This document shows positions 1 through 64,000 of a stretch of DNA of 64,000 bases, one piece after another. Source of the DNA: Sipunculus nudus (Eukaryota; Annelida; Sipuncula; Golfingiida; Sipunculidae); assembly GCA_026874595.1 (NCBI GenBank), contig CM049307.1:93100330-93164329 (forward strand), written 5' to 3'. The notes under the pieces were generated by a model, which saw nothing but the letters and a program-made list of their open reading frames with translations, searched no databases and had not been told where the DNA came from. A program made the translations under genes and the position numbers. The first letter of the stretch is position 1. Each line of letters begins with the position of its first letter.

Positions 1-193
1 GAACAACACTACGATCTTCTTGATAGCAGGATTTTAATTATTTTGAACCTTATTAGGTATACAGTTGTAACATGTATAGATAGTGCAGAGAGTATATCGA
101 TGACTTTTTATCTGACTGTTATCAACTGCTGTTATACTTAGTATAGTTGATATCATGTATTATCATTGTGTTGAACATATTGAGCGTGTTTCC

Positions 194-230
<37 letters not shown>

Positions 231-3185
231 ATATATATTGGAAACTGTAAACAGTTTTTTTTTGTCAGTTAGAGAATTAATGACTTGGCCTCATTACTGA
301 GCGGGAAAGCTGCCGGCACTTGACACTTGATCTTGATGCAGTTTTCATATAAAATGACCGTGTTAAGCATCTTTTTTTGTTTTATGGGAATATTCTCATA
401 TACCATAAACTTAATTAAGTCATCGAACAGACATATATCTTTGGACCGACCTTAGATCTGTGGTATATCAGGCTTCCTTACACACTTAAATTTAAAGGTT
501 TAAAGACAAGTATGCGGGTTTCACGTTAGACCTGTGATAAATCCCAGCTGATTTAGATACCTAATTTTGTAACATACCTAAATTTTTCTACAAAAAAGAA
601 ATCAGTTCTAGATGTTTAAAGAAAATAAATCTAGTTGGGTAAAGATTAACTAACATACGAAGTTGTCACGAAACGATTAAGATCTAAAACCCCGCTCCCA
701 TTTTCATGAATTTGACGCCGAATCGCCAAAATCGGCCGAAATCGAGTGGGGAAAAAAATTCATGAAGGGGATGATGCTGTACGAGGAGAGAACGATGCCA
801 GTGCTAATTGCTACGACAGTGACACGCTGCTAGAACGATATAACACGACACTTTTAAGAACGTTCATGACACAGTTACGCCGCCTAAGAAACTGGTACGA
901 CATCTTCAAGCTTTTCCACGACTGGGCTACGACTTGTGGACGATGCATATCTCAAGTCCATTGAAATAAATGAGGACTGCTATGAACCAAAAGTTATAAG
1001 AATATTACAAAAAAAATAAAATAAAATGTGTCCTTGGCTGACACACACACAAACACCCACAGAGGTGTATGTGATATGTGTGATATATAACTATTATAAT
1101 ATCAAAACAAATAAGATAGAGTTAAAGAAGCTTCTTCAAATAATTTTGGTTTAAATTGAGCTTGAAACATTATCCACGAAGACATCTTCCTTTAGCTGTT
1201 ATAACTTCTACCCCACTTGTGATCAAAGAAGTCACAAATTAAAAAGAAAATTATTTTCTCAGTTATATTACAAAGACAAATGTACCTGTATAATATACAA
1301 AGACAGACAGTGTCAATTTATTTACTCCGATAAAACCTTTCTCACATGGGGACTGTTTCATAAATAGGCAACGATTTGGATATATATGAATAGAAATAAA
1401 TTGGAAAACTAAAGAAAAAATGATTATTCAGATTCAAATTATGAAAACTAACATAATATTTCTTTGATATGCTATATGTGTCCGAATGACTCAGACTGAG
1501 CGATTGTGCATGCTCATGCAAATGTGTTATATCATCCAGAAAAAAATATTAAAACCCTGTCAGGTATAGGCAATACGAAACATAAAGGGGTGAACAGCAT
1601 TAAAACTTAATCTTGTGAAGCGAACAAGGGTCAAAAACCCGCCCGTTAAATATGTGTTCTTCAGCGTTATGTACAAGTTAGCTGAATTTACTCGGAACAA
1701 TATGTATAATTCTAAAAATAGGATTTCACTCTAATGCATGAGACTTTCATAAGCGATTAATATTCGATGAGCGGTCGTTTTACTTTCTATCAATCATGGG
1801 ACATGATTTTACGAGATATACAAACCACTGGTAATTATCTTCTTGCTGTGTGCTGGGTAAAAACAGTGAGTGTATGTAACAAAGGTAGACGAAAAAAAAT
1901 GTATACTTTGACAGACAGTTAAAACAACTGGTGTACTATAATTAAATGAACGCTGTTTCCGTCTGGAGCTTGTTCGGTTATTTACATAATCTATTCTCCC
2001 ACAGAGGTTAAGAAGAAAAAGCCATTATAACGTACAGAATCGGACTTGAGAAGCAGACTGCAGACCTCCTGTGCCATTAGCCTCAAACCCTGACTAGAGA
2101 GTATATTTGAGGACGTCACTAATAAATAATTCCCTCTTGGGTCATTCTTCAAAAAGCACTTAAAATGACCCACTTGGCAAAGGAAAGACTTTAAAGTTCA
2201 GAACAAAAAATATATGCCTAAAACTGTCTGAAACTTAATTAAATACACAGTCTAGACGCTAGTTTTCACTAACAATGTGAACTAAAGCGCCCCCATAAAT
2301 GTTTAAAGGAGCACTTTTTTTTTGGTTGCATACATATGTGCCCTAAACGGGAAGAGTAATATATATAATAAATTATTTATAATATCCTATATTCGTAACA
2401 ATTTTATTCATGAAGACCGTTATTTGTTATGATAATTAAACATTTAGATCTCTCACTGTGTTCACGGCATTTGAATAAAAATAGACTTAATATGATTTTG
2501 TTATATTTGTCAACAATCTGGAAATTAGTTCACGATATTATCAGGAAACAGTGATCACACTGATAAGATGATATTTAAAAAGTGACAATAAAGCCTGAAA
2601 ATAAACTGCCTTTCATATACCAACTGGTACACATTTTTCATTTTTTTATTTGATTATTTTGCTTGTGTGAATTTTTGCTGTTGCTGCTGTCGAGTACTCT
2701 TATTTATTTAACACGACTGAAATAATAATAACAAACCGGCTAAAACTACAGCAGTTATTTGAAGGATGAGGGTAGAAATAATAAAATGCTCTGCCCGTGA
2801 TAATAGAATCTGTTAGAATAAGTCGCTTGATTCATAAAAAAAATAAAAGTAATAAAAAATGTTTGCTCTGCCGCTAAAAAAATGAAATCTGTTAGAATAA
2901 GTCTATGGAATTGTTGATGCTCACAGTTAAATAGTTCCATCCAGGGTTAGAGCTAGCACCGTTAATCAATATACCGACCAGTTCCTGTGGTAAGATTATA
3001 TAAAATATGATCGAGTACATCCTTCGGGAAAGTAGAACAACAGGCAGAACAACAGTTTGTGAAAACACCGACTCTACGGCACAGACATAGATGATTTAAC
3101 CTGAGTATCGGCCCTATTTAACAATTTATTATCCATGTTATCCATGGGCTCCAAATTAGAAAAAAAATCGTTATTCTTCTTCGGC
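1..3185 (+). repeat. Long tandem repeat array, first copy
   Basis: This stretch aligns by eye, with many small indels, to 6786-10150. Its first 200 bases also match 11201-11420. Shared landmarks are the GAACAACACTAC start, the GTTTCCAATATATAT block, the AGTGACACGNTGCTAGNACG block near 820 and 7740, and the GAGCGGTCGTTTTA block near 1770 and 8655. Short open frames do not stay open between copies, so I read it as non-coding repeat. The copy breaks off near 3185, where its partner continues into a segment that reappears at 5636. No known repeat family was recognised. Confidence 0.7.
196..240. repeat. (TA)n microsatellite
   Basis: Two TA runs are separated by a TTTA interruption. An equivalent but much longer run sits at the same place in the third array copy (11416-11474), so the tract belongs to the repeat unit and has changed length. 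Confidence 0.9.
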
Positions 3186-3410
3186 TTCAGTTCAATTTGT
3201 GCAAATTACATGTTTGATATTAATTTTTGCCCGATCCATCAAAAATCTTCTCCTTTGTCAATATTTGGACATATCGCCCCTTCTATCCAACTTTAATGGT
3301 CAAGGCAATACAGAGCATTCCATAAGAGGTTGTTCCATTGCTGAAAGTGAAATGTGTACAAGAATTCCAGACAATTGTTGCGGGTCTGATATTTAAGACA
3401 AAGGTTTACT

Positions 3411-3800
3411 AAATAAATGTTTTCTCCCCCTGGAGTTTGTTCGGCCACTTTGGTAATGAATTCTTATAAAAATAAAACCCAAACAAGATGGTACCAACAC
3501 ATACACAATAGGACTTGTGAAGCAGATTGTTGAACTCTAGTATCATTAGACTCAACTGTTGATTAGAAAGTATAAATTGAGGGAGCCGGTAATTCAATAA
3601 TTGTCTCTTGAGTCGACTTTCACCTCTTTTGCAAAAAAGGCTTTCGATACACGAGAGCGAAAGTTCTGCTTTAAAAGTCTTAAAACTGTCATAAACTTAT
3701 TAAGTACAAAGGCTAGACGTTATATCACTGTAACAAGGTATAAAAAAGCACCTCCATCAATATTTGAGGACAACAAAAGGCCCATTTGCTTTTAAGGTTT
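3411..3800 (+). repeat. Partial extra copy of the long repeat
   Basis: The CTGGAGTTTGTTCGG stretch and the following 250-350 bases resemble 1955-2300 and 8870-9200. The resemblance is weaker than between the two main copies. It shows that the array holds a third, rearranged partial unit here. Confidence 0.5.
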
Positions 3801-4200
3801 GGCGTTGAGATAAGGTGAAAACCTTGTATTCTTATACTTTATTCCATACACATATTGCATTCAGCTGAATGGGTGCTTAATATCCTCTTTAATTTCAAAG
3901 GAATATTCTTTTTAATATAGATATACATGTAGAACCTCACTTGACATATCTTTCTCTATATATTTGTAAACATTTTCTTTAATTAGCGTAAAATGAATAT
4001 CAGTGGCATTATATACAGTATAGCTCAATTCCATTGAAATCAAAGTATCACATTAAATTTTAGCAAAAATGCATACTGTATCACGTAACCTTTTATTGTG
4101 ATATAAAATATGAGAAAGAGCGGATTGGTAGGATAGCATCGCACGGTATACTGACTTATACGTGAATTTAAAAATAAAATGTAATCGTTTTGGCTGTATC
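3801..4200. other. No gene seen
   Basis: AT-rich DNA with no open frame of interest and no recognised element. It runs into a C homopolymer at 4205. Confidence 0.5.
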
Positions 4201-4204
4201 GTTG

Positions 4205-4450
4205 CCCCCCCCCCCCCCCGACCCCACCCCGCCACAAAAAAGCATTTCAGATTAAATGTGTCTGGTGTATCTGAAGCGATATCTATCATACATGATACAG
4301 AACATATTACATGGGTATTTTCTGAAAAGAATTATGTTTATATCATACAAAACTATTATTATAATAATTATTTTTATTATCATTATTATTATTAATAATA
4401 TAATATTATTATTAGTAGTTGTAGTTGTAGTAGTAGTAGTGGTAGTGTCG
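4205..4450. repeat. Poly-C and degenerate (ATT)n/(GTA)n tracts
   Basis: A run of about 15 C at 4205-4219 is followed, from 4350, by degenerate ATT/AAT repeats that grade into TAG/TGG triplets. Long open frames over this stretch (poly-Tyr, poly-Ile, poly-Val) are artefacts of the triplet repeats. Confidence 0.85.
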
Positions 4451-4680
4451 CGTTTGCACATAGTTCAGAATAATGCTGCGCGCCTCATTCTTAGGAAGCG
4501 TAAGACTTACCATGTCACGCCGCTTCCCAAACCGCTCCATTGGCTTCCCGTCATTTACCGCCTACAATACAAAATTGCGTTTTTTTTATTTCCGCCTTTT
4601 CGATGGATTACTTCTGTCCCCAAGATATTGTTACTTAGTTGTTTTATTGTATATTTCAGTAAGGATTATGACCAGATGAT
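4449..4680 (+). mobile_element. 5'-truncated LINE fragment (reverse transcriptase end)
   Basis: The frame starting near 4451 reads LHIVQNNAARLI, then HVTPLPKPLHWLPV, then RLQYKIAF. This order (VQN-AAR, then HITPLL-LHWLPV, then R-YKI) is the conserved region after the reverse transcriptase domain in CR1/Jockey-like non-LTR retrotransposons. Only about 45 codons are legible before the frame must shift; the next frame gives FDGLLLSPRY, which fits the following motif. The triplet repeat just upstream ends the fragment. It is a dead remnant; the exact clade cannot be told by eye. Confidence 0.75.
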
Positions 4681-5635
4681 TGTTTCTATAATTTGTTGTA
4701 TATTAACATGGAGTATCATATATCGATATTTGATCTTAGTGTCAGTACAGTTATAATTCCTTCGGGTCTGTCCATGTCTAGACGGTCGTTGAAATAACAT
4801 TGTTTACTGTAGACTTCAAAGGGAATTCACCTGCATACTTGATTTTTCCCCAAGGTTTTGCTCTCTGGAGGCGTGTCATTCTTAGTATTTATGCCGTACG
4901 TGACAGGCCACATAAAAGTGTGAGACAATTGGCCAAACGCGGTCAGGATGTGTGACGTAAGCAGGCGGATATAGGCTGTGGATAGTGGGAGGACTTCACG
5001 AACTCTTAGGTCATCGAGCCAGAAAGTGTGATCTGACCGTTTGTCACCAGTCTAGAGGAGGGTCTGGTATTGTCTGATTAGCTGAGAGACGATGTTCCTG
5101 AGCATAGAACGTCAATGTCTGCGGACGGCCAGGAAGTATTTCTCCATAAGACTCAAATGGAATTCTATTTTACAGATGAACTTGTAAACCGTCCTATTGC
5201 GGTAAAGTCTAGTCACAGACCAGGACAATTTATTCGCTTATCAAAAGGTTTTGGGTGTATCTTACAGTGATCCATGATTTTCGGCTTGTATGGCGAGCGC
5301 GTACTTCAGTGGAAAACGTTGGCGACCCAGAATATTTCAGCGGCGTGAAGCGCTAGAGATCGCCTTTGTATAAGTGACATGGACTAGTAGCTGGCATTCC
5401 TATGTTACGAGTGCGTAAGTCATTTGATCAGCAGCCATGTAAACAAGTGGTTTAGAGTTCACTCAGGAGTAAATAGGACTAAGTGATATTTTATGTGATT
5501 ATATGGACCCTAGTGATCATAGATACTTTTGTGTGGAATGCCTCCCAAAAGAAGTGTAAGTTTACTTTTAATGTATTTTTATTGTTTTGTTTACTCATGC
5601 CTTTTTCATCTTTTTGCGTGTATGTGTGAGTTTCG
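4681..5635. other. No gene seen; insertion relative to the other array copy
   Basis: This stretch, with the LINE fragment, is absent from the corresponding place in the second array copy, where the text before 3185 joins directly to the text after 5636. It has a higher GC content than its flanks and no convincing open frame. It may be the rest of a mobile insertion. Confidence 0.4.
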
Positions 5636-6016
5636 GCCAGTTTAGTTCACCGTTTAAAAGAACATGAAGTATCTGAAAAAATAAATAACCTATCGGCCTT
5701 TGCGTAACGTGCGTCCAATTGGCGGAAATCTTCTTAAAGTACCCACGTGTAATTTGAAAGTTAGTGAACGTTACTTCCGTTTCTTAGCCACAGAAGTATG
5801 AAATTTGATTCCTACTACACATAAACAATCTCTGATTCTTACATCATTAAATAACAAATTAAAAACGTATCTCCTTCGGTAAGCTTTTAGTTTTTAATAT
5901 ATGTATACGTTGTTTTTTTTCTAAAAGTGGGCTTAAGGAGAGGTACAGGGAGTAGCTGTCAATGAAATTGCGTGTGTGTTCGAATTTCGGAGAATTTGCG
6001 CTATATAAATACCAAC

Positions 6017-6055
<39 letters not shown>

Positions 6056-6066
6056 TATTATTATTA

Positions 6067-6115
<49 letters not shown>

Positions 6116-6470
6116 GTAGTAGTAGTAGAAGTAGTAGTACAATATATGTGGAAGCAGTATTTTTGAAAAAAAATGTATTAAATCGATATGTTTGATAGAA
6201 TCCATGATGATATTCGTTTTTTAGCGCAGGAAATCCCATGACACCGCACGTACTTTGCAAAGAGTTAGACCCCTGGCTCGGTTGGGCAAAGACCTGGAGA
6301 GGGCCTCCAGGCCTCCTCATGAATTTAAACAGAATTTTTAATATCAATTTTTGTTTTGAGGCCAAAATCATAAAGGCCACTCAACCTTACCGGCAAAATA
6401 TTCATGAGATACCACTGAAGCCCAAAAATAAATAACTGATCACCTGCGCAGGTGTGGCGTCTTATAAAAA
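5636..6470 (+). repeat. Distal part of the long repeat, first copy
   Basis: It aligns with 10168-10940: the CGTTTAAAAGAACATG start, the AAGTACCC-GTGTAAT block, the GCGCAGGAAATCC block and the CCTCCTCATGAAT block all recur in the same order. A (TTA)n tract at 6014-6146 interrupts it, matched by a shorter tract at 10606-10660. Confidence 0.7.
6014..6146. repeat. (TTA)n then (GTA)n microsatellite
   Basis: About 110 bases of TTA units with a T6 interruption pass into TAG/AGT triplets. The poly-Leu, poly-Tyr and poly-Asn frames here are artefacts. Confidence 0.9.
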
Positions 6471-6735
6471 CGAAAGTTTTTTTTATTTATAATTATATAA
6501 TAATAATTTCCCTTTCGCGAATGTCGTGAATTTTCAAACCTTCGCGAACAAAAAGCCATTCACAGTTTCTGATACCACGCTTATATTTCGTGAGCTAAAC
6601 AAGAGCCGTAGGATAAAAATCACTCACGGCCATTTTCCCAATCAGCATTTTAGCAATTTAAGAGGCCCTAGATTTGTAGTCTGAGTTGTTTTACATCAAT
6701 CGAAAACCAATCTGTAAGAGAATCTTCTAAGACGA

Positions 6736-9700
6736 CGAGTGCATGGAGGTTCACAGGATAACATTTTGCAGCGACATCTGTCCATTGTGAACAACACTAC
6801 CAACTTCTTGGTAGCACGATTTTCCATAATCTTGAGCCTTATTTGGTACTCGGTTGTAACATGTAGAGATACTAGCAGTGCAAAGGGTATATTTATGCCT
6901 TTTTACCTTACTGTTATTAACTGCTGTTATACTTAGTGTAACATATATCATGTATTATTATTGTATCAAACTTATTGAGTGTTTCCAATATATATTTATA
7001 CTTATTTCTATAAACTATGAACTTTATTTTCATAAATCATTCTTTAATATGTTAAATAACGCCAGTAACGCCAAAAAAAGTTTATGCAGATCAGTTAATT
7101 TCAAACATGAAATATGACAATTTTACTTACTAATGTATATTTCAAAGTACTAACTTGTTGTTGACATTATTTTAAATCAAAGAAAGTCCTTTAGGTCTTA
7201 GCGGGAAGGGTGCCGCTACTTGACACTTGATCTTAATGCAGTTTCCATACGTATAAGAATATAAATTTATATTACCATGTTAAGCACCTTTTCTTTTTGT
7301 TATATGGCAATATTCTCATATACGATTAACTTGAATAAGTCATCGAACAGACATGCATATTTCTTTGGACCGGACTTAGATCTATAGCATATCAGGCCTA
7401 ATTAAACAATGTAAATATCTAAAGACACGATAGCGGTTTCCATTTTAGACCTTCATTAATCCCAACTCATTTATATATCTAAATTTGTAACATAAACCTA
7501 AATTTCTCTACCAAAAATCAGTTTAGGCATGTTTAAAGAAGATAAATCAAGTTGGGTAAAGATTTAATAACACACGACGTTATCACGAACGCTTGAGATC
7601 TAAATCCCCGTTCCCATTTTCATGAATTTCACTCCGAATCGCTAAGAAGTTAACATCGGCCTGTCGAGTGAAAAAAAAATCATTAAGGGGAAGATGCTGT
7701 ACGAGAGGAGCACGATGCTAGTACGACTTGCTACAACAGTGACACGATGCTAGCACGATATAACACGAAACTTTTAAGAATGTTCACGACACAGTTACGA
7801 CGTCTAACAATCTGGAACGATATCTCCACGATATTCCTACGACTTGTGGACGATGCATATCTCAAGTCCGTTAAAAAAAAAGAGCACTGCTATGAAGAAA
7901 AAGCTATAAGAATATTACATATTCTTAGTCCTTGGTTGGCACACACACAAACACCCGCAGAGGTGTATGTGATATTTGTGATATATAACTGTTACAATAT
8001 CAAAACAAATAAGATAGTGTTAAAGAAACTTGTTAAAATAATTTTGGTTTAAATTTAGCTTGAAACAATATCCTTTGAAGACATCTTCCTTTAAAACAAA
8101 TCCAGTAAGCTAGCTGTAATAACTTCTTCCTCATTTGTGTTCATCGAAGTCACACATTTAAAAGAAAATTATATTCCCGTTTTATTACAAAGATATATGT
8201 ACCCGTATAATATACAAAGACAGACAGTGTCAATTTATTTACTCCAATGAAACCTTTCTCATATGTTGACTATTTCATAAACAGGCAGCGATTTGGAGAT
8301 ATATGTGATGGAAATAAATTCGAAAACTTAAAAAAAACTAACATAATATTTCTTTGATTTGCTATCTGTTTCCGAATGACTAAGTCTCAACGATTGTGCA
8401 TGCTCATGCAAAGATGTTATATTATCCAGAAAAAAATATTTAATTCCTGTCAGGTATAGGGAATACGACACATTTAGGGGTGAACAGCATTAAAACTTAA
8501 TCTTATGCGGCGAGCAAGTGTCAACGATCCGCCCGTTACCTATGTGTTCTTCAGCGTTATGTACAAGTTAGCTGAATTTACTCGGAAAAAAGATATAAAA
8601 TTCGGATTTCACTCTAATGCAAAAGACTTTCAAAATCGATTAATATTCGATGAGCGGTCGTTTTATTTCTTTCAATCAGGGAATATTATTTTACGAGATA
8701 TACCAACCGCTGGTACACATGTACCTAGCTTGTTGTTGTGAGTGGGGAAGAACAGTGAGTGTCCGTATGTAACAAAGATGGACGGAAACAAAATGTATAC
8801 TTTGACAGACAGTTAAAACCACTGGTGTACTATAAATAAACCAGGCTATGACTTTCTAAATGAAAGCTGGTTCGCTCTGGAGTTTGTTCGTTTATTTAGG
8901 TAATCTATTCTCCCACAGCGATTAAGAAGAAAAAGGCATTATTACGCACAACTCTGACTTGAGAAGCAGACTGCAGACCTCTTTTTCCTTTAGTGTCAGA
9001 CCCTGACTGGAGAGTATATTTGAGGACGCCAATAATATAATAATTGACTTTTGGGTTATTCTTCAGAAAGCACTTAAAAGACTCTCTGGGCAAAGGAAAG
9101 ACTTAAACTTTCAGAACGAAAAAATGATATGCTTGAAACTGTCTGAAACGCTACCTTTCAGTAACAATGTGAACTTAATGGCCCCCATCAATGTATTAAG
9201 GAGCAGTTTTTCGGGGGAGTGCATCAATATGTGCCCTAAATTGGTAGAGTAATATCTATAATAAATTATCTATAATATCCTATATTTTTTTAATAATTAT
9301 ATCCATAAAAATCTTTTTGATGAAGACCGTTTATTTGTTATGATAATGACACATGCATATCTCTCAGTGAAGTCCATGGGCAAAAATAATTTGAAGAAAT
9401 TGACTTAATATAAATTTGTTATATTTGTAAACAATCTAGAAATTATATCACGATTTTATCCGCAAACAATGACTACACTTGTATGATGATGTTTAAAAAG
9501 TGACAATTAAATCTAAAAATAGATTACAGATATTCACCAACATGAACTCCCATTCATGTACCATATAGTACACATTTTCTTTTTATTTCTTATTTGATTT
9601 TTTTTCTGATGCTGCTGCCGAGTACTCATTTTTATTTAATACGACTAAAAAATAAAAACAAACTGGCTAAAATTAAAGCAATTATTTGAAGGATGACGGA

Positions 9701-10980
9701 AGAAATAAGAAAGCTTGCTCTGTCCGAGATATTAGAATCTGTTTATGGTTCATACTCTATGGGATCATAATAAAAATAAAAGTATTAAAAAAGTCTGTTC
9801 TGCCAGTAAAAATAAAATAATTGAATTGTTTTTAAAATGTTAGAACAAGTCCATGGAAAAGGTTCGGGACGAAGTCAGGCTAAGGATGCTCACACTTAAT
9901 TAGTTCCTTCCAAGGTTACAGCTAGCACCACTTTTTAATATACCGACTTACCGACCAGTGCCTGTGGTAAGAGTATATCAAATATGATCAAGTACATTCT
10001 TGGAGAAACTCGATCAACAGTCAGAACAACCGTTCGTGAAAGCACCGACTCTACGGCATAGACATAGATGTTTTAATCTCGAGTATCGGCCTCGTTGGAT
10101 AATTCATTATCAATGTTATCCATGGGCTCAAGTTTACGAAAAATCTTCTTCTGTTTCCGCCGATTCAGTTCAACGTTTAAAAGAACATGGAAAGTACTTT
10201 TCTATCGGGGATGTGAACATTTCCATCATACTCACCTGAAAAAAAAAACCTATCGACCTTTGCGTACACTGCGTCCAACTAGCGAAAATCTTCTTAAAGT
10301 ACCCAAGTGTAATATAAAAGTCGGTGAACGTTCCGTCCGCTCCTAGCCCCGGAGACTGGAATTTGCTTCCTACTACACATAGAAAATCTCCGACTCTTAC
10401 TTCATTTTAAACAATTTGAAAAAAACGCATCATCTCCTTCGGCAGGCTTTTAGTCTTTAATATAAGTATCACTTTTTTAAGTGGGCTTAGGGAGAGGCAC
10501 AGGGACTAGGTTTCAACGAAAATGCGTGTCTGTGTTTGAATTACTCTATGAGTCCGACTTTCGGTGAATTGGCGCTACTTAAATATTACCTAGCTATTTA
10601 TTTATCTATCTATCTATTATTATTAGTATTATTATTATTATTATCATCATTATTATTGTAAGAGTAGTAGTAGCAGTGGCAGTATTATTAGTATTTTCGT
10701 AAACAATTGTATTAAATCGATATGTGTGATGGCATCCATGATACGATTCGTAATATAAGCGCAGGAAATCCAAGGAAACCGCACGTACCTTCCACAGAGT
10801 TAGACCTCTGGCTCGGTTGAGCAGAGACCTTGCTTGATAGGGTCTCCAGACCTCCTCATGAATATTAACTTAAATCCAATATCACTTTATGTGATGAGGT
10901 CAAAATCATAAAGGCCACTGAAATATATCTTTAGAAAAGTAAACTTGCACAGAAATCAAAACTATTCACACGCCATATCC
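6736..10980 (+). repeat. Long tandem repeat array, second and most complete copy
   Basis: This is the most complete unit, running from the GACGACGAGTG lead-in, through the GAACAACACTACC block, to the CATAAAGGCCACT block. The same lead-in reappears at 11146, so units are head to tail. Open frames of 60-100 codons occur (for example 7747-8052 and 8505-8741), but the matching places in the first copy contain stops and frameshifts. No protein similarity was recognised, so I do not call genes here. Confidence 0.7.
10606..10670. repeat. Short (TTA)n/(GTA)n microsatellite
   Basis: Tetranucleotide ATCT units run into imperfect TTA repeats and then AGT triplets. It is the counterpart of the longer tract at 6014-6146. 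Confidence 0.8.
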
Positions 10981-11099
10981 TCAAATACAGATTCACTTCG
11001 TTTACAAGCCCATGATTGGTCAGATTCCCGATGACGTTCCCATCGTCAGAGGGTTGATATAAAATAGCAACATATTTGTTTTCTCCGCCGCGTAAAATA

Positions 11100-11411
11100 A
11101 ACAGTTAAATAAATAATTAACGTAATCTGTCAGAGAAACTTCTCAGACGACGAGTGGAGCGAGGTTCACGGGATAACTAATTGCAGCGACATCTGTCCAT
11201 TGTGAACAACACTACCAACTTCATGGTAGCACGGTTTCCATAATCTTGAACCTTATTTGGTATACATTTGTAAAACGTATAGACACTAGCAGCGCAGAGA
11301 GTATATAGGTGATTTTTTATCTTATTATTATCAAATGCTGTTAAACATAGTTTAACTGATAATGGATATCGTGATATTATTATTGCATTAAACTTATGGA
11401 AAATGAGTGTT

Positions 11412-11475
<64 letters not shown>

Positions 11476-11935
11476 TATGATTTTTTTATCATTATTCATT
11501 CTACATTTTACTGGTTATTGACAGTATTTTAAATCAAAGTACGTTCTTTAGGTCTAACATGTGTGAATATTATCTTGTCACTGAGAGAGTTTCGGACTGA
11601 GCCTCCGCACAGAGCGGGAAAGATGCCGGTACTTGACACTTGATCTAAAAGCAGTTTTCATAAGATGTGAGGAAAGAATATTAATGAATGACTAATTATT
11701 ATGACCGTGTTTAGCACTTTGTTTCTTTATGTTGTATCGGAATATATATTAATAACTTGAATACGTCATCGAGCTAACATGCATATTTCTTTGGACAGCC
11801 TTTAGATCAATTCGGCCTACTTGAACATTTTCTATTAAACATCTAAAGACACGGATGTCACTTTAGACCTGTCATTAATCCCAACCCATTTAGATGTCAA
11901 AATTTGTAACAGAAACAGCAAGTTAAACAAAATAC
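11100..11935 (+). repeat. Long tandem repeat array, third copy (start only)
   Basis: The GACGACGAGTGGAGCGAGGTTCAC lead-in and the following 700 bases match 6731-7500 in order. Similarity fades near 11935, where an unrelated AT-palindromic segment begins. Confidence 0.65.
11416..11474. repeat. (TA)n microsatellite
   Basis: A pure TA run of about 58 bases inside the third array copy. Confidence 0.9.
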
Positions 11936-12277
11936 CGAAAAATATCGATATTTGAAAACTGTATCACAAACACAATTTTCCAGTCACCGTATTGCGATCT
12001 ATCGATATATAAAAAATATCGCGAAGCCCTAGTGGACTTATATCACCATAGTAACCTCAACAGGAAAACTGTATGCGCATGGGCGGAATGTCGCCTCGGA
12101 ATGGTTGTGTCCGAGCCATCAGTAGCTAAGCCGTAAAGGAAGGCCAAATAAATTGAATGTTACACGCTCTTCTATCCAGCATAAGTGAAATTCCGAAAGG
12201 TCGGCGAGTACTGGATACGAGCGGGCCGGGGGGGGGGGGGCATGGCCCCCTGTGGCCCCCCCTTGGCTACGCCCCTG
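11936..12277. mobile_element. Transposon remnants, including a hAT-like terminus
   Basis: The first 110 bases are rich in TATCGATA-type palindromes. A G run at 12226-12241 is followed by a terminus ending CTACGCCCCTG at 12277. Read on the minus strand this begins CAGGGGCGTAG, the same 11 bases that open the complete hAT-like element at 51620. Only one end was found, and no 8-base target duplication could be matched. Confidence 0.45.
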
Positions 12278-14699
12278 ATATGACATATAATCGGAATAAC
12301 CAGAAATGAGGTGGGGTCGTGGATAAGATCTGTTTTATCCACCGTAACCAAAAAGTTTTATTCTATTATTATTCCCCATCTATGTCGCTAAATCAAGTTC
12401 AGGTGACACGGCTTTTTGAAACTAAGTAAATAACTGGCGACAGGAATAGGCTCTTTTTTATATCAGTTCAAAATGATTTTATCTAGTAAGGTTTTTTTTT
12501 TACACATCAGTTAATGTTCAGCACACGTGCACTAGTACCTGACATGAGGGAGCCCAACATTATCCAGTTTGCATGTTGACATAGTTTTCACCGACTTATA
12601 TAAACAACATCCGATGAGGACACTCGTTGGAGGGTATCAACCCATCAAATTAACCTAGACTCAGGTCAACGAATGGAACACATGTAGAAGAAGCGACCAT
12701 AATATCCACATTTTATTATTGGTTTGCAGGAATACAATCCGATCTGGAAATGTTATCTTCATTTGACTAGTTATTTGCTGCTAAGCTAAGAAGAAATCAC
12801 TGTCGGCTACCACAAACTGTCACCAAGACAGGTATTTATGTGATCTCGATCTGTAAAGTTGGTTTTGAAAAATAGCGACTATCTTTTTTGTCCATATGTT
12901 TCGGTCTGTAATTTTACATGGGCTACTCATGAATTGTGAGTTACAGTGTGATGGTGTTTATAAAAGTTGGGTTAAAATGTGGTCCGATGTATTAAATGCA
13001 AATGCCATATAGCCTTCGTAAATGCAAATGCAAATGTATTCACATATTATCAAATGCAGCTGCTCTATCGTCATTAAAATTGAATGTAAATGCGAATAAA
13101 TTCAAATATTTTCAAATGCAGTTGGATAATTAAAGGGCATTAATCTCTAGTTTAAATATACCCTATATTTGTATAATTGTAACTTGCCACTGATATAAAA
13201 TTGTACATGGCATAAAAAATACAATTATCACTTAAATTTAGTACAGAAGTATGAATAAAACATTTTAAAATTTCAATTGAGTATAATCTGATAGCTAGTT
13301 GCAAATTGTTACATTTTCTCCAAATAAATTATGTAGAATATAACTACAACAAGTGCAAGTATATAGATAAAAAATGTAAATCTATGAGTGAATCAAACAG
13401 GCTCAAGTGACAGGCTTGGTAAAAAATCAACCAAGATTTTATATATTTCATATACGCGCACATGTGTATTGATATTATGTCTATCAACTATTACAGGAAA
13501 TGTATTTAATGTAAATTGCGAGATCCCCTTGATTACTTGTTTTGATTATTTTCGCGGGCCCCCAGATATTTTAAACACATTGAAATAAACAAAACAAGCA
13601 GCCTGTGTAATATCCACGTTTTCTGGCCTATTATTTCAAAAGCAGAATCGAAAGGTGAATTCTGGCCTAGTATTTCCAAAGCAGTATCGTTAGGTGATTT
13701 TTTTAATAAATCCCGTGTCCAGACATATACTCTCTTTTGTAAAAATTCATGTCCCCTTTTTAAGCCATAAGTTTTGCAATATTATATTCACAAGCTTTTT
13801 ACGAAAATATATAAAGGAACAGGGCCGCAATGATGTTTTGACTAGATATGGCATTTTTTTCAAAGCCCGTGTACTTTGTCTAATATGAAAAGTTACAATC
13901 CCTTCACGGTATTGTTCTATTGTCACAGCCATACAGTCAGAACAATATTATAGTACATTCATTCTATGACATAAACATGCAGTAATTATGCCAACGACCA
14001 GCAGATGTAATATTAACAATCGTAAATTGTAAGTCGTATTCAACAGTGCGAGTAGTTACCCATCCATGTACTATATTATCACACAGTACAAAACAACATA
14101 TATAAGACATTAGAACAACATAAGAAACATAAGAAACATAAGAAACGTCAATAAAGGTGACTGTCCGGCCAGGTTTTTTTTCACCCAAAGGTTCCAGCGC
14201 ATTTCCCTCCTACTTTCCGGTAATGTGGATACACAATGAATGGTCCCCTATTTCAGTTCATGCGCAGTAATATAAAGAAAGCAAAATTTGATGTATGATT
14301 CTGGTGTTCCGTTCATATTGTACTTGAGGCTTTGGCTGTAAGATGACTTTTGGAAACCAAATTCAAATTTTTTAATAGATTATTAAAGATTAAAAGACAT
14401 TATTAAAAAGGTTTATCTAACTGAAAGTCAGGGAATGGTCACGGAATTCTGTCATAGTTGGTTGCTAGCAACCCTGTATTAACACATACCAATACCTTTA
14501 GTAAAGGGTATATGAACTGCCTGGCAGTATATTGTTTTGGTATTTAAGAAATCAACATTCTAAATCGGACAGACATTTCGGAATTTCGGTGATGTAAATT
14601 AAATTCTTGTGTTGTTTTATATTTCCTGTGCTACAAATGTATGCGTGTTGTGTGTGCGTGTGTATGTGTATTTAGAAGGGGCTTTGGACTTGTTTTACG
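12278..14699. other. No gene seen
   Basis: Gene-poor, AT-rich DNA. It holds a cluster of ATGCAAAT octamers (12985-13130) and a few open frames of about 60-75 codons (13388-13588, 13694-13888) with no recognisable motif and no supporting splice context. Confidence 0.5.
12985..13130. repeat. Cluster of ATGCAAAT-type octamers
   Basis: AAATGCAAATG-like words occur repeatedly (three or four close together near 12993-13045), with degenerate forms such as AAATGCAG and TAAATGCGAATAA following. It may be a degenerate tandem repeat. The core word equals the POU-domain octamer, but no gene is adjacent. Confidence 0.5.
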
Positions 14700-15440
14700 C
14701 CATTAGAAAATATGACCTCGGTCGTTTATAAGATCGTTAAGCCCTACCACTGAAATCAACCTTTTTTTTTGTCCACCATTGAAATATGCTGGCCAGATGT
14801 AAATAAGAATCCTTGTTCTCATCCAACTGTACAGTTGTCGTGAGTCTATTCTGGATAAAATCGTGTGCATGTATGGGCCTGGTCGATTTTTGACGCGCCC
14901 ATTTCCTTATGTAATTTGTATATAAGCGGGCAGTACACCTGGTGTGAAAGAGGGAATGTTTAGTTCCGTCTATATATAAAAGCTAGCTCCTGAGGCCATT
15001 TAATAAATGACCTCGACGGTAATGTGACAGTCAAGCGCTACCACTGGCCAAATTACCTGTGTAATTTGTATGCCAACTGGAACGAAATTAATCATGTGTT
15101 TTGAACCCGCCTGAAACATTGAAATGTGTTGGTCAAACTTAAATAAGAATCCTTGTTCTCATCCCAACTGTACGGTTGTCGGGAGTCTATTCGGGATAAA
15201 ATCATGTACATGTGTGGGTTGATCTGGTCGATTTTAGACGCCCTCATTTCCTTATGTAATTTGTATGCAAGCGGGCGGAAAACCTGGTGTGAAAGATGGA
15301 TTGTTTAAGTGTCGTCTAGAAAATATCCAGCCGCTGATGCCATTTAAAAACATGACTTCGACGGTAATGTGACAGTTAAGCACAACCACTGACCCATTTC
15401 CTTATGTGATTTGTATGCCAGCTGGCACACAATGTTACCT
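14700..15440 (+). repeat. 340-bp tandem repeat, about 2.2 copies
   Basis: The phrase AAATAAGAATCCTTGTTCTC occurs at 14801 and again at 15141, exactly 340 bases apart. The flanking text (GACCTCG-CGGTAATGTGACAG, CATTTCCTTATGTAATTTGTATG, ACCTGGTGTGAAAGA) recurs in the same order, with a partial third copy up to 15440. No open frame runs through it. Confidence 0.85.
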
Positions 15441-17489
15441 GTCTGTTTTGTACTTGCCTGAAATAAAAGTTTAATAATTAAATTGAGTTATACTGTTAAA
15501 TGTCCAACTTGTCTCCACATCTCCTCTAGAACCCACGAGACCAAAGAAATTAATTTTCCCGTCACCCGGTCAACACCATTGTATAGCTGCCACTTTTCCA
15601 CCGAAACGTCTACAGTCCCTGCACGCATGATTGGTCCTCAATACACTCGTATGTGTAGCAAGATGATATGTGATACTCTGGTTTTGGTGGATTACAATAC
15701 AGAAAGTTTGTACAGCAAGATGGTGTATAATATTTGCAGGACACATCGGATGTTCCTAAATGTGTAAAACTGAACACATTATATTTCATAGTGATTGAGC
15801 AGTTTGTAAATTAACAGTTTTAAGTCGGAACTATAAGTTGCTGGGGGACCCTTGCTGCTTGGGATGTATACAGAGCTGTGCTAAAAGATATTTCTAATGT
15901 CTGCTGTCTGGGAAGAGAACAGGTCAAACAGATTTATAAGGTAGTAACTGCCATTCTCTGTAACATAAGGGTTGATAGGTTATGTTAATAACGCGCATCA
16001 CATTGAATGATGTAGTTATTTATCTTCAGATTATGGATGGCAAAATCAATTGTTTCATTTTATTCTTAAAATTTGATGGAGAAAAAAATGACAACTTTAA
16101 TTTGTGTAAACTAGGAAATTATTTGTCAAGTCCCCTGAACCTCATTCAGGTCAAAACGTCTATACAGACCAGACTGTAAAATGTTTCATGTGATTTACTC
16201 TATTAGATAGTCATCACTGGTCTCTCTGCAAGTGGTAGCTCAGTCATACAGTATAACCGATAAAAGAACTGAGGAAAGAGAGAGGTATTACAGCTAAAAA
16301 GGCGCGCGCGTCGCGGGCGGACCCTTCAGAATTCGCTGCTATAAAGACATTTGTACATGTCAGTAATGGTCACCGTTTTTCTAAGTAGCTCTGTGACATA
16401 TGTGGGAATCCATAACTTTATTCCCAAAATGACAGTATGGATATGAAATACAGCATTATTATGTACTGCTAGTTTGCACTTCCAAGGTGCCGCCACATGT
16501 ATAGATGATGCGGCTGACCTCCGTCGATCATGCTCAGCCAGGCGTATGCTTGAGTCTGGTAGAAGTTGACAGCGTGATGGAATGTTTACAAGTCAGGTCT
16601 AGACCGGTCAATAACATTATAATACTAAGGCTCTCCATGAAATAAGTTAGAAAACGTGTTTCATCTATGTCGATCATTCTGCTAGCACTTTGCAGTATAC
16701 CTTCCACACAACGCTGTATACTTCACTCAAAGACCAACTCCTTCCATAGTAGCATATTCAATTGAGAATTTAAATTTTGGATAGAATTGTACGTAGATCA
16801 CTTTACATAAATGATGAGCTAGGATATTCACAGCATAAGAAATATCCTATTCATGTTGTCAATATTATATTACCATTTATTATTATTGTCAATTAAATAT
16901 GGGTAATTATATGCATATGACATGTAATTTTAAGTTCCATTGACTGATTAAATCGACTGCACTTTTGAATAATCGACTACAAACGATAACATGTGCACAT
17001 GCAAAGAATCCAATCCTGTCAGAGTTCAACAAACACAAAGTAACGAACAGCATCAACACGAGAAGGGAGCGTGTCGTGAAGGTCACATAAAGGAGGCCGT
17101 CACCTTGCTGTCCGAAATATTGGGTAACATGTCTCGTGCATTCACGCATGAGGACATACCTGCCCTCACGTTCACACAAACATTTTAAAACAATACAAAC
17201 ACACATTCAAATGTTTAGCCTTTTAAGGGAAAAATATTATTAGCACCATACCAAATTTGTCATGAAGTGTGTATCTTTTCATGAACTTAAGAAGTAAGCC
17301 TATTAAGTCATTTCATTCCTACTATTTATATTTATGTTGATGTTTCCTTCACGATATATATCGTCGTTTGATATGATATGCTATCACATGCAATAAACAT
17401 TTGTTCGACAATGCATACATTTATTATTTATCATATAGCATGAGATCTGTGTATTGTGCCAGGTTTTCCGATGTGATGTGCGGGGCAGT
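15441..17489. other. No recognisable gene
   Basis: Two short plus-strand open frames occur (15483-15767, 94 codons; 16991-17188, 65 codons with an ordinary amino-acid mix). Neither shows a domain, signal peptide or clear splice partners. They are more likely chance frames, but single exons of unknown genes cannot be excluded. Confidence 0.4.
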
Positions 17490-17790
17490 GTAAATGATTG
17501 TAATGATAATAATGATGACAAATAGACTAGACACAAGACTTTTCATTTCAATGTATAACAATTATAACAAGAAAAATGATGATAATATTACTTATGATAA
17601 TTGTCATATTAATAATAACTGTAAAAGTAATAATAATCAATATCAGGATGATAACAATAGTATAAATAACACAAACAATAATGGACAAAATCATAATAAT
17701 GATACTAAAAATAAGGAAACTATTGGTAATGATAATGATGAAAATAATCAATGCCACACCTTTAAGTTAGTGCAGGAACATCGTTAAAGT
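17490..17790. repeat. Degenerate AAT/GAT microsatellite
   Basis: Imperfect AAT, GAT and AAC triplets fill this stretch. They create an Asn-rich open frame on the plus strand and an Ile-rich one on the minus strand. The low complexity makes a real protein unlikely. Confidence 0.8.
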
Positions 17791-19489
17791 CATTTTAGAC
17801 AAGTGTAAGGTAAGAACAATTTGATAATCATCAATAGATAACTGTCCTAGATTGAATCAGGGGTAATTGTTTTTTCCCGTAGGCCCCATTCTGCTAACAA
17901 CATTGTTGTACTCTACATATTTACATATTACATATCTAAATAAGTTTTAACGTATGTCGATATAAGATCTGTTATTTTGTATTGATAAAATGCATAAACA
18001 TTATGCAAATTTGACAGACTATTGATATGAAAGGCCGTGGTTTTCGCATTAAAACATCATTACTTAAATTAGTTGGCTATTCTCACTCGTTAATTATAAT
18101 TATGTTATAATTTTTATAATATTAAAATTAATTTTCAAATTGTGTCATTCATTTAAAAAAATCATACATTTGCATTCATATTTCCAAGCGGAATAGCGGT
18201 ATCGATTGGAACATTTTAATTGCATGTCATTTAGAATACATATATGTAATGCATTAAAAGTCTATGTACAAAGGTAAGTAGTTAATAATATAGTTGTCCA
18301 ATGAATAAACAATTAGCTTATTTGCATTTTTCATGAGCAAATAATATTACAGTTAGTGGGCTTCTTTGTTGCGTATTATTTCACTTATTAACCGTACTGT
18401 GTTGTTTTCTATTTTAAAGCTAATTTACATATTTATTTTACTCATAAACTAATATGATTTGAGATTGTCTTTGTTTGCCTTACCGTGAGGGAGTTTTGAC
18501 CCATTGTACAAAGTCAATTTATTCACTTCCGATTCTTAGTACTGGTTATCCAGCTATTTAACACAAGACTGCCAGCTAATACGTACTTTGTTTTAATGAT
18601 TCTTCTTTTCGCCCCCCCCCCCCCCCCCCCCTCTCTCTCTCTCTCTCTGGGTGTATCAGGGTTAAGAGGAGGGTCGGTAAAGGATAGAGTCCTGGTTAAC
18701 GGTAGTGTTGCTACACAGTTAAGTCTAAAGTCAATAATAAGATCATGTAAATAATTCAGAACTTCATAAATACCTCAGGACCTACTTTTTACACCTCTTA
18801 AGAACCTAAATGCCAGTCATTTTATTCAGTTGTACACCCCATGCAGATTGTACATTTCCTGAGACTTAGAATTTCAGTATAAACTTTTTTGTGATTATAT
18901 TTACTCTGTCGTAAATATGTTGCTCATATACAGAATATAGTACCAAGTTACATGAATAAAATGTGCAATGGTCAACGTTGGACGAAATTTAAGCTACTGA
19001 TTTGTCACTTTTGCTAATAATTTTAAGAATTTACAAAATGTTAATCTAATTTCTTCCATACAATTGAATCTTGATAAAATAGTTGTATCCATGAAAACTA
19101 TCTCCAGCTATAGCAGTTACAATGTTAAGAAAGAAAATATATTTCTTGCTATTTTGACAAAGTACCTAATTAATGTTTCGGTTCATAACATTTTAAAACA
19201 ATTATGTAATATTGACCTAATTTTTGGCCCGTTCATAAGAAATATATAGCAGGTGTTTATGAATGTTTATAAATATTAACATACACAGACAAGTGGTTTT
19301 AATATTAGACAGTCATGAAGTGTGACAACAAGATTTTCTATAAAAGGACCTACGTCGCATAAGCCGAATTTGGGTTCATGACTGTCAGGTTTTACTTCAT
19401 ATCTTCCTTTGTGAACTACTAGAAATGTAAATTCGTCGAGCTGGGCGGTATCATGATGAAATCCACGGGACATATGTTAGTATGCTCTC
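17791..19489. other. No recognisable gene
   Basis: AT-rich DNA with a poly-C/(CT)n tract at 18612-18650. A minus-strand open frame at 19276-19473 (65 codons, containing PDSHEPKFGLCDVGPFIENL) has a protein-like composition but matches nothing I recognise; it could be an exon or chance. Confidence 0.4.
18612..18650. repeat. Poly-C followed by (CT)n
   Basis: About 20 C residues pass directly into nine CT units. A typical slippage tract. Confidence 0.9.
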
Positions 19490-20060
19490 TTCAATTCATA
19501 GTGGGCAAAGTTCATACGCTGGGCAAGTGTATATTGTGAAATGACCGAGGCTTTAGACGGTCTGCTGTCCAGCTCAGGACCTCGTGGTGGTCTCGTCTCT
19601 TTTAGCTTTTCATCCTCTGGTAGGATCCCGATGACCTCTGGGAGGCAGACCAACGTGACTATTTTTCTTCTTCTTTTTGTTTGGGTGGTCCATGGTGTTG
19701 GGAGAATTTAAAACAAAGGCGTCTGTGTTCCTGCAGAGCGAGAGGCGTAATGTGTCATGTGCAGACAAAGCGAGGTTGGGAGGCGACCTGAGTGGCTATA
19801 CATGTCACCGTCCGCTAGAGGGGATTTCAATTGACGTCACTCACTATAAATACGAACGGTTCCCACTGTTACTGTGCCCTTTCGTTTAAGAGAGTCAGAT
19901 ACAAGCGCATCGCACCAGGTCACATCCCTTTCACACTCACATACTTAAAACTTAAACCTTATTCTGAGATAGTAATAATAATAATAATTATAATAATAAT
20001 AATAATAATAAACAATATGGTTCCCTTTACTGCCTTTTTTATGCATACCAATTTCAATAG
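19490..20060 (+). repeat. Inverted repeat block, left arm
   Basis: 19541-20060 is closely repeated in reverse orientation at 22622-23127; both begin with ATGACCGAGGCTTTAGAC and end with ATTTCAATAG. A 50-base piece containing TGGGCAAAGTTCATAC precedes this block here but follows it in the other copy, so the order is permuted. The minus strand starts an ATG reading MDHPNKKKKK that loses frame after the Lys run. A (TAA)n tract lies near its inner end. The intact partner frame resembles the start of Harbinger-type proteins only weakly. Confidence 0.7.
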
Positions 20061-20310
20061 ATGGTGTGTGTGTGTAAGTGTGTGTGTAGTGTACGTGTGG
20101 TAATAACGGTTGCGGGTCCGGTCGGGGCGATGGCGGTCCAATGTCTTCAGGAAAGAAAACCAAACGGACCAAACAGACCAAACGGACACTGGTTATGGGA
20201 GACCGTTGGTCTTGATACCGGGCTCTTATATGACGCTGTTTGGTCCGTTCTAAGGGGACCGGTCAATGAAAAGACGTGTTTTAATGAAGGATGTAAGAAA
20301 ACATAGCGGA
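20061..20310 (+). repeat. GT tract and short inverted repeat partner
   Basis: A GT/GTGT tract (20062-20100) is followed by CCAAACGGA words repeated three times. The segment 20192-20262 (TTATGGGAGACC, GATACCG, GGGGACCGG-CAATGA) recurs inverted at 23930-24004. It is the outer companion of the 19.5/23-kb repeat family. Confidence 0.55.
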
Positions 20311-20588
20311 GTGGTTTCATTTACTCATAATACCCAGGCTCCGCTACTCTACGGTCGTTTTTTTTTTTAAAAAAGAGAGACAGGCGTCATGGCGAAAACA
20401 ACTACTAAGCGTTTTGGACGTATCTAATACATATTCTAATAATCATTAATATTATAATAATATAATTATTAATATTTTTACGGCACAATCACAACACGAT
20501 CCACAACTATTCATCATAATAAATAAAATATTACATAAGATAAATATACAATAGACATGCTTTAATTTGTTTCCACCCATGTACGATG

Positions 20589-20591
<3 letters not shown>

Positions 20592-20648
<57 letters not shown>

Positions 20649-20652
20649 ATAA
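20592..20652. repeat. (TA)n microsatellite
   Basis: TA units over about 60 bases with one TTTA interruption. Confidence 0.9.
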
Positions 20653-22105
20653 GCTATCCCTTTTAGCATGAAACGGCGTAAAAATGTTACTCTGTCGGTT
20701 TTCTACACCTGGCTAAGCAACATAGAACATTTACTTGTCCCCATACAGGGACTGCCCGCTGATATTTATATATGAAATATCATGATGCGCGGTAGGCTTT
20801 CTCCGCCTGACTGGACAGGAAGGGGAAACGAGCGTGACCTGTACCCTTTGAGTAGACATGTTAACATATTTATATTGTGAATAAATATTGTCACATCAAC
20901 TTCAATATGATACGAACAGGCATGTCTCCTTTCAAATATTATATAGTAAACGACCGAAACATATATTGACTCAACTATATATATATATTAGCTATCATTT
21001 TTTTTTAGCCAGAAACAGCATAAATATGTTTTAAAAACGTTTTTGAATTGCTTTTTTTTATATAATATTGGATCTGTAAATTGGATGCTTTCTTTGATGC
21101 TCGGCGGATACAGCCACGTGCTGCCATCGTCCTCGTACAGAGCCCAAGCTTCTAAAGACTGAAGACGGTCACACAGAAATAGCAAATAACATATTAGATC
21201 TCGAATACATCAATACAGTCACAGAAGACTTAAATTATCAATCATTTTTATTATATTTTCCTTAGCTGAACATTGTATAGATCGTTCCGATACAGCATTC
21301 CGGCTGTGGAATTGGTTAACACTGTCCGTTGTTAATTGCTCCGCTCTGTGTCGTTCCAGAGACTGAGATGTTGTGTGAGAGATATACGCCAGGGCGGAAA
21401 TTGAACGATTCGGCAGTGCATCATTTTGAAATGTTGGGTGAGGGCGATTAAGTCTTAGTAACCAATTCTAAATGAAAAGGGCATACAAAAAACGTATGCC
21501 GTGCCACTCACCCAAAACTGCAGTCACCGGAAGAATTCTGCGACATACTAGTCCATTTTCCTAATATTTTTCGGGGCAGGAAATACTTGAAGACATTGGC
21601 AATCAGGCACTGCTTTCCCGTTGTCATCTGTCTGTTTGGTGTTTCCTTAGTTTTGTTTGGAGAGAGAGAGAGACAGAGTGCGAAGCACGTCCATTTGCGG
21701 TCTAGTATAGTGTGTACACCACACATATACTTGGGAGGTGATACGGTTGGGTAAGTCGGTGACTGGCCACCGCTGGGAAAATTTCGCTGACGTCACAAAA
21801 GGGTTTGCCCATCCTCATGTGTCCTAAATCACAAAACACTCGCTCACCACTTAAGCATACCACTTTAAAGAAAAGACTGAAATAAAACGAATACCCTAGC
21901 GTTTATTATTATTTTTATTTCAATATATTATACAGCCGAAAGTAGGTGTGTGTCTTGTTTGAATAATGTATCTTGTCTGTGTGTAGGTGTGTGGGTGTGT
22001 AATACATGGTGCGGATCCCGTATCATCACGGCTGACAGGGTCTGTGGTTGCACATGTCCAGAGACATTGGAAACTCCTAAGTGATGTAAAAGGAGATGTA
22101 AACGG

Positions 22106-22152
22106 AGAGAGAGAGGGGGGGGGATGGAGAGAGAGAGAGAGATGGAGAGAGA
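22106..22152. repeat. (GA)n microsatellite
   Basis: GA units interrupted by a G run and GATGGA words. Confidence 0.85.
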
Positions 22153-22581
22153 CAAGTCTATCGGCCGGGTAGATAGAGCCTTGACACCAGGGGGAAGTGT
22201 GTGTGTGTAAAAGAGTAAGGGATGATCTTACTAATATTTTTATTATTTTTTTATCATTATTAGGATTGTCCTTTGGTTTTAAAACGGTTATTTTTTTTCT
22301 TCTTCTTCTTCTTATTATTATTATATCAATTCTCTCAAATGTAACTTTATTTTAACGGTGTAATCTTTGATGTTCATTCTATTGGTGGTCAGTAATACAG
22401 TATTATCTTTACGATCATTTATACTGCATGCTCACAATATCAATACAACGTACAACCTGGCACAATACACAGAATATTTTAATTTTATATGACAACCCTT
22501 TACAAAAATGTATAATTATCGGAGTTTAGGCTGTATGCTGTGTGTCCACAACGTTTGCTACAAGTTACACAATGGCTGATG

Positions 22582-23127
22582 TTTCACAATATACACTTGC
22601 CCAGGGTATGAACTTTGCCCACTATTGAAATTTGAATGCATAAAAAAGGCAGTAAAGGGAACCATCTTGTTTATTATTATTACTGTTATTATTATTATTA
22701 TCTCAGAATCAGGTTTAAGTTTTGAGTATGTGAGTGTGAAAGGGATGTGACCTGGTGCATTGCGCTTGTATCTGACTCTCTCAAACGAAAGGGCACAGTA
22801 ACATTGGGAACATTTCGTATTCAAAATGAGTGACGTCAAAGGAAATCCCCTCTAGCGGAAGGTGACCTGTATAGCCACTCAGGTCGCCTCCCAACCTCGC
22901 TTTGTCTGCACATGACACATTACGCTTCTCGCTCTGCAGATACACCGACGCCTTTGTTTTAAACTCTCCCAACACCATGGACCACCCAAACAAAAAGAAG
23001 AAGAAAATAGTCACGTTGGTCTGCCTCCCAGATGTCATCGGGATCCTACTAGAGGATGAAAAGCTAAAAGAGACGAGACCACCACAAGGTCCTGAGCTGG
23101 ACGGCAGATAGTCTAAAGCCTCGGTCA
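22582..23127 (-). repeat. Inverted repeat block, right arm
   Basis: This is the reverse-oriented partner of 19490-20060. In this copy the plus-strand frame at 22977-23111 stays open: ATG, then MDHPNKKKKKIVTLV, then LLEDEKLKETR, then stop. A basic start followed by a hydrophobic and acidic LLEDE stretch is seen at the N-terminus of many Harbinger-type proteins, but the similarity is weak. It joins directly to the CpG-rich MITE at 23115. Confidence 0.65.
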
Positions 23128-23655
23128 TACGGATACGGTCGCCGTACGGCGAGTGTTTTTGGCTATTCCTTGCGGTAGACGCACGGCAACTTTGCGTTTT
23201 TCAAAGGCCGCAGGGACTCCGCAACGACCGTAACTGACATAAGCGCAAGCGCTTAAGTTGATGCGGCGGCCGTGCATCAGTCAGCCACCTACGCGCTCCG
23301 TACGGGCACCGTACAGTACACGTACGAATGTCGTAGGATACCAGTGCGATTTAAACGCCTACTCGGCTACCCGAGAGACGAACGGCGTACCTGTGGTTGT
23401 CGTAAACGGTCTTTGCGGCTTCCGCAAGGTTAGCTTGCGGCATCCGCCGGGTTAGCTTGCTTCACCGTGCGAAGGCCGTGAGAATGAGCCCGTCGGCCGC
23501 ATAAGTTTTCATGCGGTTTCAAAAACCGAAGGGTGATCTACGTTGTGCGGCTGCCGCAGCAGGTTTTGGCCGAGGCTTAAGTATTCCTGCGGTCCCAAAA
23601 ACCTTACGATACCCTACGGTGTGCGGTGACCGCAGCGGGTTGTGACCGAGGCTTA
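23115..23655. mobile_element. CpG-rich MITE with AAGCCTCGGTCA ends
   Basis: The left end reads TAAAGCCTCGGTCATACGG. The right end, on the minus strand, reads ATAAGCCTCGGTCACAACCC, so the two form terminal inverted repeats. A second inner copy (TTAAGCCTCGGCC on the minus strand near 23560-23580) and repeated GTGCGG-GCCGCAG words lie inside. The interior is far richer in CpG than the rest of the window and has no long open frame. TAA/TTA-like flanks would fit Harbinger-type elements, but the target duplication is not clear. Confidence 0.6.
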
Positions 23656-24147
23656 TGGCAGGAAAATCCACAGCACAGCATCAACCTAACCCTCTTTCCG
23701 CCTCAAAGAATACGGCTTAAACACACAGGCTATTGACAGACCAAGCGTTCTACTTTGTACTCCTTTCTTCCTTCATTAACAAACACCATACTCGTGTTTA
23801 CCACGCGCACTTAGACACACAAACACGCCTAACTAAAGCTACTTTGTTCCACCACCCTTCCAACCCTCTTGTCCATCACATCCCCCAAGCCCACCTCTCA
23901 CATCACCTGACCACACCCTCGCCTTCTCATTGGCCGGTCCCCTGGATGGAACCAGCCAACAGCCAATCAGAGAGCGGTATCAAAGTTTGGTCTCCCATAA
24001 TCTTATCTAGAGGGGACCAAAACACATAGGGGATTTCCCAATTTTTTTATGACGTCATTGGATCGCCCCCTGTACATTACAAATGGGGGACCGGGACTTA
24101 GACCAAAAGGGACCATAACTAAAAAAACAACTAACATCACGACTAAC

Positions 24148-24228
<81 letters not shown>

Positions 24229-25382
24229 ACAGCCCTAAAGTTTGTGATAACAATCCGGGAGAGGAAAGCCAATGACGAAAGGCATGCCTGTGGCTGTTAT
24301 TGAGCTGTGCACTGCATAATTCAACTGATTTCACTCAAGTGGAATATCTACGGGTTGTATCAAACTTATCAGAAACAAAAATCTCTGGATTAAGCGCAAA
24401 AATAATGCTCAAATTTGATTTCTTAATCATCATAACTTCGAATCATTTCCGCAATGTGTCATGGGGGGAATGTCGCAGTGATTTTGCAACTAGAGACTTT
24501 ATATTCCAGTTATATATGCAATCCACCAACTTAGCATACATGGATTTAGCGTTCGCCAACATTCCCGTGGTTACAAAGAGAATGTAGATAAACTAGCTTT
24601 TGCATCCTCACAGAGGATTCTTATCTTATGAATTTTTTTAGAATTCATTATTATGTACACAGGGTAAGCTAGAAATCACATAATTCATAAAGAGAAGGTA
24701 GGTGAATAGCTGGCTTTAAAGGGGCCAAATCACCTAAAAAACATGTTGAATTAACACGAAAAGTAGCTTCTTCCCTTTAAAATAATTTTGTACCTGCTAA
24801 AACAATGCGCTGAAACCGTTTGCTTACTCTTGTTAACGAGTGTTAAAAACAACACGTATCAGTCAGGAGATGCCCTAACTGACTTGGCCCCAAAAATGTA
24901 ATAAATGTTTCCACTGGCAGAAACCACGCCTGATGAGAATCGAAATCGGACCTCCGGTCACGCGGCCTTGTTTTGGTAAACAGACACACGTGGACTGTGT
25001 TAACAAACACGCAGACTCATAAAAAAGGCGTTAAACAGCGTACTGAGACTGCGGTACGAGGTACTGAGACTGTGTGTTGGGATGGTTTTGCTGGGAAACT
25101 AAAACAAAAGTGGACTGATAGTGTGAAAGAATAAGTAAAATGTTGCTTCTGATTATGTCCCTTTAAACAAAACAACATATTACGGTTATCAAGGTGACCT
25201 CCGAAACTGAAATGATATTATTCCCTGCGTGTAACCTTGCTGTCTACAAAAAAACCTAAGGATCAGTTTATAACTTTACATTTTTTTTTTGTACAGTTAC
25301 TAACGGACGGCTTAATTTAACTTCGTATTTTTACTGTTTTATTCAAAACTCTTGTAGACAGGATTCAAATACGAAGAAGATT
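23656..25382. other. No gene seen; short inverted repeat and (TA)n
   Basis: 23930-24004 is the inverted partner of 20192-20262. A (TA)n tract lies at 24150-24225. The remainder up to 25382 has no convincing open frame. It is where the promoter and true first codons of the hydroxyacid oxidase gene would be expected, but I cannot place them. Confidence 0.45.
24150..24225. repeat. (TA)n microsatellite
   Basis: About 76 bases of uninterrupted TA units. All the poly-Tyr/Ile frames over it are artefacts. Confidence 0.95.
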
Positions 25383-25529
25383 ATTCTCCTTCTGGTGAGC
25401 GTCATTGATTACAAAAAAATGTGCGAAACGAGTACTGAAAAGGAGCACGTGGCTCTACATGGGTTATGGCGTCACGGAGGAACTGATAACGATAACGAAG
25501 CCTCGTTTTCAAGGTATCGTCTGCGGCCT
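25383..25529 (+). pseudogene. Hydroxyacid oxidase exon 1, part before the insertion
   Basis: The frame reads LLVSVIDYKKMCETSTEK, later GGTDNDNEASFSRYRLRP. The beginning and end fit the family's LVSVDDY start and EAFSRYRLRP motif; the middle is poorly conserved. The true start codon is uncertain because an ATG at 25419 falls after the conserved VSVIDY. The last eight bases, TGCGGCCT, are the target site duplicated by the insertion. Confidence 0.75.
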
Positions 25530-26065
25530 TAGACTGGTACTTAGGTCTATTATGGCCCTCAGCCAAGCATAGAGACAGGCGTAAAACGCCATCTTAATTA
25601 CGCCCAGTTGCAACTCTTGACTTACCTGTAGACTGGTTCCAACTCCAGTATATACGCTCATACCGTTTGTCATAGACGTTCACGCGATCCTGGCTGATTA
25701 TCCGTGAAGATATATAATAAATTCCTTTTTTTAGTTATTTCTAGTTTTTAAATATTGAAAAATGAGTTGTTGCACAAAAAATTGAATGATGGATGTATAG
25801 ATAATACGATATACTGAATATTTGATATTGCACTGTAGGTGGTATTGGTTTATAATCAATATCTGTTAATGTAATCATAAATGTCACACGAAATGTTCGG
25901 CACACGTTTGGCAACTTCGCTGAGCAAACGAAATGCTTATTTTTATCATATAATACATACTGGAGTTGGAACCAGTCTTCCGGGAGTACCTAAGATGGCG
26001 TTGTACGCCATTTTCTATGCCTGGCCTAGCGCAGCGGTGCCATAATAGAGCGGGCTACCAGTACA
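25530..26065. mobile_element. 536-bp TIR element inserted in a coding exon, 8-bp TSD
   Basis: The exact 8-mer TGCGGCCT flanks it (25522-25529 and 26066-26073). The ends are long imperfect inverted repeats of more than 100 bases: the left begins TAGACTGGTACTTAGGTCTA and the right, on the minus strand, begins TGTACTGGTAGCCCGCTCTA. Both continue through CTATTATGGC and AACGCCATCTTA to AGACTGGTTCCAACTCCAGT. The 8-bp duplication and TAG-like terminus fit a non-autonomous hAT-type element, though P-type elements also make 8-bp duplications. No transposase frame is present. Skipping it and one duplicate leaves the oxidase frame continuous across the site. Confidence 0.88.
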
Positions 26066-26073
26066 TGCGGCCT

Positions 26074-26173
26074 CACCTTCTCCGAGGTGTAGCGGGCGCC
26101 ATGACCACCACAACCATACTGGGTCACGTGGTCTCATGTCCCATTGGTATTTCTCCAACAGCTACACAAAGGT
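26074..26173 (+). pseudogene. Hydroxyacid oxidase exon 1, part after the insertion
   Basis: It reads HLLRGVAGAMTTTTILGH, then PIGISPTATQ, and ends at a good donor, CAAAG|GTAATC. This is the family's RPRMLR...TTILG and PIG-SPTAMQ region. The frame is uninterrupted. Confidence 0.85.
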
Positions 26174-26671
26174 AATCGAACCTATGTTTGGAGTTTTTTT
26201 TTTAATTTCCTAACCCGACCTACGCGCAGGGATAAAGTCTATTGTACACAATGAATAATCTCTGCTGGCAGTGACGGATTAAAGCATGTTTAATCTGACA
26301 TTATGACTCAGTCACCGTCTCACTTGTATTATCAGTAAATGTAAACCACGTGTGACTCTCGATCTATTGGCCCCCATGTCTTGTATGTCAGCATGCAATA
26401 ATGGTTATCCCAAAATTCATGCATGTAATCCTTTTGCATAATGTTGAAATGCCACAATAAGTGTCACTATCACTGTGCATTTAATTACATATATAACAAT
26501 TGTGAAACAGCTGTATCACGTAAACCGTCCACGGATATTACAATGCAAATAGATCATTAGTTTTATCTATATATAAAATATATTTCATGGACAAATTCCT
26601 TTTGTTGGTTGTATTTGGTATGGATGTTGTCGAAACATACTGAATTTAATTATTTTTCATAAATTACGCTT

Positions 26672-27135
26672 CTCATGCGGAAAAGATCGATTTCGGCTTT
26701 AAAAAAAATGTGATCGCAGCTTTAAGATCTTATTCTGACATCAAAATGGAACAAATCGTAGCAACGTCCCCTGGTGGCATAAAGTGGCAACAGTGCAAGC
26801 TGTTCAAAGATCGGGAAGTAACGTTACATTTTGTTAGGCGCGCAGAGCAGTCCGGATTTTTCGGTTTGGTTTTCAACAGTTGATCGTTCAGTTCACGGCG
26901 TGTCTTACAACTTTGCCAGGGGTTGGATCACGTGGTCTGACAAAAGTCTCTTGTCCAATTACCCTGACAAGCTTAAGGGCAAAGAAGATGATACCAATCC
27001 AGGGCAAGACTGGAACGCGTTGAAATGGTTACGGACCCAGACTAGTCTACCAATAATTGTCAAAGGAATTCTCCGAGGAGAAGACGCAAAATTAGCGATA
27101 AGGCTGGGTAACACAGATGGATTAATCATTTAAAG
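26672..27135 (+). pseudogene. Hydroxyacid oxidase exon 2, frameshifted
   Basis: Frame one runs from about 26672 through NVIAALRSYSDIKM, then FKDREVTLHFVRRAEQSGF, to a TGA at 26881. The match continues in another frame with TVDRSVHGVSYN, then KWLRTQTSLPIIVKGILRGE, to a TAA at 27131. The flavin-contacting Lys of VKG is kept, but the following VSNHGGR stretch is missing or scrambled. The 5' boundary is uncertain; a CAG at 26720 would give the wrong phase. Confidence 0.8.
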
Positions 27136-27152
27136 GTGGTGATTATCTGGAC

Positions 27153-27214
27153 AAAGTCTGTCAATGGAAAAGAATGTTTTGAATTCACAGGATTCTTTTC
27201 CATTGACAGACTTT
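27153..27214. repeat. Perfect 23-bp inverted repeat (hairpin)
   Basis: 27153-27175 and 27192-27214 are exact reverse complements with a 16-base loop. It lies just after the last legible codon of hydroxyacid oxidase exon 2, in what would be the intron. It could be a tiny palindromic insertion or a hairpin RNA; neither is shown. Confidence 0.85.
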
Positions 27215-27438
27215 TTACACAAAAAAGGTTAGTTCTATGCATTTTCACCAGGGGCCGCCTGTTTTAAAGGCTGATCATTTTCTATGTTGGATATATTAAA
27301 GTTTGATTAGATTGCAGGCGAAGGTACACTTGTAGGCCCAGATCACAATTCTATTTTAAACGGTACAGTTACAAATAGTTTAACAGTTACAAATATTGTA
27401 TATGAGTATATATCTTTTGTGAATGTTGTGCTGTCCAG

Positions 27439-27569
27439 GTTGCTTGACGGTGTTCCAGCGACCATCGACGTCCTGAGTGAAGTTTTAGCGGCGGTTAACG
27501 GAAGCGTGGAGGTTAACATGGACGGAGGGATACGGAGGGGCACGGCCGTCGCTAAAGCAATTGATCTAG
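27439..27569 (+). pseudogene. Hydroxyacid oxidase exon 3
   Basis: It follows acceptor CTGTCCAG and reads [19 protein letters not shown], then [13 protein letters not shown] and AIDLG, ending CTAG|GTTGGA. The frame is open and the match to the family's FMN-phosphate-binding DGG-RRG motif is clear. The exon is 131 bases and in phase with exon 4. Confidence 0.85.
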
Positions 27570-28473
27570 GTTGGAGTAAATAGCTGAGATATGTTCAGTC
27601 ATGATTAACCATAGCGATGGGTCTTTTTCTCCTGTCCTTACATTTGGGCAGACCATATAATAGACGCCATTACAGCTCGAACGGTCAATCATGAGAAGTT
27701 CTGATAGGATCGTCAGGAATTTGAAGCTAGGTCCATGTTACCTATATTCTAATTGCAAGATGGAATATTATTTCGACCACTGATAACTAAAATTATGCCT
27801 TTGTCAGCGTTCAAGGTGGAAACATGTTTCATAGTCAGCATAGTCGCACAGTCACACTTGTCCGGTGGTCCGAGGATGTGGACCAAATATTGATGCCAGT
27901 GGACCGATGGCGCTAAATTTGTATTTGCACAATTTACTGTTTTTTTTGTAGTGGTCAACAATAGCCAGTGGCTACTACAAGAGCCAATTTTAATTCTATT
28001 GGTCATACAGCTTTATAATTTGTACGTCCAGTCGGACATCTAGACCCCCAGAAACGTTAATCTTGGTCAAATTTTCGAGTTCACGAAAGCATTTTAAGGA
28101 ATGAATATGATTATCAATATATAATGCACATAATGTTAATGCTATTAGATACTTTAATGACTCATGTTTACATTTGTTATTTCTACGTTTATCTCTTTGG
28201 TTTCGTTTACATAATCTCAACATCACCCAAAACACTGTCATATAAAATATAATGTTAAAGCAAACTATTTTCTTTGGAGGTTATACATTGAGCATTTATT
28301 CTACGTTTATTTTATTTAATCCTATAATGAGGTTTACTTATATTGATTATTCACATGTGACATCTTAAACTAAATATTTCACATTGTTATTTCTGTATCG
28401 TTTTAGATGATTAGCTTGTTTAGAAATTTGTAACGAATCTTGAATATTTTAAAGTTATTTTTGTACCTAACAG

Positions 28474-28703
28474 GTGCCCGGGAAGTGTTTATCGGACGTC
28501 CAGTCTGGTACGGACTCGTCCACAGCCGTAGGAAGGGGGTACAGAATATCCTTGATATTCTGAAGACGGAATTTCTGACTACCATGCAACTTCTTGGAGC
28601 TGACCTCCCTCACAAGCTGGACTGGTCCAACATCCTCACACCCAAATCATGTGTTGGAATGACCTGTCATGTTTTATTTTATCATAAAAACAGTATCTGT
28701 TGA
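28474..28703 (+). pseudogene. Hydroxyacid oxidase last exon
   Basis: It follows acceptor CCTAACAG and reads AREVFIGRPVWYGLVHSRRK, then GVQNILDILKTEF, MQLLGADLPHKLDWSNIL, and a short tail to a TGA at 28701. The GRP-WGL and GV--VL-IL--EF motifs are typical. The tail ends NSIC and not with a peroxisomal SKL-type tripeptide. Confidence 0.85.
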
Positions 28704-29389
28704 TCGGAATAATCATAACCTTTACGTCAGAGGTATAATATCACGTAGAGGTTAAGTAGTATTCATTTAATACGCTTGTATGATATATGTGAATGTTATT
28801 TGAACTATACCTGTCATCTCTATGTTATATCGATCACTTATATGTTCCATGTATCACTGTGTTTTAAATCTATACCATTTATGATATCTGATGTCTACTA
28901 GTCAAAGAAAAATCCTTTGTACTTTTATTAAAAAAGGCCAGAAAACACTGATCACCTCACACATTAACTGTTTGTTATGTGTAGATCCGCTTGTTTATAT
29001 TTACAACGTTTTTGGGAGCCATCTTGAACATATGGGGAGACAGTCAAGAGACGCATCTGCCTGGTATTGCAAATGGCGGTCTTCAATTTGCGACATTTAA
29101 ACGTCCTCACATATACAACCAATCACCTTCAGTTACGTTTTTTTTTTGTTTATATGGGTGCATGTACCGTGTTTACAAATAGCTGGTTGATGAAAAAAAA
29201 ACTTACTAATTTGTCACAGGAGCATTGTAGAATGTGTGTTAGCAGAATTTCCCTCTCCAAAGTTTATTCATAAATGCATATATAATAAGCCAGAAAGCAC
29301 ACGATTCTACAGATAAGGCAGGTAAATAGCTTGATTCCATTTTAGTAGGGCCGTCGGAGGGAGATATGACGTATTCAACCCTTTTGTTA
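28704..29389. other. No gene seen
   Basis: This would hold the 3' untranslated region of the oxidase gene. Overlapping 60-70 codon frames at 28891-29273 have no recognisable features. Confidence 0.45.
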
Positions 29390-29946
29390 CCTCCGCCAAG
29401 CCTAGCAGCGGGGGTTATGTTTTTGGCAGCGTATGTTTGTTGCTTGCCGGTATCAAAGATTTGATTTCGGCAAGAATGTTGATCAGTTTGTATGTCTGTT
29501 TGGGTGTTTGTCTGTCTGTTTGTGCCCACCCTACAGGCCACAATTTTGAACAAATCATTTTGATATTCACACAGTTAGATTAAAATCAGCCTGAATATTG
29601 TTTTGGGTTATAATCGGTCAAAGTCAAGGTCAGGGTAATTGACACCCCTCATATTAGGTTATATCTTCATAACTTTGTCAAGATTGATCGTGAACACATA
29701 AAATATAGCTCATTTAATTTGTCATTAAATGCGCTTTCTTCTTGTTTCAAACCCGTCTCATTCTGTTGTTACTATGGTATCACGTTTTTTTTTTTTTGGG
29801 GGGGGGGGGGGGGAATCTTGAAATTTCAAATTTTTATAAAGTATTTTTTGTAACTTTGTCATTTTTAAAGCTAGGGAGGTCTAGTTTTTTTGCAATATGT
29901 TGAGTTTATTAAAATTTGTCGATTTTCTGCAGATTTATGAAAATTG

Positions 29947-29962
29947 CCACCAGGGGGCGCTG
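29947..29962 (+). promoter_or_regulatory. CTCF-like motif
   Basis: CCACCAGGGGGCGCTG is a near-textbook match to the CTCF core consensus of animals. Similar words lie at 30092-30108, 30375-30390, 30522-30538, 32669-32686 and 32986-33003, decreasingly exact. They are part of the repeat, so binding is only a possibility. Confidence 0.4.
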
Positions 29963-30917
29963 TACAACGTTTTTGCGAAATTTCATAAATGATGTCCTAC
30001 AGGCCCCAATTTTGAAGTAATCATTTTGAAACTCATACATAATATGTTAAATAGAAATAACTCGAAACAAATTTTCATTTTTCGAATATAGCTTCCAGAG
30101 GGCGCTGCAAATAAAATAGGTCAATTGTGTCTTATAGCTTCGAAACTATAAACAATGTCAGAATTGTTATTCCAGAAACTGTAATCGTAATTAATACGCT
30201 TATTCCTGGATACACTTGACCTAATTTTGCGGTTACCTAGTGACCTATTTTAAGAAAAATTCTTCACATATTTACCTTGTCTTTTGTAATCTGTTAAGGT
30301 AGAGGGGTGTAGATTTTGCATCATATAGAGTTCAGTTAGTGCTACAGAGTTATATTTCAAGTTTTGCAAAATGAGCCACAGGGGGCGCTGCAGGAGCTTT
30401 TTGCGATATTTCATTTTATGACGCCTTACATGCCTCAGTTTATCAGCAATCATTTTCAAACTGATATATTTTATGTTTGACAGTATAACCTCGAAAACAA
30501 TTTTTCATTTTTGGTATATGACCTCCAGGGGGCACTGCACTGACGACACTACAATTTATCATTATTGTGCCATATCTCCATAGCTATAAATGATCTTATA
30601 ATTTTCATTATTGCATCTAAAAATAGAAAAAAAGATGGTCTTATTCTTCTTGAGATTTGGTCATATTCTGTCATAACCATGTTAACCTAATTTAGGGTAA
30701 AACTTATCGAACTTAGAAATGTTCGAATATTTCTATCTCTGACACAGCCCCCAGTTTCATACACTCACTCAGAAATTTATGCCGTTTGGTAAATATCTAT
30801 TTCCATCAGACCTATTTGTTTTTTTTTTGTTTTCGAAATTGGGTCTAAGGTCAAATGTCAAGACCACAAACACGCCAAAATGTCGTATTTTCTTCAAAAT
30901 TTGTTCATAAATTGTTA

Positions 30918-32604
30918 GAGAAGTCTCGTTATAACGGGATCCGTTACAACGGAAGAATCGAGTTACGGACAAATCTCTAGGGAACGAACGAGTGAAAGTT
31001 AAAATTGGCTTCGATATGACGGAAAACTCGTGTTCCGGATCCGAACAGACTTACATGAAACAAAATGAACCTTGCCGATATACTCAAAATCGTTATGACG
31101 AACTTGAGTGGCGGCGGTCAGGTCCAAGTTTCCCCGGTCGTTTTATCTTTGTTAAACCCAGCCGACAATGACAGGCTAATTAATACATGACAGGGCAGGT
31201 TTTCACACCCAGGCCATAGTCGAGTGGTTATGTCACCGCTGTTTACTCCCTGTCTCGGTTGAGCGCACCCGTGTTCACTTCTCAACAGTCTCCCAGATTT
31301 TCTGTGCGCAGCAGACAAGTTGTAGAGATTATAACCTGGTCCAGGATGCACTGGTGACAAACTTACAAGTCTCTCAGTTGATGTAAAAGATTCTTTTTTT
31401 TAACTATAAAGGAGAGGGTATGCCGAGCCCCTGTTTAGGGCTTGGCCCCCAGTTTGTAACTGCCTCTCAACACCTCGCTTCTCTCCCAGCATAATTCACA
31501 CACCATTAGTAAACCAATCAGAGATTTCCCTGACGTGTCACCACAGATGCAATTAAAGAAAGGTGTGAACAGGAGCTGAATGAAAGTGCAATTAGACTGA
31601 ATAGAGTTGCCATGTAATCAAGGCTAAGCAATTACAGTCATTATGTAAATACCTGGCAACTCAGCTCTGACATTTGAATAGACAAAGTCCTTATTAACTT
31701 AAACACCTGCAACTTACATAATATATTATAATGATGAAATACAGAGAGTGAGAATTGTAGTAATGGCCTTAGTACATTACAAAGTGGTCAGGTGTCGCCA
31801 GCGATTCAAGCTAGGTGATCCGATTTCGCGGGGGAAGCATGGAGAACTTGAGAAGGCACTCTCCATGTGGGTGACTGACAAGCAAACACATGGGGCTGCA
31901 TTAAACGACAAAATGCTCGTTTTGCCAGACGCCACACCTGAAAACCAAGGGTCCCCCGAAGAGAACGACACTTGCTTCGTCCAGGCACTGTAGGCAGACA
32001 TCAGGGGTCTTTGTATGGAAACGCCACTGGGAGCGAAGCAGTAAGCCGCGGTCGATTCAGCTGCGGAAACCGAAGCCGAGTTGGACGATGCAAGTATTCT
32101 GTCGATCATCGGAGCAAAACCGGATCAGGAGGAGGATGGTGACGTAGACGGAGACGTGAATGATTCGCCGATTGAACCTGTAAAGAGGTCTAGACTGATG
32201 CCAGAGATTGTCTGAAGGCCGCGATAAGGTTCTTCGAACAGCAACCAGATGCCGCGGATAGGGCTAACATACTGGAGAATCTTTGGCATGCCACCACAGT
32301 GCTGGATACACCATACGGATGTAACTAGGCTGGCATCACGGATTTTTTTTCACTAGAGAATTTGTCAACAGATCATTTACATTAAAGATGTAAATTTTGC
32401 TTTGTATATATTTTCATTATTATGTAATAAACATGTTTTATTTGATTTGAACTTTCTTTCTTTTTGGATGAATGTTCACATGTCTGCGTGTGTATTTTTA
32501 TCAATTTTCTGCCATGCAACATAAACGGCATACTCCGAAATTTCATTACAACGGAAATTCGATTTACGGAACTAAAACATGTTTCTTATAACGAGACTGC
32601 ACTG
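30918..32604 (+). mobile_element. Tigger/pogo-type transposon, internally deleted
   Basis: Terminal inverted repeats contain AGTCTCGTTATAA at both ends (left from 30918, right end on the minus strand CAGTGCAGTCTCGTTATAAG), flanked by TA (30916-30917 and 32605-32606). Inside, 31748-31993 reads RGKHGELEKALSMWVTDKQ, the CENP-B-type HTH of Tigger transposases. 32170-32340 reads LKAAIRFFEQQPDAADRANI, then LENLWHATTVLDTPYGC, the usual C-terminal end. The DDE catalytic region is absent and the C-terminal part needs a frameshift, so it cannot encode an active transposase. It inserted into the surrounding repeat. Confidence 0.88.
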
Positions 32605-33650
32605 TATCCACATAAACAGTTGCTCATTTTAGTATGCTGTTCATTCTTCATATTTTTTTTTAAAACGGTCCCCAGGGGGCTTTGCACAAGAAACACTTTA
32701 ACGAATCTTATTTTTGCTGTATCTCTAAAATTACTAGCCATATCACAACTGTCCTCGCAGTATCTTAAACTAGGATCCGTGGCTTTACCTATATGGTCAT
32801 AGGTCTTATTCTGTTTTATCATGCCTGCCTAATTGAGGGTAAAAGTTGTAAAACTTGAAAATGTTCGCGAGATAACACTGAACGGTCCCCTAGAGGCCTC
32901 ATTTTTTTCTGTAATCGCTTTGAAACTTATACATTTTATGTTATGTAGTAAAAGCTGGAAAACATTATTTTCAATTTGAAAAATGGCAACCAGGGGGCGT
33001 TGCACAGAAAACACTTTAAATAATCATTTTTTCTGCTACTTCTAAAATTACTAACCATATAACAATTTTACTCATCGTATCTAAAATTAAGATCCATGGC
33101 CTTAATTTAAAAGACATATGGTTTGGTCCTACCTTTACCATGGCTAGCTATTTCAGGGTAAAAATTGTGCCAATTTGCCCATCCTGAAGTCCTTAGTCAA
33201 ATATATAAATGATATTTTACCCGACTGGTAGTGAATGTAGTGACAGTCTGCCTGGGCATAATAATATCTTGATCAAACACAAACTTTATCTCATTTTCAA
33301 TGGCCTTTGGCCCGTTGATAAAGTTCGGGATAAAATTCCCAATTAGCAGTTACCATATGGTTATATTTTGTTATTGTTCTATTTTCTAGAGAAATATGAG
33401 TTATTCATGTGATGATTTCTACATGCTCATCTTTCTGTCTGTCTATCTTCAGCTTCAATTTCCGGCAAGCGTTTGACTTATTTCCTCTAGTCTGTTTATC
33501 TGTGTGTCTGTTTGTCTGTAAGCACGATAACACAAAAAGTCCTGAACGGAGTTTGATTAAATTTTCAGGACAGCTCGGCAATGACACCAGGAATAATTGT
33601 TAAAATTTTGGAGGCGATCTACGCGTAAATAACCCTGAAATGAGCCATAG

Positions 33651-33909
33651 TGTTATATTGGGGGTCCATTGCATATTTGTTCACACAGGGATGTAGCAGG
33701 TGACGATATGGCCATATTTGGAGTGCGAGTCGTGACGTCATAAAGGGCAATGACGTCATCCACGCCAACGTACAGCATGGGGGCAACGATTGTTTTTCGT
33801 TATTTTTTATGGTTCTGGGTCCTGTTGCAATAAGAAAGTAAATGACTTAGCTCCCACCTCCCCAGTACAATCCTTTAATTCGACGAACTCTCTCTTTTTC
33901 TCACTCTCA

Positions 33910-33951
<42 letters not shown>

Positions 33952-34129
33952 GGGTATGCCGTGGAGTTCATTTGAGAAGTCTTTGTAAAATGACGAGTAA
34001 TATAACTAGAATAACAATGATTACATAAGTAAAAATTATCAGGTAGCTGGAGGGATATCGGGCTAGCCAGTTCGTTATCCACAACAGTAGTCGGTTCTTT
34101 CACATTTAGACTGATAGCATTACAATATG
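33651..34129. other. No gene seen
   Basis: Contains a (CT)n tract at 33893-33951 and nothing else recognisable. Confidence 0.5.
33893..33951. repeat. (CT)n microsatellite
   Basis: CT units with TTT interruptions over about 59 bases. Confidence 0.9.
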
Positions 34130-34242
34130 TTTTCTCTTTATCTCACTTATCACTTCCGATTTGGCAACCACTCTACATCGTACTTACAAACATTCCTCAT
34201 CGCAAGTGAATTTGGTCTGAACTTTCAAAAGGATGCTAAGAG

Positions 34243-34248
34243 TTTATT
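34243..34248 (-). terminator. Candidate polyadenylation signal, pseudogene copy
   Basis: AATAAA on the minus strand, 328 bases past the stop. The intact copy has one 325 bases past its stop in a conserved context. Confidence 0.45.
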
Positions 34249-34575
34249 CAAAGCAATCGCAGCAGATAATGAACACTGTAAGGTGAATGGTTTACTTTCA
34301 TTCATAATAAAAAGGTTTCATAAAAGTACAATAAACGATTTCAGGCGGTATCGGGTACGGAATTCTACGAAGAAGTCAGTGTTCTAATGTTCATTCAAAA
34401 AAGCAAATACCAGTACAAAAAATATATATATGACCTATAAACGATCTTAAATCAATCACAGCAAATGTGTTTGTAAAGTCAAAGCCGCAACTGAGTTGCA
34501 AACGGAATGATAGGCAATGCAGAAAATAATCTTCTTTCCTTTTAAAAAGCCTTGTCCATATAGGTTATCGTTCCT

Positions 34576-36302
34576 CTAAATGCGGCAGATGTACGGCTGC
34601 AGCTGGGTATCTCTGGTGTAACAAACGAAAAATTTGATATCATGGTCGGTGTTATATCTGACAATCATCAGCAGCATTGTTCATACCTTCGCACAAAATA
34701 AATCCTGCCAACCGGAGGTGTTCAGGTCTTAGCATTTATATTAGAATAAATATTTTAAAATTAAATGCAAAACATTTATTTAAACAAGAAACAAGACTTA
34801 TAGCTCTCGCACTAATAATACCTTCGACAACAACGATAATATGAAATTCATACAGATGTCTACTTGAAAACAACAGATGCTAAATCGACAGATACGATAA
34901 ACTTTCAACTGACACATCAAATGCTTCCTTGTTTAAATACCCTGTAATAAGACCTGTGAATAAGATTTAAAAAATAATATATATATTACAAGCGTTCAAC
35001 ATCTGAACAGAACTGAAATTCATGGTTTGTGGAAAAGATTTTGCTGAATTTGATGGGGTTGACTAAATGTTGTTTTGAGAAAATGAACAGAATGCTGTAT
35101 GGAAAGAGTGATTTTTGTCTAGTCGACTAACTGAAATGTGATTGGAGGTGATAGTTGAATACCATGAATCCATATTATCTGATTTTATACCGTCCCTTTT
35201 GAATTACCATTAATCGTTTATGATGTATACCATGTGATTTTAATGCCAATGTCAAACATGGAATGCGGCGGAGCGTATGATCTGACAATGGCCATAGGTA
35301 ATTATATTGGCTCGCAATAATGAACGGTCAATTAACAGCACCAAGCATGTCATTATAAGCGCAAGCTGTAAAGACCTGCCACTGGAAGTCACGATCTCAA
35401 ATGTCAATCAAATCTTAGCTCCATTCGCTAACTAATCAGTCATAGAGAAGTTTGTTATACCAATGACCTAATAGTTTTCCTAGAACAATGAGCATTTTAC
35501 GATTGTCAGAAAACATTAAGACATTAATAAAGTGACAGAATAATCGTAAAGCGTTTTAAGCAGACCGACTTACTGTTGATTACGTAAGGCTAGTATTCTG
35601 ATTTGGTAAATTTGCACATGAAGGATACGGTAATACCGCAAAAAGTGTGCTTACCCTTTGCTGAAGTAATAGGTGTGTAAACCTCTAAAGACACGGTCAG
35701 GAGCAAGAGCATAATATTGATGGGCTCCATGACAGTGAGGTAATGTTGTCCATTCACAAAACTTCTGTTTAGAGTTAATTTGTTTGCAGCATTTGAACTT
35801 GAAGCTGAAATAAATTTTTTAAATTTTACCATTTATATATGTGAAATTGAAATATGAATTTATACGCAAAATTATCTCCTTAATTATTTTTATTTTCTAT
35901 GTTTTTGTATGTTCTATTTTGTATCTTGACAGTACCATATGAAAACTAAACTGAGTATGACGACTTTCTTCAGAAAGAAACTTAGCTTTATAAACGCGTT
36001 TTAAACTTCTTAAGTCATAATGTCCGAATACTCTGTCACAACATAGTTATTCTTGCAAGAGAAAGATGCAAATTTAGAAATCTTGTTGACGTACTGCTCC
36101 AGTAACAGTTATGTGACGAAACCACGTGACGACCACAGGAAAAACTGTACCGACGGTCCTTCTTCCCGCTGTCATAGGAACTTTGCACCCGGACAAAGGA
36201 GAATCCCTAGGGACAAACATTATGCAGGGTCTCGTGCCATTGGTCGTCATAGGAAACCGCCAGCCCGAAGCAAAGCAACACGAAAATCACGGTTGGACTC
36301 AT
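34576..36302 (-). pseudogene. Dermatopontin-like pseudogene
   Basis: It has the same exon layout as the intact copy at 48868-50672. Coding exon 1 starts at an ATG at 36302 with a signal peptide (MSPTVIFVLLCFGLAVS) and continues to NVCP, where TAG (36209-36207) replaces the Tyr codon. Further on, one base is missing near 36093, a few more near 36055, and the KQDRR end and splice donor are lost near 36020. Exon 2 (35804-35655) is open and well conserved (FKFKCCKQINSKQKFCEW, later APDRVFRGLHTYY), with proper acceptor and donor. Exon 3 (34612-34576) reads GDTQLQPYICRI then stop. Loss therefore began in exon 1, and decay elsewhere is slight, suggesting a recent event. A sequencing error could explain one change but not all. 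Confidence 0.87.
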
Positions 36303-36796
36303 CCTAAGTAAAAAATATAAGAATATATAATCTGTAATAATATTGCAGGTATTGTCTAGGAAAACAATTACAGCATAATCTTATACTGATTTAGAGATAA
36401 TAATTTTGTAACATCAAACAATAGATAAATATAAGTACCCCTAAGTCCGCCATTAGCGCCAGGTTGTAAAAAGTGTATATTACACACAGGAGAAATAAAA
36501 TAGAAGCAATAACACGGAAAAGATTTTGATAACTACAAGTAACACGTCATAGGTCCGAATATATCGACTTAACGGCAGCGTGACATTTAGGTGTTACATA
36601 TTTACACCATATTCAGTGTGTATTGCAAGTTTAAATAAATCTTCTCGGGTTGCTAAAATAGTACATGAGTTCCATACAGGAACGTTATAGTATTTTAACT
36701 TTATTTACTGATTTTCATACTTCCGGTTATCGTATAAGAATAGACTTTAATTCTTAACACCTTTCATATATAAACTCAATATAATCAAATACTTAC

Positions 36797-36860
36797 TTGA
36801 GTAATTTCTTTCGTAGCAGTGACAATGTTGGATCAAATTTTGAAGCTGATGTGGTCGATT
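36797..36860 (-). other. Likely 5' untranslated exon of the pseudogene copy
   Basis: On the minus strand, sequence conserved with the other copy ends at ACTCAA|GTAAGTATTT (exon end at 36797). A good acceptor (TTTTTACTTAG) sits just before the ATG at 36302, implying a 5' untranslated intron. The exon's upstream limit is unknown. Confidence 0.4.
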
Positions 36861-37135
36861 CGAAGTCCCAGCTAATATTTTATTTGGAAGTTAGCGTTAT
36901 CGGTATATATTCAACTTATTGCCATGCATAAGTATAACCTGTGACATGACAAATGAAAGAGGTCACAAATATTACAGCCAATAGGCACGTTGAATTTTAA
37001 ATTGTGCAACTGAGCTATTTAGATAGTCTTACGCTTTGCTCACCTAACTCTTTGGTCTGCGATATTAGATGCGCAGTTGTATAAAGCCTGGGCTTACATG
37101 CGCAGTTGTATAAAGCCTGGGCCAGGTCCTAATAG

Positions 37136-38619
37136 GGTGACCTGTGCATCCGCCACCGTGCATGTCAACCGTAGTACTCAATAAATAGGGCGTCCCTTTG
37201 ATGACTTTCATGTGTAGCAACACTCTCATAGGTCGCTTGTAATTTAGTTTATGCCACTTACTCCGATTGGCTGGCTTTCTCGTGTTTGTCAATTATATTT
37301 GTGAATGATTGTCTCTCGGTGCGAGGAATCAAAACTTGATTTAGGCATAGCGGCATATGGATAATCAAATATTATGAGCTTAAATAGACCTAATGTTTTT
37401 ATTGGGATGTTTATAGAACTGATAGGTTAAATTTGTCGTCTCAGTGTCCAAATAAACATTTAGTTACAAAATGTTGTCATAATTGATACTGCATTTTCAA
37501 AGGACTATACCAAACTAGCGGAATAATGCCGATGGCATTGTTGGTATATATTAACGGGAGAATGTGTCAAAGGGTACCGGAAACACTGTCACCTCCAATT
37601 TAATTTTAAATAAATTGAAGTATCAAAATATTCTTATGGAAAAAAAGCTAATATAAAGGGAGGGATTGTAAAGTGATCGTTCTCATTGCAATGGGCATTG
37701 ACATGCCTCTGTTTTAGTCCCCGGGATACTCCAATTAATTGCAAAATGTTAGTATACTTTTGGACATTAGAAAATGGCTGTCCTAAGTTGCACAGCCGGT
37801 AGTTACCTGCAGGGCAGAACTACCGGCTGTGCCTCTTAAGGCTGCCATTTTCTAATGTCCCAATGTATACTGTAATTAAAAATTTAACCTGAGATAAACG
37901 ATAAAATTTTTGCAATTAAATAGATGTTTCCCGGGGACTAGCAAATCGACCCCTACAATGGTAAAATTTTAACACACTTGTACACACATGCCGTCGTTCA
38001 GGATAAAGCCTGTTGGTATTTCTTTTTTATATATCTTTCAACTTAGGCCAGAATTAAAGTTTATTCACCCGTATAGCTAACCAACTATTCTTAAATGAGA
38101 ATTTATCCTGTAGCTAAAACCGACTTTAGTAAGATATTTAGGTTGTCTCTTTCTTCGGTAGGGTTCTAAATTAGCAAAAATTGCAAAAGGGAAATTATGG
38201 CAAAAATTAAACCTACGTGAATAAGTTACTGATCTGCACAGGAGGAAGGTCAGATATTAAAGCCTTATTGACATTTCATGTATGTTATCCACGCCACCAC
38301 GCTTATAGATCTTAAGAAGAAGGGCGACATTTTTTTTATAGAAAATAATTTTTTTATATATTCCGTTAATCAAATATTGACACTATAAATTATATCAGAT
38401 CTTTCAAGTATCTGCCTTTAGGAGACAACATTTTCGATACTTGGTTTCGATGTTCCTTATCAAAGTATTCGCTTTTGGTACGCCTATTAAATAATCTATT
38501 CGATAATGGATAAACTATGTGTAAGTAACTGATCAAGAAGTAAAATGTATTCCTCGCGAAAAAATTGAATATCGCAAAAAATAGCCTCGCGAATATAAAG
38601 CCAACCACAGTATACATGC
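37136..38619. repeat. Segmental duplication, intervening part of unit A
   Basis: 37580-37760 resembles 59535-59740 (GGGGTACC-GAAA, then AAGGG-G-GATTGTAAAGTGATNG, then GACATGCCT). No gene is seen. A minus-strand frame at 38390-38617 is Phe- and Leu-rich and spans CGCGAA-type repeat words also seen near 6515-6550. Confidence 0.5.
37751..37871. repeat. Long hairpin, about 54-nt arms
   Basis: 37751-37804 and 37818-37871 are near-perfect reverse complements, with a central ACCTGCAGGGCAG. The arms contain GGACATTAGAAAATGGC and CACAGCCGGTAGTT. The related segment near 59700 lacks the hairpin, so it was probably inserted here. A very small MITE or a pre-miRNA-like hairpin are both possible. Confidence 0.75.
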
Positions 38620-38935
38620 GGTGTTTTTTTTTATAAATGTTACAAAGTGATAATCATACTTGACCGGGGAACAGGGATCCGATCATGACATCAAAGGGAA
38701 ATATACCTCCTACGTATGTTTACATATAACAGCAGGATCCACATCAAAGGCATGTTCGATGGAGACGATCGCACTTAGGGTGTCAAACGCTGATACAAAT
38801 CTTCCTTCTACTGGCCTAAAATTATTTTACCAACTACTTAATTTAAACAAAGACCGAGGAAACATTCAGGTTTTATCTATTGCATACATGGTTGTTTGGC
38901 AGCTGAAAGTTTCCCTGATCTGTAGGCTGTAATTC
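38620..38935. repeat. Shared repeat block p, unit A
   Basis: GGGATCCGATCATGAC, then AAGGGAAATATACCTCC, then GTTTACATATAACAGCAG. The same block is at 54825-54905 and at 59990-60240, in the same orientation and in the same relation to other blocks. Confidence 0.75.
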
Positions 38936-39009
38936 CGCATGGGTCTATCTGTACTAATAAATTAATATGAACAAAGATATTCAATCATGAAGTTTATTTT
39001 TCTGTACCC

Positions 39010-39060
39010 ATACATATATAACTATATATATATATATATATATATATAATTATATATATA
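39010..39060. repeat. (TA)n microsatellite
   Basis: TA units with an AATTA interruption. A second tract lies at 39364-39405. Confidence 0.9.
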
Positions 39061-39330
39061 AATAAAATGTATACACAGAAAAGTCGGTTTCAATGACGAA
39101 GGGAATCGAACCCACGAACTTCCGATTTCTGGCCGGGGGCCTTTCCACTTAGCTTCGCTAAACCCCATCCCCCCTGTGTACTTGCACACTTTTATAGGAA
39201 CCAGCGAAGTGATGTCTCAGTAGTGACGTGATAGTCTCACCCACTTTATGTGTCGGCTCGGCGTATTTGCATGCAGCAGGGAGAACTAATGACTTAATAT
39301 AGTGTGTTGCATATATATAGGAGGATCAAC
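39060..39330 (-). mobile_element. tRNA-like SINE copy
   Basis: On the minus strand GGAAGTTCGTGGGTTCGATT resembles a tRNA T-arm with box B (GGTTCGATTCC). GTTTAGCGAAGCTAAGTGG upstream is a poor box A. The neighbouring text (AAAAGTGTGCAAGTACACA on the minus strand) recurs beside the tRNA-like pair at 61135-61335, so this is a dispersed family. Confidence 0.5.
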
Positions 39331-39361
39331 AATGTCAAGTTGTTAGGGACACCATGAACCA

Positions 39362-39408
<47 letters not shown>

Positions 39409-39714
39409 AAGTAAATCATATTTATATCGTGAACAGGTAGGGTACAACGAAATTAGAATTTGCCTCTTTATGCCATAGGATTGTTTGCCAAGTTTGTCCA
39501 ATGTAGAGATAATCGCGATAAAACAGGTGGACAGGTGGACTATACAACCAACCATTCGATCGTGTAAATATTGTTAAAAAATACTTTCATTGCTTTGGAC
39601 CTGGAAAACCCAAAACAATAACGCCAGGGATCGCCCAGATGTCCAGACCACAGGGAGAAATCAAAGGAAAGGACACCAATCCAGGTCGAGAGACTGCTTT
39701 AGTCGCAACGAAAC

Positions 39715-39890
39715 AATATATATACCGGCCTTGTTTTACTTAAAAGAATTTTTGTCGGTCACGGCATACAGCCTTTGACTAATCCTTTTAATTGTTGATT
39801 CAGCTTCTTGTGATTATTGGTTTTCATGGTTTTAGATCACTGTGTGAGTTATATTACACTCGTCTGACGCTGCGCCTATTTTCAGACATC
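39715..39890. repeat. Shared repeat block q, unit A
   Basis: The text GTCACGGCATACAGCCTTTG, then TTGATTCAGCTTCTTGTGA, then TGTGTGAGT--T and GACGCTGCGCCT matches 63885-64000 closely. Its start also resembles 58015-58085. Confidence 0.65.
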
Positions 39891-40044
39891 ATTGTTACCT
39901 CTCTGATAAACACGTCGGCTGTGACGTAGTTCGCGCTCATGCATAATCATTAACAACACCATATTAAGGTGGGCTAATGTTATCAAGACTGCACTTTAAG
40001 TCTCAAGTCAAAAGTCAAGTCTATACAGGTATATTGAAACACTC

Positions 40045-40140
40045 CACTGCTGTAGCGCAGTGGCTATAGTAAACAACCCGACAATCGGAAGCTCATGGGT
40101 TAAACTGCAATCCGCAGTCAACGTTTCTGTGTATTCTTTA
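40045..40140 (+). mobile_element. tRNA-like SINE fragment
   Basis: GCTGTAGCGCAGTGGCTATA (box A-like) is followed by ACAATCGGAAGCTCATGGGT, close to the plus-strand tRNA-like copy at 61270. Box B is degraded and no intact cloverleaf is possible. Confidence 0.45.
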
Positions 40141-40689
40141 TTTACATAATGATAGACTGACAGTTAATAAACAGAAGTGAGGTAACTGTTAGTGACAACT
40201 AGTCTCATATCTGATGGCAGATTGCAGCCGTTTTTGTTTTTTAAATATATAAATCATATCTGATGGCAGATTGGTCCAACCATCAGGAGAAAGGGATCCA
40301 CGGGCAGAGAAGCGGGAAAAGTAAAACTCCTTTTATTTAATATTCTAGGGTAGAAATAGAAGATATCTGTTACCTTGCCATACGATGGCAACAGATAATC
40401 TTATTCGTACCTTCGAGTTGACCTGTGATCTCGTGCGAGGAGCAAACCGCAGTGGTTTTTCGTCATTGTGCTAAATGTAGATTGTTGGGGGTAAACACTC
40501 CCACTGCGTCCTCCAAATCTGGTTGGACGTAGAAAGAAAGTGTACAACGTAGTATGAACGCAGTAAAACCCCACAAGGACGAGATCTGGTCTGCATTGAC
40601 GTTTAGGACATCTCCGAACTTTGGGCACTGCAATATATTGAGCGACACAGGTTGGAAGTATAAAACATTTAATGATCATTAGGAACATA
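40141..40689. other. Unrecognised open frame on the minus strand
   Basis: Between 40463 and about 40670 the minus strand is open and protein-like (LNILQCPKFGDVLNVNADQI, then WGFTAFILRCTLSFYVQPDL, EDAVGVFTPNNLHLAQ, stop). A second frame over the same bases is also open, so coding potential is uncertain. I do not recognise a family. It might be a fragment of a mobile-element protein or an orphan exon. Confidence 0.2.
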
Positions 40690-40795
40690 AGACGCTTTAT
40701 TTCACCTCATTTTTGGGTAGTCCACTCAACAAGAGTTTTTCTGCTCGAATTAATTCACCTCATTTCTGGGTTGTTCGAATACATATCATATATCA
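40690..40795 (+). repeat. 53-bp repeat, two copies
   Basis: TTCACCTCATTTNTGGGT occurs at 40701 and 40754. The same unit is repeated about four times at 59300-59490. Confidence 0.7.
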
Positions 40796-41665
40796 TGCTC
40801 GGAAAGTACAAGAACTGAAACGTTTGTTTTCAGGCGTCCTTTATCGGGGAATGGTGTGGCTATGGTGGACATATTATATGTAATAGCTGAAATCTGTGTA
40901 CACGTTTCCTACTTCCAAAATCATTACCGCAGGATGCCCCAGTTAGATACATGTACGTCTTTGTATGGTGTATTCTAGTAAAATACGTATTTCAAACTGA
41001 CTGAAGTGAGCAGTATTTGTTAATATTATGATTATTCCATATAATTTCCATTTTGTTTCTATGTTAACTTATGCCAAGCTTAAAGCTTTGTTTTTTTTAA
41101 ATAGATGTCATGTATATGGACATGGGAATATACAATACGCTCATACGAAAACATTTAAAAATGACCTATTCAGTCCAATATGTTTAATTGTTTAATGAAA
41201 AATTAATCCTGCGCATATTTTTGTTATGTTTTTGAATTTATATATCCCTTCTTTCTGTTATTTCAGACAATATGGAGAAAACGTCTTAGGTACAAATTTG
41301 TAAACTGGGGTAGATTGATGGACCAAGGCACGTTTGAATTCAAGAACAGATACTGAATAAAAAGAGGGAAGTATATGTTGGTCATGTGGGTAGCCTTGAA
41401 CCCAACCTTGAATTGATCTATTTGCCAGGGAGGATACCGAGGAGGATGACGATTCGATGAAGGCAAACACTGAAACAAACTGGGACAGAAACTTGTTACC
41501 GAGAAATACACGTATCACATATTACACGACCACTTGACATTGATAGAAGAATGTTTTACTTGAATGTTTGTTTATATCTAAATATAAAGAGAGAGAGGGG
41601 CAATTAGAGAATGAATGAGAACTTAAATTTAATTCTATAATAAAAATGTGTATATACATAATTTT

Positions 41666-41741
<76 letters not shown>

Positions 41742-44444
41742 GAGAGAAGGAGGTAGAGATAGACCGAGTAAAAGTAGAGCATATACTTGATAAACTAATA
41801 TTACTTTAAAACATAATATTACAAATAAATATACAATCCAATGTACTGGGCGTTTCGTATCAGCTGTACCAAACATAAGTATATTTTTGCCCTTTTTAAT
41901 AATATAATTTAATTATAGAACCCTTCCATTGTCATTTCAAGAACAAATAGCATATCATCAATAATTTGTGTTAGCTATAACTTTTCTCGAGTGGCTGCTT
42001 GTGTGGATAAAACATTCATGGATAGGTAGTAGGCCGTTATGTGGATAATTATATAATGGACATTTAATAAATTCAAAAATACAACAGTTTCGTAGACTTA
42101 CCCAGTGGTGGACCTAAGAATGTTTATGGTATCCAAAATGAAATAAAATTTGTAAAAAAAAGTGTAGCACGAGTAAATTAAATGAAAATAAATGTTCACT
42201 CATATTATAATGGTCGAGTTACATTAATTCGAAAACTTCTACTTAACTACTGCGTTTGATGTCAGGGTCGATTGGTATTTCCAAAGGAGAACTGGTACAA
42301 AGCCAGGAATGTTTTATTCAATGAAAGCAGATCATTGTGAGTTTCAGACTTGGTCAGGCCCCCAATACCAAGCAACAAGAAAATGCACTGAAAATAGCAT
42401 TACCATTTTTATAATTAACAAAATTATCACTTTTACCAAGAGTAAATGTTAAATAACTACCTTCATCCTTCCGCTAGAAGTCTACTCAAAACAATCTCAA
42501 TGATAGTCTTGTGTGTAAAACATTTCAAAACAACATTTCACGTGCCCATGCATCAAAAGATTGCTTATTGAATGGTTTACTTTTCCCTAATTTGTAACTT
42601 TGTAACGCAATACTTATTGGCCCAGCCTTGGGTCAACGCACACGTGCCTAATTGTTCATATTTGACGTGAAATACCATCCATAACTGCCCTTAAATGCTG
42701 TTTGAAATATGATACAATATAAGGAAAATTTAAAATAATAATTAAAATAATAAAAATATAGGTAAGGTGAATTGCTGATTAGTTTATGTAGAGATAATAC
42801 GTAGAACACTGTAATATTGCACAATTAATATACCATGTAAGCTCATTATATTAATATATAAGATTTATATTAACCTTTAAAGAATTTAGTGCACAATATA
42901 AAAGACATAATATACACCAAACGCAAACCCAGTTTTAGGGGCCTCGGTTCTCAAATTTCTGGATAATTCCGCCACTGTATAACTGATATAAAGTAAAAAT
43001 CATATTCTAACTGGTAAACACTGTTCTTAAAGACGACCAATCACTGTGACGTCTTTGTAACGTCACTGTTGTCTTAAAAACCGCACATAGACATTGGAAA
43101 TGAACAATGGACGAATATACCGTCCAGCAGTGCTGGGAAGACGCCACCCTCGATCCGTCAGCATACATAACGCAAAAGAGTTAAAAAAGTAAATACTTTT
43201 CACATGATATATTACTATCTGACACAAAATCGGCGGAATATATGTTCATCGACTTAAGACCAAAGAGCATTTTTAAAGAATATTCTTAGATTTATCAACG
43301 CGAAAAAAAAAAAAAAAACATGCGGAAAAGGGATTGGGATGGACTATATTTCTTATATATCATAATTGTGAGGGTTGGTACCATTAGTTTCCTCCGCCAG
43401 ATGGAAAGGCCAATGGCTGTTATTTAAGTAAAAGTACGTAGTGTACAGTCTCAGCTTGACGTTACTTGAGAAAATTAAAATTTACAACCAAGATTTAAGA
43501 ATTATTATTTATCTGGAATTCAGGGGGTCATTTTTGTACCTTCTAATTTCAGAATTAGGTTTTTATAAAATATTTAAAAAGAATGTGTCCAGAAGCCTTA
43601 CTTTTCTTAGTTATATTTTTGTTATCGCAGATAGCAGATTAAATTCTATAAAAATTAAATAAAATTATATTCTAAAATTATAATAATTTTGCAATAATAT
43701 TATTTCACACTTATGTGGCATTAAGTTAGGTTAATCAATGTTTGTAAAGATATTTGGTTAAAATACATGGGTACTAATGCTTATGTATCATCAGAAGGTG
43801 GTAATGTAACATCTGTGAGAGCAATAATACATATATGGTGAGTCATACAATCTAAGGGAGATCATTGATGCTGGAACAGATTTCGAGATCTTTTTATGAC
43901 TGATTGGGTTATTTGTCATTATTTTTAATATTCGCTAGTGCTAAGACACTAATGTAGGCTTCGATAGAAACATTTTCCATTGGATGGAAGAATGCTGCAG
44001 CTGGGTTAGTTGCATGAGACAGTAGCTAGGCTTCTCCTCGTCTATGCTGTCCTCCAAATCACTTGGAATTACATGGAATGGCATGAACAACATAGAGCCT
44101 TCTTCACAATCTTCAGTGTAGAACAAGATTACTCTCAGAATCATTAACAAGTCACAAATATGTCTAATCACAATCCATAATCTCAACAACCTGAATACTC
44201 GTATGTAGTGAATAACACTTATATATGACATAACAATGAATTGACACAACTCGCACACAATACACAATTAACCCAAAGTGAAAGAAAAATCCATACTGCA
44301 GGACAGGTAAAAAAAAACACCCGATATACACCACACACGTTTAATGTTCCGAATCCTATTTTACTTATTATTTAAGGCATAAAACATTTATTAAACTAAA
44401 GTAAACTATACTAAAATGGTGTATTTTTTTTACATTTGACTGAT
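40796..44444. other. No confirmed gene
   Basis: A possible plus-strand terminal exon follows a good acceptor (TTATTTCAG at 41265): TIWRKRLRYKFVNWGRLMDQ, then GTFEFKNRY and stop at 41356. A minus-strand frame at 43941-44267 has a protein-like second half (FHVIPSDLEDSIDEEKPSYC). Neither was recognised. The rest is AT-rich with (TA)n(GA)n at 41672-41745. Confidence 0.35.
41672..41745. repeat. (TA)n(GA)n compound microsatellite
   Basis: About 25 bases of TA units pass directly into about 45 bases of GA units. Confidence 0.9.
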
Positions 44445-44730
44445 ATTTCGAGCTTGGTGGCGAAATGGATTGGGTGCTGGACTGCTGACCGCAAGATTGT
44501 TGGTTCGCGTCTACGCTAAGACTCCTAGGCAAAGTCTTTTCCAGAAGTGGTGCGCTCTGTCTACCCAGGAGTGAATGGGTACTTGTCGTGGGAGGAAGGC
44601 AAATGTAGAACGAATAACCTTCTAGCGCCTGTTATGGCTGCTTGGATGTATGCTCCCCACGGAGCCGAGAAAATGTACAAGAATGAACAAGCCCGAAAGA
44701 CCAGGAAGGCAAAGTGTAAAGTCGGATGAG
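44445..44730 (+). mobile_element. tRNA-derived SINE with a conserved body
   Basis: A tRNA-like head has GGTGGCGAAATGG (box A-like) and TTGGTTCGCGTCTAC (box B-like). It is followed by a body with CAGGAGTGAATGGGTACTTG, GGAGGAAGGCAAA and TAGCGCCTGTTATGGCTGC. Conserved-body SINEs of this kind are known in molluscs and other animals; I cannot assign the family with certainty. Confidence 0.55.
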
Positions 44731-45106
44731 ACTGACATCGTTGGTGATATTAGACTATAAAACCCCTACTAACCCTGAACTTTTTCAAAAGATTTTAAGC
44801 CCCGGCAAGTTGCCAATGCAAGATTAACTGGTCAATCGAGTTCTGGGAAATCTGGGTTACATCTACCTTGATCCTATCGCATGGCCGTGCATTATTAACA
44901 ATGCATACCGATTCTATGCCTTTCATAAGTAATGCGACACTTTGTGTATCTATCATGGCCTATGCTGCAATATACACCTGCATCGGGCTTTCGACAAAAT
45001 TCGCTTCGCTCTTCCTGACCTGTAATTCCTGCGACAGGTCAAGTTTCTGCACTGCAAGGTAGGCTACTTTACCCGCAGGTTTCGATAGGTTTGTCTTTAA
45101 TCCATA

Positions 45107-45124
45107 CCCCCCCCCCCCCCCCCG
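45107..45124. repeat. Poly-C tract
   Basis: About 17 C residues. Confidence 0.9.
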
Positions 45125-46145
45125 CGTGTGTCAGTGAAGCGTTCTGCTAAAGCAGCTTTTTCACATTAAAGTTCTTCTTCATCAATAAGACTACTGGCTC
45201 CTTGCTGCAGCTATAAACTAATTGATCTCTGTCCAGTGAGTCCCTGATGGCACCAAAGCCCTATTCTCTTCATGGCAATTCAATCCAATTGTCCGAGAAT
45301 TCTCGGAGCCTAATTGTGAATTGACTAGGCGTCTCGGCCCGCTAAATATTCTAGCTATTTATCCTGTTTCATCATTTATCCCTTCAGTAGGGCTAACTTG
45401 AAACTACCATAACACGACGCATCCGCTGTAGACAGCACCTTAAAGTACTCAGGTCTTGCCCTTTATCAAATTACTGAGGTGAAATGCCCAACTATCACGC
45501 GGATGTTCTCGACTCATTGGGAATCTTCGGAATCTATCGAGATAAACGTCGCTTCCATCGATCGATTAAAAAAAACAACAACTTTACTGCCGGAAACTAA
45601 ACCCGCTGCTAGTTTACGCGCCGAGTACCCAAACTTTACAAACTCTTACTCGTATTCTCGAGCCCTTTCACGCTCCTTTTGTTCCTGCGTTACCTGCACT
45701 CTAGCCCGGGGATTCTGACCCTGAGCAACTTCTGTAAATCATCCCATGTCTTACCCATCGCCTTACGCATCAACCAAAGTCTATGGCCTCTCTGAATGGG
45801 TCTATAATGATATAAGACCGCGTAACACGGACCTACGTTATAACTACGGGATCTACGATACAACATCCGTCTCCTACGGAGTGTTAATGCGACTGAACTC
45901 TCTGCCACCCTTAAACCTACCATAACATCATACGGACTAACGGACGGACACGAACTCCGACGAAACAGGGTATACGGACCCTAAAATAACAAGAAGATCT
46001 GTTAGTGCACGGCAATACCCAACGACACAAGTTTAGGCAAAGGTAAAAACAAGAGGGGAGGTAAAACCGCAGTGGTCGGAGTCACCTGACCCTGAAGAGT
46101 ACCAAAACCGAAGCCCTTCTAATAAAGCTACATAAAACGAATGTG

Positions 46146-46290
46146 TGGGAACATCACAACTATGTTGTAACAAGTTAAGGATAGACTCTAAATTACTCAA
46201 AGTTGCCCTTAAACCATAACTTCACAACTATCTTGTTATAAGTAGAGGATAGACTCTAAATTACTCAAAGCTGCCCTTAAAACCTAACAC
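46146..46290. repeat. Direct repeat of about 70 bp, two copies
   Basis: AGGATAGACTCTAAATTACT, then CAAAG-TGCCCTTAAA, occurs twice, each preceded by CACAACTAT-TTGT-A. Confidence 0.8.
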
Positions 46291-47100
46291 CGTCTTACCA
46301 ACGTGTACAGGTCAAGCGCAAGCTGTGCTTATCACCCTGACGCTAGCTATACTAATGTGCACATGTTATGAATATTGGGCTTCTAAGTCCAAACACCCTA
46401 CGCTAGTTATATTACCGTGCAGGGGTAACGTACGTTACATTTCTGGGAAAGAACACATGATTAACAAAGAGACAAGTTCTCCGCGAACATCCCTATTTTC
46501 TTACCTTTTACTTCCCTGGTCCGGGCACTTATCACTGGACACCGACTTGGGGCACTGGATCCTAACTGGTGGCACGGGACACCAACTGGCGGCACTGGAC
46601 CCCAACAACTGGCACAGGTCCCAGAATGGCGGATGGCTAGCTTCTGGACACCGAACACTGAATGACCAATTTATGTAGTCGACCCTTTTAAATATCTTCT
46701 ACCCTGATGTTGCATTCATATTTTTAGGTCTCATGCAATGTCTTCGTCCGCTTTGCTAATAAGGCTCACCTATATTGATGGGTACGCTGAATACTAAATA
46801 TGCTCGAACCAATAATACTGCTACCATGGCATAACTGAACCCTGAACACAATGATCCCTCCTGAATTCCTTAAGTATTCACGACACAATACCTAGGTCCA
46901 GCGAATCGACTCTCTTTTCAACAAATATAAAATTACATCGTTCTTTTAATAATATTGACAGAATCTTTCACATTAAGACTCTGCGAATTATCATGTGTAG
47001 CGCTCTTTCGATCTCGCTGATCACTTCCAATAGATCTTTTCCACGGGAATGCGCACTGCGTGCTTTGCGTTGTCGTGTGTAGGGATCGGGTCACAGGACC

Positions 47101-48429
47101 CCTGGGCCGCATATGAAAAGTATATTCAGGGAAGACGAGGATTTTCTGTTTATCTGATTTTTAGTCTTGACTGTTTCATATATTAAAATGTATTTTTTTT
47201 AATTGTGAACAATTTATTTAATATGTTAATGTAGTGTTTAAAATATATATATTTATTAAAAGTATCATTATCTTTTAATTATACTTACAGCTCTTTCAAA
47301 ATAGTGTATGTATGAAAGAAATATCTTGATTACATTCAAATAATATTTTAAAGATAGCAATATTTTATTTGCCCTTTTTTGTAAGTACTACATTCATTAA
47401 AGCAGGCAAAAACAAATTATAATATCATTTTCAGGCCGGAAGAAGCACCTTGCGTATGCAAAATAAATTGAAATGACTTTGTAGTTGCAATAAACAAAAC
47501 TGAAATGTCAAGTTCCATGACAGATGGGCCAATATTCATGTATAGATGGAATATGAATAGGTAATTTTAAATATTGGAAACGTGTTCTTGAAGTTTTTGT
47601 GTAATCTAGAAATGTTTTTATGTTTATGTTAATCATTTCAGTTAAAGGAGGAAAATATATATTCCTAATTATGTATAATATAACATTTTATATGTGTATA
47701 TATGTGTGTTTGTGTATTATATATTATTATAATATATTATTTCAATAATGATTACTTTAAAAATGAATATTTTCCGACAAATTATAATAGGATAAGCGAA
47801 CATTTATAACATTGTTCAAAACTTTTTGTAACCATGTTTTTTAAACATTTTAATAACATTTTCGAAATTGTTGAGTTTACTGGGACATTTTATGAATAAA
47901 AAGTTCACTGAACGTTTTTTCTACTCTTGAGCAGCCTAAATAAGTTCATTATTTTGTAACTCAGTCAGCATTGATTGTCAGAGGTAAACAAAGCTTTTCT
48001 TCTGAACTAGAAGTTTCGTTCAGGTTGTCACGGACGCTGGAAAAAATTTAGTTTGTAACCTGAGTCTGTGTTGATACATGTCACTTTCACTAGCAGTAGT
48101 GGTCTACTTATATATGCACCTTTTTTCACTTATATCATTATTGGTATAGCTTAAGACGACCACCTTACACACTAATTTTAAACCTCCCCTGGTCGGCCCT
48201 GTATCATAGGATATAAGTTCAATATAAGATAAATTTAGCCCCTTTCCTAGTTTCATCTTATATATGTATATTGCTACATTCTTTTGTCGTTTCATGGTGG
48301 GCTTAGGTTAATAATCGGTGATATCGGTGACAAGTCAATTTAATGCAACAGGGCCCAAACCATAACTGCTTCCGCTATTGACCCTCGTACTCGTGTCCTA
48401 CCTCGAACCACATATGTTAAATATCGCCG
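47101..48429. other. No gene seen
   Basis: Very AT-rich DNA without a recognisable element or open frame. Confidence 0.5.
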
Positions 48430-48537
48430 GCAGGTGTCGCTAGTAAAATTGAAAAAGTCTATCAGAATACTTCCCCGCATTGTATTTATAAGAATTCATA
48501 CATCACGAGTTCTGACATTTCAAATGTATGCAAAGTG

Positions 48538-48543
48538 TTTATT
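48538..48543 (-). terminator. Candidate polyadenylation signal of the dermatopontin-like gene
   Basis: AATAAA on the minus strand, 325 bases after the stop codon, conserved in position with the sister unit. Confidence 0.45.
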
Positions 48544-48867
48544 CATAGGCATCGCAGCAGAAAATGGACAATGTAAGATAATTGGTTTACTTTCTTTCGT
48601 GATACAACAGTTTCGTAAAAGTAAAATAAAAGAATTCAGGGGATATCGGGTAGAGAAGCGGTTAATTCTATAATATTGTACGCTGCAGGAAAAAGCTATT
48701 GATCGACTATTCTTTAGTTACCTGGTGTTCTTAAATACCTGTAATAGAAAATTATATATATAGGACCTATGTTAACCAAGCACCGACTGGGTTGTGTACG
48801 GGATGATAAGCAATGCAGAAAACATTTGTCCATTTTTTAAGCCTTGTCCTGAATGTTCGTTGATCCC

Positions 48868-49010
48868 CTAAATTCGGCAGATACGCGGTTGCAGCATACG
48901 ATCCCTGGTAAAAAAAAAAACACAAAAGAAAAACAAAATTTGCTTCATCGTATAAGAAAATATCATTGTCAGTGCTTTCAGTGTCAGCATTTTTCAGTGT
49001 CAGCATTTTT

Positions 49011-49076
<66 letters not shown>

Positions 49077-50672
49077 ACATATATATTTATATTGAATCCT
49101 CAGAGTATCCTGTACCTGGTCAGTTATTCATAAATGAATGCTTTGTTATTGGTCTAAAGATTTTAAAACTTAAAATTCGTATAGATAATTATATATAAAT
49201 TCTAAAATTCTAATATTTGTATGAAATATGACCAATCGGTAAATGATTCATTGTATAAAATGAAATTGCTGTTATGGTTTGATAGAATATGACAACAGAA
49301 CAAATAAAAAGTGCGGTTACGACTACAAGCTATCCGGCATTACTCTTTGTGGTTTATGAGAGAGATCCTGCTGAAGAGGGTGTGACTGACTTGAATACGT
49401 TTCAGAAAATTACAAAACACTGTTTGGGAAGAAGGATTTTCTCTTTTTCGACTTACTAAAATGTGAATGGTAATGATATTTGTATAAGAATATTTTAATC
49501 CATGATCTAATATTTGTTCCGTCCATCTTGAAAAAAAAATGCTTATAGTCATTTATTACATATAAAAAAGTGGTTTTAATATGTAATTTTAAGTTTCAAA
49601 AGAGGCGGAGCTTGTCTGCTCAGTATGCCCAGTAGTAATTAGGTCACCTGGCTACCCCGGCTTGCATAAATGAAGGGTCATTAAACAGGGTCCAATATAT
49701 CAAGATAAGCAGTGTTCAATTTATATAGACTTGCTAATATAGGTAACATTTGAAATGTCGATCCAGTCTTAGCTCCATTCGCTAATCAATCAGCCATTGA
49801 AAATGCGGAGGTTCTACTTGGAGGTTCTCTCTGTTTACACAGCATGTGTGGTTAACAGGTAAGTGAAAGGATTAAATATTTTGTCAGTAACACATTTTGG
49901 TGACAAGCTGGTTACAACTATTACTTAGTACTTTCAAATATTTCTGAAACAATAAACATTTTGCATATGAAGAATAGTTTAACAGCGACAAAAGAGTGCT
50001 TACCCGCTGCCATAGTTAATCATTTGCAGGCCTTTTAAGACACGGTCTCGAGCGAGCAAGAAGTTTTGATAGGTTATCGGACCGTAAGGGAAGTGTGTCA
50101 ATTCGCAAAATTTCTGTGTAGAGTTAATTTGTTGGCAGCATTTGAACTTGAAGCTGAAATCAATATAGTTAATTTTTAAATTGTGATGGTTTAAGTAAAA
50201 TGATTTTTACTTCCTTGAATATAAATTCTTCAGTTGAGTTTATATTTTCTATGTAATATTTTGTATTTTGACAGGTTTATCTAACAAAAACCTTTGGATA
50301 ACACCGAAATAACTTTTCTGCAGGAAGTTATTCGCTTTTTAAATGCACGTAACCTGCCTACCGTCTGTCCTGTTTCTTGTAGTCATAATGTGCGAATACT
50401 CCGTTGATCACGTAGTTATTATTGCAGTCAAAGTTAGCATTGTGACCAATCTTGTTGACGTAACTGCTCCAGTAACAGTTATGTGACGAGGCCACGTGTT
50501 TACCACAGAGAAACCAGTACCGACGGTCCTTCTTCCCGCTGTTATAGGTACTGATCACATGGAAAAAGGAGGATCCATAGGGACACACCTTATGCAGGGC
50601 CTCATGATATTGGTTGTCAAAGGAAACCACAAGTGGGATGCAAAGCGAAACAAAAATAATTGTTTGTCTCAT
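48868..50672 (-). CDS. Secreted dermatopontin-like protein
   Basis: Three coding exons on the minus strand join to 165 codons: 50672-50362, 50153-50004 and 48904-48868. Both introns are GT-AG and phase 2. Residues 1-17 (MRQTIIFVSLCIPLVVS) are a signal peptide. The mature part begins FDNQYHEALHKVCP and carries the dermatopontin signature repeats: KKDRRYWFLC (47-56), KKQDRRFKFKCC (99-110) and a last, weaker GDRMLQPRIC (154-163). Paired Cys and CYWSSYVN and CNNNYVINGV segments fit the family, as does the length. Dermatopontins are extracellular-matrix proteins; mollusc homologues are known in shell matrix and other tissues. The start is the first ATG, 5 bases after a splice acceptor, so the 5' untranslated region is probably spliced. 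The paralogous unit at 34.6-36.3 kb is a pseudogene. Function is inferred from family only. Confidence 0.88.
49013..49075. repeat. (TA)n microsatellite in intron 2
   Basis: About 60 bases of TA units inside the second intron of the intact gene. The sister copy lacks this tract. Confidence 0.9.
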
Positions 50673-51182
50673 TCTTACTAAAAATTAAATAATAATTATA
50701 TATAATGTACAACATTCTATTAAGGTTAATATATATAGCACCGTTTTTATACTGATTCAGTAATACTGATTCTTGTTACATAAAATAGCATTTAAATACA
50801 AATACAATATAGGTCCTCAGGAAAGTTTAAGATTTCCTAGAAGGAATGACTTGGAAAAGACATTGGAAATTACATGGAAGACATCGTAGGTCCGAATATA
50901 TTTACTGGAAGGGAACGAGATATTTTAGTGTCACCGAGAGTCACACTGGATCATGTTAAATTAAAAACTTAAAAATGAATCTCCTTCTTAATCTAAAATA
51001 TGAGAAGACTCCCATTCAAGCTGCATGAATAGCGTGAAAAGTGTTATAAATTTGTTTTCGAAGGTTCCTGAACGTTACAATATTTTACTACATTTAATAA
51101 TAGTTGTACATAAAGTTATCGTATCAGAAAAAAAAATTAATTCTTTACACATTTTAGCTATTCAGTATAATGAAATACTTGC

Positions 51183-51250
51183 TTGATAATTCCGTTAGTA
51201 GTGGTTACAATGTCGGATCAGGTCTTTGAGGTGATGTGCTTGATTCGAAG
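51183..51250 (-). other. Likely 5' untranslated exon with a GC splice donor
   Basis: The conserved upstream block ends on the minus strand at ATTATCAA|GCAAGTATTT, where the sister copy has ACTCAA|GTAAGTATTT. If used, the first intron of the intact gene has a GC-AG donor. The transcription start is not identified. Confidence 0.35.
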
Positions 51251-51485
51251 TCCCAGCTGATATGTTACCTCGAAGTAAGCTGTGTCAGAATATATTCATG
51301 ATACTTTCTTCCTCAAATATTAGATTTGACATGATAATGGAAAGAGGTCACAAAATAGTTCATCCAATAGGCTCGCTGAATTCTAAACTATGCAATTGAC
51401 CCATATTGGCTAATTATGCCCGGCTCAACATTCTCATGGGTTTGTGTTATAACAATAGCAGTTGTATAATGCTTGGCCCAGGTCT

Positions 51486-51487
<2 letters not shown>

Positions 51488-51539
<52 letters not shown>
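51488..51539. repeat. (TA)n microsatellite
   Basis: About 50 bases of TA units upstream of the dermatopontin-like gene. Confidence 0.9.
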
Positions 51540-51541
<2 letters not shown>

Positions 51542-51619
51542 TCGCTTTTTATATATCGCCTATCACATGTCCTGTAAGACAGCAACTTGGGAAACCAACA
51601 ATTAGATGTACATCCGGGT

Positions 51620-52708
51620 CAGGGGCGTAGATAGCAGGGGTGGGGTGGGGGGATGGGGGGATGCATACCCCCCAGAAATTAAGGTGGGAGGATGGTGTGT
51701 ATAATCATCCCCGACAGGTTTCTATGGGGAAAAGCAAAACTTTAGTAATTATGCAATACATGCCAGTTAATAGTAATAATATTTATAACGAACGTTTTGA
51801 AGTATTAGAAGCAACTGTCTCGCATCGTCAAGCATACAGGGGTTTTTTTTCGTTATTCAGAGTTTCCCCACAGGTTTCCGTATATTTTGTTTCTGTAATG
51901 GAGATACGCTCATAATATTCAATTACAGTCTGAACGTAATTACTATTAAGTATACAAGTTAATATGCAGACTAGAACCTCCATAGCTCTATAGCTATATG
52001 GTAATCTATTAATCATATGAATTAATATGTTTAATTATTCTACAAATAACCCATTCTAAAAGTTTATAGTGCATTCACTCTAAAGCACGGTAAACTAGCA
52101 AAAAAAGTAAAGAATTTTATAAAAAAAAATTAATTTATGGTATCTTCATTATCTATACATCATTATTTTCCTTAGGTTCACTAATTTGTTGATTGAATAG
52201 GCAAAATAAATGTCTATTTCAAGATTTTAAAAATTTTTATTGAAGGAAAATCATATCTTCAAAATCGTTCCGTTATGAGAAGTCAGTATAGACATAGTCT
52301 GTAAATTGTGTATTGCATATATAGGATACCTAAGAATTCTTGAACTAACAGGCATAGTCATGTATTTTAGACAATTTGTACATAGGGAAATAATAAGAAA
52401 TTTCCAAAAAGACAGGTAAACCCAGAAATATCCCTTGCGAGAATAGTTAAGAATTTTTTTTTTCACATTTATAACTATATTTAATATAGAATCATCACAA
52501 CTGATTTAATGCAAACAAGCATTCATATCATAAAATTAAGTAAACAGGTTTAATGGTCTTTTTTAGTATTTAATCAGTAAACATATAGAACAGCTCTTCA
52601 GACGTTTTCATAAGAAATGTAAGGAACTGAGGGGAAAGCAGATTGCAGATCTATCATAAATGTTCAGTTATGAAAACTCAACTTTAAAATATAAAATCTG
52701 AAAAGTTA

Positions 52709-52786
<78 letters not shown>

Positions 52787-54702
52787 GTGTTATGTAAATC
52801 TCAACTGTAATGTCTTATAAAACAAACAATTTGATTGCTTTCATATGTAGCTAAGAAAACGCCTATACCTTAATATTAGAGTAACATGTATTTATCAATT
52901 TGAAATATCTAGTTTGGGTCAGAAAGAGTGGGTCAGAGAGACGGGAATTTATTTTTTTTACATAATTTTTCCAGGGTATAACTTTGTAAATTTTCAATTT
53001 TTCATCTGTCTTAGAAGTCGAAGACACACAATCCTGTAGAACAACCGCTACAGGCTGCATGCATTTAGAATGAATAGTAAGAAAAGTAATAACTCACAGA
53101 AACTTACGGAAACTTGTAACATTTTAGCAACATTTTCTTTGCAGAAAATTAGGGCTATGCCCATTTGTTAGGTAATAGTCTCCAAATTTACACAACTTTT
53201 GCAGATACATGGCTTAAAAGTTTGCATATTTGCTATTGGGAAAATTGAAAGTATAAGCATGAAGTATTAGGCAAATCAGAGATGGTTATTCAGGAAGTAT
53301 TTGTTGATTTCATATGGAATGACCAAAACAGAAAAAACCATTCCTACAAATTTGATCCCCTTTTTTAAAGAAGAAAACTTATATTATAGTATCATCACCT
53401 GGGCCCATTAGAATGAGTGATAATTTGATTTTATCAAATGTGTGGCTCGGAATGTTTTTTATCATATCATATTTATCATATTTATATATTTGTCCTGGCT
53501 TAAAAAAAGGTGGATGAAACTGCTGCATGTACTTGACGATAAATATACACTTATGGTGTTTTCTTTATAAATCCTGGCCATTGGTGCTAATGATGAGTTA
53601 TTAAGTCACTCTTGCAAGTTTCTACTTCTTTTAGGAAAGTTCTGCCCCCCCCCCCCGTAGTTAACTACTGAATCTAAAGGCAGAGTATCGCCATAAAAAG
53701 TAAAGCATGCTTCTGAAAGTTTACCTTTCACATGGAAATTTTAAGCAATCTTCAAACTTTAGCCTCATGTTATATACATACTGTATCACTGACTAACTGC
53801 GTTTCAACTTCGCGAACAGCAGCGAGAGGAGGCGCCAAACTTTCGGGCATTTCTTTGACTAGATGACAAGAAACTTCCGCGACATCTAGCAATTAAAGCG
53901 TTGATACTACTGCACCGTTTAAGAGATTAAGAACTTAAGAAGTATATTTCTCTCCTGCTTTTTACCTGATTATGCCATATGATCATCATCTTATGGCATA
54001 ATAGGAAATGACTCGAATGCTGATAACATATATCTATAGGGTTTACTTCCGACAACCCATTTGGCTTTATTTCATTATTTAACGTACTTGATAACAACCC
54101 TTTAATCGAGCTTTATAAACTGAGTTTGCTTAGCATTTCATTTTTTGCATAGCTGCAGGTTGATATGGAATGTAATTTTGATAATTTTAATTTTACCATG
54201 TGTATAATCTATTATCGTTCTTGATGTTATGATTTTTTTCGAGTGATTTATTATTTGTCTGTTTATTGGGTTATTCATCAAGTTGTGGATTCATTTATTT
54301 GTTCATTTACAATATCACTTCTTCTAGACTTAAATACTTGGATAAATAAAGCAATAGATGATACTAGTTCTATTCTAAATCATGTAGCAGTGTATACTGT
54401 CATGGTCAAGATGATATCTATACCAAATCTTATGATCATCGATTCACATGGTTATAATTTAATCAGAAACAAAATATTTCTGTCATGAAATGATGTGCAA
54501 TACAATTTGTTTATTGCTGAAAGTAGAGTGATAGACTGAGATATATAAAAATTCACGAGGTAAACATTCTAAAATGTACACTTCTGACTTTTTATTACTA
54601 TGTGTTATACAATGAACCTCCCGTGCACACAATCACCCACACACACACACACACACATATATATATAAATACACATATGAACACACGCTGTCTACGCCAC
54701 TG
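51620..54702. mobile_element. hAT-type transposon, 3.08 kb, exact 8-bp TSD
   Basis: ATCCGGGT flanks it on both sides (51612-51619 and 54703-54710). The termini are inverted repeats: left CAGGGGCGTAGATAGC, right (minus strand) CAGTGGCGTAGACAGC, 14 of 16 identical and with the CAG-G start typical of hAT ends. The interior is AT-rich with a G-rich left end, (TA)n at 52711-52776, poly-C at 53645-53657 and (CA)n at 54637-54657. No transposase motif is legible, so it is either non-autonomous or too decayed. It lies about 0.95 kb upstream of the dermatopontin-like start codon. Confidence 0.87.
52711..52776. repeat. (TA)n microsatellite
   Basis: About 65 bases of TA units inside the hAT-type element. 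Confidence 0.9.
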
Positions 54703-54779
54703 ATCCGGGTACTTTACCTTTCTTAAATGAGGATCCATTGTGTAACAAACCAATGACCAGAGTCATTTATATATGCAGT

Positions 54780-54905
54780 GTTTTTATAATGTTATGAAGT
54801 TAAAACCATACTAAATCAGTAAACATGGGATCCGATCGTGACGCCCAAGGGAAATATATCTCCCACGCATGGTTACATATAATAAAGAGGACCCTCTGTC
54901 AAAAG
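54780..54905. repeat. Shared repeat block p, unit B
   Basis: GGGATCCGATCGTGACGCC, then AAGGGAAATATATCTCCCAC, then GGTTACATATAA, as at 38690 and 60000. It shows that unit B continued past the hAT insertion before breaking off near 54905. Confidence 0.7.
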
Positions 54906-54915
54906 GGTGTCATCT

Positions 54916-56275
54916 CAGTACGACGCATCTCGATAGGACGTTTGGCTGAATCCACTGCTCAATACGACGCAGCTCGCTGAGACGCGCCGCCCATTTTACC
55001 ACAGCGGCGCCCGTTGATATCGCGATGTCTTTACTGAGAAGTCAAAAGTTATTGTTAATACAACATTAATCTCATCAAAGGGTCAACAAATAAGGCAAAT
55101 AGTCTTTGATCACAAACCAAAGGGAATAGTGATACTACCAGTGATATTAAATGTTTCATATTTAAATAATTTAAAAGATTAAGCTTGAACGGTACATATT
55201 GTCCCTCTTAACACATATGAACATTGGTATTAGCAGGAAATTACAAGGAATTAAATTATGAAACAAACAATGCATGGAATCGAGGACTTAGATATGTAAA
55301 GTGTATACCAAAACCAATTTTGTCGGTATACATTCCCTTTTTAAATAAACAAAGTTAAAGTAAATGTGTCGTCCAGACACGGAGATTTGTCGCCGTTAAC
55401 TATTAAGCACAATGCACCGATCGGCAGTTTAAACACGCAAACATAAACATGCACAAAAACACAAGTACAATTGTAGTAGAATCTTTATTGGTACAATTTA
55501 TAATTTATTCCGCCATCCACAGCTGCAGTCCGTCTGGTCTAAAGCATGCCATCCGTCACGCGTGTCGTCCCGCAAGGTCGGTTGTGAGTCAGAGGCCGAC
55601 CATAACCATACCCAAACGTGTTTGAAAATAACTGGAATATTGCAAAAGAAAAGAATATATGAAACAGTTTCACTTAATGGTAGTTTGCCAATCACCTACA
55701 CTTTAACTCCTTATTAAGAACTCGGGGAAATTTTCATCCATTCAAAATGACTTCTATACCGAAGTCGTCCAGTTCGATTGCAGCCCTCTCGTAATTGGCT
55801 GTGTATTTTCAGATTCTGGCCCACACGTTTCAACACGTTTTGCATCAATTTTAATTCTATCTGAATTTAGGTGTCCGTGTGACTTATCCTGAAACAGCAT
55901 ATTTTATATTCATTGCATGGAGTATCATGCCTTCATTCTATTAAATTTCAATAACGACAATACCCTTTTTCCGGGGACATAAAAAAAAACATAGTTAATT
56001 TCAAGTCAAACATGAATAAATTATACATTTTAAACCACAGTGTTATATTCAATTACCAAATTAACAGCGAGTATAACTTGAGTAAATCATGAGTAGGATA
56101 TAGCTTGCCTGACGCGCCTCGTGGTGCGTTTACACAACCATAAGCACTGAACCGCGTCGTACTGGGTTACGTCTTTGAGGCCATTCGAGGCATGAGCAAT
56201 GAACCGCGTCTGATTGAGCTGCGTCTCTGCGGGCGTTCTGAAAACACATGCGTCGTGTCGATCTGCGTCGTACTG
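54916..56275. mobile_element. Possible TIR element with CAGTACGACGCA ends
   Basis: CAGTACGACGCA at 54916-54927 is exactly inverted at 56264-56275. Both ends are followed inward by more ACGACGC and GAGACGC words and are unusually CpG-rich. No matching target duplication was found. The interior holds a minus-strand frame ending DGWHALDQTDCSCGWRNKL (stop at 55498), with AATAAA 10 bases beyond the stop; this may be the 3' end of a captured or unrelated transcript. Confidence 0.4.
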
Positions 56276-56411
56276 GAACGTAATCGTCAAAAGCCCTCAA
56301 TGAAGAATACTCCAATTCTATTGTCAAACACTCATACTCACTTCTCTCTGTCTATCTGTCTACCTATCTTTAACTGACATTCTTAAATTTTGACCTGTGC
56401 GTTTCATGAGT

Positions 56412-56468
<57 letters not shown>

Positions 56469-56988
56469 TTAAGGGGTCCTGAGGCGCAATACGGAAAATT
56501 ATTCCAGAATAATATTTAGATTACAAAACAATACTTGGATAATCACGAGGATAATGGTTTAACAATATTAATAAACTCATGCAGTGAAATATTCGCCGGA
56601 ATGTAGGCCCGCGTTATCGAAGTATCAGAGTTGCCAAGCGGGCCGTATGCTAAACATGCGCTAGTGTTGACATTTAAATGCAAAACAAATCCAGCGCCTT
56701 TTTTTCAGGGAGAACACTCAGTGTAAAATGTGATCATTATCAAATTAACGCTAGCAATGTTAGACTTGAAACCTGCGGAATATGGTCGCTCGGTACTGAA
56801 CAAAAATATTTGTTGTAGGCAAACATAATCATAAAAAGTCTATACATAAGAGTTTAAATATAATATAATGACACGTTACATTGGCCAAGAGTGTCGCTAT
56901 TTATTTCGGGTGTAGACCGATATGCACATAGTGTTTTATAATGTTAAGGTTAAGGCAGTCTTGAGACAGGCCGCGTCGATATAAGTCT
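56276..56988. other. No gene seen
   Basis: Holds a (TA)n tract at 56416-56466 and otherwise featureless DNA. Confidence 0.5.
56416..56466. repeat. (TA)n microsatellite
   Basis: About 50 bases of TA units. Confidence 0.9.
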
Positions 56989-57402
56989 AACAATAACCTG
57001 TCGTGCGTATGTAATAACTACATATAGGAACCAAACAATAATCTCTCATGTTTATGGACTGACTATAGAAATTAGCGTAACAATAACTTGCAATATGTCT
57101 ACTATAAGTTCACATATGGGCTTAACATTAACCTGTTATGATTATGTAATAACTATATACATGAACAAAACAATAACCTGACATGTTTATATAAGAACTA
57201 CAGATATGAATCAAAGAGTAACTTGCCATGTGAATGTAATAACCACTGTTATGAACCCAACAATAACCTGTATTGTTTATATAATAACTACATATATGGG
57301 CATAACAATTATCTCTGATCTTGATGTAATATCTATACATATGAACCTAACAATAACCTGCAATGTATGTGTAAAAACTTCAGAGAGCGTTATAGTTACC
57401 TG
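56989..57402. repeat. 45-bp minisatellite, about nine units
   Basis: AACAATAACCTG or a close variant begins at 56989, 57034, 57079, 57124, 57169, 57214, 57259, 57304 and 57349, exactly 45 bases apart each time, with a last degenerate unit near 57391. Because 45 is a multiple of three, open frames persist on both strands and give 15-residue repeats (plus strand MNPTITCIVYIITTY; minus strand NCYAHICSYYINNTG). A stop at 57180 breaks the plus frame, and no signal or domain is seen, so a repeat protein is unlikely but not excluded. Confidence 0.92.
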
Positions 57403-57537
57403 TCAATTATCGCGTATAGTTTCAGTTACAGGGTGTCGTATGTTTCCTTAATATACAGGCATTACTCTTACAACAACTGTCATTAATCTTGTAATTACAG
57501 ACATGAGCCAAACAAGAAGCTGTCATGCATATATATA

Positions 57538-57712
57538 TGTGGAACCCCGCCTTGCGACCACCCCGCAATTGCGACCACCCCACAATTACGACCACTGTTT
57601 TTGGTCCCAAATACACGATCCTGGTAACTTAGAGTTTCACAAATACGACCACCCCCAAATTACGACCACTTTGGTCAGTCCCCAAGGTGGTCGTAATTGT
57701 GGGGTTCCACTG
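57538..57712. mobile_element. 175-bp MITE with Tc1/mariner-like ends
   Basis: The left end reads GTGGAACCCCGCCTTGCGAC and the right end, on the minus strand, CAGTGGAACCCCACAATTAC. Both flanks carry TA. Inner copies of TACGACCACC recur four times. Its ends and size resemble non-autonomous pogo/mariner MITEs; no protein is encoded. Confidence 0.7.
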
Positions 57713-57715
57713 TAC

Positions 57716-57717
<2 letters not shown>

Positions 57718-57778
<61 letters not shown>
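57718..57778. repeat. (TA)n microsatellite
   Basis: About 60 bases of TA units next to the MITE. Confidence 0.9.
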
Positions 57779-57782
<4 letters not shown>

Positions 57783-57879
57783 TATTCATATATGTGTGTG
57801 TGTTTTAATTAGACTTTCTAGTTACAGGCCAAACAGAGTGCTCAATGTCCATTTATGCATACAATATCATTTCAGTTCT

Positions 57880-58100
57880 AAATAAAAGGCAAAGGTCTGT
57901 CATAAATTTGTTATAATTTTAGATGTGCTACCAATGATCACACATTTGACAGAATGTGTGTATATACTACCTTAACCTGGTACCTGTACAGTAAACTATT
58001 ATTAGTATACGCACAGCCTTTAGATTACATATACCATCACTGCCGAGCTTATTGCACTTAAAAGGTTTGTCGGCAGTGAACCGAGTTTTAAGTTTAGTCA
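57880..58100. repeat. Shared repeat block q, further copy
   Basis: CACACATTTGA, then TATGTGTATA-ACTAC, then TACGCACAGCC and CCATCACTGCCGAGCTTATT match 63750-63890 in order. The tail resembles 39715-39775. Confidence 0.65.
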
Positions 58101-58146
58101 TGGTCCATTTCTGCATTCAATGAACGAGCATGCTTTTCTTTCCACT

Positions 58147-58237
<91 letters not shown>

Positions 58238-58740
58238 GAAAGCAAAGACGTCGAGTGACGCCATTTAAATAGGCTAACTTATTTATCAGCACACATAAGC
58301 TTTCGAAGCTGGCTTCTTCGTAAGATTTTTAGTGGAAACGGGTAGAAGGGTGATTAAGGTTGAATGACAAGGCATAAAGTCAATAATGCAAGATACATTG
58401 ATTTACATTCTGATAATATAGTAAGTAATAATGTAACAATGATGCCCTGTGTGGGCGTGATACACAGCAGTACGCAATGCTGAAAATAACGAAACCGCAT
58501 GAATGCAGACGTCACCCACAGTTTGACTTAAAGTCACTGGTCGCTCTGTTTTTTCCGTGGTACATCCCGCCATTTTCATTCGTAGCCCCTGTCCAAGTCG
58601 CCTGTCCAATGCTAAAATTGGTCCGATATGGGTCGAGGGTGTTTACCAAAACTAACCCTTCTGTATCCCTCCCAAAGACCTACATTTTATTTAGTCCCCT
58701 GGTGCTGCTCGCGCGCGTTATAACAAGCTTTAAATGTTCT
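58101..58740. other. No gene seen
   Basis: A compound (CT)n(TA)n tract at 58148-58232 and otherwise nothing recognised. Confidence 0.45.
58148..58232. repeat. (CT)n(TA)n compound microsatellite
   Basis: About 35 bases of CT units pass directly into about 50 bases of TA units. Confidence 0.9.
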
Positions 58741-58830
58741 TGCAAAATTGCAGAATTCAGGTCAGAACTACGAAACAAGACCCAACTTCCGATTGTCGCA
58801 AAAGAGATGCTCAAAGCTAAAGACGCCTAG
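58741..58830 (+). pseudogene. Possible second hydroxyacid oxidase exon fragment
   Basis: The frame reads LRNKTQLPIVAKEMLKAKDA and then TAG. It lines up with LRTQTSLPIIVKGILRGEDA of the pseudogene at 26.7-27.1 kb and with the family motif LPIV-KGIL--EDA. The key Gly after Lys is Glu here, and the frame stops straight after. An acceptor-like TTGCAG precedes it. Only about 20 residues match, so chance is possible, but the density of identical positions favours a degraded exon. Confidence 0.45.
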
Positions 58831-59299
58831 ATGGCTTGTAGGCAGGTAAAACCAAAGTGTCATATAATGTTGTATTTGTATAACCCTTGTTCCTACCTCA
58901 ACCATTACAAATCAAGTAAACCGATATTGTGAGATAATAAATATCTGTGGGATTTTAAGGCAATGGCTGCCAAGCTTGAAACGCTTTAAATTAAATATCC
59001 ATCCGGTACAATCGTTTAAATTATCCAACCAAAAAGGCTTAACTAAAGAATCTCCATTTCTATCCTTTTTTTGTTAATAAAACATGTCTCTACCGAAAAA
59101 GTGTATACATTAAAACCCATTTCACACTTAGGAACAAACCCAAAACGTACTAAAAATTTCGTTGGATGCAGTAAAACTTGTAAAACATGCTAAGAAAACA
59201 CTAGAAATCAACAAGGACTTAGTATGTTCTTCATGGACGTGGAGGAAGGGGTCAAACTGCATTTGATTGGGCGACACATGTTGGAGGTGTAAAAAAAAT
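58831..59299. other. No gene seen
   Basis: AT-rich DNA without a recognised feature. Confidence 0.5.
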
Positions 59300-59492
59300 T
59301 ATGCACGCCTCAAATCGCCTCATTTCTGGATAGTCGAACAAATAAGGTTTCATGTACGTCTCGAATCACCTAAATTCTGGCTAATCAAATCAATAAGAGG
59401 TTTTTTTGCACCACTCAATTCACCTCATGTTAGGGAAGTCCATTTCATGAGGTTTATTCACAAATCAATTCACCTCATTTCTGTGTAGTTTT
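59300..59492 (+). repeat. About 52-bp minisatellite, four copies
   Basis: TCACCTCATTTCTGG-type words start at 59315, 59366, 59420 and 59470. The same unit occurs twice at 40690-40795. Confidence 0.75.
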
Positions 59493-59534
59493 ACCATTGA
59501 CTTGTTTTCAACGGTATTTACGCCCTGCTACTGT

Positions 59535-60245
59535 CACGGGGTACCACGAAATACTGCCACCTTCTCTCCTTTTAATTTTATATTAATGGAAATGACGGAA
59601 TGTCCATTTAAGAAAAGTATATTATTTAAAGGGGGTGAAATTGTAAAGTGATAGATCTCCTTATAATAGATATTGACATGCCTGTTTGTATGGACCCGTA
59701 CAAATTACCAAATTGCTAAAAAAACTTTAGTGTACTTGTATACACATAGAGACGTCCAGGATCTGTTGCCAATTTTGATTTTTGATTGTTTGGTGCCTTT
59801 TGTATAAATATTCATACCACATACCTTGTTTGGCAACAAGTCAAAACAGTTAGGTGTATTAGTTCATACATATATGTAACCTGCTTTTCTTAACAGATAA
59901 TTTGTCCTGAAACAAACATATGACTGGTGTGAGATATACATGCGGTGTATAAATAAATGTTTATATAAAAGTCAAATTATACTTGATTGGTAAAGACAGG
60001 ATCCCACAGTGACACCACAGGGAAATATATCTCCTACGTATGTTTACATATAGCAGCAGGGTCCTCTATCAAAGCCTATGAGCTATGGTGAAGACTTCAA
60101 GTATAGTGCCAAACTCTCATACAAAACTTCCCTCTGTTGTCAGATGAATAGTTTACTAACTACTTAAACAAATATCAAGGAAACATTCAAATTTAAACAA
60201 GACACTGCTGACTGGCAACAGATAGTTTCCCTGATGTGTTTGTGT
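59535..60245. repeat. Segmental duplication, partial unit C
   Basis: 59535-59740 matches 37580-37770 and 59920-60245 matches 38590-38935 (block p), in the same order and orientation. No dermatopontin-like exon was found upstream of it, so this copy lacks the gene. Confidence 0.7.
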
Positions 60246-60263
60246 ATCGCGCAGGTCTATCTT

Positions 60264-60440
60264 TCTCTCTCTTTCTCTCTCTTTCTCTCTCTCTCTCATT
60301 TATATATTAAATTTAAAATAAAAAAATACATTAAAGTTCAATATCACAGTGAAAGTGCTCTACCATGCAGGGGAGCAATAGTAATATAATAATTATAATA
60401 CATAACTATACACATTATATAAATATATATATATATATAT

Positions 60441-60490
<50 letters not shown>
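60264..60490. repeat. (CT)n and (TA)n microsatellites
   Basis: CTTT/CT units at 60258-60298 and TA units with a few ACATACA interruptions at 60421-60490. Confidence 0.9.
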
Positions 60491-60494
<4 letters not shown>

Positions 60495-60640
60495 AGAGTG
60501 GTCATTCAGTCACCGGTGTCATAAAAACGCCAGTCGGGGTCCAGTGCCGCCAGTTGGGATTTAATCCAGCCAGTTGGGGTCAAGTGTCGCTAGTTTGGGT
60601 CCAGGGCCGCCAGTCGCTTGCAGTACCAGGCTGGGGCGTC
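60491..60640 (+). repeat. Short repeat shared with the Gypsy-like leader
   Basis: GTGGTCATTCAGTCACCGG, then several CCAGT-GGGGTC-AGTGCCGC words at about 25-base spacing. The same text lies inverted at 46540-46680. It is probably a fragment of the LTR-element leader. Confidence 0.6.
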
Positions 60641-61130
60641 TAGAGACTGGGTATAGACTCTGTTTTTAAACAAGAGTTTTTTTTTTGTGGATTCAGTGTA
60701 TTTCATGTTAAGCGTAACAGGCTAGGAACCCTGTCTTGTAGGTGGTTCATGAATTCTGTAATTTCATTAAATATGTTCTTTCTTGCTTAGCCACTACATT
60801 GTGTTTTGTTGTGTACCTGAGAGCCGACACCATGAGTGCGCTATAAAAAAAACACCATCTCTACTTTACCACGCTCAGCAAAAGGGAAGTAAGTACGTCA
60901 TCAGAGGGCAGCCTTTTTTCTGAGGCACAGATAAGGGGCAATCTAATCGGGTGACAGTCGCAGCAGTGAAGTCAAAGTGCTAACCACTACGTGTGACGGC
61001 ACATTGACTTAGCATGCGGCAAGGAGAACTGCTAAAATTATATGGTGTGCGGCATATATTATACAGAAAGATGTATGAATAGCCATACTGTTCATAGTAG
61101 AATAGGAATATAGAAAGGGAACATGAATAC
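60641..61130. other. No gene seen
   Basis: No recognised feature. Confidence 0.45.
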
Positions 61131-61134
61131 ATAG

Positions 61135-61335
61135 AATAGTCGGTTCCCTGCCGATGGGAATCGAACCCATGACCTTCTGATTGCCGGTCGTCTGCTCTAT
61201 CGTCGTCGGCCCTAATTACTCACAACTGGTCCTTTAAAAGTGTGCAAATACACAGAGGGGATGTGGATCTGCTGTAGCTCAGTGGATAGAGCAGACGGCT
61301 GGCAATCGGAAGGTCATTGGATCGATTCTGTGTAT
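61135..61335. mobile_element. Pair of inverted tRNA-like SINE sequences
   Basis: The minus strand at 61215-61140 reads GATAGAGCAGACGACCGGCA, then GGTCATGGGTTCGATTCCCA (box B). The plus strand at 61268-61330 reads GCTGTAGCTCAGTGGATAGA (box A), then CAATCGGAAGGTCATTGGAT and a degraded box B. They resemble an Ala- or Val-type tRNA head but neither forms a clean cloverleaf, so I call SINE relics and not tRNA genes. The flanks match the copy at 39060-39330. Confidence 0.55.
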
Positions 61336-61431
61336 TCATGTTCGATTTCTATATACAATGTGTATGTGTGTCCCTGCACTGTGAAAAGTGGCATTAAATA
61401 ATATAAATCCAGCTTCATGAATCTAAATAAA

Positions 61432-63448
61432 TACCGTATTGACGTAATAAGCGCCCCGCTCTCAAAATTTAATTTTTCCAAATTTGTTTTATACCCTAAT
61501 AAGCGCCCCCCCCCCCCAAACATCTGCCAACTTCCAAAGTGCATTACGATCCTCCAAATTAACACTGCGGCTTGTGTACACGTGTTTGACTTCACAGCAC
61601 ATTCAGGACAATTCAGAAAAAAACAATGATCATTTAACAATGGTTGTGCAATCCAAGTGATACCGATTTACAGACGATTTTATTTTGTTTTGCATGAGAG
61701 AATTGTCTGAATGACTACAGTTCGAGATTTCCTTTGCAGGTGAGGAGGAAAAATGAGGATGGTAATAAATGAACGCTTTTATAAAAGTCAACGCCTAATA
61801 AGGTAGCAGAATATATAAATGTTCATATAAAAATATGTAAAACAGTATTTATTTGAATGATGAAAAAAAATGATACGGGACATCGGTACCCCGATTATGT
61901 CAGTCACCTTGCGCAAATACCTTTGACAGCTGAGCCGATTAATGGCATGGAATGGCATCGACAATAATTGTCTTTTTTGTCTTTCATTGATATTACATAC
62001 AAAAGTTTAAAAAAACTGAAATACTGGCCCACAGACTCCAGCGTATTATATTTACTTCAGTGCGTATATCAACCAAATCCGGGGTTTTGTTTTAAAATTG
62101 TTAGGAAATTTGTCATATTTATATCCCGCGGAAACACGGTCCCTTTCTTAAACTTTGTTGACCCGTTATAATACAATCATTTCTCGACGTAGTCCAATAA
62201 TACAAGCTTGACAAACACTGTCACCTGAGGAAAGGCCGCTTCATATTTAAAATTATAATGCGCTACTGGTTGTCTTGTAATTGAAGTGCCATGAGCGAGT
62301 CTCCGTGTATGTCAGTGTGCAAGCCAGCTGACAGCGTCCGCATTCACTGGACTCGTGAACATTTTACGCAGTAAATACGGCACCATATGAAAAAAATCAT
62401 CCTTGTTTTAACATGCATATTACGTGCTACTGGATGGCACTTGGTTAGGCAAGTTCCCAGCATCCCTTGCGCGAGCGCTGTATACACACAGATTAACCCA
62501 GGGCGCTGGGATCTTGAGTACACGGGTAAGCCCTGCACGCTGTCAGCGGCATCGACAATTATATCACTGTGTACATGTTTCAAGTGAATTGCCAAGATAT
62601 TTTTGGCAAAAATACATTAAAACTTATATATGATCAGGATTAGGAATTCCGTTTGGGTCTGTCAATTCCGCAATTCCGTCGCGGTCGCGTAAATTCACTG
62701 GCTCTACTGTCAGAAGGGCTTTCATATATTGATTCAGTTAAAATCCTTGTGTCAATGCGGCAACGGCAAACCTTTTCTTACCAAATATTTAACTAATTGC
62801 CCATGGAAATCTGATGTATAAACGATAAATTCAAACAAAAACAAAGCATTGTAATGTTCTTTATTGAGTGTATATTACCACAATACGGACATGATCACTG
62901 ATATTCACGGCGTCAAGTTTGGCCGACGTAATAATTCAAATTGCCGTAAATTATCCTTGGCGGCCCTGAGGACGCTGAGAAACTTTTACCAGTGTATAAG
63001 ACGGCCGCCCTTCTTTGCCAATATTTTAGGATAAAATTTATCGTACTGTACACGAGCAAATACGGTAAGTAATATATATTTCATTGCATAATACATCCAC
63101 ATGCGTACCTGAATTCAGGTCACCCGATCAGCATGGCCACCTGCAGGGTCGGCCTTCACGGACACCGTCATTCAGTGTTATCTATGATACACTTGACCAC
63201 TGATTCTGTTATGTGTAACTAATATTATTATTATATTAGATGATAAAGCTTAACGGAGATTGAATAAAAACTGGTGGTAACTTTTAAGCTTGGCGGGGAA
63301 AAATGAAAGCATTACGTTGTCCTGTGTTATATTGGCTAGGGAGAAAAGTGAGGTTAGGATGGCTCATCCTTTAGTTTCATAAAGTGATATCCCAAATCCG
63401 GGGGGGGGGGGGGGGGGGGGGGGGGCGCTTATTACGTCAAATACGGTA
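61432..63448. mobile_element. 2.0-kb TIR element with GACGTAATAAGCGCCCC ends
   Basis: The left end TACCGTATTGACGTAATAAG, then CGCCCC, is mirrored at the right (minus strand TACCGTATTTGACGTAATAA, then GCGCCCCC). The right arm carries a long G run at 63400-63425 and the left a C run at 61508-61517. TA at each terminus could be a TA target duplication. Internal open frames (62344-62595 on both strands) show no transposase motif, so the element appears non-autonomous. Confidence 0.65.
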
Positions 63449-63719
63449 CATATATTGTCCAGATCATTCACCTGTGAATGACAGATGTGTTTCACATATC
63501 TAAATTGAAGAAAATCGATGTTTTTAAGCACGTTAATCCCATACCTTCGGTCGGTCGCTACATGATCCGTCAAAAGTTTTGTCGGATGACAGGTCCTCAT
63601 ATGTTCGACTATTTGTGCAACCACGATGTGTGTGTTTGTGTGTGTGTTTACATATCGTTAAACTTTTTATACATGTGTTCTTTAGAAAAGGCCAGGTCTT
63701 ATAGCAGCGTGTCATGAGT

Positions 63720-64000
63720 ATGTTATTATTATTCTCAGACCTCAGATTTAGGACCAACAATTACACATTTGATGGTATATGTGTAAACTACATTAGTATG
63801 GGTAATGTACAGGATACTATACGCACCGCTTCTTGGTAACATTACACCATCACTATCGACCTTATTGCACTAAAACATATGTAGTCACGGCAACCCGCAT
63901 TTGACTATTTTTTCAATATTGATTCAACTTCTTGTGAACTGTTTGCTTCATGGAGCGGATTCATCGTGTGAGTAATCTTAAACTTGTCGACGCTGCACCT
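63720..64000. repeat. Shared repeat block q, unit C
   Basis: Matches 57900-58090 and then 39755-39890, ending at GACGCTGCACCT at the window edge. The duplication probably continues beyond the window. Confidence 0.65.

Follow-up and report, generated by a model that had tools for sequence, protein, structure and literature searches.

Results and discussion

The interrupted oxidase gene

The window analysed here is a stretch of 64,000 nucleotides (C2:93100330-93164329) in a host genome of 1,426,538,692 bp and 153 contigs. It contains a broken 2-hydroxyacid oxidase gene on the forward strand. Five separate pieces of the gene match the Pfam family FMN_dh, and the exons combined have human HAO1 as their best PDB match (E 4.1e-55). 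The first coding exon found is split into a 5′ part (25404..25529), which corresponds to HAO1 residues 9-51, and a 3′ part (26074..26171), which ends at the donor AAG/GTAATC. A decayed second exon (26655..27133), a third exon (27439..27571) and a fourth exon (AREVFIGRPVWYGLV...; 28474..28689) follow, and the four exon pieces align along HAO1 residues 9-350.

Unlike HAO1, the window copy is broken in several places. Frameshift-aware alignment to HAO1 locates two frameshifts in the 5′ part of the interrupted exon (+1 near 25419, -1 near 25489) and a further one in exon 2 (+1 near 26870). The frameshift near 25489 appears in paralog alignments as a 4-base gap. The same alignments show the start of exon 2 to be heavily decayed, with an 8- to 9-base gap; its 5′ part is broken, and a TAA is found at 27131. 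At the end of exon 2, the active-site SNHGxR (Asn-His-Gly) segment is absent from the window copy in both the HAO1 and the paralog alignments, whereas it is present in paralogs L081, L082, L083, L084, L089 and L092. The counterparts of HAO1 W110, Y132 and R167 are replaced and the segment with H260 is missing, all four being positions that we take to have catalytic roles. Some of these four positions differ in the paralogs too, with those equivalent to W110 and Y132 being variable among them. A 62-nt near-perfect hairpin (-36.4 kcal/mol over 91 nt, z -7.2) is located at 27153-27214, between exons 2 and 3.

The inserted element

Between the two parts of the interrupted exon lies a 536-bp non-autonomous element (25530..26065, forward strand), which starts TAGACTGGTAC and finishes GCTACCAGTACA. 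It has a 5′ terminal inverted arm of ~121 nt (25530..25650, forward strand) and a 3′ terminal inverted arm of ~108 nt (25958..26065, reverse strand), the latter ending CCAGTACA, for which the family version is CCAGTCTA. Pairing between the arms is imperfect. A first-pass annotation of this DNA had described a 536-bp element with inverted arms of more than 100 bases, and had read the peptide EASFSRYRLRP as continuing in the same frame with HLLRGV on the far side of the insert; both descriptions are borne out. The joined peptide gives a gapless match to FMN_dh (E 6.5e-10, profile positions 28-70) and also matches human HAO1 across the insertion site. The longest stop-to-stop frame fully within the element spans 82 aa (25741-25989, reverse strand). 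Together with one duplicate the element amounts to 544 bp, i.e., a multiple of three plus one, and its first three bases are the in-frame TAG in which the upstream frame (25260-25532) terminates.

The element is flanked by two forward-strand copies of TGCGGCCT, at 25522..25529 and 26066..26073. This sequence has no other occurrence on the forward strand of the window and a single one on the reverse strand, at 23205. Identical 8-mers spaced 300-900 bases apart have a frequency of 9.4e-5 per position in the window, or 5e-7 when at least six of the bases are G+C. At the exact spacing of 544, however, identical 8-mers number 6 among 63,448 positions, and the TGCGGCCT duplication alone is therefore not decisive. 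What is decisive for an insertion are the inverted arms and the peptide join, along with the family copies and the paralog data presented below. The locus is almost certainly a MITE insertion in a coding exon of a decayed tandem duplicate of a 2-hydroxyacid oxidase gene.

Such an insertion is an ordinary and well-known kind of event. In wheat, a coding exon is likewise interrupted, and its frame shortened, by a miniature transposon-like element, Mariam, though the account in PMC6824096 concerns a plant and describes an element that lacks inverted repeats and is present in very few copies.

Other inverted structures are also present in the window. A 121-nt foldback-like palindrome, 83% self-complementary, is located at 37751-37871, and an inverted pair of ~520 bp, 91% identical, occupies 19541-20060 and 22622-23128.

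The empty site in paralogs

The nearest paralog, L081, is located ~114 kb downstream and is ~90% identical to the window copy over most of exon 2. In L081 the pieces that flank the insert adjoin exactly, leaving the empty site intact as TATCGTCTGCGGCCTCAAC, and in paralog L082 the empty site is TATCGTCTGCGGCCACGC. A match was obtained from 42 of 50 locus records, all 42 of which span the insertion site without a gap. Twenty-one of them come from distinct chromosomal genes, namely L062, L077 and all but one of the 20 loci L081-L100; a further 12 are duplicate records of those genes, and nine are small contigs with a bacterial-looking gene. With these uninterrupted paralogous exons and a further 40 long copies of the element, the earlier identification of a non-autonomous transposon in a hydroxyacid oxidase coding exon is upheld. 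The locus can serve as a worked example, a single genome providing the filled site (in the window), its empty counterpart (in the nearest paralog) and dozens of sister copies.

The nine small contigs (L053-L061, on C61, C62, C72, C74, C75, C77, C82, C83 and C89) all carry the same long frame with ATP-grasp-like and FMN_dh parts. They may derive from a symbiont or a contaminant, the frame reading like a bacterial gene.

The MITE family and its target duplications

In a genome-wide search, as the first-pass annotation had proposed, an initial screen for the element yielded 1437 candidates, and scoring was carried out on the best 40. These 40 were taken with their flanks from 41 other long matches, a truncated neighbour on C7 being left out, and they are the best scorers by similarity to the window copy, i.e., a non-random sample. 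Two of them, L025 and L030, have flanks in common and count as one event. Nearly all of these best 40 of the 1437 start TAGACTGGTAC and finish GTACCAGTCTA, some with single-base departures. Their consensus is 538 bp long, with arms of 123 and 110 nt.

Across the best 40 of the 1437, the target duplication is exactly 9 bp in 25 copies, exactly 10 bp in two and imperfect in 11 (one or two mismatches at 9 bp, or one at 10), while two copies have no direct duplication at their ends and none has an exact 8-bp duplication. The family has the features of a MITE, being short, with inverted repeats at both ends, many copies, and exact or near-exact duplications in 38/40 (best 40 of 1437). The perfect 8-bp duplication reported earlier thus stands for the window copy, which has TGCGGCCT at both ends, but not as the usual length for the family, which is 9 bp (25/40, best 40 of 1437). 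It had also been proposed that copies lacking 8-bp duplications would refute an insertion; this is literally what the 40 copies look like, none having exactly 8 bp, and the insertion is real nonetheless.

The 8 bp seen in the window would most simply be a decayed or variant duplication. The original would most simply have been 9 bp (TGCGGCCTC or CTGCGGCCT), with the register lost at one junction, or else the window copy may represent a rare 8-bp case. The true duplication length is evident from the sister copies, and relying on a single copy, whose 8 bp might point to hAT, can be misleading.

The same MITE is found three times, end to end, at C7:81976763-81978399. One of these copies has the duplication GGCGTACAA, which also occurs within the element, suggesting that one C7 copy inserted into another. 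An exact scan of IMG/VR with an arm 18-mer returned two contigs in which only an 18-19-base stretch was significant, and these were taken as chance matches.

Superfamily affiliation

MULEs are described as having target duplications of 8-11 bp and repeats of 14-500 bp (PMC6446971). The present family resembles non-autonomous MULEs in its inverted repeats of ~110-123 nt and in its duplications of 9 bp (25/40) or 10 bp (2/40) among the best 40 of the 1437. It differs from MULEs in that its ends begin TAG... and are not G/C-rich, and in having no evident transposase inside; in the account of arthropod MULEs in PMC13359780, the first three bases of most ends are conserved G/C. The element thus fits a Mutator-like anatomy, and we regard it as a MULE candidate.

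An 8-bp duplication, as in the window copy, would instead suggest a MITE of the hAT, P or Merlin superfamilies. The target duplication is given as 8 bp for hAT (PMC3942097), as 7-8 bp for Galileo of the P superfamily (PMC4168063), and as 8-9 bp for Merlin, whose ends are in GG (PMC8101967). With exactly 8 bp in 0/40 copies (best 40 of 1437), we consider such an origin very improbable. Taken singly, hAT was rejected on that same absence of 8-bp duplications (0/40, best 40 of 1437), the P superfamily on family duplications of 9-10 bp, and Merlin on ends that start TAG rather than with GG.

The genome contains 131 matches to PF10551 (MULE transposase). Two of these 131 loci were examined, one drawn from the 44 matches with a 607-aa frame and the other a top scorer, and neither of the two has the MITE ends or a convincing long inverted repeat. 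The 607-aa open frame recurs in 44 of the 131 matches, most with identical scores (e.g., L101, C10:28515900-28520100). This uniformity suggests a recent spread of that MULE transposase family.

Timing of the insertion and loss of the gene

We propose that one oxidase copy received a member of the MITE family, by cut-and-paste transposition, in the first of its coding exons that was found, the transposase presumably coming in trans from a Mutator-like element. By itself, the insertion would truncate the protein, the 544 bp shifting the frame and the TAG following at once, and could in this way have inactivated the gene. It postdates the split of the window copy from L081, which keeps the empty site, and the window copy has decayed since the insertion or was decaying already.

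Since the L081 split, the branch leading to the window copy has acquired 58 changes in 903 sites, distributed 15:15:28 over the codon positions. They comprise 25 synonymous and 33 non-synonymous changes with no stop. Against a neutral expectation of 24-27% synonymous, the excess of synonymous changes is significant (p 0.0009-0.006), while the lack of stops is unremarkable (p 0.12-0.14). The window copy was therefore subject to some selection following the split, and its death came later. Two introns have diverged by 41/267 and 21/216 on the same branch, intron 1 being left out for its poor alignment.

The element in the window differs from the 40-copy consensus at 44/535 positions (8.2%), compared with 3.7-6.3% for the 40 themselves, and 21 of these 44 differences (3.9%) are private to it, the highest number of any copy compared (0-19 in the others); these figures are rough, since the 40 copies were picked for similarity to the window copy. 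Intron divergence exceeds the 3.9-8.2% of the element, and the insertion therefore falls within that branch. Dating from the copy's own arms was rejected, as the arms of the family consensus themselves differ from each other.

The first-pass annotation took the insertion to explain the loss of the gene, which our results do not sustain. The gene may have died of something other than the insertion, as the same copy has other frameshifts, a lost catalytic segment and a decayed exon 2 start, any of which may have come before or after it. Moreover, only one member of a large tandem family is interrupted, and other paralogs remain. That the element landed as a passenger in a gene that had already become a pseudogene has in our judgement a little under an even chance. 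The at least three other frameshifts, the decayed exon 2 start and the lost catalytic segment all favour a prior death, as does the state of L081, which is also broken, by different lesions at other places than in the window copy, suggesting that this subclade decays readily. Conversely, the 25:33 ratio of synonymous to non-synonymous changes argues that the window copy was selected for part of the time, and paralog alignments revealed no lesion common to it and L081. The presence of a transposon in a broken gene does not by itself identify the transposon as the cause of the damage.

A different possibility is that the element behaves as a new Introner-like intron, spliced from the mRNA, and never inactivated the gene. 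Introners, as described in PMC9860276, resemble the element in being non-autonomous and located within coding exons and in that they can have inverted repeats and target duplications; in one group of them, the transcript becomes 12 bases longer. A comparable outcome can be drawn here by pairing the AG at 26048 with AAG/GTATCG, a donor-like sequence at 25514; the frame would be kept and YRLRP would change to AGYQYMRP, a net gain of three residues. The element differs from Introners in that no tested splice pair restores both frame and protein, and in the in-frame TAG at its first base. None of the nine GT-AG pairs tested around it (open and phase-compatible) restores the ancestral peptide, the tested donors score at most 0.2, compared with 3.1 for the genuine donor at 26172, and the pyrimidine content upstream of the AG at 26048 is 0.47. 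The splice-pair scan also ruled out exact removal of the element as an ordinary intron. Splicing would in any case be no rescue for a gene with other frameshifts and without its catalytic segment, and we regard this explanation as extremely unlikely. Equally far-fetched is a narrower version, in which the MITE brought an intron at 25514-26048 that removes nearly the whole element, and the gene outlived the insertion to die later of other lesions. If true, splicing of 25514-26048 would mean that a transposon gave rise to an intron in this tandem family of oxidases. A MITE insertion in a decayed duplicate remains our preferred interpretation.

The tandem oxidase family

Matches to FMN_dh occur, exon by exon, at 135 places in the genome, many of them in tandem clusters on C2 near 57.4-58.7, 75.95-76.01, 92.67-92.75, 93.24 and 93.94-94.07 Mb. 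They represent a large tandem expansion of FMN-dependent hydroxyacid oxidases, several copies of which contain stops. A search of the literature on oxidase duplication in molluscs found nothing. We consider this large and partly decaying family to be of more interest than the insertion. Within the window, a short stretch at 58768-58827 resembles LRRLTSLPIVAKGIL of HAO1 (E 0.12, no Pfam match) and is possibly the relic of another oxidase copy.
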